In this document: positions 1-53,887 of the stretch, in pieces | Numbering within the stretch: position 1 is the stretch's first letter | Layout of the letters: each line of letters begins with the position of its first letter | Assembly: GCF_016793225.1 (NCBI RefSeq) | Contig: NZ_JAEUMN010000103.1 | Span: 1-53,887, forward strand | Source: Phenylobacterium sp. | Lineage (GTDB): Bacteria; Pseudomonadota; Alphaproteobacteria; Caulobacterales; Caulobacteraceae | Length of the DNA: 53,887 bases | Direction: 5' to 3' | Notes under the pieces: model-generated | Database searches by the model: none | Told to the model about the DNA's origin: nothing | What the model saw: only the letters and a program-made list of their open reading frames with translations | Program-made: the position numbers and the translations under genes

Positions 1-59
1 ATCCCGAGCCGCATGCCCAGGCCGATGACCGCGATCCGATGTCGTTTGCGTTGCTGCAT
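1..59 (-). CDS. Gfo/Idh/MocA-type oxidoreductase, N-terminal fragment
   Basis: Only the first 19 codons lie in the window; the gene runs off the left edge. Read on the minus strand from the ATG at 59, a short basic stretch leads into IAVIGLGMRLG, a beta-strand followed by a glycine-rich turn. This is how NAD(P)-binding Rossmann folds of the Gfo/Idh/MocA sugar dehydrogenase family begin. Such enzymes oxidise or reduce sugars and cyclitols in the cytoplasm. The call rests on this motif and on the context of a glycosidase, a NagB-like protein and a deacetylase next door. Its promoter carries the same operator as the neighbouring divergent promoter, so it probably belongs to the same regulon. Another Rossmann dehydrogenase is possible because the body of the protein is not visible. 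Confidence 0.6.
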   Translation of the reverse strand, partial: MQQRKRHRIAVIGLGMRLG

Positions 60-99
60 GGGAACTCCAGAAGCGTCGGGCAGGCCCGGGTCCAACGGA

Positions 100-128
100 C
101 ACTTAGTGGTCACTAGGTGTTTTGACAA
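100..128 (-). promoter_or_regulatory. Promoter with palindromic operator upstream of the oxidoreductase
   Basis: On the minus strand, TTGTCA (123-128) and TAAGTG (100-105) sit 17 bases apart as candidate -35 and -10. The spacer holds most of a near-perfect palindrome, TTAGTGGTCACTAG (103-116, plus-strand reading). The same arrangement recurs at 3349-3377. The palindrome also contains the stop codon of the NagB-like gene (103-105). A repressor of the LacI or GntR type would fit; its gene is not in the window. Confidence 0.6.
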
Positions 129-909
129 CCGGCTTTGAGCCAGGGGCCGACGCCGCTTCCGCCGCCGCGGCGTCCGCCAGGATTCGGGGGTTTCGGCAGG
201 CGTAGACGACGCTCGCGGGCCACGACGGGCTGAACCGGTCCAGGCTGCGCAGGCGCCGCAGCGCCGGCCCCTTGTGCGCGCCGTGCAGCATCATCGCCGC
301 CGCCCGCGAGTGGCGCGCGATCGTGCCCAGGCCGATGCTCACGCCGTGGGTCGGGACCTGCTCGAGGGACCGGAAGTCCGGGAAGGTCGCGAGGTTGTCC
401 TGCCGCGTCTCCTGCGCCAGGGCGACGATCCGCGTGGTGCTGTCCAGGGGCGTGCCCGGCGGATTGAACGCCACGTGCCCGTCCGTCGCGCCGGAGGCCA
501 GCAGGAAGAGGTCGATCCCGCCCAGGTCCCCGATCAGCGCGTCGTAGGCGGCGGGCGCGTCGGGCTCCGGCACATGGAGGTTCTCCGGCGGCAGTCCCGG
601 CAGCGACGCCACGAGGTGGCGCATGGCGAAGCCCGCGCAGCTGTGGTGGGCGGACGTCGGCGCGCGCCGCCAGGCCTCGCCGTCCCGGACGAGGAACTCG
701 TCCATCAGGATCAGGTGCAGCCGGCCGAGGTCCAGGCCGCGCGCCCCGCGCGCCAGCGCCGCGTACACCGGCAGCGGCGTGCGGCCGGCCGGGCAGCCCA
801 GGACGTAGGTCCGCCCCGCCGCCTCGGCGTCGCGCAGCCCGGCGAGGATCTCGCGCGCCAGGCTCTCGCCCATCGCGTCGGCGGTCGGAAAGGTCTCGAT
901 GGCGATCAT
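103..909 (-). CDS. NagB-like glucosamine-6-phosphate deaminase/isomerase family protein
   Basis: A 268-residue protein of the glucosamine-6-phosphate isomerase / 6-phosphogluconolactonase fold. Visible family motifs are GRTPLPVY (phosphate-binding region), LILMDEF (the Asp of the ring-opening step) and TDGHVAFNPPG, which matches the E. coli NagB segment DGHIAFNEP. HKGPAL near the C terminus matches the family Lys region. The Glu that follows FN in NagB is replaced by Pro here, so ordinary deaminase activity is not assured. The start ATG at 909 overlaps the GH116 stop codon (ATGA), so the two are translationally coupled with the glycosidase first. Fusions of NagB-like and PIG-L domains occur in other bacteria, so the nearby PIG-L gene supports a role in amino-sugar breakdown. 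No sugar kinase is seen here, so the phosphorylation state of the substrate is unknown. Confidence 0.8.
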   Translation of the reverse strand: MIAIETFPTADAMGESLAREILAGLRDAEAAGRTYVLGCPAGRTPLPVYAALARGARGLDLGRLHLILMDEFLVRDGEAWRRAPTSAHHSCAGFAMRHLVASLPGLPPENLHVPEPDAPAAYDALIGDLGGIDLFLLASGATDGHVAFNPPGTPLDSTTRIVALAQETRQDNLATFPDFRSLEQVPTHGVSIGLGTIARHSRAAAMMLHGAHKGPALRRLRSLDRFSPSWPASVVYACRNPRILADAAAAEAASAPGSKPVVKTPSDH

Positions 910-3338
910 GACGCGCGGGCGAAGGGCCGGTAGTCGAGGGTGTCGACCTCGATCCGGCCGCTCCGGACCTGGACGAAGGGCTCGCCGTCGCGCACGCCGA
1001 CCAGCCCGTAGCCGGTCTCGGTGGCGAGCAGGGCCGAGACGTCGCCCGGGACGGCCGGCGCCAGGGTCAGCTGCCGGCGGCGCGCGTCGTAGTCCTGGCC
1101 GGTCATCGCCTGCAGCAGCGACCACGAAGACATGGCGCGCCCGTACCAGTGCCCCCACTCGAACTCGCTGAACGGGTTGCGGACCCGGCCGTCGTATCGG
1201 GAGCGGGCCGCCCGCACGATCTCGAGCCCCGCATCGACCTCCCCGCACAGGATCAGGTGGGCGGCGACCTGGTACTCGATGCCCGTCCACGCCTCGTCGC
1301 TGTAGACGAACGGGAAGTGCGGGGCCGCGCCGTGGGGCCAGCTGCAGAGCAGCAGGGCCGCCTCGTCGCCCAGCGCGTAGGCCGGCCGCTGCGGGTTGGC
1401 GTGATCGCGGAGCGAGGGGCGGAAGTTGTAGCGGTGCACGGCGCGAAGGTGCGAAGCGACCTTCCCGCCGTCGAGGCCGGTCGCCAGGCCCGACACCCGC
1501 GCCATCCACTCGCCCACGACCCCGTCCGAGAGGCAGCCCCCGGCGTACTGGTACTTCGGCCCCTCGCGCTCGATGCTGGCGCGGGTCTCGGCCGAGATCC
1601 GCCCCTCGAGGGCCCGCTCGTCCCACCGGACCTGCTGGATGAAGTACTCGCCGTTGAAGAGGTCGCCTTCCAGCCGCGCGGTCGCCTTTTCGGAGAGCGC
1701 CCGGTAGCGATCCGCCGGCGCGCCCACCGCTTCGGCAATCTCCGCCGCGGCCCGGAGGGCGGCGAGGTAGATGGTCCCGGCCATCCCGTCGGGGCCCCAG
1801 AACTCGATGTCGTAGGTGTTGTGGTGCGGCTCGGTGAGCCAGCCTTCCTCACCCGGGTCCCAGGTGCGGATCGCGTAGTCGAGGCTGGCCGCGACGCGCG
1901 GCCAGAGACGCGTCAGCCACGCGTCGTCGCCGCTGATGCGCCAGTCGCGATAGGCCTTCACGATCCCGCCCAGCTGCCCGTCGGCCGCCGGCCGCGCGCG
2001 CCGCGGGTTGGGCCGGATCGGAAGCTGCGCGCGGAAGTTCTGATGGCCCGTCTCGTCCTGGTTCACGAAGAACTCGGTCTCGCGCAGCGTCCGCTCCAAC
2101 GCCGGAAACAGGTGCGCCATCGACTGGGCGTAGTTGAACACGTGGGTGCACGAACCCTCGAAGCTGCCCTCGTTGTCGGCGCAGCCCTCCCACATGAAGA
2201 TCCGGCCATCGGCCTGGCGCTCCACGGTGGGCGACTTCAGGATTGTGAGGTTGGCGCTGACGGCCTCGAGCACCTCCGGCGGCAGGACCTGGTCGGTGAG
2301 GCACGTCGCGAACGCCTCGGACTCCCGTCGCAGCCGGTCGTAGTTGTCGGCCCAGAACGCCGCCAGCGCCTCGCGGCTCTGGAAGCGGCCGGCGTACCAG
2401 GGGACGTGCGTCTCGGTCCCGTCGTGACGGCCTTCCGGGTCGAACGGTCCGCCGCCGCGCCGCAGCGACGTCCTGGGGACGTACCACGAGAGCCGGACGC
2501 CGACGCGCCGGCGCTCGCCCGGCGCCAGCACGAACGGGACATAGAGGCTGCCGCCGTCGCTGGGCGCGCCCTCCTCGTGCGCCCCCGCGGGCGGAATCCG
2601 ACCTTCGGCGACGCCGCGCCAGAGGTCGGTCACCGGGTCCCACCAGCCGCCGCGGAACCAGCGCGCGCTGGCCACGGTCCCGGGCGCGTCGCAGGCGATG
2701 GTGAAGGCGCCCTCGTCCTCGGGCCGATCGTCGCCGGCGGACTGCCAGAGCGTGACCGCTTGGCCCGAGGCGGCGACGCCGGCGGGCGCCGTCGCGCCGG
2801 CCACGCGCATGAAGTTGCGAGCATGGAACGAGAGGATCACCTCGGCCGGCTCCGGCGAGCGGTTCTCGATCTCGTACTCCAGCCCGGCCACCGGCAGGCT
2901 GGAGGCGTCGGCGTCGCCCGGCACGAACGGGCTCCAGCCGACGACCCGGCAGGCCAGCGGCCCCTCGCCGGGATCCAGGGTCAGCGTGGCGAACGGGAAG
3001 CGCGCCTGGAACGCGGCGCCCGGGAAGCGCGGGAGGCCGAACGTCTTGCCCTGCTGGCCCCGTCCGGTGCCCGTCGAGTCGGGCCAGGGGAAGGTGACCT
3101 TCCATCCCGGCGTCGGGCCCTCGAGCACGCGCGCGCCCTGCCCCGCGGCCGTCGACCACCGCACCGCCGCGAACACGAAGGGCTCGTTCAGGAGCGCGGG
3201 CGCGTTGCGGACGGACACCGCCGTCAGCGCCCCCGCGCCCGACAGGCAGACCATGCCCGCGCCGAGTCCCCCCAGCGGAAAGGCCACCCGCTCGGCCGTC
3301 GGTCCGGCGTAGGCCAGCGGGGCGCAGTCCTCTCTCAC
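906..3338 (-). CDS. GH116-family beta-glycosidase (GBA2/bile-acid beta-glucosidase type)
   Basis: About 810 residues with the two-part GH116 layout: an N-terminal beta-sandwich domain (roughly 1-330, opening with the PLGGLGAGMV glycine-rich turn) and a C-terminal alpha/alpha barrel. The barrel contains the hallmark segment SCTHVFNYAQSMAHLFP and the block EPHHNTYDIEFWG, whose Thr-Tyr-Asp matches the region holding the acid/base Asp in characterised GH116 enzymes. A further conserved segment, WTGIEYQVAAHLI, lies near the C terminus. No signal peptide is visible, so it acts in the cytoplasm on an imported glycoside. I chose the GTG at 3338 because AAGGA lies 7 bases upstream; a TTG at 3356 is in frame but has no ribosome binding site. 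Family members hydrolyse beta-glucosides, beta-xylosides or beta-N-acetylglucosaminides; the sugar cannot be decided from sequence. Confidence 0.88.
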   Translation of the reverse strand: MREDCAPLAYAGPTAERVAFPLGGLGAGMVCLSGAGALTAVSVRNAPALLNEPFVFAAVRWSTAAGQGARVLEGPTPGWKVTFPWPDSTGTGRGQQGKTFGLPRFPGAAFQARFPFATLTLDPGEGPLACRVVGWSPFVPGDADASSLPVAGLEYEIENRSPEPAEVILSFHARNFMRVAGATAPAGVAASGQAVTLWQSAGDDRPEDEGAFTIACDAPGTVASARWFRGGWWDPVTDLWRGVAEGRIPPAGAHEEGAPSDGGSLYVPFVLAPGERRRVGVRLSWYVPRTSLRRGGGPFDPEGRHDGTETHVPWYAGRFQSREALAAFWADNYDRLRRESEAFATCLTDQVLPPEVLEAVSANLTILKSPTVERQADGRIFMWEGCADNEGSFEGSCTHVFNYAQSMAHLFPALERTLRETEFFVNQDETGHQNFRAQLPIRPNPRRARPAADGQLGGIVKAYRDWRISGDDAWLTRLWPRVAASLDYAIRTWDPGEEGWLTEPHHNTYDIEFWGPDGMAGTIYLAALRAAAEIAEAVGAPADRYRALSEKATARLEGDLFNGEYFIQQVRWDERALEGRISAETRASIEREGPKYQYAGGCLSDGVVGEWMARVSGLATGLDGGKVASHLRAVHRYNFRPSLRDHANPQRPAYALGDEAALLLCSWPHGAAPHFPFVYSDEAWTGIEYQVAAHLILCGEVDAGLEIVRAARSRYDGRVRNPFSEFEWGHWYGRAMSSWSLLQAMTGQDYDARRRQLTLAPAVPGDVSALLATETGYGLVGVRDGEPFVQVRSGRIEVDTLDYRPFARAS

Positions 3339-3348
3339 ATCCGTGTCC

Positions 3349-3397
3349 TTGACCAATTACTTAGTGACCACTAACTTTCTGCCAGCCCTTCGGTCAA
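3349..3397. promoter_or_regulatory. Divergent promoters sharing one palindromic operator
   Basis: Rightward: TTGACC (3349-3354), a 17-base spacer, then TAACTT (3372-3377), giving a short leader before the ATG at 3415. Leftward: TTGACC (3392-3397 read on the minus strand), a 17-base spacer, then TTAGTG (3369-3374), leading to the GTG at 3338. The palindrome TTAGTGACCACTAA (3361-3374) lies in the rightward spacer and over the leftward -10, so one bound repressor could shut both promoters. It differs from the operator at 103-116 by only two or three bases. Confidence 0.65.
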
Positions 3398-3414
3398 GCG
3401 TCGAGACCACCCCC

Positions 3415-4173
3415 ATGCCGTTCCCCGCCCCGACCCAGAGAGATCTGGATTTCTTCGCCGAGCATGGCTGGCTGGTGGTGGAGGACGCCATCCCGAAGGC
3501 CGACCTCGACCTCCTCGAAACCAAGTGCGAGAGCCTGCTGACCGACAAGGAGCGCCTGGCCTTCGACTGGGCGTGGGACGAAAGCGAGGATCGCGAGAAC
3601 CGCTCGTTCCGTATCGTGCAGTCCTGGCCGTCGCTGGTCTGGAAGGAGATCGCCGACCAGCCCTACCGCAAGTGGCTCGTCGAGTTCGGTTCGGCGCTGA
3701 TGGGGAAGCCCATGGCCTTCTGGTACGACCAGTACCTGGCCAAGCCGGCCGGCAAGAGCGTGCCCACCGAGTGGCACCAGGACGAGGGCTACTGGGGCCG
3801 CGCCCTCGAGGACAAGGGGGTCACCTGCTGGATCCCGCTGCAGGACGTCGACGCCACCAACGGCTGCATGCACTTCATCGACCGCGGCCACCGGGACGGC
3901 ATCCTCGAGCATCGGCGCGTGGAGGGCATGGCCAGCGACCTTCTGATGTGCTCGCCGGACGAAAGCCGCACGGTGGTCTGCCCGATCCGCCGTGGCTCCG
4001 TGACCTTCCACCACTCCAAGACACCGCACATGACCACGGCCAACGTCTCGCGCGGCTGGCGCAAGGCGGTCGCCAACCACCTGTCGGCGGTGGGCGTCGA
4101 GGGCGAAGGCGACCACTACCCCTGGCGCGTTCACGTCAATCAAGGTCTCGACCTTCCCAAGCGGGACGGGTGA
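3415..4173 (+). CDS. Phytanoyl-CoA dioxygenase (PhyH) family Fe(II)/2-oxoglutarate oxygenase
   Basis: A 252-residue protein with the facial triad of the PhyH family: His121 and Asp123 in WHQDEGYWG and a distal His near 205 in TPHMTTAN, followed by a basic RKAV segment that may bind 2-oxoglutarate. It should hydroxylate a small organic substrate using Fe(II), O2 and 2-oxoglutarate. The upstream GTG at 3343 is in frame but would place the operator and both promoter boxes inside the coding region, so the ATG at 3415 is preferred. Only 4 bases separate it from the PIG-L gene, so the two are probably co-transcribed with the symporter. In this sugar locus it may oxidise an aglycone or a modified sugar; that is inference. 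Confidence 0.85.
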   Translation: MPFPAPTQRDLDFFAEHGWLVVEDAIPKADLDLLETKCESLLTDKERLAFDWAWDESEDRENRSFRIVQSWPSLVWKEIADQPYRKWLVEFGSALMGKPMAFWYDQYLAKPAGKSVPTEWHQDEGYWGRALEDKGVTCWIPLQDVDATNGCMHFIDRGHRDGILEHRRVEGMASDLLMCSPDESRTVVCPIRRGSVTFHHSKTPHMTTANVSRGWRKAVANHLSAVGVEGEGDHYPWRVHVNQGLDLPKRDG

Positions 4174-4177
4174 CCGG

Positions 4178-4951
4178 ATGGCCCGCATCCTGGCGGTCCA
4201 CGCCCACCCTGACGACATCGAGATGCTGGCGGCGGGCGCCCTGGCCCTGCTCGCCCGCAGCGGACATCACGTCACCCTCGTGACCGCCACCGCCGGCGAC
4301 TGCGGGTCCGCCGAGCACGAGCCGCAGGAGACGGCCCGCATCCGCATGGCCGAGGCCGCCGAGGCGGCGGCCCTGATCGGCGCGGACTACCGCTGCCTCG
4401 GCCTCCCCGACCTGGGGGTCTTCAGCGACGATCCCACCCGGCGGCGCGTCACCGAACTGCTCCGCGAGGTCCGGCCCGACGTCGTGATCGCGTCCTCGCC
4501 GGTGGACTACCACCCGGATCACGAGGCCATCGGCCTGCTGGTCCGGGACGCCTGTTTCGCCGCCCCGGTCCCCAACTACCGCACCGGCGACGCCGCGCCG
4601 CTCGAGGGCATTCCGCACCTCTACCTCTGCGACCCGATCGGCGGCCACGACCGCACGGGCGGGCGGGTCGATCCCGAGTTCGGGGCCGATGTCGCCGCGG
4701 CGTTCGAGACCAAGCGCGCCATGCTGGCCTGCCACCGGAGCCAGGCGGCCTGGGTCGCCAAGCAGCACGGCATCGACGACCACGGGGCCTCCATGGAGGC
4801 CTGGACCCGCCGGCAGGGCCGGCTCTTCGGCGTCGAGCTGGCCGAAGGGTTCCGGCAGTACCGCCACCAGCCCTACCCGACCACGCCGCGCCTGCAGGAA
4901 CTGCTCGGCGGCGCCCTCCTCGCGGCCCGGCCCGCGGGCGGCGCCGCGTGA
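4178..4951 (+). CDS. PIG-L/LmbE-family zinc deacetylase
   Basis: A 257-residue protein beginning MARILAVHAHPDDIEML. The HPDD motif supplies zinc ligands and the catalytic Asp of the PIG-L (LmbE) family, and YHPDHEAIG around residue 108-116 supplies the second histidine region. Family members remove N-acetyl groups from GlcNAc-containing substrates (GlcNAc-PI, mycothiol and bacillithiol precursors, chito-oligosaccharides). The protein has no signal peptide and is cytoplasmic. The stop overlaps the GTG of the following symporter (GTGA), so they are coupled. With a NagB-like protein across the divergent promoter, a deacetylase plus isomerase/deaminase route for an amino sugar is a reasonable reading, but the substrate is not shown. 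Confidence 0.85.
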   Translation: MARILAVHAHPDDIEMLAAGALALLARSGHHVTLVTATAGDCGSAEHEPQETARIRMAEAAEAAALIGADYRCLGLPDLGVFSDDPTRRRVTELLREVRPDVVIASSPVDYHPDHEAIGLLVRDACFAAPVPNYRTGDAAPLEGIPHLYLCDPIGGHDRTGGRVDPEFGADVAAAFETKRAMLACHRSQAAWVAKQHGIDDHGASMEAWTRRQGRLFGVELAEGFRQYRHQPYPTTPRLQELLGGALLAARPAGGAA

Positions 4952-6408
4952 CGGCCCAGTCCCAGGCCGGGGGCGCGCCGCCGCTCAGCCTCGGCGTGCG
5001 GCTCGGGTACGGCTTCGGGTCGCTGGCGTACGGCGTCTCGGCGACGGTGCTGTCGGGCGGCGTGCTGCAGCTCTACTTCAACCAGGTGATCGGGCTCGAG
5101 GCGGCGTGGGTCGGCATGGCGCTCGCCCTGACCATCCTCGTCGACAGCGTCATCGACCCGATGATCGGCCGCTTCTCGGACAACCTGCGCACGCCGCTGG
5201 GCCGCCGGCACCTGCTCATGTACGCCTCGGCCCTCCCGGCGGCGGTGGGGATCATCGCCATGTGGCACGCCCCCGAGGGCCTGGGGACCGTCGGCCTCCT
5301 GGCCTTCATGGTCGGCATGCTGCTGTTCGTGCGGATCGCGGTGTCGTTCTACGAGATCCCCTCGCTGGCGCTGGCGCCGGAACTGGCCCCCGCCTACGAC
5401 GAACGCACCGCCCTGATCGCGTGGCGCTATCTCTTCATCTACGGCGGCGCCGCCGCGATGAGCGCGATCCTCTACCAGGTCTTCCTGCGCGAGGACGCCG
5501 CCAATCCCCTGGGCGTGCTGAACCGCGAGCGGTACGCCGAATTCGGGCTCTTCGCGGCGGCCGTGATGTTCTTCGTGATCATCGTCGCCACCCTCAGCAC
5601 GCACGGCCGCATCCGCCACCTGCACGTGCCCCCCGTGCGCAAGGTCACGATCCGCGAGACCGCCGGCGAGATGCTCTTCATCGTCCGGCAGCGCCCGATG
5701 CAGTTCCTGATGGGCACGACGCTGCTCAACGGCTTCGGCGGGGGCGTGCAGTTCGGCCTGCAGGCCTATTTCTCGCTGCACTTCTGGCTGCTGAAGCCGC
5801 AGCAGATGGCCTATGTGCTGTTCGTCTCCCCGTTCGCGGCCATCGCCATGCTGTGGGCCGCGCCGCGCATTTCCGCCCGCATCGGCAAGACGCCGTTCCT
5901 GATGTGCTGCTACGTCGGCTGGGCGATCAGCTTCAGCCTCCCCTTCGTGGCGCGGAGCCTGGGGATGACGCCGCCCAACGGTTCGACCGCCCTGGTGGTC
6001 ATGCTGGTCGCCGCCGCGTTCTTCGCGACCGCCTTCTCGATCGGCTTTCTGGTGATGTTCAATTCGCTGCTGGCGGACGCCGCCGACGACGTGGCCGTGA
6101 AGTCGGGCCTGCGATCGGAGGGCGTGCTCTACGGCGCGTTCGGCCTGCTCGACAAATGGGGCGCGGCCCTGGGCGCGGTGGTCGCCGGCGCGCTCCTGAG
6201 CTGGGTCGCCTTCCCGGCGAAGGCGCTGCCGGGAACGGTGGACATGGGGATCATGAACCAGCTGGTCCTGATCGCCGTGCCGCTGATCGTGGGCGGCAAC
6301 ATCGTGGCGATGTTCATCGTCTCCCGCTTCCCCATCAACCGCGCCGCCCACGAGGCCAATCTCGCGGCCTTGCGCAGCCGCGAGCAGGTCTCCGCGGGCG
6401 GATCGTAG
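4948..6408 (+). CDS. GPH-family (glycoside-pentoside-hexuronide) MFS symporter
   Basis: A 486-residue inner-membrane protein with about 12 hydrophobic helices. The loop DSVIDPMIGRFSDNLRTPLGRRHLLMY (given in parts: DSVIDPMIGR, then SDNLRTPLGRRH) is the loop 2-3 signature of the MFS_2/GPH group, which imports glycosides and sugars with H+ or Na+. The GTG start at 4948 overlaps the PIG-L stop. As the last gene of the rightward operator-controlled operon it probably imports the conjugate cut by the GH116 enzyme. The gene converges on the thiolase with a 15-base gap that forms a strong hairpin. A second GPH permease of the same general type lies at 9032-10423. Confidence 0.85.
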   Translation: MTAQSQAGGAPPLSLGVRLGYGFGSLAYGVSATVLSGGVLQLYFNQVIGLEAAWVGMALALTILVDSVIDPMIGRFSDNLRTPLGRRHLLMYASALPAAVGIIAMWHAPEGLGTVGLLAFMVGMLLFVRIAVSFYEIPSLALAPELAPAYDERTALIAWRYLFIYGGAAAMSAILYQVFLREDAANPLGVLNRERYAEFGLFAAAVMFFVIIVATLSTHGRIRHLHVPPVRKVTIRETAGEMLFIVRQRPMQFLMGTTLLNGFGGGVQFGLQAYFSLHFWLLKPQQMAYVLFVSPFAAIAMLWAAPRISARIGKTPFLMCCYVGWAISFSLPFVARSLGMTPPNGSTALVVMLVAAAFFATAFSIGFLVMFNSLLADAADDVAVKSGLRSEGVLYGAFGLLDKWGAALGAVVAGALLSWVAFPAKALPGTVDMGIMNQLVLIAVPLIVGGNIVAMFIVSRFPINRAAHEANLAALRSREQVSAGGS

Positions 6409-6409
6409 G

Positions 6410-6442
6410 GGGCGGCGGCCAGGCTAGGCCGGGACGCCGCCC
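6410..6442. terminator. Hairpin between convergent symporter and thiolase genes
   Basis: GGGCGGCG (6410-6417) pairs perfectly with CGCCGCCC (6435-6442). Inside the loop, GGCC-AGGCTA-GGCC can form a second short stem. The structure lies directly behind the symporter stop and overlaps the thiolase stop, so it can act on transcripts from both sides. There is no T-run, so termination may need Rho, or the hairpin may protect 3' ends. Confidence 0.5.
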
Positions 6443-7617
6443 TCGTAGAGGGTGACGACGCAGGCGCCGCCCAGGCCCAGGTTGTGCTGCAGCGCGAGCC
6501 GCGCGCCCTCCACCTGCCGCGCGCCGGCGCGACCGCGCAGCTGCTGGACCAGCTCGTAGCACTGCGCCAGGCCCGTCGCGCCGAGCGGGTGGCCCTTGGC
6601 GAGGAGCCCGCCCGACGGGTTGACCACGTGGCGACCGCCGTAGGTGTTGCCGCCGTCGGCGATCAGGCGCTCGGCGCCGCCGGCGGGCGCCAGCCCCAGG
6701 GCCTCGTAGCTGAGCACCTCGTTGACGGTGAAGCAGTCGTGCAGCTCCACCACCGGGATGTCGGCGGGCTCCACCCCGGCCGCGGCGTAGACGGCGTCCG
6801 CGGCCCGGCGGGTCAGCCCCATCCCCACCGCCGCCGTCATGTCGCCGGCGAAGCTGTCGGCCCGATCCGTGGTCATCGCCTGGGCCCGCAGGCGGACGGC
6901 GTCGGAAAGACCATGCCGCCGGACGAAGGCGTCCGACACCACGACGGCCGCCGCCGCCCCGCAAGTGGGCGGGCAGCACTGCAGCCGCGTGAGCACCGGC
7001 TCGAACATCATGGGGCTCGCCATCACCGCCTCGACGGTGAGCGGATCGCGGAACACCGCATTGGGGTTGTTCGCGGCGTGGGCGCGCGCCTTGACGGCGA
7101 CGCGGGCGAAGGTCTCGGGGGCGACGCCGTACGCGTCGGCGTAGTCCCGCCCGGCGCCGCCGAAGAGCCGCAGCGCGAGCGGCGCGTCGCTGGCCCCGTG
7201 ACGGCGGTCGGCCACCTCCAGGAACGGTTCGAGCGGGCTCGGGCGATCCGCGAAGGTCTCGGCGATGGCGCCGGCCGGCATCTGCTCGAAGCCGAGCGCC
7301 AGGGCGCAGTCGACCTCGCCGCTCTCCACCGCCTGGCGCGCCAGGAACAGCGCCGTGGACCCCGTGGAGCAGTTGTTGTTGACGTTGACCACCGGGACGC
7401 CCGTGAGGCCGACCTCGTAGGCGGCGCGCTGGCCGCTGGTGGAGTCGCCGTAGACGTAGCCGGCGAAGACCTGCTGCACGCGATCGTACGCCAGCCCGCA
7501 GTCGGCCAGGGCGCCGCGGGCCGCCTCGGCCGCCAGCTCCGTATAGGGCCGGGCCTGGCGCGGGGTGGCGAAGGGGGTCATGCCCACGCCGGCGATGCGG
7601 ACGGAGGGACGCGTCAT
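6424..7617 (-). CDS. SCP-x-type thiolase (acetyl-CoA acyltransferase / lipid-transfer protein)
   Basis: A 397-residue thiolase-fold protein. Cys83 in NNNCSTGSTAL is the acyl-accepting nucleophile; His293 (HDCF), His343 (GHPLGATG) and Cys386 (GGAC) complete the active site expected for SCP-x/sterol-carrier thiolases, which cleave 3-ketoacyl-CoA with branched or ring-bearing chains. It lacks a C-terminal SCP2 domain, as is usual in bacteria. The ATG overlaps the stop of the amidase gene (ATGA) and it is the last gene of the long minus-strand catabolic run. With two acyl-CoA dehydrogenases and two hydratases upstream it completes a beta-oxidation set. Some family members are aldolases or need a DUF35 partner; no DUF35 protein is seen here. 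Confidence 0.85.
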   Translation of the reverse strand: MTRPSVRIAGVGMTPFATPRQARPYTELAAEAARGALADCGLAYDRVQQVFAGYVYGDSTSGQRAAYEVGLTGVPVVNVNNNCSTGSTALFLARQAVESGEVDCALALGFEQMPAGAIAETFADRPSPLEPFLEVADRRHGASDAPLALRLFGGAGRDYADAYGVAPETFARVAVKARAHAANNPNAVFRDPLTVEAVMASPMMFEPVLTRLQCCPPTCGAAAAVVVSDAFVRRHGLSDAVRLRAQAMTTDRADSFAGDMTAAVGMGLTRRAADAVYAAAGVEPADIPVVELHDCFTVNEVLSYEALGLAPAGGAERLIADGGNTYGGRHVVNPSGGLLAKGHPLGATGLAQCYELVQQLRGRAGARQVEGARLALQHNLGLGGACVVTLYEGGVPA

Positions 7618-9035
7618 AGGGCGGGAACCTTGTGGAACCAGGGCTGGGCGCGCTCGAGCTGGCCGGCCAGGCGGAACAGCAGCGCCTCCGCGCCGCCGCG
7701 CGCCACGAACTGCACGCCGATCGGCAGGCCGTCGTCCGTCCAGGCGAGCGGCACGCTCATCGCCGGCTGGCCGCCGACGTTGAACGGCTGGGTGTTGGGG
7801 ATGAAGCTGTAGAGCCGCTCGGCGTAGTCGGAGAGATCGGCCGCGTTCATGTCGATGCTGCCCTTCGGCTGCGGCGGCTTGCCGTTGGTGGCCAGGAGCA
7901 GGATGTCGTAGCGCTCGAAGAAGGCCGCGAGCCGGCGGCTGAGGGCGTGCAGGTGCTGGATGGCCTGGGCCACCTGGACGCCGCTGAAGCCCAGGCCGGT
8001 CTGGTAGATCTGCCAGGTCAGGGTCTCGACCTCGTCCTCGCGGATCGGCGCGCCGCGGCGGGCCGCCTCGTTCTCGAGATTGGCCGCGGTGGCCGAACTG
8101 ACGGCGGTGTTGGCGTGCAGGGCCATCTGCTGGAAATCGACGTCGGGCCTGGCTTCCTCCACGTGGTGGCCCAGCGCCTCGCAGAGCCGGGCGGCGTCGC
8201 GCACGGCCTTCACGTTCTCCGGGAACAGCTCGCCCCAGATCAGGGCGTCGGTGGTGAAGCCGATCTGCAGGCGGCCGGGGTCGCGCCGCACCTCGGACGC
8301 GAACGGACGCGCCGGCGGCTCCAGCCAGTAGGGGTCCCCGGGCTGCGGCTGGCAGGCGATGTCCAGCAGGGTCGCGCTGTCGCGCACGGAGCGGGTCAGG
8401 GCGTGCTGTACCGACAGGCCGCCCCACCCCTCGCCCGCCGGCGAGAGCGAGACCCGGCCGCGCGACGGCTTGAGGCCGAACAGGCCGCAGCAGGAGGCGG
8501 GCGTGCGGATCGAGCCGCCGCCGTCGCTGCCGTGCGCGGCGGGCACGATGCCGGCGGCCACCGCCGCGGACGCCCCGCCCGAGGAGCCGCCGGGCGTGAC
8601 GGCCTCGTTCCAGGGGTTCAGCGTGGCGCCGTTCGCCACCGGCTCGGTCACCGTGGCGATCCCGAATTCCGGCGTGTTGGTCTTGCCGAACAGGACCAGA
8701 CCGGCCCTGCGGTACGCGGCCACGATCGCGCTGTCGTTCTCGACCACCAGGTCCCTGAAGAGGCGCGATCCGGCGCCCGTGGGCTTGCCGGCCATGTGCA
8801 CCGAGATGTCCTTGATCGGATAGGGCACGCCCTTCAGCGGACCGTCCGGCAGGCCGGCCTTGATGGCCGCGCGCGCCTCGGCCTCGTAGGTGGCGATCAC
8901 GGCGTTCAGGCGGCCGTTGACCGCGTCCATGCGCGCGAGGACCGCGTCCAGCAGCTCGTCCGGGCTCACGTCGCGGCGCGCGACCCGCTCGGCGAGCCCC
9001 ACGGCGTCATGGCCGCGGAAGTCTTCGAAGTTCAT
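7614..9035 (-). CDS. Amidase-signature family amidase
   Basis: A 473-residue amidase-signature enzyme with its Ser-cisSer-Lys triad visible: Lys75 in PYPIKDI, the cis-Ser in TPGGSSGGASAAVA (151/152) and nucleophile Ser175 in GSDGGGSIRTPA. It hydrolyses a carboxamide to an acid and an amine or ammonia. No signal peptide is present, so it works in the cytoplasm. It overlaps the permease before it and the thiolase after it by 4 bases each. Its place inside a CoA-dependent degradation operon suggests that the growth substrate is an N-acyl amide or that an amide intermediate is released before CoA activation. Glutaminyl-tRNA amidotransferase subunit A is unlikely because no GatB or GatC is present and the context is catabolic. 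Confidence 0.85.
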   Translation of the reverse strand: MNFEDFRGHDAVGLAERVARRDVSPDELLDAVLARMDAVNGRLNAVIATYEAEARAAIKAGLPDGPLKGVPYPIKDISVHMAGKPTGAGSRLFRDLVVENDSAIVAAYRRAGLVLFGKTNTPEFGIATVTEPVANGATLNPWNEAVTPGGSSGGASAAVAAGIVPAAHGSDGGGSIRTPASCCGLFGLKPSRGRVSLSPAGEGWGGLSVQHALTRSVRDSATLLDIACQPQPGDPYWLEPPARPFASEVRRDPGRLQIGFTTDALIWGELFPENVKAVRDAARLCEALGHHVEEARPDVDFQQMALHANTAVSSATAANLENEAARRGAPIREDEVETLTWQIYQTGLGFSGVQVAQAIQHLHALSRRLAAFFERYDILLLATNGKPPQPKGSIDMNAADLSDYAERLYSFIPNTQPFNVGGQPAMSVPLAWTDDGLPIGVQFVARGGAEALLFRLAGQLERAQPWFHKVPAL

Positions 9036-10423
9036 GACGCCTCCAAGGGGGGTGCGGAAACGGTTTGCGCCGGCGGGGACGGGCGCGCGGCGCGCCGGTC
9101 CAGCCGGCGGCGCACGATGCCGTGGCGCCGCGCATCGAGCGGGAAGGTCAGGAACATCCAGGCCCCGAACAGGAAGAACGGGATGGGCGCCAGACAGTAG
9201 ACGTACCGCAGGGCCTGCAGCGCCTCGGGCGCGTTCGGGCCGCGGGGATGGAAGCCGGCCGCCTCCAGCAGGGGCAGCGCCGCGCCGACCGCGATGGCGG
9301 GCGAGATCTGCGAGAAGAACGCCCAGAAGCCGAAGAACAGGCCGCCGCGCGACTCGCCGGTCTTCAGCGTGTCGTAGTCGATGACGTCGCCCATGATGCC
9401 CAGCGGCAGGGTGAGGAACGCGGCGCTGGTGATCCCCAGCACGGCCATCAGCGCCACGAACAGCCAGCCGTCGCCGGGCCTGAGCTGGGTGGCGAGCAGG
9501 CCGCTGAGCGAGATGGCGACCAGCAGCGACAGGCCCGCGGCGCGGTGCTTGCCGATGCGCCGGCTGACCGCCACCCAGAACGGCACGCCCGCCAGCACCG
9601 CGCCGAACGACGCCAGCAGGGTCGGCCCGATCACCTCGGGCTGCTTGAGGTAGTGCGAGATGAAGAAGACCAGGGTGGCGTTGGTGATGCCCGCGCCGAT
9701 GTTGAGCACCACATAGCCCGCGCACAGCAGGCAGAAGGGCCGGTTACGCAGCAGGCTCCTCAGCGCCGGAAGCCACGGGGACGGCGTCTCGGGCGGCGCG
9801 AGCCGCTCGGGCACGAAGCGCAGCGCGGCCCAGGCGGTCAGGGGGGTCAGGATGACCACCGTCCAGCCCATCACCGCCATGGTGTAGCGGTCGATGCCGT
9901 GGCCCTGCAGCGCGGTGATGGCGGGGACGGACGAGGCGACGACGATGCCCAGCACATTGGCGCTCTCGCGGAAGCCGGCGACCTTCGAGCGGCCGTGGTA
10001 GCTCTGGACGATCTCGGCGCCCCAGGCGGCGTGGGACAGCCCCAGCATCGAGGCGCCGAAGTAGATCACCGCGGTGGCCATCAGCAGCCACCAGCCGCCG
10101 ATCTGGGCGGGCGGCATGAACACCAGGACCGCGCCCACCATGCAGATCGGCGCGCCCAGGGCGATCCAGGGCTTGCGGCGGCCGTACCTCGACCGGGTCC
10201 CGTCCGAGAGCCGGCCGAGGAACGGGTCCACGACCATGTCGAACAGCCGCGAGACCAGCAGGAACCCGCCGACCACGCTCAGGCTGAGGCCCAGCTCCTG
10301 GGCGTAGAACGCCGGCAGCAGGGCGGTCAGCGGCACGAACAGGAACGACATCGGGACCGCCGGGAGGGCGTAGACGGCCAGCCGCCAGAACGGAAGGTCG
10401 CGGTCCGCGCCGTCAGCGGCCAT
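9032..10423 (-). CDS. MFS transporter, GPH/MFS_2 type
   Basis: A 463-residue protein with about 12 predicted membrane helices. The segment SRLFDMVVDPFLGRLSDGTR followed by SRYGRRKPWI is the MFS_2 loop 2-3 signature. It overlaps the hydratase gene by 11 bases and the amidase by 4, so it is part of the same transcript. GPH permeases usually carry glycosides, but in caulobacters and sphingomonads members of this group are common in clusters for steroid, terpenoid or aromatic acid use. It probably takes the substrate across the inner membrane after the TonB receptor at 13590-15842 has brought it into the periplasm; this pairing is inferred from context. Confidence 0.82.
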   Translation of the reverse strand: MAADGADRDLPFWRLAVYALPAVPMSFLFVPLTALLPAFYAQELGLSLSVVGGFLLVSRLFDMVVDPFLGRLSDGTRSRYGRRKPWIALGAPICMVGAVLVFMPPAQIGGWWLLMATAVIYFGASMLGLSHAAWGAEIVQSYHGRSKVAGFRESANVLGIVVASSVPAITALQGHGIDRYTMAVMGWTVVILTPLTAWAALRFVPERLAPPETPSPWLPALRSLLRNRPFCLLCAGYVVLNIGAGITNATLVFFISHYLKQPEVIGPTLLASFGAVLAGVPFWVAVSRRIGKHRAAGLSLLVAISLSGLLATQLRPGDGWLFVALMAVLGITSAAFLTLPLGIMGDVIDYDTLKTGESRGGLFFGFWAFFSQISPAIAVGAALPLLEAAGFHPRGPNAPEALQALRYVYCLAPIPFFLFGAWMFLTFPLDARRHGIVRRRLDRRAARPSPPAQTVSAPPLEAS

Positions 10424-11231
10424 GGAACACCGGCGCGCGGCGCTCCTGGAAGGCGCGGACGCCTTCGAGGCCGTCGCGGCTCGAGAAGGCCTCGACGATG
10501 CCGACCGCTTCCCGGCGCAGGTGGGCGGCGTACTCCGGCCGGATCGACTCGCGCAGCAGGCGGCGCGCCGCGGCGTAGGCGGCCGTCGGTCCCGCGGCGA
10601 GTTCGCGGGCCAGTTCGCCGGCGCGGGCGCCCACGGCGCTGTCGGGGACGACCTCGGTGACCAGTCCCTGGTCCCGCGCCTCCGCGGCGGTCAGCGTCGG
10701 GTTCAGGTAGGTCAGCTCCAGCGCCCGCCGCAGGCCCACCAGCCGCGGGAGCGCCCAGCTCGTGCCGCCGTCGGGCGTCAGGCCCGAACGCGTGTAGGCC
10801 ATCACGAACCGCGCGTTCTCGCCGGCGATGACGAGGTCCGCGGCCATGGCGAGGCCCAGCCCGGCCCCGGCGGCCGCGCCGTGCACCGCGGCCACCACGG
10901 GCGCGTGGAAGGCGAAGAGCCGCTCCAGCCCGGCGTGCAGGTCGGCGATCAGGCCTTCCACATAGCGCGCGGCGCCCAGCCCCTGCTCGGCGAAGCTGGT
11001 CAGGTCGCCTCCGGCGCAGAACATCCGGCCTTCGCCCTGCAGCAAGAGGGCGCGCACGCTCTCGTCGCCGTCGAGCGCCTCCAGGGTCTCGCGGAACGCG
11101 GCGGCGAGCGGCGCGTCGATGGTGTTGGCCGCGTCCGGCCGGTTGAGCGTGAGGACGGCGACCGCCCCGTCGCGGGTCAGGCGGACGGGCGGCCCGCCCG
11201 GATCGGCCTGGGCGTCGAGACTGTGGGTCAT
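10413..11231 (-). CDS. Enoyl-CoA hydratase/isomerase family protein
   Basis: A 272-residue crotonase-fold protein. The CoA-binding loop and oxyanion hole are seen in FCAGGDLTSF (around 71-80) and AAVHGAAAGAGLGLAMAADL. The family Glu pair is not obvious in the usual place; the segment YTRSGLTPDGGTSWALPRLVG retains Asp (TPDGG) as in isomerase-like members. It therefore may be a hydratase or a delta-isomerase. Its ATG overlaps the stop of the first acyl-CoA dehydrogenase (ATGA), and its own end overlaps the permease start. It should act right after the dehydrogenases on the enoyl-CoA product. Confidence 0.83.
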   Translation of the reverse strand: MTHSLDAQADPGGPPVRLTRDGAVAVLTLNRPDAANTIDAPLAAAFRETLEALDGDESVRALLLQGEGRMFCAGGDLTSFAEQGLGAARYVEGLIADLHAGLERLFAFHAPVVAAVHGAAAGAGLGLAMAADLVIAGENARFVMAYTRSGLTPDGGTSWALPRLVGLRRALELTYLNPTLTAAEARDQGLVTEVVPDSAVGARAGELARELAAGPTAAYAAARRLLRESIRPEYAAHLRREAVGIVEAFSSRDGLEGVRAFQERRAPVFHGR

Positions 11232-12388
11232 AGGGCCCTGCCGATGATGTCCTTCATGATCTCGTTCGCGCCGCCGTAGATCTTGGCGACCCGGCTATCG
11301 AGCCACATGCGGGCGATGGGGTACTCGAGCATGTAGCCGTAGCCGCCGTGCAGCTGCACGCAGGCGTCGACGATCCGGTTCTGCTGCTCGGTGGACCACC
11401 ACTTCAGCATCGCCGCTTCCGAGGCGTCGAGGCGGCCGGCCATGAACTTCGTCACGCACCGCTCCAGGAAGGTGCGGCAGACCACCGCCTCGGTGCGGGC
11501 CTCCGCCAGCCGGAAGCGGCTGTTCTGGAAATCGATGATCCGCTGGCCGAAGGCCTTGCGTTCGCGGGTGTAGGCGACCGTGTGGTCGATCGCGGTCTCC
11601 ATGAAGGCCTGCGCGACCACGCCGGTCATCAGCCGCTCCTCGACCAGCCGCTCGCCCAGCTGGGCGAAGCCGCGTCCCTCCTCGCCGCCCAGCAGGGCCG
11701 AGGCGGGCAGGCGGACCTCGTCGAAGAAGATCTCGGCCGTGTCGGCGGAGAACTGGCCCATCTTGTCCAGCGGCGCGCCGCGGCTGAAGCCCGCCAGCCC
11801 GTCCGTCTCCACGAGGAACAGGCTGATCCCCGCCTCGGCCTGGGCGGCCAGCACGATGAGGTCCGCCGTGGCGCCGTGGCTGATGAAGGTCTTCTGGCCC
11901 GAGATCACGTAGTCGTCGCCGTCGCGCCGCGCGCGGGTCTTCATGCCGCGCAGGTCGCTGCCGGCGGAGGGCTCGGTCATGGCGATGGCGCCCAGCCACT
12001 CGCCGGTGGCCATCCTCGGCAGCGCGCGGGCCTTCTGCGCCTCCGAGCCGTACGCCACCAGGTAAGGCGCCACCACGTCGTTGTGCAGCGAGATCATGGG
12101 CGCCACGACGCCCGCCTTCACCTGTTCCTCGGTGAGCACGATGGCGTGCAGCAGGTCGCCGCCGGCGCCGCCGTACGCCGGGTCGATGCGCGGGCAAAGC
12201 AGCCCGAGCTCGCCCGCGCGCCGCCAGATCGCGCGCGGGACCATGCCGGCCTCGTCCCACGCCTCGCGGTGCGGCGCGCACTCGGTCTCGAAGAAGCGCC
12301 GCGCGGTCTGGCGCAGCATCTCGTGGTCGTCCCGGAAAGGCAGCGACGTCGCGGGCGACAGGCCTGGCGCGGAGGGGTGCGTGTTCAT
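11228..12388 (-). CDS. Acyl-CoA dehydrogenase
   Basis: A 386-residue FAD-dependent acyl-CoA dehydrogenase with all three domains: an alpha-helical N domain, the beta domain with IAMTEPSAGSDL and ISGQKTFISHG, and a C-terminal helical domain ending IYGGANEIMKDIIGRAL. The C-terminal motif has Gly where short- and medium-chain enzymes place their catalytic Glu. A Glu in LVEERLMTGVV instead fits the helix-G position used by long-chain and isovaleryl-CoA dehydrogenases. The ATG at 12388 overlaps the stop of the next dehydrogenase (ATGA), so the pair is coupled. The two could be separate homotetramers or a heteromer. Confidence 0.88.
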   Translation of the reverse strand: MNTHPSAPGLSPATSLPFRDDHEMLRQTARRFFETECAPHREAWDEAGMVPRAIWRRAGELGLLCPRIDPAYGGAGGDLLHAIVLTEEQVKAGVVAPMISLHNDVVAPYLVAYGSEAQKARALPRMATGEWLGAIAMTEPSAGSDLRGMKTRARRDGDDYVISGQKTFISHGATADLIVLAAQAEAGISLFLVETDGLAGFSRGAPLDKMGQFSADTAEIFFDEVRLPASALLGGEEGRGFAQLGERLVEERLMTGVVAQAFMETAIDHTVAYTRERKAFGQRIIDFQNSRFRLAEARTEAVVCRTFLERCVTKFMAGRLDASEAAMLKWWSTEQQNRIVDACVQLHGGYGYMLEYPIARMWLDSRVAKIYGGANEIMKDIIGRAL

Positions 12389-13527
12389 AGCGCCCGCCCG
12401 ATCAGGTCCTTCATGATCTCGTTCGTGCCGCCCGCGATGCGGCCGAGGCGCACGTCGGCCCAGCGGCGCGCGATCGGCGTGTCGCGCATGTAGCCGTAGC
12501 CGCCGAACAGCTGCAGGCACTCGTCGATCACCTCGCAGCACCGCTCGGTCGTCCACCACTTGGCCATGGCGCCGGCCTGGGCGTCGAAGCGGTTCTCCAC
12601 GAAGAGGTCGATGCAGCGCTCGAGGTAGGCCCGCGCCACGGTCGCCACCGTCTTGCACTCGGCCAGCTTGTGACGGACCGCCTGGTGGTCGGCCAGCTTC
12701 CGGCCGAACGTCTCGCGGCTGCGGGCGTAGGCGACCGTCTCGTCGACGGCGCATTCCATCTGCACCACCGCCGACATGGCCATGATCAGCCGTTCCTCGG
12801 GGAGCCGCTGCATGAGCTGGTAGAAGCCCCGCCCCTCGACGCCGCCCAGCAGGTTCTCGACCGGCACGCGCACGCCCTCGAAGAAGAGCTCGGAGGTGTC
12901 CTGCACCTTGTTGCCCACCTTCTTGAGGTTGCGGCCGAGGGTGAAGCCCTCCGCGCCGGGCGTGTCGAGCAGCAGCAGGCTCACGCCGCGCGCGCCGGCG
13001 TCGGGATCGGTCTTGGCGGCCACCACGATCAGCTCGGCGTTCTGGGCGTTGCTGATGAAGGTCTTCTGGCCGTCGAGGACGTAGTGGTCGCCCTCGCGCC
13101 GCGCCCGGGTGCGGATCCCCTGCAGGTCCGAGCCGGCCCCGGGCTCGGTCATGGCGATGGCCGAGACGATCTCGCCCGACGCCATCTTCGGCAGGTAGCG
13201 CCGCTTCTGGTCCTCGGTGCCGTAGAGCTCGATGTAGGGCGCGATGATGTCGGAGTGCAGGTAGAAGGCCAGCTCGTTGAAGGCGGCCCGCGTCTGCTCC
13301 TCCATGATGACGAAGCCGTGCCACAGGTCGCCGCCGGCGCCGCCGTACTCCGGCGAGACCTTCGGGCACAGGAGGCCTGCCTCGCCGGCCTTGGTCCAGA
13401 ACTCGCGCGGCGGCTTGCAGGCCTTCTGCCAGGCGACCCGGTTGGGAACGCACTCGCGGTCCAGGAACCGGCGCACGTCGGCGCGGAAGATCTCGTGCTC
13501 GGGCGTGTAGTACGGGGACTCGATCAT
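12385..13527 (-). CDS. Acyl-CoA dehydrogenase (paralogue of its neighbour)
   Basis: A 380-residue acyl-CoA dehydrogenase clearly related to the one downstream. Diagnostic segments are IAMTEPGAGSDLQGI, LDGQKTFISN and the C-terminal GGTNEIMKDLIGRAL. As in its neighbour, the SCAD/MCAD-type Glu is replaced by Gly, and LPEERLIMAM supplies the helix-G Glu of the LCAD type. Both members of the pair thus keep a catalytic base, unlike the sterol-degrading heteromeric dehydrogenases, where usually only one subunit does. It starts at the ATG at 13527 and follows the TonB receptor after a 62-base gap holding a 10-bp hairpin. The likely role is the first oxidation step for a branched or cyclic acyl-CoA. 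Confidence 0.88.
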   Translation of the reverse strand: MIESPYYTPEHEIFRADVRRFLDRECVPNRVAWQKACKPPREFWTKAGEAGLLCPKVSPEYGGAGGDLWHGFVIMEEQTRAAFNELAFYLHSDIIAPYIELYGTEDQKRRYLPKMASGEIVSAIAMTEPGAGSDLQGIRTRARREGDHYVLDGQKTFISNAQNAELIVVAAKTDPDAGARGVSLLLLDTPGAEGFTLGRNLKKVGNKVQDTSELFFEGVRVPVENLLGGVEGRGFYQLMQRLPEERLIMAMSAVVQMECAVDETVAYARSRETFGRKLADHQAVRHKLAECKTVATVARAYLERCIDLFVENRFDAQAGAMAKWWTTERCCEVIDECLQLFGGYGYMRDTPIARRWADVRLGRIAGGTNEIMKDLIGRAL

Positions 13528-13548
13528 GCGGCCTTGGAACTCTCCGGT

Positions 13549-13574
13549 CCGGGGCCGCCGCGCTGCGGCCCCGG
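13549..13574 (-). terminator. Intra-operon hairpin after the TonB receptor gene
   Basis: CCGGGGCCGC (13549-13558) pairs perfectly with GCGGCCCCGG (13565-13574) around a six-base loop. It begins about 16 bases after the receptor stop in the direction of transcription and has no T-run. It could be a partial terminator or a 3'-end stabiliser that sets receptor mRNA levels apart from the dehydrogenase genes. Confidence 0.45.
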
Positions 13575-13589
13575 CGACAGGTTTCGCGC

Positions 13590-15842
13590 TCAGAACGTCT
13601 TGCGCAACTCGACGCCGTAGGTGCGGCCGAAGCCCGGCGCGCGGGTCGTGATCTGCGCCCGCGGGAAGGGGAACAGCGAGCCCGAGCCCAGCACCTTGTC
13701 GTTGTTGATGTTCTTGCCCCAGAGGTAGGCGCCCCAGCCGCCGTCCTGCGACTGCACGCCCAGGCGGCCGTTGATGGTGGTCAGCGCCTCGATGTTCAGC
13801 CGCGTGGTGGCGTTGGGCAGCAGGTAGCTGCTGCTGCGGTGGTTCAGGTCGCCGCGCACGAACAGCTCCAGACCGTCGGCGATCGGGTAGGTGTACTGCG
13901 CCCCCAGGCTGCCCGTGTACTTGGGCGTGAGCTGGAAGCGCTCGCCCTCCAGCGCCGGGCTGGTGGGGAAGCTGTCGTACTTGGCCTTCAGGTAGGCCGC
14001 GTTGGCGTCCAGCAGCAGGTTGCGCGTGGGGCGCGCGGTCAGCTCGATCTCGAGCCCGCGGCTGGAGGCGGTGGCGGCGTTGCGGATCAGGAACGACAGG
14101 CCCGTGAAGATCTGCTCCTGCTTGTCGTTCCACTTCAGATAGAAGGCGGCGAGGTTCAGGCTCAGGCGGCGGTCGAAGAAGTAGGCCTTGTACCCGGCCT
14201 CGTAGTTGTTGACCGTCTCGGGATCGAAGCCCAGCGGGTCGGCCGCGTTGAACGGCGGCGAGATGACGTCGGTCTGGAAGCCGCCCGCCTTGAAGCCGCG
14301 GCTGTACTTCAGATAGGCCGTCTGCTCGTCGGTGAAGTCGTACGAGACGCTGACGTCGCCGGTCCAGCGGCTGTCCTTGTAGGTGTCGCGCACGGCCGGG
14401 ATGCGAACCGCGAAGTTCGAGATCAGCAGGCCGTTGGGCAGGTTGAGGAACGTCTGGGTCGGGACCTGGCTGTAGAAGAAGTCCTTCTTCTCGTGGGTCC
14501 AGCGGATGCCGCCGGCCAGGCGCACCTTCGGCGCGATCTGCCACGTGCCCGAGGCGAAGGCCGCGTAGCTCTTGGCGTCGATGGTCGAGAAGGTCTGCGC
14601 CCGCTCCCCGCCGAAGCCCGGGATCATGCCGCCGGTCAGCAGCACGGGCATCTGGGCGCCCAGGTGGATCTTGCGGATGTTGGTGGTGTTCTCGTCGTAG
14701 TAGTAGGCGCCCAGGATCCACGAGAACGGGCCCTCGCCGGTCGAGGTCAGCCGGAACTCCTGGCTGAAGTTCTCGCCCTTCTCGTCGCGGCCCACGTCGA
14801 AGGCGTCCAGGGGCAGGCCGTCGCTGTCGTCGACGAAGGTGGCGATGTAGCTGCGCCAGGCGGTGATCGAGGTGAACTCGGCGCCGCTGAAGCTGTAGTC
14901 CAGCCGGCCCATGTAGCCCCAGAGCTCGCGGTGCGCGTCCTCGGGGTTGTTCAGCTGGACGACATTGTCTTCCGCGTCCTGCCGCGGGATCGCCGCCAGG
15001 ACCGCCGGGGTCGGCGCCGGGAAGTTGGCCGGGCCGGTCTCCAGCGCGCTGGTGCCGCTCTCCGTGAAGTAGTCGGCCGAGAACCGCAGGCGCAGCTGCT
15101 CGCTGGGCCGCGACGCCAGCACCAGGCGCAAGCCGTCCGAGTTGATGTCGTTCAGCTTCTCGCCCGTGACGGTGTTGCGCATGTAGCCGTCGCGCTGGCG
15201 GTGGGTGGCCGACAGGCGGACCATCAGCAGGTCCGGCACGATCGCCCCGGCCACGGTCGCGCGGCCCTGGATGAAGTCGTAGTTGCCGTAGCTGACGTCG
15301 CCGAAGGCGGTGAAGGTGTTGGACGGCTCGGCCGTGACGATGTTGATCGCCCCGCCGATGGTGTTCTTTCCGTAGAGCGTCCCCTGCGGCCCGCGCAGCA
15401 CCTCGACCCGCTGGACGTCGTTGAGGATGGTGTTGAAGGTCGGATCGCGGCCCTGGTAGACCTCGTCCACGTAGACGCCCACGGCGGGCGGGAATCCGGC
15501 GTTGATGTTGCTCTGCGAGCTCACGCCGCGGATCTGGATCACCGGCGAGTTGGTGCCCGGCGTCATGGTGACGTTCGGCGCCTTGATGGCGATGTCCGTC
15601 ACGAAGCCGGCGGTGATGTTCTGGATCTCGGCCGCGCCGACGGCGGTGACCGCCACCGGGACCTTGATGTTCTCCTCGACCCGCCTCTGGGCGGTCACCA
15701 CCACGGTCTCGACCGTGGCGGCCTCGGTCTCACCCGCCGTCTGTGCGAGCGCAGGCCCGCCCATGACGAGCGCCAGCGCCGCGCCCGACAGCAGCGCCCC
15801 GCGCTGGGTTCCGCGCGCGAAACTCCCGTTCCGATCCGACAT
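13590..15842 (-). CDS. TonB-dependent outer-membrane receptor
   Basis: A 750-residue receptor. An N-terminal signal peptide (about 1-34, ending in PALAQ) is followed by a TonB-box-like stretch ETVVVTAQRR (45-54), a plug domain with IQIRGVSSQ and VEVLRGPQGTLYGKNTIGGAINIVT, and a long beta-barrel ending in Phe (VELRKTF), as expected for outer-membrane insertion. It should bring a scarce or bulky substrate into the periplasm with TonB energy. Many receptors of this type in Caulobacterales sit in degradation clusters rather than with iron genes, and none of the neighbours is a siderophore gene. A 96-base gap upstream holds a repeated sequence element (15889-15917) that may mark an internal promoter. 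Confidence 0.92.
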   Translation of the reverse strand: MSDRNGSFARGTQRGALLSGAALALVMGGPALAQTAGETEAATVETVVVTAQRRVEENIKVPVAVTAVGAAEIQNITAGFVTDIAIKAPNVTMTPGTNSPVIQIRGVSSQSNINAGFPPAVGVYVDEVYQGRDPTFNTILNDVQRVEVLRGPQGTLYGKNTIGGAINIVTAEPSNTFTAFGDVSYGNYDFIQGRATVAGAIVPDLLMVRLSATHRQRDGYMRNTVTGEKLNDINSDGLRLVLASRPSEQLRLRFSADYFTESGTSALETGPANFPAPTPAVLAAIPRQDAEDNVVQLNNPEDAHRELWGYMGRLDYSFSGAEFTSITAWRSYIATFVDDSDGLPLDAFDVGRDEKGENFSQEFRLTSTGEGPFSWILGAYYYDENTTNIRKIHLGAQMPVLLTGGMIPGFGGERAQTFSTIDAKSYAAFASGTWQIAPKVRLAGGIRWTHEKKDFFYSQVPTQTFLNLPNGLLISNFAVRIPAVRDTYKDSRWTGDVSVSYDFTDEQTAYLKYSRGFKAGGFQTDVISPPFNAADPLGFDPETVNNYEAGYKAYFFDRRLSLNLAAFYLKWNDKQEQIFTGLSFLIRNAATASSRGLEIELTARPTRNLLLDANAAYLKAKYDSFPTSPALEGERFQLTPKYTGSLGAQYTYPIADGLELFVRGDLNHRSSSYLLPNATTRLNIEALTTINGRLGVQSQDGGWGAYLWGKNINNDKVLGSGSLFPFPRAQITTRAPGFGRTYGVELRKTF

Positions 15843-15888
15843 CTCCGTCGCCCCCTCGTTGGGACGGCCTTTGCGGCTCGTCCAACCT

Positions 15889-15917
15889 CAAGGACACGGC
15901 GTTCGGCGGAACCCGCC
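15889..15917 (-). repeat. Shared upstream element, copy A
   Basis: CAAGGACAC (15889-15897) is followed after 7 bases by GGCGG-AAC-CCGCC (15905-15917), a small perfect hairpin. The same order of parts occurs at 18214-18242 with 8 bases between. Each copy lies 45 to 50 bases upstream of a minus-strand start in the same cluster (TonB receptor here, dioxygenase at copy B). It may be a regulatory site or a processed mRNA element. Confidence 0.45.
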
Positions 15918-15938
15918 ATTCCGCGTGGAGGGCGCGGT

Positions 15939-16823
15939 TCAGGCCTTGGCGGGGGTGGGCGCGCGGAAGGGCTCCTCGCCCTCGGCGTAGCTCTTCTTCA
16001 CGCCCGCGTGGATGCCGCCGGGATAGACGGGCAGCCCGTAGACCTCCATGCAGTGGCTGTGCTGCAGCTGGTGCAGCGCGAAGGCGGTCTGCATCGCGGA
16101 GTGCCGGCCCTGGGCGTCCTGGGCCGAGTTCACGGCGAGCTTCGCCATGCGGGTCGCGAAGCTGGGCTGGCGGGCGATCTTGCGGGCGAGCTCCAGCGTC
16201 GCCTCGGGCAGGTCCGCGCGCGGCACGACCCGGTTCACCATCCCCAGCTGCCGGGCTTCCTCGGCGCCGATGGGATCGCCGGTGAGCAGCATTTCCTTGG
16301 CCTTGCGGGCGTTCATCTCCCACGGGTGGGCGAACCACTCCACGCCGGCGATGCCCATGGCGACGGTCACCTCGATGAACTGGGCGTCGTCGCTGGCCAC
16401 GATCAGGTCGCAGGGCCAGCACAGCAGGAGGCCGCCCGACACGCACTTGCCCTGGACGGCGGCGATGGTGACCTTCGGGATGTTGCGCCACCGCTCGGAC
16501 AGTCCGGTGTACAGCTCCTCCTCGCGCGACATGCGGCCCTCGGCGCCGGGGCGCCGGTGCTGCTGGTAGGGCGTGACGGGCGCGTAGCGCTCCTGGTTGT
16601 CGTGGTGGTTGGTCTCGCGGATGTCGTGGCCCGACGAGAAGTGCTTGCCGTTGGCGGCCAGGATGATCACCCGCACGTCGTCGTCGCGGGCGGCCTGGTC
16701 GAACGCGGCGTTCAGTTCGTAGAGGAACTGGCTGTCCTGGGCGTTGGCGGCCTCGGGCCGGTTCATGACGATGCGCGCGATACCCGGCTCGGGCGTCTCG
16801 TAGATCATGTAGTCCCAGCTCAC
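15939..16823 (-). CDS. Enoyl-CoA hydratase/isomerase family protein
   Basis: A 294-residue crotonase-fold protein. IVMNRPEAANAQD opens the fold, HFSSGHDI (around 68-75) and VQGKCVSGGLLLCWPCDLI form the CoA site and oxyanion hole, and MGIAGVEWFAHPWEM lies where hydratases carry their catalytic acids. The GTG at 16823 is preferred because AGGAGG ends 5 bases upstream; an in-frame GTG at 16844 would extend it by 7 residues and overlap the preceding stop. Its C-terminal extension (YPGGIHAGVKKSYAEGEEPF) is characteristic of a group of actinobacterial and alphaproteobacterial hydratases annotated only by family. It differs clearly from the hydratase at 10413-11231, so the cluster has two hydration or isomerisation steps. 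Confidence 0.83.
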   Translation of the reverse strand: MSWDYMIYETPEPGIARIVMNRPEAANAQDSQFLYELNAAFDQAARDDDVRVIILAANGKHFSSGHDIRETNHHDNQERYAPVTPYQQHRRPGAEGRMSREEELYTGLSERWRNIPKVTIAAVQGKCVSGGLLLCWPCDLIVASDDAQFIEVTVAMGIAGVEWFAHPWEMNARKAKEMLLTGDPIGAEEARQLGMVNRVVPRADLPEATLELARKIARQPSFATRMAKLAVNSAQDAQGRHSAMQTAFALHQLQHSHCMEVYGLPVYPGGIHAGVKKSYAEGEEPFRAPTPAKA

Positions 16824-16840
16824 GGGTTCCTCCTGCCGCC

Positions 16841-17263
16841 TCACGCGGTCATTTCGGCCAGTTCATTGTGCATGCCGTAGAAGGCCGGGGGAACCTTCGA
16901 GCGGTCGCCCTCGTGCTTCACCTTGCCGAGGCGCGCGCCCTCGGCCTGCTGGCGCTGGTACTCGTCGGTCGTGCCCGGCTCGAGCTTCATCCGCGCGAAC
17001 GGCAGGATGAAGTGGTAGTCGGCCACCGTCTTGATGTCGGCGTCGTCGATCTCGCCGTCCGCGAAGACCGTGACCTTGCCGCCCTCGATCCGGCAGTGCC
17101 AGGCGATGCGCCCGTCGCCGCCGGCGTCCAGGTGCGGGGGCACGCCGGTGAACACCTCGCAGATGCTGAGCGTCGTGTCCGGCCCGGCGAGGGCCGTGTA
17201 GCGGTCCAGCATCGACCGCAGCGCGGCCAGCCACTCGCGGCTGGCGAATTCGACCTTGCTCAT
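16841..17263 (-). CDS. Uncharacterised protein, possibly SCP2-like lipid binding
   Basis: A 140-residue soluble protein that I do not recognise with certainty. It opens VEFASREWLAALRSMLDRY, similar to the first helix of SCP2-type sterol/lipid-binding domains. The middle part has alternating hydrophobic strands (IAWHCRIEGGKVTVFADGEI), and the C-terminal third is polar and charged. There are no transmembrane segments or cysteine motifs. It lies 7 bases after the dioxygenase gene and 17 before the hydratase start, firmly within the operon. A lipid-binding or acyl-carrying helper for hydrophobic CoA esters would suit the context and the SCP-x thiolase at the operon end, but this is a guess from fold impression. 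Confidence 0.6.
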   Translation of the reverse strand: MSKVEFASREWLAALRSMLDRYTALAGPDTTLSICEVFTGVPPHLDAGGDGRIAWHCRIEGGKVTVFADGEIDDADIKTVADYHFILPFARMKLEPGTTDEYQRQQAEGARLGKVKHEGDRSKVPPAFYGMHNELAEMTA

Positions 17264-17270
17264 GGCGTCC

Positions 17271-18170
17271 TCAACCGTACTGGCTCTGATAGGCGGCCCG
17301 GACCAGGGCCATGTTCTCGAGCTTGGGGCCCTCGGCGCGGTAGCCCTGCCAGGCGTTGCGGCCGAGCAGGCGCGCGAGCTCGGGACCGTGCGGCGCGATC
17401 AGCGCGTCCGGCATGTCGTCGTAGCTCTCGGCCGGGTTCATGTAGTTGCGGCAGAAGGCCGTGGCGATGTGCGCGCGCACCCCGTCGCTCGTCTTGGGGT
17501 AGGTGCAGTGCCAGGTGTTGCCGGTGAAGACCGCGAGCGACCCGGGCTTGGCCATGACCGGCGTCACCATGGAGTCGTCCATGCCGCCGCCGATGAACTT
17601 CGGCTGCTCGAACTCGGTGGGATGGCGGCAGTTGCGATGGCTGCCCGGGACCATGCCCAGGGTGCCGTTCTCGGGGGTGTAGTCGGTGAGGATCCAGCTC
17701 ACGTTGCAGACCGCGCCATAGGCCGGCAGCGGGGTCGGCACGCCCACGGAGTCGGTGTGCATGTGGGTCGAGCGCGCGGACCCCTCCTTCACGAACGCCA
17801 CCATGCTGAACAGCCGGTAGCTCAGGCCCATCATGTAGCTGCCCATGGTGCGCACCGCGGGGTTCATCAGCGCCTCGACGAAGACCGGGTCGCGCTCCAG
17901 CAGGTGGAACAGCTGCCGCCCGTAGGCCGGCTTCTCGGCGTCCGAGTGCTTGTTGAGCTCGACCGCGAGGTCGTCCTCCTGCCGGGCGATCTCCATCACC
18001 TTGTCGAGCAGGCGCTGGGCGAAGCCGGCCGGGGCGCCCGTCTTCTCGGGCTCGATGACCGTGAAGCCGAAGGTCTCCAGCTCGGCGATGTTGGTCTCCA
18101 GCCCCAGCTCGCGGGCCTTGCGGTAGACACCGGCCATGCCGGCCATCGACTTCCAGTCCTGGATTTCCAT
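17271..18170 (-). CDS. Phytanoyl-CoA dioxygenase (PhyH) family protein
   Basis: A 299-residue Fe(II)/2-oxoglutarate oxygenase. The metal triad is His138 and Asp140 in STHMHTDSVG and His221 in TWHCTYPKT, with Arg232 (GVRAHI) placed to bind 2-oxoglutarate. PGSHR at about 185-189 is another family mark. In eukaryotes PhyH alpha-hydroxylates branched acyl-CoA so that a blocked beta position can be bypassed, which would suit a degradation operon for branched or cyclic acids. The actual substrate here is unknown. The start is the ATG at 18170, behind a GGGAGG-type ribosome binding site. It is only weakly like the PhyH protein at 3415-4173, so the two are not recent duplicates. Confidence 0.85.
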   Translation of the reverse strand: MEIQDWKSMAGMAGVYRKARELGLETNIAELETFGFTVIEPEKTGAPAGFAQRLLDKVMEIARQEDDLAVELNKHSDAEKPAYGRQLFHLLERDPVFVEALMNPAVRTMGSYMMGLSYRLFSMVAFVKEGSARSTHMHTDSVGVPTPLPAYGAVCNVSWILTDYTPENGTLGMVPGSHRNCRHPTEFEQPKFIGGGMDDSMVTPVMAKPGSLAVFTGNTWHCTYPKTSDGVRAHIATAFCRNYMNPAESYDDMPDALIAPHGPELARLLGRNAWQGYRAEGPKLENMALVRAAYQSQYG

Positions 18171-18213
18171 CGCAGCTCACCTCCCGGAGGCGGGGTGCGC
18201 GCCTCCCTCATTG

Positions 18214-18242
18214 CAAGGACACGCCCGGCGGGCGGACCCGCC
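18214..18242 (-). repeat. Shared upstream element, copy B
   Basis: CAAGGACAC (18214-18222), 8 bases, then GGCGG-A-CCCGCC (18231-18242). It matches copy A at 15889-15917 in order, spacing and hairpin, and stands 44 bases upstream of the dioxygenase start. The 80-base gap it occupies is one of the largest within the minus-strand cluster, as expected for an internal control point. Confidence 0.45.
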
Positions 18243-18250
18243 AGGCCGGC

Positions 18251-18694
18251 TCAGCTCGGCGGCGACGGCCGGAACACGCGGGTCAGGACGCGCGACTGGA
18301 AGCGCCAGCCCTCGTCCGTGCGCCGGAACACGTCGGCATACTCGCCCACCGTCGCCGGCAGCGCCACGGGACGGATCCCGGCCGCGTCGGGCTCGGCGGC
18401 GCTGTTGTAGACGGTGAGGTAGCAGGAGCCGGTGGCGCGGTCGGCGTCGACCACGTGCACCACCGGGTTGGTCATCACGTGGCGCATGGCGATCCCCTGG
18501 TCGGCCAGCGCCTGCATCGAGGCCCGGATGGCCGCGTGTCCCACGAAGGCGGGCGCCTCGGGGACCGCCACGGAACCGTCGGCCGCGAAGAGCTGGGTGA
18601 AGGCCTCCACCTCCCCGCGGTCGGCGTGGACGCCATAGAGCATCTGCAGCTTCTGGCAGGCGTGCTCGATCAGCATCCGTTCGAGCTCGGTCAC
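18251..18694 (-). CDS. SnoaL-like / NTF2-fold protein
   Basis: A 147-residue protein of the NTF2-like superfamily (SnoaL_4 type). It shows the usual alpha-helical opening (LIEHACQKLQMLYGVHADRGEVEAF in parts), the turn LFAADGSVAVP, the FVGHAAIRASM helix and strands RHVMTNPVVHVVDADRATGSCYLTVY. Many members are small dehydratases, isomerases or hydroxylase partner subunits acting on polyketides, steroids or aromatic acids; others have no known activity. The GTG start at 18694 is one base from the stop of the acyl-CoA ligase, so it is in the same operon. It may carry out an isomerisation or hydration before the beta-oxidation steps. Confidence 0.8.
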   Translation of the reverse strand: MTELERMLIEHACQKLQMLYGVHADRGEVEAFTQLFAADGSVAVPEAPAFVGHAAIRASMQALADQGIAMRHVMTNPVVHVVDADRATGSCYLTVYNSAAEPDAAGIRPVALPATVGEYADVFRRTDEGWRFQSRVLTRVFRPSPPS

Positions 18695-18695
18695 C

Positions 18696-20321
18696 TCAGT
18701 TCACCCGCCGTTCGTGACCGGCCCAGTAGGGCTCGCGCAGGTCGCGCTTCAGCACCTTGCCCGAGGCGTTGCGCGGCAGGGCGTCGACGAAGTCGACCGA
18801 CTTGGGGACCTTGTAGCCGGCGATCCGCTCGCGGGCCCAGCCCACGATGCTGTCGGGATCCGCGGCCTGCCCCGGCTTGAGCGCCACCACCGCCTTCACC
18901 GCCTCGCCCCACTTGGCGTCGGGCACGCCGATCACCGCCACCTCGGCCACGGCGGGATGGCCGTAGATCGCGTTCTCCACCTCGGCCGGATAGACGTTCT
19001 CCCCGCCGGACACGATCATGTCCTTCACGCGGTCCCGGATGAAGAGATAGCCGTCCTCGTCCAGGTAGCCGGCGTCGCCGCTGCGCACCCAGCCGCCCTC
19101 GCGGATCACCCGCGCCGTCTCGTCCGGCTGCTTCCAGTAGCCGCGCATGGTGGTGGGCGCGCGGATGCAGATCTCGCCCACCTCGCCGGTCGGGCGCTCG
19201 GCGTCGCTCTCGGGGTCCAGGATGCGGATCTCGGCGCCCGGGATCGGCTTGCCGGCCGAGCGCATGCGCGGGTTCCCGGCCACGTGGTCCGCGGCCGGCA
19301 GGTAGGTGACCGCGCCGCACGTCTCGGTCATGCCGTAGAGCTGGACGAACCCGCACCCGAAGGCGTCCACCGCCTTCTGGAGGAGGTCCAGCGGGATCGG
19401 CGAGGCCCCGTAGAGGAAGTCGGTCATCGAGGCGAAGTCCGCCCGGCTGACGCCCGGATAATCCAGCATCATCTGGATGGTGGTCGGCACCAGCACCGTC
19501 TTCGAGACCCGGAAGTTGCGGATCGCCTGGATCACGGCGGCGTTCTCGAACTCGCGCAGCACCACGGTGAAGGCCCCGGCGTAGACGCCCACGACGCCCC
19601 AGCCCGTGCCGCTGATGTGGAAGACCGGCATGGCCACCAGGCTCACGTCGTCGGAGTTCCACCTGTTCCACGACATGTCCGGCCCGAAGGCGCCGGGGTT
19701 CTCGCCGGCGTAGGCGTTGAACGCGAAGAAGACCCGGTGCGCCAGCTGCACGCCCTTCGGCCGCCCGGTGGTGCCGGAGGTGTAGAGCTGGATCGCCACG
19801 TCGTCGGGATCGACCTTCACCGCCTGGTCCCCGGCGCCCTGGTGGTCGCGCCATCCGGCATAGCTCTCGTGGCCCGGCGCCCCGCCGTCCATGGCGATGA
19901 TCTTGCGGATGGCGGGGACCTCCGCCGCGGCGTGCCGCCCCAGCGCCAGGCAATGGTCGTCCACGAACAGCAGCTCGGCCTCGGCGTCGCGGACGATGTA
20001 GACCACCTCGGGCGCCGCGAGCCGCCAGTTCACCGGCGCCAGCACCGCGCCGATGCGGGCGGCGCCGAACAGGAGCTCGAAATAGGCCGCCGAGTTCTTG
20101 CCCAGGTAGGCGATGCGCGAGCCGTGCCGGACGCCCTCGGCGAGAAGGCCGTTGGCCACCTGGCTCGTCCGGCGGTCGAACTGGGCGTAGGTGAGGGTCT
20201 CCCCCTCGAAGTGGAAGGCCGGCGCGGCGCCGCGCGTGCGGCCATGGAAGCGCGGCGCGTCCGCAAGCGTGCGGATCTCGGGGAAATAGGCGATGGGCGG
20301 CGCGTCGAGAGCGTCAGACAT
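18696..20321 (-). CDS. AMP-forming acyl-CoA ligase (FadD-like)
   Basis: A 541-residue adenylate-forming enzyme. The P-loop-like motif YTSGTTGRPKGV (around 173-184), LYGMTETCGAV, the RSGDAGYLDEDGY hinge-side motif, KDMIVSGGENVYPAEVE and the C-terminal catalytic Lys in NASGKVLKRDL are all present. It should activate a carboxylic acid to its CoA thioester with ATP, the entry step of the pathway encoded downstream. The ATG at 20321 is chosen because AGGAGG (20329-20334, read on the minus strand) lies 7 bases upstream; longer in-frame starts would overrun the sigma gene end. Chain length and substrate class cannot be read from sequence. Confidence 0.9.
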   Translation of the reverse strand: MSDALDAPPIAYFPEIRTLADAPRFHGRTRGAAPAFHFEGETLTYAQFDRRTSQVANGLLAEGVRHGSRIAYLGKNSAAYFELLFGAARIGAVLAPVNWRLAAPEVVYIVRDAEAELLFVDDHCLALGRHAAAEVPAIRKIIAMDGGAPGHESYAGWRDHQGAGDQAVKVDPDDVAIQLYTSGTTGRPKGVQLAHRVFFAFNAYAGENPGAFGPDMSWNRWNSDDVSLVAMPVFHISGTGWGVVGVYAGAFTVVLREFENAAVIQAIRNFRVSKTVLVPTTIQMMLDYPGVSRADFASMTDFLYGASPIPLDLLQKAVDAFGCGFVQLYGMTETCGAVTYLPAADHVAGNPRMRSAGKPIPGAEIRILDPESDAERPTGEVGEICIRAPTTMRGYWKQPDETARVIREGGWVRSGDAGYLDEDGYLFIRDRVKDMIVSGGENVYPAEVENAIYGHPAVAEVAVIGVPDAKWGEAVKAVVALKPGQAADPDSIVGWARERIAGYKVPKSVDFVDALPRNASGKVLKRDLREPYWAGHERRVN

Positions 20322-20341
20322 GGCCATTCCTCCTGTGCGCG

Positions 20342-20944
20342 TCAGGCCGCGAGCGCCTGGCCGGCGCCCGATGTCCAACCCGCCAACGCCTCGGCGCAGA
20401 TGCGCTTGCCGCGCACCAGGTGCTTCTCCAGCGTGCTCACCGAGATGCCGAGGCTATCCGACATCTGCTTGTACGACAGCTCCTGCAGCGTCCGGAGCTC
20501 GATGACCTCGCGGCAGCGGGGCGGCAGGCTCGCCAGGGCGCTCGCGTAGGCGCGGTCCCGCTCGCGCGAGATCAGGTCCTCCTCCGCCGACGGGGTCGGC
20601 GCCGGCGGCAGCGCGGCCTCGCGCGGGATCGGCAGGGCGCGGTCGATCACGCCCGAGCGGCGGCTGCGGACGCGGTTCAGCGCGAGCCGGTAGGCGGTCT
20701 TGAACAGCACCGCGCGCGGATGGTCGTAGGCCGAAAGGTCGCCACACCGATGCAGGCGCAGGAACGCCTCCTGCGCGACGTCCTCGGCGTCCGCCGGCGC
20801 CTTGAGCAGGCGCGTGAGGTATCGCCGCAGGCCCTCGGCCTCGCTTCGGTAGAGCTGGCTCAGCAACGCGTCCGGGCTCGCATCTCCGCGCGCTGCCGAC
20901 GCCACGCCCACGCCCCCCGCCACGCAGCTCGCGACCGTCTCCAC
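20342..20944 (-). CDS. ECF/FecI-like RNA polymerase sigma factor
   Basis: A 200-residue sigma-70-family protein. Region 2 is seen in LLSQLYRSEAEGLRRYLTRL through DAEDVAQEAFLRLHR and RAVLFKTAYRLALNRVR; region 4 in LPPRCREVIELRTLQELSYKQMSDSLGISVSTLEKHLVRGK (given as continuous helices in the protein). It looks like a FecI-type ECF factor, but no FecR anti-sigma gene adjoins it. It leads the catabolic operon, 20 bases ahead of the acyl-CoA ligase. The GTG start at 20944 has a GGAGG ribosome binding site 5-6 bases upstream. Its promoter overlaps a TetR-type palindrome, so it may be the regulated switch that turns on further promoters such as those marked by the repeated upstream elements. Confidence 0.85.
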   Translation of the reverse strand: METVASCVAGGVGVASAARGDASPDALLSQLYRSEAEGLRRYLTRLLKAPADAEDVAQEAFLRLHRCGDLSAYDHPRAVLFKTAYRLALNRVRSRRSGVIDRALPIPREAALPPAPTPSAEEDLISRERDRAYASALASLPPRCREVIELRTLQELSYKQMSDSLGISVSTLEKHLVRGKRICAEALAGWTSGAGQALAA

Positions 20945-20974
20945 GAACGCCTCCCCGCCTCCGGCTGCGGCGTC

Positions 20975-20994
20975 GTTCGACTCGCGGGTCGAAC
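20975..20994. promoter_or_regulatory. Perfect 7-bp inverted repeat in the sigma-gene leader
   Basis: GTTCGAC (20975-20981) and GTCGAAC (20988-20994) form a perfect inverted repeat with a 6-base spacer, 31 bases upstream of the sigma-factor start. It would lie in the 5' leader of that mRNA, as either a second DNA operator or an RNA hairpin. Confidence 0.4.
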
Positions 20995-21043
20995 TGACAA
21001 CCGATCGGTCGATATGTCATCTCTCTAGTCGAATGACTGTCAA
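20995..21043 (-). promoter_or_regulatory. Sigma-gene promoter with overlapping TetR-type operator
   Basis: On the minus strand, a consensus TTGACA -35 (21038-21043) is followed after 17 bases by ATGACA (21015-21020) as a weak -10. The -10 is overlapped by a dyad: TGACA (20995-20999) and TGTCA (21015-21019) flank a perfect central palindrome, ACCGATCGGT (21000-21009). Sites built around ACCG-NN-CGGT are common for TetR-family regulators, and a TetR gene starts 80 bases away in the opposite direction. Confidence 0.55.
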
Positions 21044-21047
21044 TGGG

Positions 21048-21053
21048 TATTAT
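21048..21053 (+). promoter_or_regulatory. Possible -10 box of the TetR gene
   Basis: TATTAT matches the -10 consensus in five of six positions. No good -35 stands 17 bases upstream (TAGTCG at 21025-21031 is poor), so the promoter would be weak or need help. It lies about 45 bases before the TetR start. Confidence 0.35.
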
Positions 21054-21096
21054 CGGCTAGAGGGGCGTTCGGGTTTGCGCCGGAATGGGAGTTGGG

Positions 21097-21732
21097 ATGC
21101 CGAAGGCGACGCCGAAGCGGCCATGGGGCGAGGCCATCCAGGACCGTGGCGAGCAGTTCGAACTGAAGCGACAGGTGGTGCTGCGCACCGCGGCGCGGAT
21201 CTATACGCAGCGGGGATTCCACGAGACGACGCTGGCCGACATCGCCGACGAGCTGAACATCTCCAAGCCGACGCTCTACTACTACTTCCGCAGCAAGGAC
21301 GAGATCCTCTTCGAGTGTCATCGCCTGGGGATCGAGGCGATCACCGACGGCGAGACGCCGATGCCGCCGCCGGGCTCCGGCACGGCCCGCGAGCGGCTGC
21401 ACGAGTTCCTGCGCCGCTACGTGCGGATGGTCGTCGACGACTTCGGCACCTGCCTGGTGATGACGGGGACGAATGCGCTCGGGCCCGAGAACCGCGCCGA
21501 GGTGGTGGGCGGGCGACGCCAGATCGACGGCATGCTGCGCGAGATCCTGGAAGAGGGCGCGCGGGACGGGACGCTCGTCTGCGACGACGTCAAGCTGACC
21601 TCGATGTTCGTCTTCGGGGCCATGAACTGGATTCCCCACTGGTACCACCGGGACGGGCCGGTCAGCGTCGAGGCGCTGAGCGAGCGGCTGATCGCGTTCG
21701 TCGATCGTGCGGTGCCGCCGGCGCGTTCATGA
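21097..21732 (+). CDS. TetR/AcrR-family transcriptional regulator
   Basis: A 211-residue repressor. The N-terminal helix-turn-helix reads TAARIYTQRGFHETTLADIA and ELNISKPTLYYYFRSKDEI (split here), the textbook TetR_N pattern with the YYYF recognition helix. The C-terminal domain resembles ligand-binding domains of TetR proteins near fatty-acid genes, with a WIPHWYHRDG segment. The ATG at 21097 is chosen because GGGAG lies 5 bases upstream; an ATG at 21085 is possible. It is divergent from the sigma factor and acyl-CoA ligase operon, so it probably represses that operon through the palindrome at 20995-21019, with an acyl-CoA or the free substrate as inducer. Its stop overlaps the kinase start (ATGA). 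Confidence 0.9.
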   Translation: MPKATPKRPWGEAIQDRGEQFELKRQVVLRTAARIYTQRGFHETTLADIADELNISKPTLYYYFRSKDEILFECHRLGIEAITDGETPMPPPGSGTARERLHEFLRRYVRMVVDDFGTCLVMTGTNALGPENRAEVVGGRRQIDGMLREILEEGARDGTLVCDDVKLTSMFVFGAMNWIPHWYHRDGPVSVEALSERLIAFVDRAVPPARS

Positions 21733-22763
21733 CCGCCAGCGCGCTCGAAAGCCCGCCCGCCAGCCTCTCGACCGCCGCCGCCGAAGCGCTGGCGCTCGAC
21801 GTCTACGGACTGGCCGCGCAGGCGCGGCCGCTCGTCAGCGAGCGCGACCAGAACTTCCACCTGCGGGCCCGCGACGGCGCCGAGTACGTGCTGAAGATCA
21901 CCAACGCCGCCGAGGACCCCGCCGTCTCCGAGATGCAGACCCTGGCGCTGCGGCACGTGGCGGCGGCCGACCCCGGCGCCGCCGTGCAGCGGGTGGTCCC
22001 GACCGCCTCGGGCGCGCTCAGCGCCGTGCTGCCCGGGCCGGCGGGCGACCAGATCGTCCGGCTGCTGACGTTCCTGCCGGGCGTCATGCTGCACCGCGCG
22101 GCGTCGACGCCGGCGCAGCGCCGCTCCCTGGGGGCGGCCCACGCGCGCCTGACGCTCGCCCTCCAGGGCTTTTCCCATCCGGCCCAGGACCACGTGCTCC
22201 TGTGGGACCTGAAGCAGGCCCCGTCGCTGCGGCGCCTGCTCCCGTTCGTGGGCGACGCGGGTCGGCGCGCCCTGGCCGAGGCGGCCCTGGATCGCTTCGA
22301 GGCTCGCGTCGCGCCCATTCTGCCCGGCCTGCCGGCGCAGGTCGTCCACAACGACCTGAACCCCCACAATGTCGTGGTCGATCCCGACGACACCGACCGC
22401 GTCTGCGGGATCCTCGACTTCGGCGACATGGTCGCCACGCCCCGGGTGTGCGACACGGCGATCGCCGCGAGCTACCAGCTGGCGCACGGCCTCGAGGCGC
22501 TGTGCGACTACGTGGCCGCCTACCACGCCGCCCTGCCGCTGGCGCCCGCCGAGCTCGAGACGCTGTACGATCTCGTGGCGATGCGGATGGCCACTTCCGT
22601 GCTGATCTCGGAGTGGCGCGCCGGACGCTACCCCGAGAACGCCGAGTACATCCTGCGCAACCATCCGGCCGCGGTGACCGGCCTCGAGCGGCTGGCGCAC
22701 GCCGGCCGCGCCGCGTTCGACGCGGCGGTCCGCGCGGCCTGCGCAACGGAGCTCCGCCGATGA
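21729..22763 (+). CDS. APH-fold kinase, hydroxylysine-kinase-like
   Basis: A 344-residue aminoglycoside-phosphotransferase-fold kinase. The catalytic loop is HNDLNPHN (207-214, Asp209 as base) and the metal-binding motif is DFGD (Asp230). YVLKITNAAED (around 53-63) supplies the ATP-binding Lys. Its general make-up resembles AGPHD1/HYKK, which phosphorylates 5-hydroxylysine in animals. The ATG at 21729 overlaps the TetR stop, and the gene's own stop overlaps the next ATG, so TetR, kinase and aminotransferase-fold gene are one coupled unit. In many bacteria an APH domain is fused or paired with the same class III enzyme, supporting a kinase plus phospho-lyase pathway for an amino alcohol. The exact amino alcohol is not determined. 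Confidence 0.78.
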   Translation: MTASALESPPASLSTAAAEALALDVYGLAAQARPLVSERDQNFHLRARDGAEYVLKITNAAEDPAVSEMQTLALRHVAAADPGAAVQRVVPTASGALSAVLPGPAGDQIVRLLTFLPGVMLHRAASTPAQRRSLGAAHARLTLALQGFSHPAQDHVLLWDLKQAPSLRRLLPFVGDAGRRALAEAALDRFEARVAPILPGLPAQVVHNDLNPHNVVVDPDDTDRVCGILDFGDMVATPRVCDTAIAASYQLAHGLEALCDYVAAYHAALPLAPAELETLYDLVAMRMATSVLISEWRAGRYPENAEYILRNHPAAVTGLERLAHAGRAAFDAAVRAACATELRR

Positions 22764-24058
22764 CCATGATCAACGCCTACGCGGGCGCCGCCGAGAGCCT
22801 CTCGCCAGAGGCGCAGGCGCTGATCGCCCGGCGCGAACGGGTCCTGGGGCCCGCCTACCGCCTGTTCTACGAAGAGCCGCTGCACCTCGTGCGCGGCGAG
22901 GGCGTGTGGCTCTACGACGCCGAGGGCGCGGCCTATCTCGACGCCTACAACAACGTCGCCTCGGTGGGGCACTGCCACCTGCGGGTGGTGGACGCGATGG
23001 CGCGGCAGGCGGCCGTGCTGAACACCCACACGCGCTACCTGACCGACGGCGTCGTCGCCTATGCCGAACGGCTGGCGGCCCTGTTCCCCGCCCCGCTCAG
23101 CCAGGTGATGTTCACCTGCACGGGCAGCGAGGCGAACGACCTGGCGCTGCGCATCGCGCGGGCGCGGACGGGCGGGACCGGCGTGGTGGTGACCGAGCTC
23201 GCCTACCACGGCGTCACCCAGGCGGTGGCCGAGCTCTCCCCGTCGCTCGGCGCCTACGTGGCGCTGGGGCCGAACGTGCGCACCGTGCCCGCGCCGCGGG
23301 GCGGGGACGCCGGCGTGGCCGAGCGCTTCGCGCGTGACGTGCGCGCCGCCTTCGAGGACCTGCGGGCGGCCGGGCATGCGCCCTCGGCCCTGCTGGTCGA
23401 CACCATCTTCTCCAGCGACGGCGTCTACGACGGCCCGGCCGGATTCCTGGCTGCGGCGGCCGCCGCCGCGCGCGAGGCCGGGGCGATCTTCATCGCCGAC
23501 GAGGTGCAGCCCGGCTTCGGCCGCACGGGCGAGGCCTTCTGGGGCTTCCAGCGGCACGGCGTGGTGCCCGACCTGGTGACCATGGGCAAGCCCATGGGCA
23601 ACGGCCATCCGGTCGCCGGCCTCGTCGCCCGCCCCGAGGTGCTGGCGCCGTTCGGGCAGAGCTGCCGCTACTTCAACACCTTCGGCGGCAACCCGGTCTC
23701 CTGCGCCGTGGGCATGGCGGTGCTGGACGTGATCGAGGACGAGGGCCTGATGGCCAATGCGGCCGCGGTGGGCGCCTACCTCAAGGCCGGGCTCGAGACG
23801 CTGTCCCGGCGCCAGCCGCTGATCGCCGAGGTCCGCGGCGCCGGCCTCTTCCTCGGCGTGGAGCTTGCGCACGAGGGGCGGCCCGCGAGCGCCGCCGCCG
23901 CCCAGGTCGTCAACGGCCTGCGCCGCCGCCGGGTGCTGGTGAGCGCCACCGGTCCGCACGCCAACATCCTGAAGGTGCGCCCGCCGCTGGTCTTCACCCG
24001 CGAGCACGCCGACCTGTTCCTGGACGCCCTCGACGACGCCTTGGGCGAGGTTGATTGA
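22760..24058 (+). CDS. Class III aminotransferase-fold enzyme, phospho-lyase-like
   Basis: A 432-residue PLP enzyme. CTGSEAND (120-127) binds the cofactor phosphate, the Asp of IADEVQPGFGRTG (Asp247) contacts the PLP nitrogen, and Lys277 in TMGKPMGNGHP forms the internal aldimine. Overall it resembles the AGXT2L1/AGXT2L2 branch, whose human members are not transaminases but phospho-lyases acting on O-phosphoethanolamine or 5-phosphohydroxylysine, giving ammonia, phosphate and an aldehyde. The upstream gene encodes the matching kinase type and overlaps by 4 bases. Inference: the pair destroys a phosphorylatable amino alcohol. A plain omega-aminotransferase is the alternative. Confidence 0.82.
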   Translation: MTMINAYAGAAESLSPEAQALIARRERVLGPAYRLFYEEPLHLVRGEGVWLYDAEGAAYLDAYNNVASVGHCHLRVVDAMARQAAVLNTHTRYLTDGVVAYAERLAALFPAPLSQVMFTCTGSEANDLALRIARARTGGTGVVVTELAYHGVTQAVAELSPSLGAYVALGPNVRTVPAPRGGDAGVAERFARDVRAAFEDLRAAGHAPSALLVDTIFSSDGVYDGPAGFLAAAAAAAREAGAIFIADEVQPGFGRTGEAFWGFQRHGVVPDLVTMGKPMGNGHPVAGLVARPEVLAPFGQSCRYFNTFGGNPVSCAVGMAVLDVIEDEGLMANAAAVGAYLKAGLETLSRRQPLIAEVRGAGLFLGVELAHEGRPASAAAAQVVNGLRRRRVLVSATGPHANILKVRPPLVFTREHADLFLDALDDALGEVD

Positions 24059-24075
24059 ACCTTCCGGCCGCGCCG

Positions 24076-24101
24076 GGAACCACCTGCGCCGTCCGCGCCT
24101 T
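24076..24101 (+). promoter_or_regulatory. Possible EcfG-type promoter of the dodecin gene
   Basis: GGAAC (24076-24080), a 17-base spacer, then CCTT (24098-24101). This matches the alphaproteobacterial general-stress promoter GGAAC-N16/17-CGTT with one mismatch in the -10. The start of transcription would be about 22 bases before the dodecin ATG. Confidence 0.35.
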
Positions 24102-24129
24102 CCTCCCTCCGCACAAGGAAGGAGCAAGC

Positions 24130-24342
24130 ATGACCGCGGACAACACCTACGGCGTCAGCGAGATCGTCGGCTCGTCGGAGACCTCGATCGACGACGCGAT
24201 CCGGCAGGCGATCACCAAGGCGTCGGAGAACCGGCGTCACATCCGCTGGTTCGAGGTCAAGGAGGTGCGCGGGCATGTCGAGGGCAGCCAGGTCGCGCAC
24301 TTCCAGGTCACCCTGAAGCTCGGCTACAGCCTCGAGGACTGA
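24130..24342 (+). CDS. Dodecin (flavin-binding storage protein)
   Basis: A 70-residue dodecin. Segments GVSEIVGSSETSIDDAI, RHIRWFEVKEVRGHV and FQVTLKLGYSLE match the family from end to end; Trp40 is the residue that stacks on the flavin in the 12-subunit shell. Dodecins bind riboflavin, lumichrome or FMN and buffer free flavin in the cytoplasm. The ATG at 24130 has AAGGAG six bases upstream; a longer in-frame reading from 24055 runs through the leader and is rejected. It follows the aminotransferase-fold gene by 71 bases and may have its own stress promoter. It converges with the acylase gene after 9 bases. Confidence 0.93.
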   Translation: MTADNTYGVSEIVGSSETSIDDAIRQAITKASENRRHIRWFEVKEVRGHVEGSQVAHFQVTLKLGYSLED

Positions 24343-24366
24343 CGGCGCGCCTCAGGGCCCCGTCAG
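24339..24366. terminator. Hairpin spanning the convergent dodecin and acylase stops
   Basis: CTGACGG (24339-24345) pairs perfectly with CCGTCAG (24360-24366) around a 14-base GC-rich loop. The stem includes the dodecin stop codon and the last codons of the acylase gene. It has no T-run and resembles the arrangement at 6410-6442, so this genome may use stop-codon hairpins between convergent genes. Confidence 0.4.
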
Positions 24367-26634
24367 AACCACCCGCGACACCGCGTCCCGGCGCGCCGCG
24401 GCCTCCGTGAACCGCAGGTCGTCCCAGCCCTTCCGCGAATAGAGCCGGGTCTGGTCGGCCGCGTGCGGCGAGTCCGGATTGGTGGACTGGGAGTAGCTCA
24501 GCACGCCCTGGCTGACGGGGCCCTTGTCGGTGAACTCCACCGTCATGATCCAGCTCGAGCCGTGGCGGATCTTGGTCCAGCCGAGGCCGGGCTTCAGGTC
24601 GACGGGCGTGATCACGTTGAACACGCCCTCCGGCCCCGGCCCGCCGTGGATCGGGATGCGCTCGCCCCCCGCCCGCGGCTCGGTCTGCACCTGCCGCAGC
24701 GGGGCGTCCATGGGGATGCCCAGCGTCCGAAGCTGCTTCACCGCCTCGACCAGGGCGGTCAGCACCTTGGGGTCGTCCACATCCAGGGTGTGCGGGGTGT
24801 TGACCGGATCGGCCGGATCGAACGGGACCTTGAAGACGAGGCCGCCCTTGTCGGCGAACAGCCGGAAGACGTGGGCGCCGCGGCTGTCCAGGTCGACCTT
24901 CAGGTCCCAGGCCTCGAGGGCCCGGCAGGCGTCGGCGAGGTCCGGGTGCGGCCCGGACGCGGCCTTGCGGCAGAGCCCGACCAGCCGGTCGCGGGTGATC
25001 TCGGCGCCCAGGTTCCGGTTGTTGAACAGCACGCCCTGGACGCTGGCCAGGTCGAACTTCGCAGCGCCCAGGCCGTCACGCCCGGCCAGCCGGTCCTCGA
25101 TCAGCTTCAGGCTCAGCCGCGTGCGCAGGGATCGCGCGGTCGCCTCGTCGCCGAGGATGCGCGGATAGCCGGTCAGCGGCGCCTTGGGGTTGGTGAGCCA
25201 GTAGCTGTCGTTGGAGTTGCTCGTGTAGTCCGAGCGGAAGAGCTGCGGCAGGACCTGGGGCGGGAAGATGCCCGGGGCGACCGCGCGCGGGTCGGAGTCC
25301 CAGTCGCAGGCGGCGCGCGAGCCGTCGAGGATCGGCAGCCGCTGGGTCCGCCACAGCGTCCTGGCCATCTCGGAAACCGTGCAGGCCTCGGCCTTGGCGT
25401 CCGTGACATAGGGCAGAGCGCCGACGTCGCCGTAGTAGGCCTCTCCCGAGGCGTCCACGGCGGTCGTGTTGAACCCGGCGGCCTGGAACTTCGCCAGCGT
25501 CGCGGCGAGCTGGCGGACGCCGCGGGCCTGGTACATCTCGAGATACTGGTCGATCCCGCGCAGGTCGGGGCCGGCGTCGCGGACGGCATAGGCCCGCTGC
25601 GCCGTCCAGGGCGTCGCCGGGGGCCCGGCGTTCTCCACCACCTGGCCGAACCGGGTGCCGTAGAAGGTGCGCGTGACCGGCGTCAGGCCGCTGTCGGTCT
25701 TCACCTGCACGGTGACCGCCGTGCGCGTCATCGGCACGGACCGGCCCTCGTAGAGGTAGGCGGTGGGGTCCTTCGGATCGAGCGTCAGTTCGAACAGGCC
25801 GAAGCGGCGCGCGGTCGAGACGGTGTGCGTCCAGGCGATCCAGCGGTTGTGGCCGATGCCGATCGTCGGACTGTTCTGCAGGCCGGCGCCCACGATGTTG
25901 AGCCGGCCCGGGATGATCAGGTGCATCCGGACGAAGCGGTTGATGCCGTCCCACGGATAGTGCGGATTGCCCAGCAGGACGCCCCGGCCGCTCTTCGTCG
26001 CCTCGCGCCCGAGCGCATACGCATTGCTGCCCTGGCCCTCCGGAACCGGCGAGCGCTCGGCCGGCGCCTGCAGGCCGGGCAGGTCCGGCGCGCCCGGCGG
26101 CGCGGCGGCCACGACGCCGGCCATGAAGGTCGGCTGCTGGGTGGCCACGACCGAGCGCCAGTAGTCCATCTCGTCGTACGTCCGCACCCAGGCCGCGCCG
26201 CGGCAGCGGGCGTCCGGCAGGTTGGCCACGCCCACGTCGCGGACGTAGCGGTTGATCCCGGCGATGAAGCCGCGGGCCAGCGCGCGGGCCTGCGGCGAGG
26301 GCTGGCCGCGGCCCGCGAGCAGCGCCTCGAGCCGGCCCGTCTGGATCAGGTGCTGGTGGTAGAGGTCGCTGACGACGTTGGCGTTCTTCTCGCCCGGGCC
26401 CAGGTAGCGGGCGCGCTGGGCGTTCACGGTCATCTGCCGCTCGGCGAAGTCGCAGAAGTTGTCCTGCGCCGAGGCGTAGCCGCCGCCGTAGCCCAGGCCG
26501 CCGTAGTCGCGGGCGATCACGTGCGGCGCCCCGTAGGCGGTGCGGATCACCTCGGCCCGGTACCTGGTCTCGGCCGCCCCGGCCGGCAGCGCGACCAGCG
26601 CCGCCAGCATCCCCGCCACGATCGTCCGGCCCAT
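24352..26634 (-). CDS. Penicillin acylase family N-terminal nucleophile hydrolase
   Basis: A 760-residue precursor of the penicillin G / aculeacin / acyl-homoserine-lactone acylase family. A signal peptide (about 1-20, ending in GAA) sends it to the periplasm. The alpha chain is followed by the autoprocessing site EGQG|SNAYALG, with Ser203 becoming the N-terminal nucleophile after cleavage behind Gly202. Conserved beta-chain segments include NPHYPWDG, IGIGHNRWIAWTHTVS and DYTSNSNDSYWLTNP. The family hydrolyses amide bonds of acylated amines: lactone quorum signals, lipopeptides or beta-lactams. The gene lies 56 bases after the epoxide hydrolase on the same strand and may share its transcript. 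Quorum-signal quenching is possible but not shown. Confidence 0.88.
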   Translation of the reverse strand: MGRTIVAGMLAALVALPAGAAETRYRAEVIRTAYGAPHVIARDYGGLGYGGGYASAQDNFCDFAERQMTVNAQRARYLGPGEKNANVVSDLYHQHLIQTGRLEALLAGRGQPSPQARALARGFIAGINRYVRDVGVANLPDARCRGAAWVRTYDEMDYWRSVVATQQPTFMAGVVAAAPPGAPDLPGLQAPAERSPVPEGQGSNAYALGREATKSGRGVLLGNPHYPWDGINRFVRMHLIIPGRLNIVGAGLQNSPTIGIGHNRWIAWTHTVSTARRFGLFELTLDPKDPTAYLYEGRSVPMTRTAVTVQVKTDSGLTPVTRTFYGTRFGQVVENAGPPATPWTAQRAYAVRDAGPDLRGIDQYLEMYQARGVRQLAATLAKFQAAGFNTTAVDASGEAYYGDVGALPYVTDAKAEACTVSEMARTLWRTQRLPILDGSRAACDWDSDPRAVAPGIFPPQVLPQLFRSDYTSNSNDSYWLTNPKAPLTGYPRILGDEATARSLRTRLSLKLIEDRLAGRDGLGAAKFDLASVQGVLFNNRNLGAEITRDRLVGLCRKAASGPHPDLADACRALEAWDLKVDLDSRGAHVFRLFADKGGLVFKVPFDPADPVNTPHTLDVDDPKVLTALVEAVKQLRTLGIPMDAPLRQVQTEPRAGGERIPIHGGPGPEGVFNVITPVDLKPGLGWTKIRHGSSWIMTVEFTDKGPVSQGVLSYSQSTNPDSPHAADQTRLYSRKGWDDLRFTEAAARRDAVSRVVLTGP

Positions 26635-26690
26635 CACGTTCCCCCCGTTGTTTTCGGCAGGGTAGAGCCTCGCCCGCCCGGACGGAACCG

Positions 26691-27704
26691 TCACCAGAGG
26701 TGCGGCAGCTTCGCCGCCAGCCACTTCGCCAGGGCGGCGTTGACCTCCCGCGGCTTCTCCTGGGCCATCCAGTGGCCCGACTCCACCACCGCCTCCGTCA
26801 GATCGGCGCAGTGGGCGCGCATCGGCTCGGGCAGCCGCGAATCCATCGTCTCGCAGATGTAGTCGTAGGCCGCGTGCAGGAAGAGCGCCGGCATCTCCAG
26901 CCGCGGATTGGCGCGGGCGGCGAAGGCCATGTTGGCCGGGCCGTTCATGTACCAGCTGTCGGGTCCGAAGAAGCCGTTGCGGCCCAGGGACTCGGCGTAG
27001 GCGTCCTCGTCGGCCTGGGTCAGCACCGTCTCGTCGCGCGGCACGTCGGGCGGCGCCGCCCCGCCGAACCAGCCGTTGTTGGCGCGGGTGAACGCCGTGC
27101 CCGCGGGCTGGCCCTTGCCGGCCGGGCTCCCCGCCCGGAACGCCAGCTTCACGAACGCCCGCGGGTTCGCCTCGAACCCCGCGCAGGCCGCCGCGAAGTT
27201 CTCGCGGTAGTAGAGCATGTAGTCCCACTGGCCCGCCGGCAGCTCGGCCTCGGGATAGATGTCGCGGTTCACCAGCGGGATGATCGTCTCGGGCGCGAAG
27301 CCGTCGGGCATGTAGGGCACGCACAGCGTCGCCACGCCGTGGGTCCGCTCGGGGTGATGCTGGGCGAGGCTCCAGGCGACGGGCGCGCCCCAGTCGTGGC
27401 CGACCCAGACGGCCTTCTCGGCCCCCAGGTGGTCCAGGAGTTCGATCATGTCGGCGGTGGCGTGCTCGACCGCGTAGTCCTCGTGCCGCGGATAGACCGA
27501 GGAGCGTCCGTAGCCGCGCATGTCGGGCGCCACGGCGTGGAAGCCCAGGCCGCCGAACACCGGCAGCTGATGCCGCCACGAGATCGAGAGCTCGGGCCAG
27601 CCGTGGATGAAGACGATCGGCGTCGCCCCCTCCGGGCCGGCGGCCAGGTAGGCGCTCTGGTGGCGGGCGCTCTTCGCGACGCCCTCGCGCACGGCGGCGC
27701 TCAA
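26691..27704 (-). CDS. Epoxide hydrolase-like alpha/beta-hydrolase
   Basis: A 337-residue alpha/beta-hydrolase. HGWPE (34-38) is the oxyanion-hole motif of epoxide hydrolases, Asp104 in VGHDWGAPVAW is the nucleophile and ESGHWMAQEKP carries the catalytic His. The Asp nucleophile rules out an esterase and leaves epoxide hydrolase or dehalogenase; HGxP favours the former. A cap domain is suggested by the insertion at about 140-250. It starts at a TTG (27704) with GAGGA six bases upstream, and the TTG overlaps the preceding stop (TTGA). An in-frame GTG at 27692 is an alternative. The very long open frame continuing upstream on this strand lies antisense to ubiD and is not part of it. Confidence 0.87.
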   Translation of the reverse strand: MSAAVREGVAKSARHQSAYLAAGPEGATPIVFIHGWPELSISWRHQLPVFGGLGFHAVAPDMRGYGRSSVYPRHEDYAVEHATADMIELLDHLGAEKAVWVGHDWGAPVAWSLAQHHPERTHGVATLCVPYMPDGFAPETIIPLVNRDIYPEAELPAGQWDYMLYYRENFAAACAGFEANPRAFVKLAFRAGSPAGKGQPAGTAFTRANNGWFGGAAPPDVPRDETVLTQADEDAYAESLGRNGFFGPDSWYMNGPANMAFAARANPRLEMPALFLHAAYDYICETMDSRLPEPMRAHCADLTEAVVESGHWMAQEKPREVNAALAKWLAAKLPHLW

Positions 27705-27925
27705 AACTCGTCCTCGATCGCCGAGCGGAAGTTCTCGAACACCTCGCGCATCTTCTGGTCGGGCTCCATCTCGGGGTGGGTCTCCTCGGCTTGCGGCGGC
27801 GCGCCCGCGGTCAGCCGGCCCACCACGGCGCCGTGCTGCACCAGCATGACCTCCTCGCCCTCCGGCAGGTCTGTGAGCAGCGCCGCGATGCGCGGCGGCA
27901 GGTCGTCGAGGTCGAGGCGGGCCAT
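27701..27925 (-). CDS. Small Phd/antitoxin-like protein
   Basis: A 74-residue acidic protein. The segment LPEGEEVMLVQHGAVVGRL looks like the core of prevent-host-death (Phd/YefM) antitoxins, in which a helix is followed by a strand pair around a GE-x-hydrophobic-x(3)-HG-x-x-V pattern. The C-terminal third (MEPDQKMREVFENFRSAIEDEF in parts) is helical and acidic, as in the toxin-binding tails of such antitoxins. No toxin gene is adjacent: the next gene is the epoxide hydrolase, whose start overlaps this stop. It has AAGGAG five bases before the ATG. It may be an orphan antitoxin or a repressor of its own operon. Confidence 0.6.
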   Translation of the reverse strand: MARLDLDDLPPRIAALLTDLPEGEEVMLVQHGAVVGRLTAGAPPQAEETHPEMEPDQKMREVFENFRSAIEDEF

Positions 27926-27983
27926 CTCTGCTCCTTGGGCCCCATCCTAGACCCGGTTCGGCCGCGCGGGTAAACGGGCGCGC

Positions 27984-29510
27984 ATGGCCTACCGCTCGCT
28001 GCGCGACTTCATCGCCAAACTGGAAGCCGCCGGCGAGCTGGTGCGCGTGACCGAGCCGGTCTCCACCGTCCTGGAGATGACCGAGATCCAGCGCCGCCTT
28101 CTGGCCACGGGCGGCCCGGCGGTCCTGTTCGAGAACCCCGTGCGCGCCGACGGCCAGCCGTCGGGGATGCCCTGCCTCGTCAACCTGTTCGGTACGGTCA
28201 GGCGCGTGGCCATGGGCGTGACCCTCGAGGGCAAGGAACGGACGACCGCCGGCGAACTGCGCGAGGTGGGCGAACTCCTGGCCTTCCTGCGCCAGCCCGA
28301 GCCGCCGCGCGGCCTCAAGGACGCCTGGGACATGCTGCCCCTGGCCCGCACCGTGATGGGCATGCGCCCCAATGTGCGCAAGACCGCGCCGGTGCAGGAG
28401 GTGGTCTGGAGGGGCGACCAGATCGACCTGTCGAAGCTGCCGATCCAGACCTGCTGGCCCGGCGAGCCCGCGCCGCTCATCACCTGGCCGCTGGTGGTCA
28501 CCAAGGGGCCGTCCGACTCCCGGGAGGACGACTACAACCTCGGCATCTACCGCATGCAGGTGATCGGCAAGGACCGCACCATCATGCGCTGGCTGGCCCA
28601 CCGCGGCGGCGCCCAGCACCACCGCCGCTGGAAGGCGGAAGGACGGCGCGAGCCGCTGCCCGCCTGCGCCGTCATCGGGGCCGATCCGGGCACGATCCTG
28701 GCCGCCGTCACGCCGGTGCCCGACACGCTCTCCGAGTACCAGTTCGCCGGCCTGCTCCGCGGGGCCAAGCTCGACCTCGTGCCGGCGAAGACCGTGCCCC
28801 TGATGGTTCCCGCCCAGGCCGAGATCGTGCTGGAAGGCCTCGTCCACCTCGACGAGTACGCCGACGAGGGCCCCTACGGCGACCACACCGGCTACTACAA
28901 CTCGGTGGAGCGCTTCCCGGTGTTCGAGGTGACCTGCGTCACCCTGCGCAGGGACCCCATCTACCTGACCACCTTCACCGGCCGCCCGCCGGACGAGCCC
29001 TCGGTGCTGGGCGAGGCGCTGAACGAGGTGTTCATCCCGCTGATCCGCCAGCAGTTTCCCGAGATCGTCGACTTCTGGCTGCCGCCCGAGGGCTGCAGCT
29101 ACCGCATCGCCGTGGTGTCGATGAAGAAGGGCTACCCGGGCCACGCCAAGCGCGTGATGATGGGCGTCTGGAGCTACCTTCGGCAGTTCATGTACACCAA
29201 GTGGGTGATCGTCGTGGACGACGACATCGACGCCCGCGACTGGAAGGACGTGATGTGGGCCATCTCCACCCGGATGGACCCCGCCCGCGACATCACCGTC
29301 GTCGAGAACACCCCCATCGACTACCTGGACTTCGCCTCGCCCGAGAGCGGCCTGGGCTCGAAGATCGGCCTCGACGCCACCAACAAATGGCCGCCCGAGA
29401 CCCACCGCGAGTGGGGCGAGAAGCTGGGCATGGATCCGGACACGATCGCCGCCGTCACAGAAAAGTGGGCGAAGCTTGGCCTGCCCGGCGATGGCGCGCC
29501 GGTGGACTGA
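27984..29510 (+). CDS. ubiD: UbiD-family prenylated-FMN decarboxylase
   Basis: A 508-residue UbiD decarboxylase of typical length (E. coli UbiD is 497). [18 protein letters not shown] is the standard opening; [20 protein letters not shown] surrounds the cofactor site (in parts), and AEIVLEG with [13 protein letters not shown] carries the acidic residues of the active site. The C-terminal [24 protein letters not shown] region is also typical. In ubiquinone synthesis the enzyme removes the carboxyl group from 4-hydroxy-3-polyprenylbenzoate; full-length similarity to that group, rather than to aromatic degradation enzymes, supports ubiD. The prFMN synthase UbiX is not in this window. The gene is transcribed away from the Phd-like gene and followed by a MAPEG gene after 13 bases. 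Confidence 0.88.
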
Positions 29511-29523
29511 GGTAAGGTCGCGC

Positions 29524-29925
29524 ATGGACCCTCTGGCCTCCGCCCACGCCGCCGCCCTCTGGGCCGGCCTGAACGTCGTGCTCCTGCTCGTGCTGTCGGT
29601 GCTGGTCACCCGCCAGCGGCGCAGGCACCGGGTCGAGATCGGCGACGGCGGGGTGCCCGCCCTGCAGCAGGCCATCCGCGCCTTCGGCAACGCGGCGGAG
29701 TACGTGCCCGCGGCGCTGGCCGGCCTTGCGATCCTGGCGCTCGTGGGCGCGCCCAGCCTGCTGATCCACCTGATCGGCCTGGTCTTCTTCGTGGGCCGCG
29801 TGGTGCACGCCGTGGGCCTGTCGCGCTCGACGCAGGCCACCTGGCTCCGCGCCGCCGGCGCCCTGGCCACCTGGGTCAGCTACGTCGCCATCGCCGCCGC
29901 CCTGCTGTTCTACGCCATCCCCTGA
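29524..29925 (+). CDS. MAPEG-family membrane protein
   Basis: A 133-residue protein with four hydrophobic helices. RAFGNAAEYVPAALAGLAIL is the MAPEG hallmark (membrane-associated proteins in eicosanoid and glutathione metabolism), and VFFVGRVVHAVGLSR is the second conserved helix. Eukaryotic relatives are glutathione transferases; the bacterial function is largely unknown but is probably glutathione-dependent detoxification in the inner membrane. The start is the ATG at 29524, 13 bases after ubiD, so the two are likely co-transcribed. A strong hairpin stands 15 bases after the stop. Confidence 0.85.
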   Translation: MDPLASAHAAALWAGLNVVLLLVLSVLVTRQRRRHRVEIGDGGVPALQQAIRAFGNAAEYVPAALAGLAILALVGAPSLLIHLIGLVFFVGRVVHAVGLSRSTQATWLRAAGALATWVSYVAIAAALLFYAIP

Positions 29926-29939
29926 GGCGCCCTGAAAAG

Positions 29940-29962
29940 CCCTCCTCCTCGATGGAGGAGGG
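29940..29962 (+). terminator. 9-bp perfect hairpin after the MAPEG gene
   Basis: CCCTCCTCC (29940-29948) and GGAGGAGGG (29954-29962) pair perfectly around TCGAT. The segment after it (TTGGGTGGTGGTG) is G/T-rich rather than a T-run. It is also one arm of a larger dispersed-repeat-like structure (29940-30092). Confidence 0.5.
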
Positions 29963-30092
29963 TTGGGTGGTGGTGTGGCCCCACCATTGCCGAATGTGCG
30001 TATGAGGCGACGTCGCCGCACGCGCACGAACCTCTGACGCTCTGCGCACACCACCATCCCCGGCCGTTCCTCCGTCGAAGAGGACGGGAGGG
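29940..30092. repeat. Inverted pair of diverged intergenic palindromic elements
   Basis: Arm 1 (about 29940-29982) reads hairpin CCCTCCTCC/GGAGGAGGG, then GTTGGGTGGTGGTGTGG. Arm 2 (30047-30092) reads CACACCACCATCCCC and then a degenerate TCCTC/GAGGA hairpin, so it is the reverse complement of arm 1 with several changes. A perfect 12-base palindrome, GGCGACGTCGCC (30006-30017), lies between them. The 237-base gap otherwise holds only the pmbA promoter. This looks like a REP/BIME-type element pair. Confidence 0.5.
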
Positions 30093-30127
30093 AAAGGCGA
30101 CGGCGCCCGGCGACGCGCACCCCAGCC

Positions 30128-30156
30128 TTGTTCGTCCGCCCTGCGTCCGCCATATC
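30128..30156 (+). promoter_or_regulatory. Promoter of the pmbA operon, probably leaderless
   Basis: TTGTTC (30128-30133), exactly 17 bases, then CATATC (30151-30156). The -10 ends six bases before the ATG at 30163, so transcription would begin at the start codon itself. Leaderless mRNAs are common in Caulobacter relatives. There is no ribosome binding site upstream, which agrees. Confidence 0.45.
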
Positions 30157-30162
30157 CCGGCG

Positions 30163-31494
30163 ATGGACGAAAACCTGCTGAACGACGTCGTGGCCGCCGC
30201 GCTGAGGGCGGGGGCCGACGCCGCCGAGGCCGTGGGCGCGGAACGCCGCAGCCTGTCGATCACCGTGCGCATGGGCGACCTCGAGGAGGTCGAGCGCAAC
30301 GAGTCGCGCGACCTGGGCCTGCGCGTCTTCGTCGGCAGGCGGCATGCCACCGTGTCGGGCTCGGACATCTCGGCGGACGCCCGCGGCAAGCTGGTGGAGC
30401 GCGCGGTCGCCATGGCCCGCCTCGCGCCCGAGGATCCCTACGCGGGCCTCGCCGACCGCGAACACCTGGCGCTGGGCGACATGCCGGACCTGGACCTGTT
30501 CGACCCGTCCGAGCCGTCGGCCGAGGCGCTGGAGGAACGCGCCCGCGCCGCCGAGGCCGCTGCGCGGGCCACCCCCAGGGTGATCAACACCGACGGCGCC
30601 TCCGGCTCGTGGTCGGCCGCCCGGTGGACCATGGTGACCAGCGGCGGATTCACCGGCGTGCACCGCGCGTCGGGCTTCTCAATCGGCGCCTCGGCCATCG
30701 CGGGCGACGAGGCCGGCATGGAGACCGGCTACGACGGCCGCTCGGTCCGCTGGCAGGCCGACCTGCCCGAGCCCGAGAGCCTGGGCGCCGAGGCCGGCCG
30801 CCGCGCCGCCGCCCGCCTGGGCGCGCGCAAGATCGCCTCCACCACCGCCCCGGTGATCTTCGAGAACCGCCTCGCCGGATCGCTGATGAGCCCGCTGATC
30901 GGCGCGATCTCGGGCCCGGCCATCGCCCGCGGGGCGTCGTTCCTGAAGGACAAGCTGGGCCAGCAGATCTTCGCCAAGGGGATCGTGATCCGCGACGATC
31001 CGCACCGCCTCCGCGGCCTCGGCTCGTCGCCCTTCGACGACGAGGGCGTCCGCAACGGGCCGCGCAACCTGATCGACGACGGCGTGCTGACCACGTGGCT
31101 CCTCAACTCGTCCTCGGCCCGCCAGCTCGGCCTGCAGACCACGGGCCACGCCTCCCGCGGCCTGGCCGGCCCGCCCGGCGTCTCGACCTCGAACCTGACC
31201 TTCCTGCCCGGCGAGAAGAGCCGCGAGGCGCTGATGAAGGACGCGGGCGCGGGCCTGCTCGTCACGTCGATGTTCGGCCCCTCGCTGAACCCCAACACCG
31301 GCGACTGGTCGGTGGGCTGTTCCGGCTTCTGGTTCGAGGACGGCGAGCTCGCCTACCCGGTCACGGAGATCACGGTGGCGGGCAACCTCATCGACATTTT
31401 CCGGCGCGTCACGCCCGCCTCGGACCTCGAGATCCGCGGCGCGTCCAACGCCCCCTCGCTCATGGTGGACGGCCTCGCCATCGCGGGTCGATGA
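30163..31494 (+). CDS. pmbA: PmbA/TldE-type subunit of the TldD/TldE peptide-maturation protease
   Basis: A 443-residue TldD/PmbA-family protein. Segments include VRMGDLEEVERNESRDLGLRVFVG (in parts), FENRLAGSLMSPL, GLGSSPFDDEGV, and the C-terminal NPNTGDWSVGCSGFWFEDGEL followed by PVTEITVAGNLIDIF. The zinc HExxH motif of the TldD partner is absent, as expected for the PmbA/TldE subunit, which supports proteolysis of modified peptides and unfolded substrates in a heterodimer. TldD is not in the window. The stop overlaps the next start (ATGA), linking it to the phosphatase gene. This pairing beside lipid A genes is seen in other Caulobacterales. Confidence 0.88.
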   Translation: MDENLLNDVVAAALRAGADAAEAVGAERRSLSITVRMGDLEEVERNESRDLGLRVFVGRRHATVSGSDISADARGKLVERAVAMARLAPEDPYAGLADREHLALGDMPDLDLFDPSEPSAEALEERARAAEAAARATPRVINTDGASGSWSAARWTMVTSGGFTGVHRASGFSIGASAIAGDEAGMETGYDGRSVRWQADLPEPESLGAEAGRRAAARLGARKIASTTAPVIFENRLAGSLMSPLIGAISGPAIARGASFLKDKLGQQIFAKGIVIRDDPHRLRGLGSSPFDDEGVRNGPRNLIDDGVLTTWLLNSSSARQLGLQTTGHASRGLAGPPGVSTSNLTFLPGEKSREALMKDAGAGLLVTSMFGPSLNPNTGDWSVGCSGFWFEDGELAYPVTEITVAGNLIDIFRRVTPASDLEIRGASNAPSLMVDGLAIAGR

Positions 31495-32282
31495 GCGACG
31501 ACCTGCGCCTGATCCTGGACGCGGCCCGCGAGGCCGGCGAGCTGGCCCGCGACATCCGCCGCAAGGGCCTGGAGGTCGAATACAAGGCCGACGACCACAG
31601 CCCGGTCACCAATGCGGACCTGGCGGCCGACGACCTGCTGACCCGCCGTCTCCGCGCGGCCCGGCCCGACTACGGCTGGCTCTCGGAGGAGACCGCCGAC
31701 GATCCGCAGCGGATGGCCCACCGGCGCATCTTCGTGGTCGACCCGATCGACGGCACCCGCGCCTTCCTGAAGGGCCGGCCCTGGTGGTCCGTGGCCATCG
31801 CCGTGGTGGACGACGGGGTCCCGACGGCCGCCGCGGTCTACGCGCCCGAGCTGGAGGAGATCTACGCCGCCGCCGCGGGCCAGGGCGCCACCCGCAACGG
31901 CGCGCCGATCGCCCCGACCGCGGCCGCGCGGCTCGAGGAGGCCCGCATGGCCGGCGACCCGGTGGTGTTCGCCCACTGGTCGTGGCCGACCCCCTGGCCG
32001 GCCACCATGTCCGTCGAGCAGCGCAGCTCCACCGCCTACCGCATGTGCGCGGTGGCCGCCGGCGAGTTCGACGCGGCGGTCGCGCCCGTGCGCAAGTCCG
32101 ACTGGGACGTGGCGGCCGGCGACCTCATCGCCCGCGAAGCCGGCTGTTTCGTCGGCGACCACACCGGCGAGGCCTTCCGCTTCAACCGGGCGCGGCCGTC
32201 ACAGGCCAGCCTGATCTGCTCGACTCGGGCGCTCGCCCCATTGATCCTGGAGCGGCTCCAGCATATGGGCCCGCGAAACTGA
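31491..32282 (+). CDS. Inositol-monophosphatase-family phosphatase, CysQ-like
   Basis: A 263-residue Mg-dependent phosphatase. The metal sites are SEETADD (Glu in the first loop), DPIDGTRAF (the DPxDGT signature) and SDWDVAAGDLI (the WDxxAG-type C-terminal Asp). It fits the FIG/IMPase superfamily. Relatives next to DUF4170 and pmbA are usually annotated as 3'(2'),5'-bisphosphate nucleotidase (CysQ), which clears PAP from sulfate assimilation; histidinol phosphatase or inositol phosphatase activity cannot be excluded. It is coupled to pmbA by an ATGA overlap, and the DUF4170 gene follows after 21 bases. Confidence 0.85.
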   Translation: MSDDLRLILDAAREAGELARDIRRKGLEVEYKADDHSPVTNADLAADDLLTRRLRAARPDYGWLSEETADDPQRMAHRRIFVVDPIDGTRAFLKGRPWWSVAIAVVDDGVPTAAAVYAPELEEIYAAAAGQGATRNGAPIAPTAAARLEEARMAGDPVVFAHWSWPTPWPATMSVEQRSSTAYRMCAVAAGEFDAAVAPVRKSDWDVAAGDLIAREAGCFVGDHTGEAFRFNRARPSQASLICSTRALAPLILERLQHMGPRN

Positions 32283-32303
32283 TTTCATCTGAAACGAACC
32301 CCC

Positions 32304-32543
32304 ATGCCCCACAGACAGCTCCTCCACCTCGTCATCGGCGGCGAACTCAAGGACCTCGACGGTCCGCCCGAGTTCAAGGACCCCGGCCAGATCGACTTCG
32401 TCGGCGGCTTCGCCAGCTACGACGAGGCCGTGAGGGCCTGGCGCGCCAAGGCCCAGCAGACCGTCGACAACGCCCTGATGCGCTACTTCGTGCTGCACGC
32501 CCACAAGCTCCTGACCCCGGGCTCGGACGACGACGAGCACTAA
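32304..32543 (+). CDS. DUF4170 family small protein
   Basis: A 79-residue soluble protein. LLHLVIGGELKDL, IDFVGGFASYDEAVRAWRAKAQQTVDNALMRYFVLHAHKLL (in parts) and the acidic tail are typical of the alphaproteobacterial DUF4170 family, for which I know no assigned function. It recurs between CysQ-like phosphatases and lipid A genes, which suggests an envelope- or phosphate-linked role. The gene ends one base before a GC-rich hairpin repeat. Confidence 0.85.
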   Translation: MPHRQLLHLVIGGELKDLDGPPEFKDPGQIDFVGGFASYDEAVRAWRAKAQQTVDNALMRYFVLHAHKLLTPGSDDDEH

Positions 32544-32545
32544 CC

Positions 32546-32588
32546 CCCCTTCCCTTCCCGCGTCGCGGGAAGGGGGGACCGCCCGCCG
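32546..32588 (+). repeat. 43-base hairpin repeat, copy 1 (after the DUF4170 gene)
   Basis: A 10-bp perfect stem, CCCTTCCCGC (32552-32561) with GCGGGAAGGG (32565-32574), loop GTC, followed by GGGACCGC and CGCCG. It begins 2 bases after the stop codon. A copy at 34073-34115 is identical except for the three loop bases and one C/T change. It may serve as a terminator or be a mobile palindromic unit. The rest of this 159-base gap is C/G-rich with nothing else I can support. Confidence 0.6.
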
Positions 32589-32702
32589 AGCCCAGCGCCG
32601 CCGAGCGCAGCGCCGCCGGGCGTAGAGCGGACGGTGGGAAGGGCAAGCGGCCAACAGGGCCGCCGATCCCGCTCAAGGCGGCCGGCGCGACCCCCATCCG
32701 TC

Positions 32703-33380
32703 CTACTCCCGGCGCAGCACGCTCTCGGTCAGCACATTGCCCCACATGTTCGTGCGGAACTCGGCCTTCATGCCGGCGGGGTCGTACATCGGGCTCTGCA
32801 CCCACTCCAGGAAGCTCATGCCCGCCGGCTCGCCCTCGGTGAGATAGCGGGCGAAGGTGTAGTCCAGCACGCCGGTCTTGCCGTGCCGGATGTGCAGGTA
32901 GCGGATGTGCAGCTGGTCCAGCGCCTCCCGGATCGTCCGGCCCTTCCGGAAGTGCATGTAGAGCACGCTCATGATCCCGGCCCGGTCCGCGCCCGACTTG
33001 CAGTGCATCAGCGCCGGGTACTCCAGCGTCTCGAACAGCCGCTTGGCGCCCAGCACGCGCTCCCGCGAGGGGACTTCGCGGGACGTGATCGTGAAATCCA
33101 CCAGGTTCAGCCCCAGCCGCGCGCAGGCGTCCTTCTCCAGCGCATGGAAGCTGGCGTCGAACCCGCCGCGCAGGTTCACGATCGTGCGGATGCCGCGGTC
33201 CCGCCAGGCGGCGATCTGGTGCGGCCAGGGCTGGTTCGCCCGCACCAGCTCCTCGCTGATCCAGTGCGCGTTCGAGAACCCCAGCCGCAGGTAGGCGTGG
33301 TCGTTCCAGAGGTAGTCCGCATACGCCTTCGCCCGCCCGAGCGGCGTGGTGAGGTCGAAGCGGGGCTCTGCGGCGCTCAT
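32703..33380 (-). CDS. CX5R (tyrosine/dual-specificity-type) phosphatase, CtpA-like
   Basis: A 225-residue phosphatase with the signature HCKSGADRAG (Cys127 nucleophile, Arg133), preceded by a possible general-acid region (DFTITSREVPS). Sequences of this kind with a long helical C-terminal part belong to the bacterial tyrosine-phosphatase-like group. Caulobacter has an essential member, CtpA, tied to outer-membrane integrity and lipid A dephosphorylation. The position beside pmbA, DUF4170 and msbA supports orthology, but I cannot confirm it without alignment. No signal peptide is obvious. The start is the ATG at 33380; it diverges from the SOS-controlled gene, with an 89-base shared control region. 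Confidence 0.82.
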   Translation of the reverse strand: MSAAEPRFDLTTPLGRAKAYADYLWNDHAYLRLGFSNAHWISEELVRANQPWPHQIAAWRDRGIRTIVNLRGGFDASFHALEKDACARLGLNLVDFTITSREVPSRERVLGAKRLFETLEYPALMHCKSGADRAGIMSVLYMHFRKGRTIREALDQLHIRYLHIRHGKTGVLDYTFARYLTEGEPAGMSFLEWVQSPMYDPAGMKAEFRTNMWGNVLTESVLRRE

Positions 33381-33432
33381 CGCCGCTAGGTAGGCGAGAA
33401 TCCGGTCCGCAGCCAGCCGGGCCCCCGAGGGG

Positions 33433-33467
33433 TTGACGGCGCCGCTTGAGATGTTCTACTTTTGTTC
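33433..33467 (+). promoter_or_regulatory. SOS promoter: -35 box plus LexA box over the -10
   Basis: TTGACG (33433-33438) serves as -35. GTTC (33453-33456), seven bases (TACTTTT), GTTC (33464-33467) is an exact alphaproteobacterial LexA site (GTTC-N7-GTTC). It covers the candidate -10, TACTTT (33457-33462, 18 bases after the -35). The ATG at 33470 follows at the expected transcription start, so the mRNA is probably leaderless and repressed by LexA. Confidence 0.72.
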
Positions 33468-33469
33468 CG

Positions 33470-34072
33470 ATGTCGCAGGACGCCGCCCGCACCGATCGTG
33501 AGCTCCGCATGGTGGAGGCGATGGTCGACTGCGCCTTCGAGCTGGGGCGGCGGGTCGGCGAGGCGGCGAAGACCGAGGCCAACCGAAGCCGAAGCCTGCA
33601 GCTCTACGATGTCTTCCACCGCAGCTTCCAGGCCGTGCGCCTGGGCATCCGCCTGTGCCTGGCCCTGCGCGCCGGCCGCATGGCCCCTCTCCGCCCTGCC
33701 CCCGTCCAGGCGATCGACGCCGGCCGCGAGCGCGAGGACGAGATCCAGGTCGAGCGGCCCGAGCGCGGCGACCCCGTCGAGCGCGAGCGCGAACGGGACT
33801 ACGAGGCGGTGAGCCTGCCGAAGTTCCTCTCGACGCTCGGCCTGGTGGCCCGCGAGACCGCCCGCGCCGACGGCGTTCCGGCCGATGTCCGCACGCGGAA
33901 CCTGCCGGCCCTCGAAGCCCTCCTCGCGAAGGCCGGCGCGGCGCAGCCGCAGCCGGCGGCCCCGGCCGCGACGGTCCTGGACCGCGCCCCGCCCGCGGCG
34001 CCGCGCGCGCGATCCGCGCTCCTCGGCTCCACGGCGCCCGGCCTGCGCCTCAAACCCCCCTGGCCCAGCTGA
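33470..34072 (+). CDS. Uncharacterised protein under apparent LexA control
   Basis: A 200-residue protein that I do not recognise. The N-terminal 65 residues are helical and amphipathic (MVEAMVDCAFELGRRVGEAA, then LQLYDVFHRSFQAVRLGIRL). A charged middle follows, rich in Arg and Glu (ERPERGDPVERERERDYEAV), then a second helical part (LPKFLSTLGLVARETARADG) and a disordered Ala/Pro/Arg tail. There is no signal peptide, membrane helix or metal motif. Two helical units with basic faces could bind DNA or another protein. The ATG at 33470 lies just behind an exact LexA box, so it is probably DNA-damage inducible. A TTG at 33446 is in frame but would sit upstream of the box. Confidence 0.75.
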   Translation: MSQDAARTDRELRMVEAMVDCAFELGRRVGEAAKTEANRSRSLQLYDVFHRSFQAVRLGIRLCLALRAGRMAPLRPAPVQAIDAGREREDEIQVERPERGDPVERERERDYEAVSLPKFLSTLGLVARETARADGVPADVRTRNLPALEALLAKAGAAQPQPAAPAATVLDRAPPAAPRARSALLGSTAPGLRLKPPWPS

Positions 34073-34115
34073 CCCCTTCCCTTCCCGCCCTGCGGGAAGG
34101 GGGGACCGCTCGCCG
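34073..34115 (+). repeat. 43-base hairpin repeat, copy 2 (after the SOS gene)
   Basis: The same stem CCCTTCCCGC/GCGGGAAGGG (34079-34088 and 34092-34101), with loop CCT in place of GTC, as in the copy at 32546-32588. It starts right behind the stop codon. The remainder of the gap to msbA holds an alternating purine-pyrimidine stretch (about 34211-34227) and a TTGACA box (34280-34285) that may be the msbA -35; I see no clear -10. Confidence 0.6.
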
Positions 34116-34314
34116 CAGAGCGAGCGGCGGGGCGGGCCAACCGCCGCACCGCGAAGACGTCGCCGCAGACCGCCTGACCGTGGCCGCCCACGGGTCGCGG
34201 GCGCACGCCCGTGCGTGTGCGCGCGTGTTCGTTCGTGATCGAGACCGATCCCGGCTCAAGGGCCGTCGCGCGGCCCGGCTTGACACTGTGGGCGCAACGT
34301 CCGACCCCAGGCCC

Positions 34315-36090
34315 ATGAGCGTCCCCGCCCCGCCGGAGCTTGGCGCCCGCGCCCTCGTGGCGCGGGTGGCGCGAAGCTATATGGCGCCGCGCTGGCGCGG
34401 CTGGACCGTGGCCATGCTGGCCGCCGTGGTGGTGGCCTACTGCTCGGCCGAGCTGGTGCGGATCATCGAGCCCGCCACCAACGACCTCCTGGTGTTCCAC
34501 AAGCCGGGGGCGCTGCTTTGGATCCCGCTCACCATCGCGGCCCTCGCCTTCGCCCGGACGGTCGCCCAGATCGTCCAGGCCACCCTGGTGAACCACATCG
34601 GCAACGCCGTGGTGGGCGACGTCCAGGTGCAGCTCTTCGGCCGCCTTGTCCGTGCCGACCTCGCCCACCTGCGCAGCCGCCACACCGGCAGCTTCGTCGC
34701 CTCGGTGCTCTATGACGCCGGCCTGATCCGCGAGGCCGCCACCGCCGGAGTGGTGAACTACACCCAGAACCTGCTGATCTTCGTGGGCGCCGTGGTGGTG
34801 ATGGTCGCCAACGACTGGTTCCTGTCGCTGCTCCTGATCGGGGTCGCGCCCCTGGCCGGGGCGATCATGCGGCGGTTCTCCCGGCGCACGACCAAGGCCG
34901 CGAAGGGCGCCATGGCCGAGACCTCCAACCTCTCCTCGGCGATCATGGAGAGCCTCGACGGCGTCCGGGTCGTGAAGATCGAGAACCGCGAGGCGCACGA
35001 GGAGGCCCGCGTGGCCGAGGTGGTCGCGCGGCGCCAGCGCCACCTCACCAAGGGCGCCAACGCCCGCGCCCGGGCCGCGCCGGCCACCGAGCTCCTGATG
35101 ACGCTGGTGGTGGCCGCCGTGTTCGCCTACGCCGGCTGGCGCTCCACCGTGGGCGAGATGAACGCCGGCGCCTTCTTCTCGTTCGTGGCCGCCCTCACCA
35201 TGGCCAGCCAGGCGCTGCGTCAGCTCGCCAACCTGCAGACGGTCTTCGCCGAAGGGATGGCCGCGGCGCGCCGGCTCTTCGCAGCTCTGGACGTGGAGCC
35301 CGAGGTGCGCGAGCGGCCGGGCGCCCAGCCGGTCACCCGCGCGGACGGCCACCTGCGCCTCGAGAACGTGGCCTTCTCGTACGGCGGCGACGGCCCGCCG
35401 GCGCTGGACGGCGTCGACCTGGAGGCCCGCCGGGGCGAGACGGTGGCGCTGGTGGGCCCCTCGGGCGGCGGCAAGAGCACCATCCTGAACCTGATCCCTC
35501 GCTTCTACGACGTGAGCGCGGGGCGCGTGACCCTGGACGGCGTCGACGTCCGCGACGTGGCGCTGGCCTCGCTGCGCGACCAGATCGCCCTCGTGACCCA
35601 GGAGCCGTTCCTGTTCGACGACACCGTCCGCGCCAACATCGCCTATGCGCGCCCGCAGGCCGCGGCGGCCGAGATCGAGGCGGCGGCGCGGGCCGCGGCG
35701 GCGCACGAGTTCATCTGCGACCTGCCGGACGGCTACGACACGCTCGTGGGCGAGGCGGGGGCCCGGCTCTCGGGCGGCCAGCGGCAACGGATCGCCATCG
35801 CCCGGGCGTTCCTCAAGGACGCGCCGATCCTGCTGCTCGACGAGGCCACCAGCGCCCTGGACACCGAGAGCGAGGCCCAGGTGCAGGCGGCGCTGAAGCG
35901 GCTCATGGCCGGCCGGACCACGATCCTGATCGCCCACCGCCTCTCCACCGTGCGCGGCGCCGACCGCATCTACGTGGTCGACCGTGGGCGCGTGGTCGAA
36001 ACCGGCGATCACGCGACGCTCGTGAAGAAGCGCGGACTCTACGCCCGGCTCGCCAGAAGCCAGGACCTGGAGGCGGAGCCCGCCGCGTGA
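34315..36090 (+). CDS. msbA: MsbA-type lipid A/phospholipid ABC exporter
   Basis: A 591-residue half-transporter: six transmembrane helices in the first 330 residues, then a nucleotide-binding domain with Walker A GPSGGGKST, the Q-loop region ALVTQEPFLFDD, signature LSGGQRQR, Walker B ILLLDEATSALD and H-loop IAHRLST. Such exporters flip core-lipid A across the inner membrane. Placement directly ahead of the DUF374 acyltransferase, WaaA and LpxK makes MsbA much more likely than a drug exporter. The ATG at 34315 is chosen; the open frame extends far upstream only because stops are rare at this GC content. The stop overlaps the next start (GTGA). Confidence 0.88.
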   Translation: MSVPAPPELGARALVARVARSYMAPRWRGWTVAMLAAVVVAYCSAELVRIIEPATNDLLVFHKPGALLWIPLTIAALAFARTVAQIVQATLVNHIGNAVVGDVQVQLFGRLVRADLAHLRSRHTGSFVASVLYDAGLIREAATAGVVNYTQNLLIFVGAVVVMVANDWFLSLLLIGVAPLAGAIMRRFSRRTTKAAKGAMAETSNLSSAIMESLDGVRVVKIENREAHEEARVAEVVARRQRHLTKGANARARAAPATELLMTLVVAAVFAYAGWRSTVGEMNAGAFFSFVAALTMASQALRQLANLQTVFAEGMAAARRLFAALDVEPEVRERPGAQPVTRADGHLRLENVAFSYGGDGPPALDGVDLEARRGETVALVGPSGGGKSTILNLIPRFYDVSAGRVTLDGVDVRDVALASLRDQIALVTQEPFLFDDTVRANIAYARPQAAAAEIEAAARAAAAHEFICDLPDGYDTLVGEAGARLSGGQRQRIAIARAFLKDAPILLLDEATSALDTESEAQVQAALKRLMAGRTTILIAHRLSTVRGADRIYVVDRGRVVETGDHATLVKKRGLYARLARSQDLEAEPAA

Positions 36091-36788
36091 AGGCGCTGCT
36101 GCGAAACGGTTCGGTCCAGGCCTTCCTGGGCTGGGTGCTGGGCAGCTACCTGCGGCTGGTGCTGCGCACCGTCCGCTGGCGGCACGAGAACCTGGCCTGC
36201 GTCGAGCCGGTGCTCGCCGACGACACGCGCGGCGCCATCGCCCTCTTCTGGCACGGCCGCATCCCGCTGTGCCTCGCCACCGCGCCGCAGTGGTGGCGCA
36301 AGCGCACCAAGTGCCTGATCTCGCCCAGCGCGGACGGCGAGTTCGTGGCCCGCGCGCTGGACATGTCCGGCTTCCCCGCCATCCGGGTCTCGTCGGCCAA
36401 GCCCGGCGACACCGCCAAGATGCGCCAGGCCGTCGCCGCCATCCGCGAGGCGACGAACTGGGTGGCGGGCGGGGGCGCGCTGGTCGTCACGCCGGACGGT
36501 CCACGCGGGCCGAACGAGGTGATCGCGCCCGGCGCCCTGCAGATCGCCCGGCGGTCCGGGCAGCCGGTGTTCCTGATGGGAATCGCCGCCGCGCCGTCGG
36601 CCCAGATGCAGGGCACGTGGGACAAGGTGATGTGGGCGGCGCCCTTCGGGCGGGGCGCCGTGGTCTGGGACGGCCCGCTGCACGTGCCCGCCGATGCGGA
36701 CGAGGCCGCCATCGCCGCCCTGATCACGGAATGGTCAGGCCGCCTCTCGGAAGCCACCCGCCGCGCCGAAGCGCTGGTCGGGCGCTGA
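36087..36788 (+). CDS. DUF374 lysophospholipid-acyltransferase-family protein
   Basis: A 233-residue protein. WHGRIPL (the HxxxxD-like acyltransferase box in its DUF374 form), SPSADGEFVARALDMSGF and the conserved VVTPDGPRGPNEVI place it in the DUF374 group of the LPLAT superfamily. These proteins are conserved in lipid A operons of alphaproteobacteria and epsilonproteobacteria and are presumed to acylate lipid A or a related glycolipid at the inner membrane. A hydrophobic N-terminal helix (VQAFLGWVLGSYLRLVLR) should anchor it. The GTG start overlaps the msbA stop. Confidence 0.85.
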   Translation: MKALLRNGSVQAFLGWVLGSYLRLVLRTVRWRHENLACVEPVLADDTRGAIALFWHGRIPLCLATAPQWWRKRTKCLISPSADGEFVARALDMSGFPAIRVSSAKPGDTAKMRQAVAAIREATNWVAGGGALVVTPDGPRGPNEVIAPGALQIARRSGQPVFLMGIAAAPSAQMQGTWDKVMWAAPFGRGAVVWDGPLHVPADADEAAIAALITEWSGRLSEATRRAEALVGR

Positions 36789-36842
36789 GCGTTACTTGGT
36801 AGCGGATTGATCGCTTCGGCGGGCGGTGAGACATAGGCCCCG

Positions 36843-37856
36843 ATGGCGCACGCCCACCCGCATCCCGCGCGCGACGGCCACGAGCATGGGCATGAGCACG
36901 CTCACGACCATGGCCACGCCCACGGTCACGACCACGGCCACGGCGGCGGACATGCCCACGGCCACCACCACCACCATCACGCCCCGAAGGACATGGGCTG
37001 GGCCTTCGGGATCGGCGTCGTGCTCAACACCGCGTTCGTGGCGGTCGAGGCGGGCCTGGGGTTCTGGACAGGCTCCATGTCGCTGCTCGCCGACGCGGGC
37101 CACAACCTGTCCGACGTCCTCGCCCTGATCCTGGCCTGGGGCGCCGCCGTCCTGGCCCGCCGGGCGCCCGCCGGACGGCGCACCTACGGCCTGCGCAAGG
37201 CCACCATCCTGGCCTCCCTGACCAACGCGGTGCTGCTGCTCATGGCCGTGGGCGCCATCGCCTCGGAGTCCATCCACCGCCTGCTGCAGCCGGCGCCGGT
37301 CGAGACGGGGCTGGTCATGCTGGCCGCGAGCTTCGGGGTCCTGGTCAACGGCGCCACCGCCCTCCTCTTCATGCGCGGCAGTCACAGCGACCTGAACGTC
37401 CGCGGCGCCTTCCTGCACATGGCGGCCGACGCGGGCGTCTCGCTGACGGTCGTCGTCGGCGCCTTCGTGATGAGCCGCACGGGGCTGGCGTGGATCGATC
37501 CGGCCCTGGGCCTCGTGATCGCCGGCGTCATCATGCTCGGGACCTGGAGCCTGCTTCGCGACTCCGCCGACCTCGCCCTGGACGCGGCGCCGCGGGCGAT
37601 CGACGTGGACGAGGTGCGCGCCTGGCTCAGCCGCCAGCCGGGCGTCGAGGGGGTCCATGACCTGCACGTCTGGGCGCTCTCCACCACCGAGACGGCGATG
37701 ACCGCGCACATCCTCCGTCCCCGCAGCGTGGACGACGGCGACAGCTTCCTGCGTTCGACCCGCGAGGGTCTCTCGCACCGCTTCGCGATCGGCCACGTGA
37801 CCCTGCAGGTGGAGACCGAGGGCGGCTGCGGCCTCGGCTGCGCGAAGGTGGCGTGA
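36843..37856 (+). CDS. Cation diffusion facilitator (zinc/cobalt exporter) with His-rich N terminus
   Basis: A 337-residue CDF transporter. The first 46 residues contain 22 histidines, including six in a row, and form a cytosolic metal-binding tail. Six helices follow. HNLSDVLAL (helix 2) and HMAADAGVSL (helix 5) hold the paired His/Asp metal sites in the H-x3-D form expected of zinc carriers; DLHVWALS begins the C-terminal cytoplasmic domain. It should export Zn2+ or Co2+ with proton exchange. It has its own 54-base leader after the DUF374 gene, but its stop overlaps the waaA start (GTGA), so it is coupled to lipid A synthesis. That position is unusual. Confidence 0.9.
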   Translation: MAHAHPHPARDGHEHGHEHAHDHGHAHGHDHGHGGGHAHGHHHHHHAPKDMGWAFGIGVVLNTAFVAVEAGLGFWTGSMSLLADAGHNLSDVLALILAWGAAVLARRAPAGRRTYGLRKATILASLTNAVLLLMAVGAIASESIHRLLQPAPVETGLVMLAASFGVLVNGATALLFMRGSHSDLNVRGAFLHMAADAGVSLTVVVGAFVMSRTGLAWIDPALGLVIAGVIMLGTWSLLRDSADLALDAAPRAIDVDEVRAWLSRQPGVEGVHDLHVWALSTTETAMTAHILRPRSVDDGDSFLRSTREGLSHRFAIGHVTLQVETEGGCGLGCAKVA

Positions 37857-39106
37857 CCCCGACCCTCCCCCTGGCGCTGTACGGCGCGGCCACCCGCCTG
37901 CTGGAGCCCCTGGCGCCCGGGGTCCTGCGCGGTCGCGCCCGCCGCGGCAAGGAGGACGCCGCGCGGCTGGGCGAGCGCCTCGGCCGCCCCACGGTCCCGC
38001 GCCCAGACGGTCCCCTCGTCTGGCTGCACGGCGTGAGCGTCGGCGAGACCACGTCACTGCTGCCCCTGATCGCGGCGCTCCGCGCCCGCCGGCCGGAGCT
38101 GGCCCTGCTCGTGACGTCCGGAACCGCGACGGCCGCCGCGCTGCTGGCCCGCCGGCTGCCCGCGGAGGTGATCCACCAGTTCGCGCCGGTGGACGCGCCG
38201 GGCGCCGTCCGCCGGTTCCTCGGCCACTGGCGTCCCGACGCCGGGGTCCTGGTGGAGAGCGAGCTCTGGCCCAACCTGATCCTCGGCGCGCGCGCCCGCG
38301 GCGTGCGCCTGGCGCTGGTGTCCGCGCGGATGACCGAGGCCAGCGCCCGGCGCTGGGCCCAGTGGCCGGCGTCGGCGCGGACCGTCGTGCGGGCCTTCGA
38401 CCTCGTGCTGCCGCAGGACGAGGCGACCGGCGCGCGGCTGTCGGCGCTGGGCGCCAGCCCCGGTCCGCGGCTGAACCTGAAGCTGGTCGGCGACCCGCTG
38501 CCCGCCGACGCCGCCGAGCTGGAGCGGCTGCGCAAGGCCGTGGGCGGCCATCGCGTGGTCCTCGCCGCCAGCACCCACCCCGGCGAGGAGGACCTCATCG
38601 CCCGCGCCTTCCACCAGGCGGCGCCCGATCTCGGCGAGGCGCTGCTGGTCGTGGCCCCCCGGCATCCCGAGCGTGGTCCCGCGCTCGCCGAGCAGCTCGC
38701 CGCCACCCGCCGCGGCGCCGGCGAGCTGCCGACGGGGGGCGTCCACGTGGCCGACACCCTTGGCGAGCTCGGGCTCTTCTTCCGGCTGGCCGACATCGTG
38801 GTGATGGGCGGCGGCTTCGCCCCGGGCGTCGGCGGCCACAACCCCCTGGAGCCCGCCCGCATCGGACGCCCTATCCTGACCGGGCCTCACGTGTTCAACG
38901 CGGCCGAAGCCTATGCCGGCCTCTTCGCCGAGGGCGCGGCGATCGCGGCGGCCGACGCCGACGCCCTGGCGCGCCACCTGCGCGGCCTGCTGGATCATCC
39001 CCGCATCGCGCGGCGGATGGGAGAGGCCGCCTTCGCCTACGCCGATCGCCAGGGCGCGGCCCTGGACGAAGCCTACCGCCTCCTCCAGCCGCTCCTGCCC
39101 GCATGA
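37853..39106 (+). CDS. waaA: 3-deoxy-D-manno-octulosonic acid transferase
   Basis: A 417-residue GT30 enzyme (WaaA/KdtA) that transfers Kdo from CMP-Kdo to lipid IVA at the inner-membrane cytosolic face. WLHGVSVGETTSLLPLI carries the conserved Glu region of the N-terminal half, ESELWPNLIL is the family hallmark, and the C-terminal donor-binding part shows AASTHPGEED, VVAPRHPER and GGFAPGVGGHNPLEPA. A membrane-anchoring N-terminal stretch is short but present. It begins with GTG at 37853 and overlaps the lpxK start by ATGA. The number of Kdo residues added cannot be told. Confidence 0.93.
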   Translation: MTPTLPLALYGAATRLLEPLAPGVLRGRARRGKEDAARLGERLGRPTVPRPDGPLVWLHGVSVGETTSLLPLIAALRARRPELALLVTSGTATAAALLARRLPAEVIHQFAPVDAPGAVRRFLGHWRPDAGVLVESELWPNLILGARARGVRLALVSARMTEASARRWAQWPASARTVVRAFDLVLPQDEATGARLSALGASPGPRLNLKLVGDPLPADAAELERLRKAVGGHRVVLAASTHPGEEDLIARAFHQAAPDLGEALLVVAPRHPERGPALAEQLAATRRGAGELPTGGVHVADTLGELGLFFRLADIVVMGGGFAPGVGGHNPLEPARIGRPILTGPHVFNAAEAYAGLFAEGAAIAAADADALARHLRGLLDHPRIARRMGEAAFAYADRQGAALDEAYRLLQPLLPA

Positions 39107-40098
39107 AGCTCACCACGCCCCGCTGGTGGTACGAGCGACGCCCGCGGACGGCGCCGCTGCTGCGAGCGCTGCTCACGCCCGTCTCGTGGATCTGGGCCTG
39201 GGCGACGGCGCGGCGCATCGCGCGCGGCCGTCCCGTCGATCCCGGCGTCCCGGTGGTCTGCGTGGGCAACCTCACGGTGGGCGGCGCCGGCAAAACCCCG
39301 ATCGCGCGCGAGATCGCCCGCCGCCTCGGCGCCGCCGTCCTGACGCGCGGCTACGGCGGATCGCTGGCCGGACCCGTGCGCGTGGACCCGGAACGCCACG
39401 GCGCCGCCGAGGTGGGGGACGAGCCGCTGATGCTCGCGAACGACCTCCCGGTCTGGGTCGCCCGCGACCGCGCGGCCGGAGCGGTCGCGGCGGCTCAGGC
39501 GGGCGCTGCGGTCCTGGTCATGGACGACGGCCATCAGAACCCCGCGGTCCTGAAGTCACTCAGCCTCGTCGTCGTCGACGCCGAGACGCGCGGCGAGGAG
39601 TGGCCCTTCGGCGATGGCCGGGTCTTCCCCGCGGGCCCCATGCGCGAGCCGCTCGCCGCCGGGCTCGCCCGCGCAGACGCCGTCATCGTCCTGCTGCCGG
39701 TCGGCCTGGATGCGCCCGACCCCGCGCTCCTGGCCCAGCTCGGCGACCAAACCGTCCTGACGGCGCGGCTGGCGCCGGCCGCGCCGCCGCCCCCGGGCCC
39801 GCAACTGGGCTTCGCCGGCGTGGCCAAACCCTGGAAGGTCGAGCGCGCCTTGGCCGACGCGGGCTGCCGCCTGGCCGACTTCGCGCCGTTCCCCGACCAC
39901 CACGTCTTCCGCGAGTCCGAGCTGGCCTGGCTGGCGCGCCGGGCCGAGCGGCTGGGCGCGGGGCTCGTCACCACCGAGAAGGACTGGGCGCGCCTGCCGC
40001 CCGCCTGGCGGACGCGCGTCGCCGCCTGGCCCGTCAAGGCGGTGTTCGACGACGAGGCGGCGCTGGCCGCCCTCCTCGACCGCGTACGCGCCCGCTAG
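39103..40098 (+). CDS. lpxK: Tetraacyldisaccharide 4'-kinase
   Basis: A 331-residue LpxK. After a membrane-associated N-terminal helix (LLRALLTPVSWIWAWATA), CVGNLTVGGAGKTP is the Walker A region; TRGYGG, GDEPLML and VMDDGHQN follow in the family order, the last with the catalytic Asp-His pair. The C-terminal part has FPDHHVF and TTEKDWARL. It phosphorylates the 4' position of the lipid A disaccharide. It closes the lipid A operon and converges on the APH-like kinase gene after 31 bases. Confidence 0.92.
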   Translation: MKLTTPRWWYERRPRTAPLLRALLTPVSWIWAWATARRIARGRPVDPGVPVVCVGNLTVGGAGKTPIAREIARRLGAAVLTRGYGGSLAGPVRVDPERHGAAEVGDEPLMLANDLPVWVARDRAAGAVAAAQAGAAVLVMDDGHQNPAVLKSLSLVVVDAETRGEEWPFGDGRVFPAGPMREPLAAGLARADAVIVLLPVGLDAPDPALLAQLGDQTVLTARLAPAAPPPPGPQLGFAGVAKPWKVERALADAGCRLADFAPFPDHHVFRESELAWLARRAERLGAGLVTTEKDWARLPPAWRTRVAAWPVKAVFDDEAALAALLDRVRAR

Positions 40099-40129
40099 CG
40101 CCGCACCCGTTCGGCCGGAAGCGTCTCGC

Positions 40130-41206
40130 TCAGCGCGCGCCGGCCAGTTCGGCGAACTTCCAGCTCGTCTCGGCGAGGCCCAGCACCCGGTCGGCCTGCT
40201 GCGCGGCATGCGGGCTGTTGGCCGTGCCGTCGCGCACCCGGCCCACGATCCCCTGCAGGATGCCGGCGAGGCGGAAGGCGTTGTAGCTGAAGTACCAGTT
40301 GAGGTCCGGCAGGCCGCTGCGCCCGGTGAGGCCGCAGTAGTACTCCACGGCCTCCTCGCGCGTCGGGATGCCGTGCGCCTTCAGGTCCGGGATCTGCGAG
40401 ATCCCGCCGTTGACCCAGTTCATCAGCAGGTAGGTGAAGTCCGCGAGCGGCTCGCCGAGGGTCCCCAGTTCCCAATCCAGCACCGCGGCCACGCGGTTCT
40501 CGGTCGGGTGGAAGATCATGTTGTCGAGGCGGTAGTCGCCATGGACGATGGACGTGCGCTCCTGCTCGGGCGCCGTCTTCGGCAGCCATTCGATCAGGCG
40601 CTCCATCGCCGGGATATGGACCGTCTCGGACGCCTTGTACTGCTTGGTCCAGCGGTCGACCTGGCGGGCCATGTAGTTGCCGGGTCGGCCGTAGTCCTCC
40701 AGGCCCACCTTCACGTAGTCGGTGTTGTGCAGGTCGGCGAGGGTCTTGATCTTGGCCAGCACGATCTCGCGGCGCTCGGCCGGCGAGTAGGCGGGCAGCG
40801 ACTGGTCCCAGAGGATCCGACCCTCCACCATGTCCATCACGTAGAACATGGTCCCCACGACGCTCTCGTCGGTGCAGAGGCCGAACGGGCGTGCGACCGG
40901 GAAGCCGGTGGGATAGAGCGCCGAGATCACCTTGAACTCGCGGTCCACCGCGTGCGCCGACGGCAGCAGCTTGCCCGGCGGCTTGCGCCGCATGACGTAC
41001 TTCCGGTTCGGCGTGACCAGCTGGTAGGTCGGGTTCGACTGGCCGCCCTTGAACTGGCGCACCTCGAGCGGGCCCTGGTAGCCCTCGACGTTGGCTTCCA
41101 TCCAGCGCGCCAGCGAGGCTTCGTCGAACCGGTGGGTCTCGGCGACCTCTTTCGTGCCGGTGTTGAGCTGCTCGCGCTCCTGCTCGGCGGTCAGGGCTTC
41201 GGCCAT
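40130..41206 (-). CDS. APH-family phosphotransferase, ACAD10/11-kinase-like
   Basis: A 358-residue kinase-fold protein. VHGDYRLDNMIFHP is the catalytic loop and VLDWELGTLGEPLADFTYLL the metal-binding region. YVMRRKPPG supplies the ATP-binding Lys region. It belongs to the group linked to acyl-CoA dehydrogenases, whose human relatives are the kinase domains of ACAD10 and ACAD11, which phosphorylate 4-hydroxyacyl-CoA. No dehydrogenase adjoins it here, but two lie in the cluster at 11-13 kb. The start is the ATG at 41206 with a GGGGAG ribosome binding site. Phosphorylation of hydroxy acids or their CoA esters is the best inference. Confidence 0.8.
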   Translation of the reverse strand: MAEALTAEQEREQLNTGTKEVAETHRFDEASLARWMEANVEGYQGPLEVRQFKGGQSNPTYQLVTPNRKYVMRRKPPGKLLPSAHAVDREFKVISALYPTGFPVARPFGLCTDESVVGTMFYVMDMVEGRILWDQSLPAYSPAERREIVLAKIKTLADLHNTDYVKVGLEDYGRPGNYMARQVDRWTKQYKASETVHIPAMERLIEWLPKTAPEQERTSIVHGDYRLDNMIFHPTENRVAAVLDWELGTLGEPLADFTYLLMNWVNGGISQIPDLKAHGIPTREEAVEYYCGLTGRSGLPDLNWYFSYNAFRLAGILQGIVGRVRDGTANSPHAAQQADRVLGLAETSWKFAELAGAR

Positions 41207-41306
41207 GGTCTCTCCCCAGCTCGTACGCTTGTTTGGACGTCTTTTAGCCGGGTGCGCCGAGGGGGCAAGGCTTGACGCCCCGGCACGGCGGCCGCACGTG
41301 CCCGGC

Positions 41307-41741
41307 ATGGTCGAGGACGTCACGTCGATGATCGAGGTCGCCGCCCCGCGGGAACGCGTGTGGCAGGCCCTGAGCGACCCTGACCAGGTGAGCCGCTGGA
41401 TGGGCTGCCTCGGATTTCGCGGCGAGGCCGGGCACGTGTTCTACCTGCAGCCCGACCGCGCGCGGCGCGCGGCCGGCGACGTCGCGGGCGCGATCGCCTG
41501 CCGCATCGAGGTGCTGGACCGCCCCCGGCGGCTTTCGTTCAGCTGGGGTTTCCCCGACGTGCCGGACACCTTCGTCGACATCCGCCTGCGGGAGATTCCG
41601 GGAGGCACGCACGTGCGCCTCGTCCATTCCGGCTGGGACCAGTTCGACGACCGCGAGACCGAGGACGTCCGCGGCGGGCTGGGTCACGCCTGGCACGCCG
41701 TGGCGCTGCCGGCGCTCAAGGCGGTGGCGGAGGGGGGCTGA
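41307..41741 (+). CDS. SRPBCC/AHSA1-type START-fold protein
   Basis: A 144-residue protein of the Bet v1-like SRPBCC superfamily. SMIEVAAPRERVWQALSDPDQVSRWMG is the usual AHSA1 opening (in parts), RRLSFSWGF and THVRLVHSGW are the core strands, and the long C-terminal helix holds HAWHAVALPALKAVA. These proteins bind hydrophobic ligands or act as co-chaperones; many pair with ArsR regulators, but none is seen here. The ATG at 41307 is chosen; a GTG three codons earlier is possible. It is divergent from the APH kinase gene and converges with purD. Confidence 0.78.
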   Translation: MVEDVTSMIEVAAPRERVWQALSDPDQVSRWMGCLGFRGEAGHVFYLQPDRARRAAGDVAGAIACRIEVLDRPRRLSFSWGFPDVPDTFVDIRLREIPGGTHVRLVHSGWDQFDDRETEDVRGGLGHAWHAVALPALKAVAEGG

Positions 41742-41767
41742 GGCCCCGCCCCCAGGATCACCCAGGA

Positions 41768-43036
41768 TCAGCGCAGGGCGCGCCAGCCGATGTCGCGGCG
41801 GCAGAAGCCGTCGGGGAAGTCGATGGCGTCCACGGCCGCATAGGCCTTGTCGCGGGCCTCGCGAAGCGTGGGGCCGACGGCGCAGACGTTCAGGACGCGG
41901 CCGCCCGCCGCGCGCAGGACGCCCCCGGCGTCGCGCTTCGTGCCGGCATGCAGCACCACCACGTCGGGCCCGAAGTCGGCGTCCGCGCCGCGGATCTCGC
42001 CGCCGGCCGAGGGCTTGTCGGGATAGCCCTTGGCCGCCACGACGACGCAGACGGCGCTCTCGTCCCGCCACTTCGGCGGCGCCATCTCGGCCAGCCGCCC
42101 CTGCGCGCAGGCGACGAGGTACGGCACGAGGTCGCTCTCAAGCCGCAGCATGAGCACCTGGCACTCCGGATCCCCGAAGCGGACATTGAACTCCACCAGC
42201 TTCGGCCCCGCGGCCGTCGCCATCAGCTCCACGAAGAGCGCGCCCCGGTACGGCGCCCCGTCCGCCGCGATGCCCGCGAACGCCGGCTCCACGAGCCGCG
42301 TGCGCACCTGCTCGACCAGCTCAGGCGTGAAGACCGGCGCGGGCGAATAGGTCCCCATGCCGCCGGTGTTCGGGCCCTGCTCGCCGTCGAAGGCGCGCTT
42401 GTGGTCCTGTGCCCAGCCGAAGACCATGGAGTCCTTGCCGTCGCACAGGGCGAAGAGGGAGCCGATCTCGCCCTCCAGGAACTCCTCCAGCACCACGCGC
42501 GCCCCGGCCGCGCCGAAGCGGCCGCCGAACGCGTCGTCGATGGCGGCCTCCGCCTCCGCCCGGGTCGGCGCGATGACCACGCCCTTGCCGGCGGCCAGGC
42601 CGTCGGCCTTCACCACATAGGGCGGCTCGAACCGATCGAGGGCGCGCCGCGCCGCCTCCGCGCTCTCGCACACGGCATAGGCCGAGGTGGGCAGGCCGTA
42701 GCGGTCGCAGAAGGCCTTGGTGAAGGCCTTGGAGCTCTCCAGCTGGCCCGCCTGCGCCGTCGGGCCGAAGCAGGGGAATCCCGCTGCGGTCACCGCGTCG
42801 GCAAGCCCGGCGGCGACCGCCGACTCCGGCCCGATCACCACGAGATCGGCGGCGATCTCGCGGGCGAGCTCCACGAGCGCGGGCACGTCGGTGGCGGGCA
42901 CGTCCCGCAACTCCGCCTGGGCGGCCATGCCGGGGTTCCCGGGCGCCGCCACCAGGCGTGTCACCAGGGGAGAGGCGGCGATCTTCCAGGCCAGCGCATG
43001 CTCGCGCCCACCGGAGCCCACGAGGAGGATGTTCAT
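41768..43036 (-). CDS. purD: Phosphoribosylamine-glycine ligase
   Basis: A 422-residue PurD (GAR synthetase), the second step of de novo purine synthesis: ATP-dependent joining of glycine to phosphoribosylamine. It starts MNILLVGSGGREHALAWKI, the family signature, and shows VVKADGLAAGKGVVI (ATP-grasp), GPNTGGMGTYSPAPVF and NVRFGDPECQ. Length is as in other bacteria. The ATG at 43036 faces the signalling operon across a 237-base divergent region. Nothing odd was seen. Confidence 0.95.
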   Translation of the reverse strand: MNILLVGSGGREHALAWKIAASPLVTRLVAAPGNPGMAAQAELRDVPATDVPALVELAREIAADLVVIGPESAVAAGLADAVTAAGFPCFGPTAQAGQLESSKAFTKAFCDRYGLPTSAYAVCESAEAARRALDRFEPPYVVKADGLAAGKGVVIAPTRAEAEAAIDDAFGGRFGAAGARVVLEEFLEGEIGSLFALCDGKDSMVFGWAQDHKRAFDGEQGPNTGGMGTYSPAPVFTPELVEQVRTRLVEPAFAGIAADGAPYRGALFVELMATAAGPKLVEFNVRFGDPECQVLMLRLESDLVPYLVACAQGRLAEMAPPKWRDESAVCVVVAAKGYPDKPSAGGEIRGADADFGPDVVVLHAGTKRDAGGVLRAAGGRVLNVCAVGPTLREARDKAYAAVDAIDFPDGFCRRDIGWRALR

Positions 43037-43099
43037 GGCAGGCGGCTTTGGCGTGGGAGGACCGGGCGGTCAAGGCGTCTGCGGCGTGCGGCGGGATGC

Positions 43100-43125
43100 G
43101 GAACCAAACGCCAAGCTGCGCCGTT
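43100..43125 (+). promoter_or_regulatory. EcfG/sigma-T-type promoter of the hybrid-kinase operon
   Basis: GGAAC (43100-43104), 17 bases, CGTT (43122-43125); read as GGAACC-N16-CGTT it matches the alphaproteobacterial general-stress consensus with no mismatch. Transcription would begin near 43133, leaving a leader of about 140 bases before the kinase start. It lies in the divergent gap with purD and points toward the kinase. Confidence 0.65.
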
Positions 43126-43273
43126 ACGGCGCTTGGGGGGAGTGCTGGTCGGCGATCGACGGGTCCATCTCCTCAGACGGGCTGCTGCGGACCGAACCCG
43201 CCGCCGGCAGTCCGGGCCCGAACTCAGTACCTGCGGCCGCTGACCGCCAGCGGTCGCGCGCCGCCGTTCCAGG

Positions 43274-46200
43274 ATGTCCATGTCCGCTTCCCGCGTCCGC
43301 ATCACTTCGTCGTTCGAATCACGGGTGGACGTCTGGACGACCCTTGGCCTTGTCGCCGTGCTGCTGTTCTTCCTGATCAGCGGCTCGGTCTCGTACCTGA
43401 ACGTCGCGGAACTCCAGGCGAACAATGCGCGCATCCGGCAGTCGCATCGCGTCATCGTGGCGGTGGACAACCTGCGGTCCCTGATCCAGGACGCCGAGAC
43501 CGGTCAGCGCGGATATCTGCTGACCGGCGATCCCCGGTACCTCGAGCCCTACCGGCTCGCCGTCACGAACGCGGCGGCCGCGCAGGATGAAGTGGCGGCG
43601 CTGACGCGCATCAGCCCGGTGCAGCAGCTCAACGCGATCCAGTTGCGGCGAAGCATCGACGCCAAGCTCGCGGAGCTGAAATCGACCATCCTGCTCCGGG
43701 AGACCGAAGGTCCGGAGGCCGCCCTGGCCGTCGTGCGCGGAGACCAGGGTCGCGCGGAGATGGACGCCATCCGCGCCCGCCTCGCCGCCATGCGGCAGGA
43801 GGAGCAACGGGTCCGCGAACTGCTCATCGCGGAGATGCACCAGGCGCAGCAGGCGGCCGTCCTCAGCATCGCGCTCTCCGGTCTTCTGGGCGCGGCGCTG
43901 ACCGTCCTGGTGTTCACCCTCATCCGCCGCGACGCCCGCGCCCGCGCCCGCCAGGCCTGGCTGCAGTCGGGGCAGGTCGAGCTGGCGGACGCCATGATGG
44001 GCGACAAATCGATCGAGCAGCTCTCCGACGCCGTGCTGGCCTTCCTTGCCCGCTACGCCGGCTGCCAGGCGGGCGCCTTGTTCAAGGGGCATGGCGGGGA
44101 CTTCCGGCTCGTGGCGACGTTCGGCGTGCCCGACGGCGCGCCCATTCCCGAGCGTTTCGCGTCCGGCGAGGGCCTGCTCGGCCAGGTGGTCGTCGAGCGC
44201 CGGCCGATCGTCGTCCGCGACGTGCCGGACGGCTATCTCACGATCGGTTCGGCGTTCGGCCGCGGCGCCCCGCGCCATCTCCTGATCGCGCCCGCCATGG
44301 CCGACGGGGTGGTCAACGCCGTGGTCGAGCTCGGCTTCCTCGAGCCGATCGAGGACCGCGTGCTGGACCTCCTGGCGCAGAGCGCCGCCGCCCTGGGCGT
44401 GGCCCTGCGCTCCGCCCGCTACCGGACACAGCTGCAGGAGGCGCTGGAGGAGACGCAGCGGCAGTCCGAGGAGCTGCAGGTTCAGAGCGAGGAGCTCCGC
44501 GTCTCCAACGAGGAGCTGGAGGAGCAGGGCCGCGCGCTCAAGGAATCGCAGGTGCGGCTCGAACAGCAGCAGGTGGAGCTGGAGCAGACCAACAGCCAGC
44601 TCGAGGAGCAGGCCCAGACGCTCGCCGGCCAGCGCGACGAGCTGGAGCGGACGGCCGCGGCGGTCGAGCAGAAGGCGCGCGAGCTGGAGCAGGCAAGCCA
44701 GTACAAGTCGGACTTCCTCGCCAACATGTCGCACGAGCTGCGGACGCCGCTGAACTCGCTGCTCATCCTCTCCAAGCTGCTGGGCGACAATCCGGATGGG
44801 AACCTGTCGGAGGACCAGGTCCGCTACGCCCGCACGATCCAGTCTTCCGGCAACGACCTGCTGACCCTCATCAACGACATCCTGGACCTGTCGAAGATCG
44901 AAGCCGGACAGCTCCAGATCCAGGCCGAGGATGTTCCGCTGCGGCGTCTGGTGACCGACCTGCGCGGGCTCTTCCAGCCGGTGGCGGACCAGCGTGGCCT
45001 GACGTTCGACATCGATCTCGCGGACGACCTTCCCGAGACCGTCGAGACCGATCGCCAGCGCCTGGAGCAGGTCCTGAAGAACCTGCTGTCGAACGCCTTC
45101 AAGTTCACCGAGAAGGGGGGCGTGCGGCTCGCCTTCGCGCGCGCCGGCGCGGACCGCCTCGCCGTGGCCGTCAAGGACACCGGCATCGGGATCTCGGCGG
45201 AGCAGCAGCAGGCGATCTTTGACGCCTTCCGGCAGGCCGACGGGACGATCAGCCGGAAGTACGGCGGCACGGGCCTGGGGCTATCCATCTCGCGCGAGCT
45301 GGCGCGGCTGCTCGGCGGCGCCATCGACCTGAAGAGCGCCCCGGGCAAGGGCAGCACGTTCATGCTGTCGATCCCGTTGGCGTTCGATCCTGCGCGGGTG
45401 GCCGCCTGGGAGCCCCCGACGAGCGCGCCGGCGACGCAGACGGCCCCCGCCACCGAGCCGCTGCCGCAGCGCAGACGCCCGGCGCCGGCCCGACGGGTGA
45501 AGGACGATCGCGAGGCCCCGATGGACGGCCGCAGGGTGCTGCTGGTCATCGAGGACGATCCGAGCTTCGCCGACATCGTCTGCGACCTCTCCCGTGAACT
45601 GGGATTCCGCTGCCTCGTGGCCGACACCGCGGAGGAAGCCCTGGAACTCGCCGCGGAGTTCAAGCCGCACGCCATCGTCCTGGACGTGGGTCTTCCCGAC
45701 CAGTCCGGCCTCACGGTGCTGGACCAGCTCAAGCGTGACGACGCGACCCGCCACATCCCGATCCACGTCGTCTCGGGCGCCGACCACAGCCAGACCGCGC
45801 TGTCCCTGGGCGCTGTGGGCTACCTGATCAAGCCGGTGCAGCGCGAGCAGCTGGCCGAGGTGCTCCAGAACCTCCAGTCGAAGCTGACGCGCACGATGCG
45901 GCGGGTCCTCATCGTGGAGGACGACGACGTGCAGCGCGACGCCGTCAGCCGCCTGCTGGCGTCGGGAGACGTGGAGACGGTCGGGGTCGGCACGGCGGCC
46001 GAGTGCCTGGAAATGCTCAGGTCCCAGACGTTCGACTGCATGGTGCTCGACCTGTCGCTCCCGGACGCATCGGGCTTCTCCCTGCTCGAGACGCTCAGCC
46101 AGGGCGACCACGCCTTCCCGCCCGTGATCGTCTACACGGGCCACGAGCTTTCCGCGGACGACGAGCAGCGGCTGCGGCGCTACTCGAACTCGATCATTAT

Positions 46201-46714
46201 CAAGGGCGCGAAGTCGCCCGAGCGGCTGCTCGACGAGGTCTCCCTGTTCCTGCACCAGGTGGTGGCCGAACTGCCGCCCGAGCAGCAGCGGATGATCCGG
46301 AAGGCGCGCAACCGGGACGCCGTGCTCGAGGGCCGGCGCATCCTCATCGTCGAGGACGACGTCCGGAACGTGTACTCGCTCACCAGCGTTCTGGAACCTC
46401 GCGGCGCCTCGGTGCAGATCGCCCGCAACGGGCAGGAAGCCATCGATGCGCTCGCGCAGTCCGCCGGGGGCTCCGCGCCGGCGATCGATCTCGTGCTCAT
46501 GGACGTCATGATGCCGGTGGTGGACGGGCTCGAGGCGACCCGCCGGATCCGCAGCGATCCGAAGTGGGCCGACCTGCCGATCCTCATGCTGACCGCCAAG
46601 GCGATGCCGGACGACCAGGAGCGCTGCCTGCAGGCCGGCGCGAACGACTACATGGCCAAGCCGATCGACGTGGACAAGCTGCTGTCGCTCGTGCGCGTCT
46701 GGATGCCCCGATGA
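43274..46714 (+). CDS. CHASE3/GAF hybrid sensor histidine kinase with three receiver domains
   Basis: An 1146-residue membrane kinase. Order: helix 1 (about 21-41), periplasmic CHASE3 domain with QDAETGQRGYLLTGD (to about 185), helix 2 (about 195-217), GAF domain (about 240-375), a long coiled coil rich in Glu/Gln (about 380-480), HisKA with His487 in SHELRTPLN, a HATPase with NLLSNAFKFTEKG and GTGLGLSIS, then three receivers with phosphoryl-accepting Asp804, Asp926 and Asp1077. The middle receiver has a degenerate C-terminal region (SIIIKGAKSPERLL). A second ATG (43280) with AGGA five bases upstream is an equally good start. Overlap with cheR (ATGA) shows a coupled operon. Multi-step phosphorelay in a stress response is likely. 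Confidence 0.92.
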   Translation: MSMSASRVRITSSFESRVDVWTTLGLVAVLLFFLISGSVSYLNVAELQANNARIRQSHRVIVAVDNLRSLIQDAETGQRGYLLTGDPRYLEPYRLAVTNAAAAQDEVAALTRISPVQQLNAIQLRRSIDAKLAELKSTILLRETEGPEAALAVVRGDQGRAEMDAIRARLAAMRQEEQRVRELLIAEMHQAQQAAVLSIALSGLLGAALTVLVFTLIRRDARARARQAWLQSGQVELADAMMGDKSIEQLSDAVLAFLARYAGCQAGALFKGHGGDFRLVATFGVPDGAPIPERFASGEGLLGQVVVERRPIVVRDVPDGYLTIGSAFGRGAPRHLLIAPAMADGVVNAVVELGFLEPIEDRVLDLLAQSAAALGVALRSARYRTQLQEALEETQRQSEELQVQSEELRVSNEELEEQGRALKESQVRLEQQQVELEQTNSQLEEQAQTLAGQRDELERTAAAVEQKARELEQASQYKSDFLANMSHELRTPLNSLLILSKLLGDNPDGNLSEDQVRYARTIQSSGNDLLTLINDILDLSKIEAGQLQIQAEDVPLRRLVTDLRGLFQPVADQRGLTFDIDLADDLPETVETDRQRLEQVLKNLLSNAFKFTEKGGVRLAFARAGADRLAVAVKDTGIGISAEQQQAIFDAFRQADGTISRKYGGTGLGLSISRELARLLGGAIDLKSAPGKGSTFMLSIPLAFDPARVAAWEPPTSAPATQTAPATEPLPQRRRPAPARRVKDDREAPMDGRRVLLVIEDDPSFADIVCDLSRELGFRCLVADTAEEALELAAEFKPHAIVLDVGLPDQSGLTVLDQLKRDDATRHIPIHVVSGADHSQTALSLGAVGYLIKPVQREQLAEVLQNLQSKLTRTMRRVLIVEDDDVQRDAVSRLLASGDVETVGVGTAAECLEMLRSQTFDCMVLDLSLPDASGFSLLETLSQGDHAFPPVIVYTGHELSADDEQRLRRYSNSIIIKGAKSPERLLDEVSLFLHQVVAELPPEQQRMIRKARNRDAVLEGRRILIVEDDVRNVYSLTSVLEPRGASVQIARNGQEAIDALAQSAGGSAPAIDLVLMDVMMPVVDGLEATRRIRSDPKWADLPILMLTAKAMPDDQERCLQAGANDYMAKPIDVDKLLSLVRVWMPR

Positions 46715-47550
46715 GCGCGGCGCTGCGGGAGCCGGGCGTCGAGGACCTGGAAATCGACCTGCTCCTGGAGGCGCTGTTCCAGCGCTACCACTATGATTTC
46801 CGCAGCTACGCCCGCGCCTCGATCAAGCGCCGCCTGGTCCAGGCCCGCGACCAGCTGGGCTTCACCAGCATCTCGGCGATGCAGGCGGGCCTCCTGCACG
46901 ACCCCGCCACCCTGGGACGGCTCCTGGGCTACCTTACCGTCCAGGTGAGCGAGATGTTCCGCGACCCGAGCTACTTCCGGGCGCTGCGCGAGAAGGTGCT
47001 GCCGCACCTCAGGACCTATCCCTCGCTCAAGGTCTGGGTCGCCGGCTGCAGCCATGGCGAGGAGGTCTACTCGCTGGCCATCCTGTTCCGCGAGGAGGGG
47101 CTGGAGGACCGCACCATCTTCTACGCCACCGACATCAATCCCGCCGCTCTGCGCGCCGCCGAGGCCGGCGTCTACCCGCTCGAGCTGGTGAAGAAGTTCA
47201 CCGCCAACCACCAGAAGTCCGGCGGGCGGTCCTCGCTCTCGGACTACTACACCGCCGACTACGGCCGCGCGATCCTCGACAAGTCGCTGCGCAGCCGGAT
47301 CGTCTTCTCGGACCACAGCCTGGTGACCGACGCGGTCTTCGGCGAGATGCACCTCATCTCCTGCCGCAACGTGCTGATCTACTTCGACCGGGCCCTGCAG
47401 GACCGGGCCATCGGGCTCTTCCACGACTCGCTCGCGCGCAAGGGCTTCCTGGGGCTGGGACTGAAGGAGAGCCTGCGGTTCTCGAGTCACGCCGGCGCCT
47501 TCGCGGAGTTCGTGCGCGAGGAGAAGATCTACCAGAGGCGCGACCCATGA
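46711..47550 (+). CDS. CheR-type protein methyltransferase
   Basis: A 279-residue SAM-dependent glutamate methyltransferase. The N-terminal helical domain opens LLEALFQRYHYDFRSYARASIKRRL, and the SAM site is seen in VWVAGCSHGEEVYSLAI, YATDINPAAL and ISCRNVLIYFDRALQ. It lacks C-terminal TPRs. No methyl-accepting chemoreceptor, CheA or CheW lies nearby; instead it sits between a hybrid kinase and a CheB-like gene, overlapping both by 4 bases. CheR/CheB pairs joined to CHASE3 or PAS kinases are known outside chemotaxis, where the methylation target may be the kinase's own coiled coil. That target is inferred. Confidence 0.9.
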   Translation: MSAALREPGVEDLEIDLLLEALFQRYHYDFRSYARASIKRRLVQARDQLGFTSISAMQAGLLHDPATLGRLLGYLTVQVSEMFRDPSYFRALREKVLPHLRTYPSLKVWVAGCSHGEEVYSLAILFREEGLEDRTIFYATDINPAALRAAEAGVYPLELVKKFTANHQKSGGRSSLSDYYTADYGRAILDKSLRSRIVFSDHSLVTDAVFGEMHLISCRNVLIYFDRALQDRAIGLFHDSLARKGFLGLGLKESLRFSSHAGAFAEFVREEKIYQRRDP

Positions 47551-48122
47551 CGCGCCCCACCCCCGGAGTGGTCGCCATCGGCGGATCGGCCGGCGCCGTC
47601 CAGGCGCTTCTGCGCATCCTCCCGACCCTGCCGGCCGACTTCCCGGCGCCGATCCTGATCGTGGTGCACGTGCCGCCGGACCGGGAGAACGCCCTCGTCC
47701 CGCTGTTCCAGAACAAGTGCAGGGTGGGCGTGAAGGAAGCCGAGGACAAGGAGGTCGCCCAGCCGGGCGTCGCCTACTTCGCGCCCTCCGACTACCATCT
47801 CCTCGTCGAGGCCGACGGCAGCCTGTCGCTGTCGGCGGACGAGCTCGTGAACCTGTCGCGCCCTGCGATCGACGTCCTCTTCGACAGCGTGGCCGACGCC
47901 TTCGGGTCCGCGGCCACGGCGATCGTGCTCACGGGCGCGAACCACGACGGCGCGGCCGGGCTGAGCGCCGTCGTCGCCGCCGGCGGACACGCCGTCGTGG
48001 AGGATCCGGCGGAGGCCTATGTGGCCGCCATGCCCGAGGCCGCGCTCCGGGCCTGCCCCGGCGCCACGGTGCTGCGGCTGGACGCCATCGCATCGCATCT
48101 GTCCAACCTGAGGGCGCCATGA
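47547..48122 (+). CDS. CheB-type methylesterase without receiver domain
   Basis: A 191-residue protein consisting only of the CheB catalytic domain. The triad is visible: Ser14 in IGGSAGA, His41 in VVHVPP and Asp134 in TGANHDGAAG. PGVAYFAPSDYHLLVE is the family middle segment. Chemotaxis CheB has an N-terminal receiver that restrains the esterase; here it is absent, so activity would depend on partners, perhaps the receivers of the flanking kinases. It overlaps cheR and the next kinase gene by 4 bases each. It should remove methyl esters set by the adjacent CheR. Confidence 0.9.
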   Translation: MTRPTPGVVAIGGSAGAVQALLRILPTLPADFPAPILIVVHVPPDRENALVPLFQNKCRVGVKEAEDKEVAQPGVAYFAPSDYHLLVEADGSLSLSADELVNLSRPAIDVLFDSVADAFGSAATAIVLTGANHDGAAGLSAVVAAGGHAVVEDPAEAYVAAMPEAALRACPGATVLRLDAIASHLSNLRAP

Positions 48123-49261
48123 CCACCGCGAGCGCGCCCATCCACTTCCTGCTGGTCGACGACCTCCAGGAGAACCTCCTGGCCCTGGAGGGGCTGCTGC
48201 AGCGCGACGGCCTGGTCTGCCTGAAGGCGCGCTCGGGCGACGAGGCGCTGGAACTGCTGCTGAGGCACGACGTGGCGCTGGCGCTTCTCGACGTCCAGAT
48301 GCCGGGCATGGACGGCTTCCAGCTGGCCGAGTTCATGCGCGGCGCCGAGGTCTCGCGTCACGTCCCCATCATCTTCCTGACGGCCGGCACGGCGGATCGT
48401 CAGCGCCGGTTCCGCGGCTATGAGGCCGGGGCGGTCGACTTCCTGCAGAAGCCCATCGAGGCGGACGTGCTGCGCAGCAAGGCCAACGTCTTCTTCGACC
48501 TGCACCAGCAGCGTCGGCAGATCATCGCGCAGCGCGATGAGCTCGAAGCCCTCGCCGCGGCGCTCCAGACCGCCGACCGGCACAAGAACGAGTTCCTGGC
48601 GGTCCTCGGTCACGAGATACGCAATCCCGTGATGGCGCTCAGCGCCGGGCTCCACTTCCTCCGGCGCCGGAAGGACCCTCAGAAGACGGACGAGATCCAT
48701 GCCCAGATGGAGCGGCAGGTCGCGCACCTGACGCGCCTCGTGGACGACATGCTGGACATCTCGCGGATCGACCAGGGCAAGATCGCGCTCTGCAAGGACA
48801 CCGTGGCGCTTCAGACGGTCCTGGAGTTCGCGGTCGAGGCCAGCCGGCCGCAAATCGACGCGGCAGGCCACACCTTCACCACGCACATGCCCGCGGCCCC
48901 TGTGAACCTGCACGCCGATCCCACGCGGCTTGCCCAGGTGGTCAGCAACCTCCTAAACAACGCGGCGAGATACACCCCGGCCGGTGGGCGGATCGCCCTG
49001 AGCGCGCGGGTGGTGGACGGCTTCGCGGAGATCGACGTCTCGGACACCGGCATCGGCATCCCGCCCGAGATGCAGTCGAAGATCTTCGAGCTCTTCGCGC
49101 AGGTGAAGAGCCCGACGGAACGGGCCCAGGAGGGGCTCGGCATCGGGCTCGCACTCGGCAAGCAGCTCATGGAGCTGCATGACGGAACCATCTCGCTCAC
49201 GTCCAGCACGCCGGGGGCGGGCAGCACCTTCCGGATCCGTCTGCCGGTGCTCGGCGCCTGA
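48119..49261 (+). CDS. Response regulator-histidine kinase hybrid (REC-HisKA-HATPase)
   Basis: A 380-residue soluble protein. The N-terminal receiver has acidic pair Asp14/Asp15, acceptor Asp58 (LLDVQMPG) and Lys111 (FLQKPIE). A short coiled coil (about 128-155) leads to HisKA with His165 in LGHEIRNPV and a HATPase with NLLNNAARYTPAGG, DTGIGIPP and GLGIGLALGKQL. It has no membrane helix or sensor domain, so its input is probably phosphoryl transfer from the upstream hybrid kinase. It is the fourth and last gene of the operon; an EcfG-type promoter and a terminated small-RNA unit begin 3 bases after its stop. Confidence 0.9.
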   Translation: MTTASAPIHFLLVDDLQENLLALEGLLQRDGLVCLKARSGDEALELLLRHDVALALLDVQMPGMDGFQLAEFMRGAEVSRHVPIIFLTAGTADRQRRFRGYEAGAVDFLQKPIEADVLRSKANVFFDLHQQRRQIIAQRDELEALAAALQTADRHKNEFLAVLGHEIRNPVMALSAGLHFLRRRKDPQKTDEIHAQMERQVAHLTRLVDDMLDISRIDQGKIALCKDTVALQTVLEFAVEASRPQIDAAGHTFTTHMPAAPVNLHADPTRLAQVVSNLLNNAARYTPAGGRIALSARVVDGFAEIDVSDTGIGIPPEMQSKIFELFAQVKSPTERAQEGLGIGLALGKQLMELHDGTISLTSSTPGAGSTFRIRLPVLGA

Positions 49262-49263
49262 GC

Positions 49264-49288
49264 GGAACGACCCGCGGGGACGTGCGTT
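49264..49288 (+). promoter_or_regulatory. EcfG/sigma-T-type promoter of the small RNA
   Basis: GGAAC (49264-49268), 16 bases, CGTT (49285-49288), matching the general-stress consensus exactly. The predicted start of transcription is about 49294. The next thing downstream is a strong terminator at 49367-49397, not a gene, so the promoter should make a transcript of about 104 bases. Confidence 0.7.
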
Positions 49289-49293
49289 CAGGT

Positions 49294-49397
49294 GGGGCGA
49301 GTGAGCTCCCCCCCGCTAACCGCAATCGCCGCATCCCCGCCGACCGGCGTGGGACGCGCGCAGAGAGGCCTTCGGCGGCGACGCCGGAGGCCTTTTT
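49294..49397 (+). ncRNA. gsrN: Candidate stress-induced small RNA, GsrN-like
   Basis: Between an exact EcfG-type promoter and a strong intrinsic terminator lies a non-coding stretch of about 104 bases. Its 5' part contains a seven-C run (49308-49314, GAGCTCCCCCCC) that can lie in the loop closed by GGCG and CGCT. A middle hairpin CGCCG-AC-CGGCG (49338-49349) and the terminator hairpin follow. In Caulobacter crescentus the sigma-T-dependent sRNA GsrN is about 105 nt, has a C-rich 5' loop that pairs with target leaders such as katG, and is cut to a stable 5' half. Length, promoter class and C-rich loop all match; orthology is inferred and was not checked by alignment. Confidence 0.65.
49367..49397 (+). 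terminator. Intrinsic terminator of the small RNA and kinase operon
   Basis: GGCCTTCGGCG (49367-49377) pairs with CGCCGGAGGCC (49382-49392) over 11 bp with one G-U pair, loop GCGA, followed at once by TTTTT (49393-49397). It is the clearest Rho-independent terminator in the window. Confidence 0.88.
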
Positions 49398-49421
49398 CGC
49401 ATCCCCGCGGGCCTCTCCAAG

Positions 49422-49482
49422 GCGATATCGCGTTCGGCGACCGGCGGCCTTGAGTCGCAACCCCACGGCGCCGAGGTTGCGA
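49422..49482. promoter_or_regulatory. Palindromes upstream of the HisKA_2 kinase gene
   Basis: GCGATATCGC (49422-49431) is a perfect 10-base palindrome. TCGCAACC (49455-49462) and GGTTGCGA (49475-49482) form a perfect 8-bp inverted repeat with a 12-base spacer. A GATAGT at 49481-49486 could be a -10. They lie 40 to 100 bases before the kinase start and are the only regulatory-looking sites in this part of the gap. Confidence 0.4.
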
Positions 49483-49521
49483 TAGTCTGGCGACCACAGC
49501 GGCCGAACGACGGGAGACGGG

Positions 49522-50172
49522 ATGGCCAGTCCGAAGATCGACGGGCCCGAGGCTGCGCTCGAGCGACAGGTCGAACGCGCGCGCGAGATCGAGCACCGGG
49601 TCAAGAACACGCTGCAGCTCATCTCCTCCATCGTGCTGCTGCAGGGCCGCCGATCGGCCGACGAAGGCGCGAAGGCGGCGCTTCGGGCCGTCCAGCAGCG
49701 GGTCGCCGCCGTCAGCGTCGCGCACCGTCATGTGGCCTGGGCCGACGAGCGCGAGGAGGTGGAGCTGGCCGCCCTGGTGCGCGAGATCGTCAGCGACCTG
49801 GCGGGCTCGGCCGGCCGCGAAGGCGTGGACATCGATCTCGACCTCGACGCCGTGACCATTCCGGGCCCCCAGGGCGCGTCCGTCGCCCTGCTTGTCAGCG
49901 AGACGGTGGGCAACGCCCTGCGCCACGCCTATCCCGACGGCCGCACCGGCCGCGTGCGGGTAGCCCTGCGGCGCACTGCGACCGGGTTCGAGCTATCCGT
50001 GGCCGACGATGGCGTCGGCGTCCCGCCGGGCGCGCCGCCGACCGGCTTCGGCCTGACCGTCGCCCAGCTGATGGCGCAGCAGCTCCGCGGACGACTGGTG
50101 ACCGACGTGGCGCAACCCGGCGTCCGGATTTCCGTTAGCGTTCCCATGGACAGCGACGCCGCACGGGGCTGA
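49522..50172 (+). CDS. Minimal HisKA_2/HWE-type histidine kinase
   Basis: A 216-residue soluble kinase with no sensor domain. His25 in EIEHRVKNTLQLISSIV is the HisKA_2 phosphorylation motif (HRVKN). The ATP-binding part shows LLVSETVGNALRHAYPDG, VADDGVGVPPG and TGFGLTVAQLMAQQL. Kinases of this group in alphaproteobacteria often phosphorylate PhyR-type regulators of the general stress response, which suits the EcfG-type promoters next door. With so little N-terminal sequence it must receive its signal through a partner or another protein's receiver. The ATG at 49522 has GGGAG five bases upstream. It is followed by the SemiSWEET gene after 4 bases. Confidence 0.87.
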   Translation: MASPKIDGPEAALERQVERAREIEHRVKNTLQLISSIVLLQGRRSADEGAKAALRAVQQRVAAVSVAHRHVAWADEREEVELAALVREIVSDLAGSAGREGVDIDLDLDAVTIPGPQGASVALLVSETVGNALRHAYPDGRTGRVRVALRRTATGFELSVADDGVGVPPGAPPTGFGLTVAQLMAQQLRGRLVTDVAQPGVRISVSVPMDSDAARG

Positions 50173-50176
50173 CGCC

Positions 50177-50455
50177 GTGATTTCGATCGCCGACGTCGTG
50201 GGCACAGGCGCCGCCTTGTGCTCGATGACCAGCTTCGTGCCGCAGATCCTGAAGATCTGGCGCGAGCGCGACGCGACCTCGGTGTCGCTGCGCATGTACG
50301 CCGTGACCGTCACGGGATTCGCGCTCTGGATCGCCTACGGGGTCATGACCAACGCCTGGCCGGTCGTGGGCGCGAACACCGTCTGCCTCGGCCTCTCGGC
50401 GACGATCCTGGTGCTGAAGTGGCGCTTCTCCCAGCGGGCCGCGCCGGCAGCGTGA
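50177..50455 (+). CDS. SemiSWEET (PQ-loop) sugar transporter
   Basis: A 92-residue membrane protein with three helices and the PQ-loop SFVPQILKIWRERDATSVS, followed by AVTVTGFALWIAYGVMTNAWPVVGANTVCL (in parts). SemiSWEETs dimerise to carry sugars such as sucrose or glucose down a gradient across the inner membrane. It starts with GTG at 50177, 4 bases after the kinase, so they are co-transcribed. A sugar carrier coupled to a stress-type kinase is unusual; osmolyte movement is one possibility but is not shown. Confidence 0.88.
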   Translation: MISIADVVGTGAALCSMTSFVPQILKIWRERDATSVSLRMYAVTVTGFALWIAYGVMTNAWPVVGANTVCLGLSATILVLKWRFSQRAAPAA

Positions 50456-50544
50456 TCACGGAGAGCCGGCCAGCCGCCACGGCGCGCTAGCCATGGGCGG
50501 CGGGTGGCCTTAAGCAGCCGTTTCCTGCGGTTGAAAGGCTCCGG

Positions 50545-52830
50545 ATGACTGATCGGTTGCAAGCGGCGCAGGCGGCCCTGAATGCGGGACGCCGGGACGA
50601 GGCGATCGAGCAACTGATCGCAGCCGTGACCGAGGACCCGGCCCGCACGGTTCAGGTCTACCGCGTTCTGGCGGTCCAGCTGTACAACGCCAACCGGTTC
50701 GAGGAGGGGGTGCAGTTCGCCGGCCAGGGCGCGCAGCGCCACCCCAAGGACTATGACCTCCTCAACACCTACGGCGTCCTCCTGCGCAAGGCGCGGCGGC
50801 AGGCCGAAGCCGTGCCGGTGCTGGACGCCGCGATCCGCCTGCGGCCCAAGGACCCGGCGGCTCAGCAGAACCTCGGGAACGTGCTCCTGGATCTGAAGGA
50901 GGGCGCGAGGGCCGAGGCGCTCTTCACGAAGATGGTGCGCGCCGATCCGCGCAATGCCGAGTACCATCGCCAGCTGGGCCGCGCGCTGCTGCAGCAGGGC
51001 AAGATCGATCCCGCCGCGACGCGCTTCCGGACCGCGATCAGCCTGAAGAAGGACCTGATCGACGCCTGGCTCGACCTGGTCGGCACCCTGAACGAGGAGT
51101 TCCGCACGGCGGAAGCCGAGGAGGTCCTCGACCGCGCGATCGCCGCCAACCCCGGCAACCAGCGGCTCCTGGAAGGCAAGGCCATGGTCCTGCGCCGGTC
51201 GGGCCAGATGCGCCGCGCCGAGCAGTTCCTCACCGACCTCCTGCCGGCGAACCCCGACGCAGCGTGGCTGCATTTCCAGATCGGCTCCCTCGTCGCCGAC
51301 ATCGACCGAGCTCGCGCGACCGCGGCGCTGCGGCGCGCCGTCGAACTCGACCCCGACCGGCTCGACTACTCCACGTCGCTCGTCGAGAGCCTCGAACGGA
51401 CGCGTCACGGGGACGAGGGTGGACACATCGAGGAGGCCTACCAGCTCGCCCTGAAGCTCCTGCATCGCAGGGCCGAGTTCGGAGACGCGGCCAAGAAGAT
51501 CATGACCGAGGTCTTCGTGCGGGTCGCCGACTTCGACTCCCAGGACCAGGTGGGCGACTTCAAGTCCCTGGGCCGCGGCTGGGCCTCCAGTGGACGCCAT
51601 ACGGCGCTTCTGAAGCAGCTGTCCCGCACCCACACGCACGAGGACCGGCTGGAGCTCGTCGAGCAGCACCGGATCTGGGGCCGCGATGTGGAGAAGGCGG
51701 CCGCGCGCCGGCCGATCAAGCGTCCGCCGCCGAGGCCGAAGGGCGGCAAGATCCGCCTTGGCTTCATGTCGTCAGACCTGCGGCAGCACCCGGTCGGATA
51801 CTTCGCGATGCCGCTGTTCGACCACGTCGACAACGAGCGCTTCGAGGTGTTCGTCTACTCCTACTACCTGGGCCAGGAGGACGCGGCGCAGCGGCATATC
51901 GCCGAGCGAATCTCCGCCTATCGCTGGTGGCCCGACATCGGGGTCGGGCAGGCGGCCGAAAAGATCGCCGAGGACCAGCTGGACATCCTGATCGAGCTGG
52001 GCGGCTCGACGCACATGAACAAGCTGGAGGTCATGGCCTACCGGCCGGCGCCCATCCAGGCGTCCTGGCTGGGCTATCCGCATTCGGCGGGGCTGGAGAG
52101 CATCGACTACTTCATCTGCGACCCGTTCAGCCTTCCCACGGACCCCGCCTACCTCATCGAGAAGCCGCTGGTGATGCCGAAGACATGGCTCGCCCTGGGC
52201 GACGCCTTCTTCTCGGACCGCAACGAGATCACCCCCGGCCTGCCCTGCGAGCGGAATGGCTTCGTCACCTTCGGCACCGCCAACAATCCGCACAAGTACA
52301 GCCGAGAGGTCGTCCAGGCCTGGGCCCGAGTGGTCGCCGCCGTGCCCGGCTCCAGGTTCGCCTTCGTGAGGCCTGAGGGATCGGGCGCCAGCTTCCGCCG
52401 CAACCTGGCCGCCCTGTTCGCGCGGGAGGGGGTCAGCGAGGATCGCCTGGTGTTCCACGCGGTCCGCGGGCGGCACATGCCCTACTACAACGAGATCGAC
52501 ATCACGCTGGACCCCTTCCCGCTGACCGGCGGCACCACCACGACCGAGAGCCTGTGGATGGGCGTGCCGCTGGTGAGCCGCGTGGGCGAGGCCTTCCACG
52601 AGCGCCTGAGCTATTCGATCCTGTCCAATGCGGGGCTCGGGGACCTCTGCGTGAAGACGCCCGAGGAATACCAGACGCAGGCGGTGGCGCTGGCGGCGGA
52701 CCTCGACCGTCGTCGCGAGATCCGGGCCAACATGCGCGAGGCGTTGCGCAAGAGCCCGCTCGGCCAGACCCAGCAGTTCGCCCGCGACTTCTACGACCTG
52801 ATCCATCGCGCCGTGAGCGAGCACCGGTAG
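50545..52830 (+). CDS. TPR/GT41 (SPINDLY/OGT-like) protein glycosyltransferase
   Basis: A 761-residue protein. The first 330 or so residues are tetratricopeptide repeats (for example LLNTYGVLLRKARRQAEAVPVLDAAIRLRP, in parts), a protein-binding superhelix. A GT41 catalytic region follows: IRLGFMSSDLRQHPVGYF holds the conserved His, then DILIELGGSTHMNKLEVMAYRPAPIQ, GTANNPHKYS and DPFPLTGGTTTTESLWMGVPLVS. Such enzymes attach a sugar to Ser/Thr of partner proteins. In Caulobacter a TPR/GT41 enzyme, FlmG, glycosylates flagellin, but this one is longer and no flagellin gene is visible. A paralogue follows after 4 bases. Confidence 0.9.
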   Translation: MTDRLQAAQAALNAGRRDEAIEQLIAAVTEDPARTVQVYRVLAVQLYNANRFEEGVQFAGQGAQRHPKDYDLLNTYGVLLRKARRQAEAVPVLDAAIRLRPKDPAAQQNLGNVLLDLKEGARAEALFTKMVRADPRNAEYHRQLGRALLQQGKIDPAATRFRTAISLKKDLIDAWLDLVGTLNEEFRTAEAEEVLDRAIAANPGNQRLLEGKAMVLRRSGQMRRAEQFLTDLLPANPDAAWLHFQIGSLVADIDRARATAALRRAVELDPDRLDYSTSLVESLERTRHGDEGGHIEEAYQLALKLLHRRAEFGDAAKKIMTEVFVRVADFDSQDQVGDFKSLGRGWASSGRHTALLKQLSRTHTHEDRLELVEQHRIWGRDVEKAAARRPIKRPPPRPKGGKIRLGFMSSDLRQHPVGYFAMPLFDHVDNERFEVFVYSYYLGQEDAAQRHIAERISAYRWWPDIGVGQAAEKIAEDQLDILIELGGSTHMNKLEVMAYRPAPIQASWLGYPHSAGLESIDYFICDPFSLPTDPAYLIEKPLVMPKTWLALGDAFFSDRNEITPGLPCERNGFVTFGTANNPHKYSREVVQAWARVVAAVPGSRFAFVRPEGSGASFRRNLAALFAREGVSEDRLVFHAVRGRHMPYYNEIDITLDPFPLTGGTTTTESLWMGVPLVSRVGEAFHERLSYSILSNAGLGDLCVKTPEEYQTQAVALAADLDRRREIRANMREALRKSPLGQTQQFARDFYDLIHRAVSEHR

Positions 52831-52834
52831 GGGC

Positions 52835-53887
52835 ATGACGGACCGTCTGTCGGCGGCGAGAGCCCTGCTCGCGGCGGGCCGGCGCGACGCGGCGATCGCC
52901 GAGCTGGAAGCCGCCGTCGCCGAAGGGCCGCAGGGCATTGCGGTCTGGCGGATGCTGACGGTCCAGCTCTACAACGCCGGCCGCTTCGAAGCGGTCGAAA
53001 AGCGCGCGGCCGAGGGGCTCGCCCAGCATCCCGGCGACTACGAGATCAGCAACACGCGCGGCGTCGCGCTGCGGCGGCTGAAGCGCCTGCCCGAGGCCGC
53101 CGCCGTGCTCGAAGCCGCCACGGCCATCCAGCCCCGGACCACGGCCGCCTGGCTCAACCTGGGCAACGTGCTGATGGACATGGGCGAGGCCCGGCGCGCC
53201 GAGGCGGTCTACGCCGAGCTTGCGCGCCTCGAACCTCAAGCGCCCGCCCACCCCTGGCGCCGCGGGCGGACCCTGTGGCGGCAGCAGCGGTTCGCCGCGG
53301 CCGCGGACGCCCTGCGCGAGGCGCTGGCGCTCGACGCGGACCACGTGGACGCCTGGTCGGACCTCGCCGCGGTGCTGCTTGCGGACCAGAAGCCCGCCGA
53401 GGCGCTGGCGGCGCTCGAGGACGCCATCCGCCGGCGACCCGCCGAGCGCCGGCTGCTGGAAGAGAAGGCGGTGCTCCTGCGGCGGACCGGCCGGGCCGTC
53501 CAGGCGGCGGGCTTCCTCGAGGCGGTCGAGACGATCGACCCCAATGCGGCGTGGATCCGCTACCAGAGGGGCCTGCTGTACGGCGATCGGAACCGCGCGG
53601 CCGCCAATGCCGAGCTGGAGGCGGCCCACGCGGGGGCCCCCGGCAACGTCGACTACGCCATGGCGCTGTGCGAGGGGCTGGCGCGCGACCGCTCCGAGAC
53701 CGAGGGCCAGAGCCTGGACCGCGCCTACCGCCTGGCGCTGGACCTCGCCGCGCAGAAGCCCGAGCCGGGCAACAAGATCCTGAGCGAGGTGCTGGGCCGC
53801 GCCTGTGACTTCGAAGCGGTGGAACGCCTGGGCAGTTTCGCAGAGATGGGGCGCAGCTTCGCCGGGAGCGGACGGCACGCGGGTCTC
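52835..53887 (+). CDS. TPR-containing GT41-type paralogue, truncated by the window edge
   Basis: 351 codons are open from the ATG at 52835 to the edge without a stop. The opening MTDRLSAARALLAAGRRDAAI aligns with MTDRLQAAQAALNAGRRDEAI of the previous gene, and the match continues (VQLYNAGRFE against VQLYNANRFE; LNLGNVLMDMGEARRAEA against QNLGNVLLDLKEGARAEA), so this is a tandem duplicate. Only the TPR part is seen; the part where the first gene begins its link to the GT41 domain (SFAGSGRHAGL against GWASSGRHTALL) is just reached at the edge. The start lies 5 bases after the previous stop with GTAGGGG as a weak ribosome binding site. The low identity of the repeats suggests binding to a different target protein. 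Confidence 0.85.
   Translation, partial: MTDRLSAARALLAAGRRDAAIAELEAAVAEGPQGIAVWRMLTVQLYNAGRFEAVEKRAAEGLAQHPGDYEISNTRGVALRRLKRLPEAAAVLEAATAIQPRTTAAWLNLGNVLMDMGEARRAEAVYAELARLEPQAPAHPWRRGRTLWRQQRFAAAADALREALALDADHVDAWSDLAAVLLADQKPAEALAALEDAIRRRPAERRLLEEKAVLLRRTGRAVQAAGFLEAVETIDPNAAWIRYQRGLLYGDRNRAAANAELEAAHAGAPGNVDYAMALCEGLARDRSETEGQSLDRAYRLALDLAAQKPEPGNKILSEVLGRACDFEAVERLGSFAEMGRSFAGSGRHAGL

Follow-up and report, generated by a model that had tools for sequence, protein, structure and literature searches.

GsrN as the Closest Described System

GsrN is a sigma-T/EcfG-dependent small RNA of the Caulobacteraceae which, according to PMC5869019, exposes a C-rich 5' loop, pairs with the katG leader, is cleaved to a stable 5' isoform of 51-54 nt, and is usually encoded near the GSR genes, Phenylobacterium included. 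Stabilization of GsrN by Hfq is among the topics treated in the same source. The window analyzed here (the whole stretch of 53,887 nucleotides of a Phenylobacterium sp. contig, NZ_JAEUMN010000103.1) harbors at positions 49264-49397 an element of apparently similar build, which a sequence-only reading regarded as the GsrN ortholog or, alternatively, as a new sRNA of the same design. Indeed, GsrN and the candidate are alike in possessing a GGAAC/CGTT promoter, a run of C near the 5' end, a length of ~100-106 nt and an intrinsic terminator. However, GsrN is hallmarked by a strongly conserved long stem closing a loop composed of the C run and GACTTG and by the usual proximity to phyR-nepR-ecfG, and the candidate lacks both.

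No report on this element or on the adjoining operon was found in the literature searched (most subscription journals lay outside the search). A term search of PMC6599016 gave no hit for small RNA, non-coding, CheR or CheB; in PMC7083833, a non-coding RNA came up in one reference, and cheB and cheR were named in one passage.

gsrN in the Genus and in the Genome

The gsrN genes of the genus follow a uniform plan: a GGAAC promoter, a TGCGGAGGC... stem, a C loop followed by GACTTG, and the returning stem. A relaxed motif search revealed gsrN at 37 of the 41 GSR loci read (the own locus and 40 others); for loci L114, L131, L132 and L139, it lies elsewhere in the genome. In the genomes G010, G192, G213 and G148, gsrN is situated away from the GSR genes, as it is in Caulobacter crescentus according to PMC5869019. 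The loop run comprises 6-9 C in 42 rows of the search and 14 in one, the latter being an expanded run on the minus strand of L118 (~7600). Averaged over 43 rows (that of L069 included), these C runs have an unpaired probability of 0.89, the lowest value being 0.03.

A covariance model was constructed from 33 of 42 copies, leaving out the copy of the genome under study; one of the 43 rows of the motif search (L069) turned out not to be gsrN and was likewise kept out of the model, the match in that genome being located on another contig. In the 33 aligned copies, GACTTG is invariant and the TGCGGAGG...CCTCCGCA stem is largely kept. The resulting model matches 73 of the 101 genomes of the genus. 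It corresponds to the GsrN of C. crescentus by the published description in PMC5869019, and not by its letters. The complement of one GsrN target site listed there (CCNA_00894) reads GCCCCGACUUGA; a motif derived from a target site of that source and requiring CGTT matched 7 of 60 genomes, the genome under study not being among them, and only the match in G030 was a true gsrN. The -10 element of gsrN in loci L062 and L100-L119 is often GTGTT, GGGTT or GAGTT instead of CGTT; hence, scans for exact CGTT miss gsrN.

In the genome under study, the model (its own copy excluded) yields a sole match at E 0.01 or better, a canonical gsrN scoring 89.4 bits at G000:C92:7894-7973 on the minus strand (locus L062). 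This copy, with its -35 GGAAC kept and its -10 deviating, is found ~2 kb from the NepR match, beside phyR-nepR-ecfG. The NepR match is the only one in the genome and resides on the same contig, flanked by a PhyR protein and an ECF sigma factor, both assigned by Pfam, so the genome carries the PhyR-NepR-EcfG module; a HisKA_2 kinase, also recognized by Pfam, adjoins these genes.

A search of the candidate with a GsrN covariance model had been proposed in the sequence-only reading as a check. With all filters off, the element scores 4.0 bits (E ~1), ranking fifth of 19 matches in 901 bases. The best of these 19 matches (9.8 bits) falls inside the HWE kinase gene, so the score of the candidate represents noise. 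Reading of the letters at 49264-49397 discloses neither the TGCGGAGG...CCTCCGCA stem nor the GACTTG loop. Thus, with the true gsrN located elsewhere in the genome and the candidate failing the gsrN model, the assignment as a GsrN ortholog was rejected: the element at 49264-49397 is not GsrN. At the gathering score, Rfam gave no match in the window; a permissive scan of 49230-49530 gave 12 sub-threshold matches, the best of which, ctRNA_p42d, coincided with the terminator and reached 29.4 bits, the cut-off being 50.

Layout of the Element and of the Adjoining Operon

The element resides on the + strand immediately after a kinase gene whose stop codon ends at 49261, 2 nt 5' of the promoter. The EcfG-type promoter (49264-49288) is exact, consisting of the -35 GGAAC at 49264-49268, a spacer of N16 and the -10 CGTT at 49285-49288. 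It would be followed by a putative short non-coding transcript of ~100-104 nt (49294-49397), for which the promoter spacing predicts a start at 49294-49297. This stretch includes the run of seven C (49308-49314), a middle hairpin of the predicted fold (49328-49361) and an intrinsic terminator (49367-49397), whose arms at 49367-49377 and 49382-49392 form 11 pairs, one of them G-U, around the 4-nt loop GCGA and precede T5 at 49393-49397. The letters therefore bear out the promoter, the seven-C run near the 5' end and the 11-bp terminator with five Ts as originally noticed. The description of the ~104 bases as non-coding holds as well: a small protein gene was considered and rejected, since none of the three + strand ORFs touching 49264-49397 (41, 67 and 53 aa) is convincing, the 41-aa ORF overlapping the kinase end and the 67- and 53-aa ORFs traversing the terminator.

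Upstream of the element, an operon encoded on the + strand begins with another exact EcfG-type promoter, GGAAC-N17-CGTT at 43100-43125, with sites present in relatives. It comprises, as assigned by Pfam, a CHASE3-GAF-HisKA-HATPase hybrid histidine kinase with three receiver domains (43274-46714), a CheR-type methyltransferase (46711-47550 with a presumed start, the Pfam assignment being made on 46738-47547), a CheB-type methylesterase (47547-48122), and the receiver-HisKA-HATPase kinase (48119-49261) preceding the element. The left neighbor of the operon is purD (41768-43036, minus strand; Pfam GARS_N/A/C), 82-89% identical in 8 relatives, and its right neighbor is a HisKA_2/HWE-type histidine kinase (49522-50172, + strand; Pfam), which has a conserved upstream region from ~49420, kept in relatives without the insertion described below.

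The purD and HWE kinase genes are adjacent in 8 of 9 relatives, with 155-262 nt separating the HWE kinase from the divergent purD start (the HWE kinases of the nine relatives are 70-81% identical, ten of 19 loci at <=36% having been left out). Homology to this undisturbed place stops at ~43074 and resumes at ~49420. Hence, ~6.3 kb are inserted here, and the flank alignments together with the neighbors in relatives place the approximate limits of the inserted cassette, composed of the operon, the candidate and the terminator, at 43075-49419. Neither purD nor the HWE kinase was present in any of 13 stretches of up to 11.5 kb surrounding the operon in relatives. In ten operon-bearing genomes, drawn from the 15 other genomes matching the kinase, a relative of the HWE kinase (48-81% identical) was found eight times, each on a contig different from that of the operon, and no such relative was found in the other two at E 1e-40. 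The stretch 3' of the operon also differs among relatives. The differing neighbors and the undisturbed purD-HWE kinase pair in relatives indicate that the candidate constitutes the right-hand end of a relocating cassette. The segment 43100-49261 of the window can itself be described as a stress-regulon-linked, relocating sensor cassette with different neighbors in relatives.

Evidence for the EcfG-Type Promoter

Exact promoter matches (N15-17) number 63 in the whole genome versus 36 for the reversed control; therefore, an exact match taken alone is weak evidence. The position of the sites is more telling. A crude ORF caller, which covers 41 of the 63 sites and which mistook an over-long ORF spanning nepR for a gene, so that its output is suitable for proportions only, places 27 of 41 exact sites outside genes. 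Around 30 of these sites, 20% of the positions are non-genic; the share is 22% for the window and 33% for the GSR locus. Exact sites thus fall outside genes ~3x as often as the surrounding positions, which suggests that the non-genic matches mostly are not due to chance. By the reversed control, the chance share would be 36/63 over all sites and roughly 7/41 among the non-genic sites, the latter being an estimate extrapolated from 41 of the 63. The promoter of the own gsrN is absent from the 63 exact sites because its -10 deviates.

The context of the operon points in the same direction. An EcfG-type site upstream of the operon is present in all 5 closest relatives (exact in four of them and with a mismatch in one) and in 6 of 12 relatives overall, versus 2, 0, 1 and 1 of 12 for four control motifs (the contig-cut place L196 was left out of this count). 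Likewise, half of the relatives (7 of 14) have an EcfG-like site <=70 nt after the corresponding kinase, where each of four control motifs scored 0 of 14; the EcfG background of this search was 0.02-0.05 per place. The 14 places exclude the own locus and the broken or duplicate L152, L156 and L157 and include L153-L155, whose kinases are only ~50% identical. These congener sites are similar to the candidate in their distance from the kinase end but differ from it in that each of the seven carries one mismatch and in that they lead, where the next genes were read by eye, into genes for proteins, not RNAs, instead of a terminator; the next gene is one and the same for three of the seven. For these reasons, they support a stress-regulated neighborhood rather than this particular RNA.

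Two scans of the 63 sites addressed the terminators. The stricter one (330 nt downstream, T4 tail), which misses the true gsrN terminator with its T-poor tail devoid of T4, detected any hairpin <= -10 kcal/mol within 330 nt at 7 sites and a hairpin <= -20 kcal/mol at two, namely at 49264 (129 nt) and at a site of the GSR locus (259 nt); within 150 nt, 49264 was the only one of the 63 with a hairpin of this strength. A scan with a looser tail, which does detect the gsrN terminator, returned 9 sites with a hairpin <= -15 kcal/mol and two with a hairpin <= -20 kcal/mol within 150 nt, 49264 and G000:C74:3825. The latter site deserves a separate mention: the stretch G000:C74:3825-3990 (locus L059, 1501-1660) has an exact EcfG site and, 112 nt on, a hairpin of -25.6 kcal/mol, which has a T-poor tail and is followed ~10 nt later by the start of a 72-aa ORF. 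A BLAST search of the other 100 genomes returned no match to it, and it may represent either a leader subject to attenuation or a further short transcript of the stress response.

A Putative Short Transcript at the Cassette End

Overall, the promoter at 49264-49288 is probably real, and an EcfG-dependent short transcript is plausible because this promoter has both statistical and contextual support. The explanation we favor, at slightly better than an even chance, is that a real EcfG promoter fires a terminated transcript of ~100 nt at the right-hand boundary of an inserted kinase operon under EcfG control. Under stress, EcfG would be freed from NepR, and the polymerase carrying EcfG would start at ~49295 to give a non-coding transcript of ~100 nt ending at 49397. 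The same terminator would end the operon mRNA and shield the HWE kinase located downstream; that the structure at 49367-49397 also terminates the upstream kinase operon is probable in its own right.

The strongest competing explanation, which we consider unlikely though deserving serious attention, is that only the terminator matters: its role would be to end the kinase operon, with the promoter-like match and the C run directly behind the stop codon being products of chance in GC-rich DNA. A terminator is to be expected where an operon precedes a gene on the same strand, and within 330 nt from 49264 this was the sole one detected by the T4 scan; the 36 reversed-control matches in the genome, the lack of relatives of the candidate and the shuffle-like folding of its part 5' of the terminator also agree with a fortuitous promoter. 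Against this stand the excess of exact sites outside genes and the post-kinase EcfG-like sites, which none of the controls reproduced.

Folding, C-Run Exposure and Conservation

The terminator is the only part of the predicted RNA with a convincing fold. With -28.8 kcal/mol, it reached z -6.82 against shuffles (0/200 as good), and similar terminators with regard to stem, loop and T run occur among BLAST matches in relatives. A separate terminator scan of 48900-50200 listed none; the structure at 49367-49397 was perhaps missed there owing to the ability of its T run to pair with the upstream AGAGAG. The 68 nt 5' of the terminator (49294-49361) gave z -1.44, with 18/200 shuffles as good, and the z of -4.39 recorded for the whole predicted RNA is therefore owed mostly to the terminator. 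Accordingly, the middle hairpin announced in the sequence-only reading does fold, but no better than shuffled sequence.

The accessibility of the C run depends on where the RNA starts. For the start at 49294 adopted initially, its mean unpaired probability is 0.30; it rises to 0.81 for the start at 49295 and to 0.98-1.0 for starts at 49296-49299. With a start at 49293 or 49294, pairing with GGGG 49294-49297 mostly closes the C run, and from 49295 on it is open.

A BLAST search with the candidate gave matches in 31 of 99 congeners, all the listed matches starting at query position 70 or later and most of them falling in the terminator. No match over the promoter or the C run was returned from these 99 congeners (up to 8 first-look candidates were scored per genome, a depth at which a weak relative could be missed), and 0 of 15 kinase-homolog places share the candidate. 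Intrinsic terminators of the genus with a GGCG-loop-CGCC core resemble 49367-49397 in stem, loop and T run; of nine such BLAST matches inspected, eight are hairpins with a T run. Unlike the candidate, the aligned parts lack the promoter and the C run. The best reading of this pattern is that the putative transcript is lineage-specific.

These data bear on the more ambitious proposal of a functional, trans-acting C-rich sRNA, an independently arisen analogue of GsrN whose C run would pair with G-rich leaders. Promoter, C7 and terminator do occur in the right order and size, and a start of the RNA at 49295 or further on would leave the C run open. Nevertheless, we judge this proposal rather improbable: the 5' half has no BLAST match in 99 congeners, structure 5' of the terminator is not significant, the C run is mostly closed for the start at 49294, such runs are cheap in GC-rich DNA, and a canonical gsrN is already present in the genome. 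The suggestion of an sRNA of the same design as GsrN finds no backing other than in the promoter, the C run and the terminator: a significant structure 5' of the terminator, an exposure of the C run independent of the start and any relative are wanting. Trans regulation by the putative RNA, or a target for it, is unsupported.

Still less probable is that the EcfG promoter drives the HWE kinase (49522-50172), the terminator acting as a leaky attenuator. The kinase is encoded on the same strand 234 nt away, the neighboring kinase operon has an EcfG-type promoter, and the EcfG site of G000:C74 also features a hairpin between the promoter and a small ORF; however, the -28.8 kcal/mol terminator intervenes, and the kinase retains the upstream region that is conserved in relatives lacking the insertion. 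Finally, the idea that the candidate is the gsrN ortholog of this genome, inviting though it may look given an EcfG promoter, a C run close to the 5' end and a length of ~104 nt with a terminator, can be dismissed with near certainty in view of the canonical copy elsewhere (89.4 bits), the 4.0 bits of the candidate and its lack of the TGCGGAGG stem and the GACTTG loop.

Implications

The combination of a promoter, a C run and a terminator proved insufficient to call an RNA GsrN, and a tempting mis-assignment is hereby corrected. The covariance model separates gsrN from the candidate clearly (89.4 vs. 4.0 bits), and a usable gsrN model has been obtained for the genus. The EcfG-type promoter on the kinase/CheR/CheB/kinase operon, seen in all 5 closest relatives, and the differing neighbors of this operon suggest that the general stress regulon and its sensors are linked by feedback. 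It is doubtful that a second, non-GsrN, EcfG-dependent regulatory RNA was born recently at the right-hand end of the inserted stress-kinase cassette; if it was, a relocating sensor operon would carry or acquire its own small RNA. Should the favored short transcript be real, it would offer a simple case for studying the origin of a stress-regulated RNA at a new junction.
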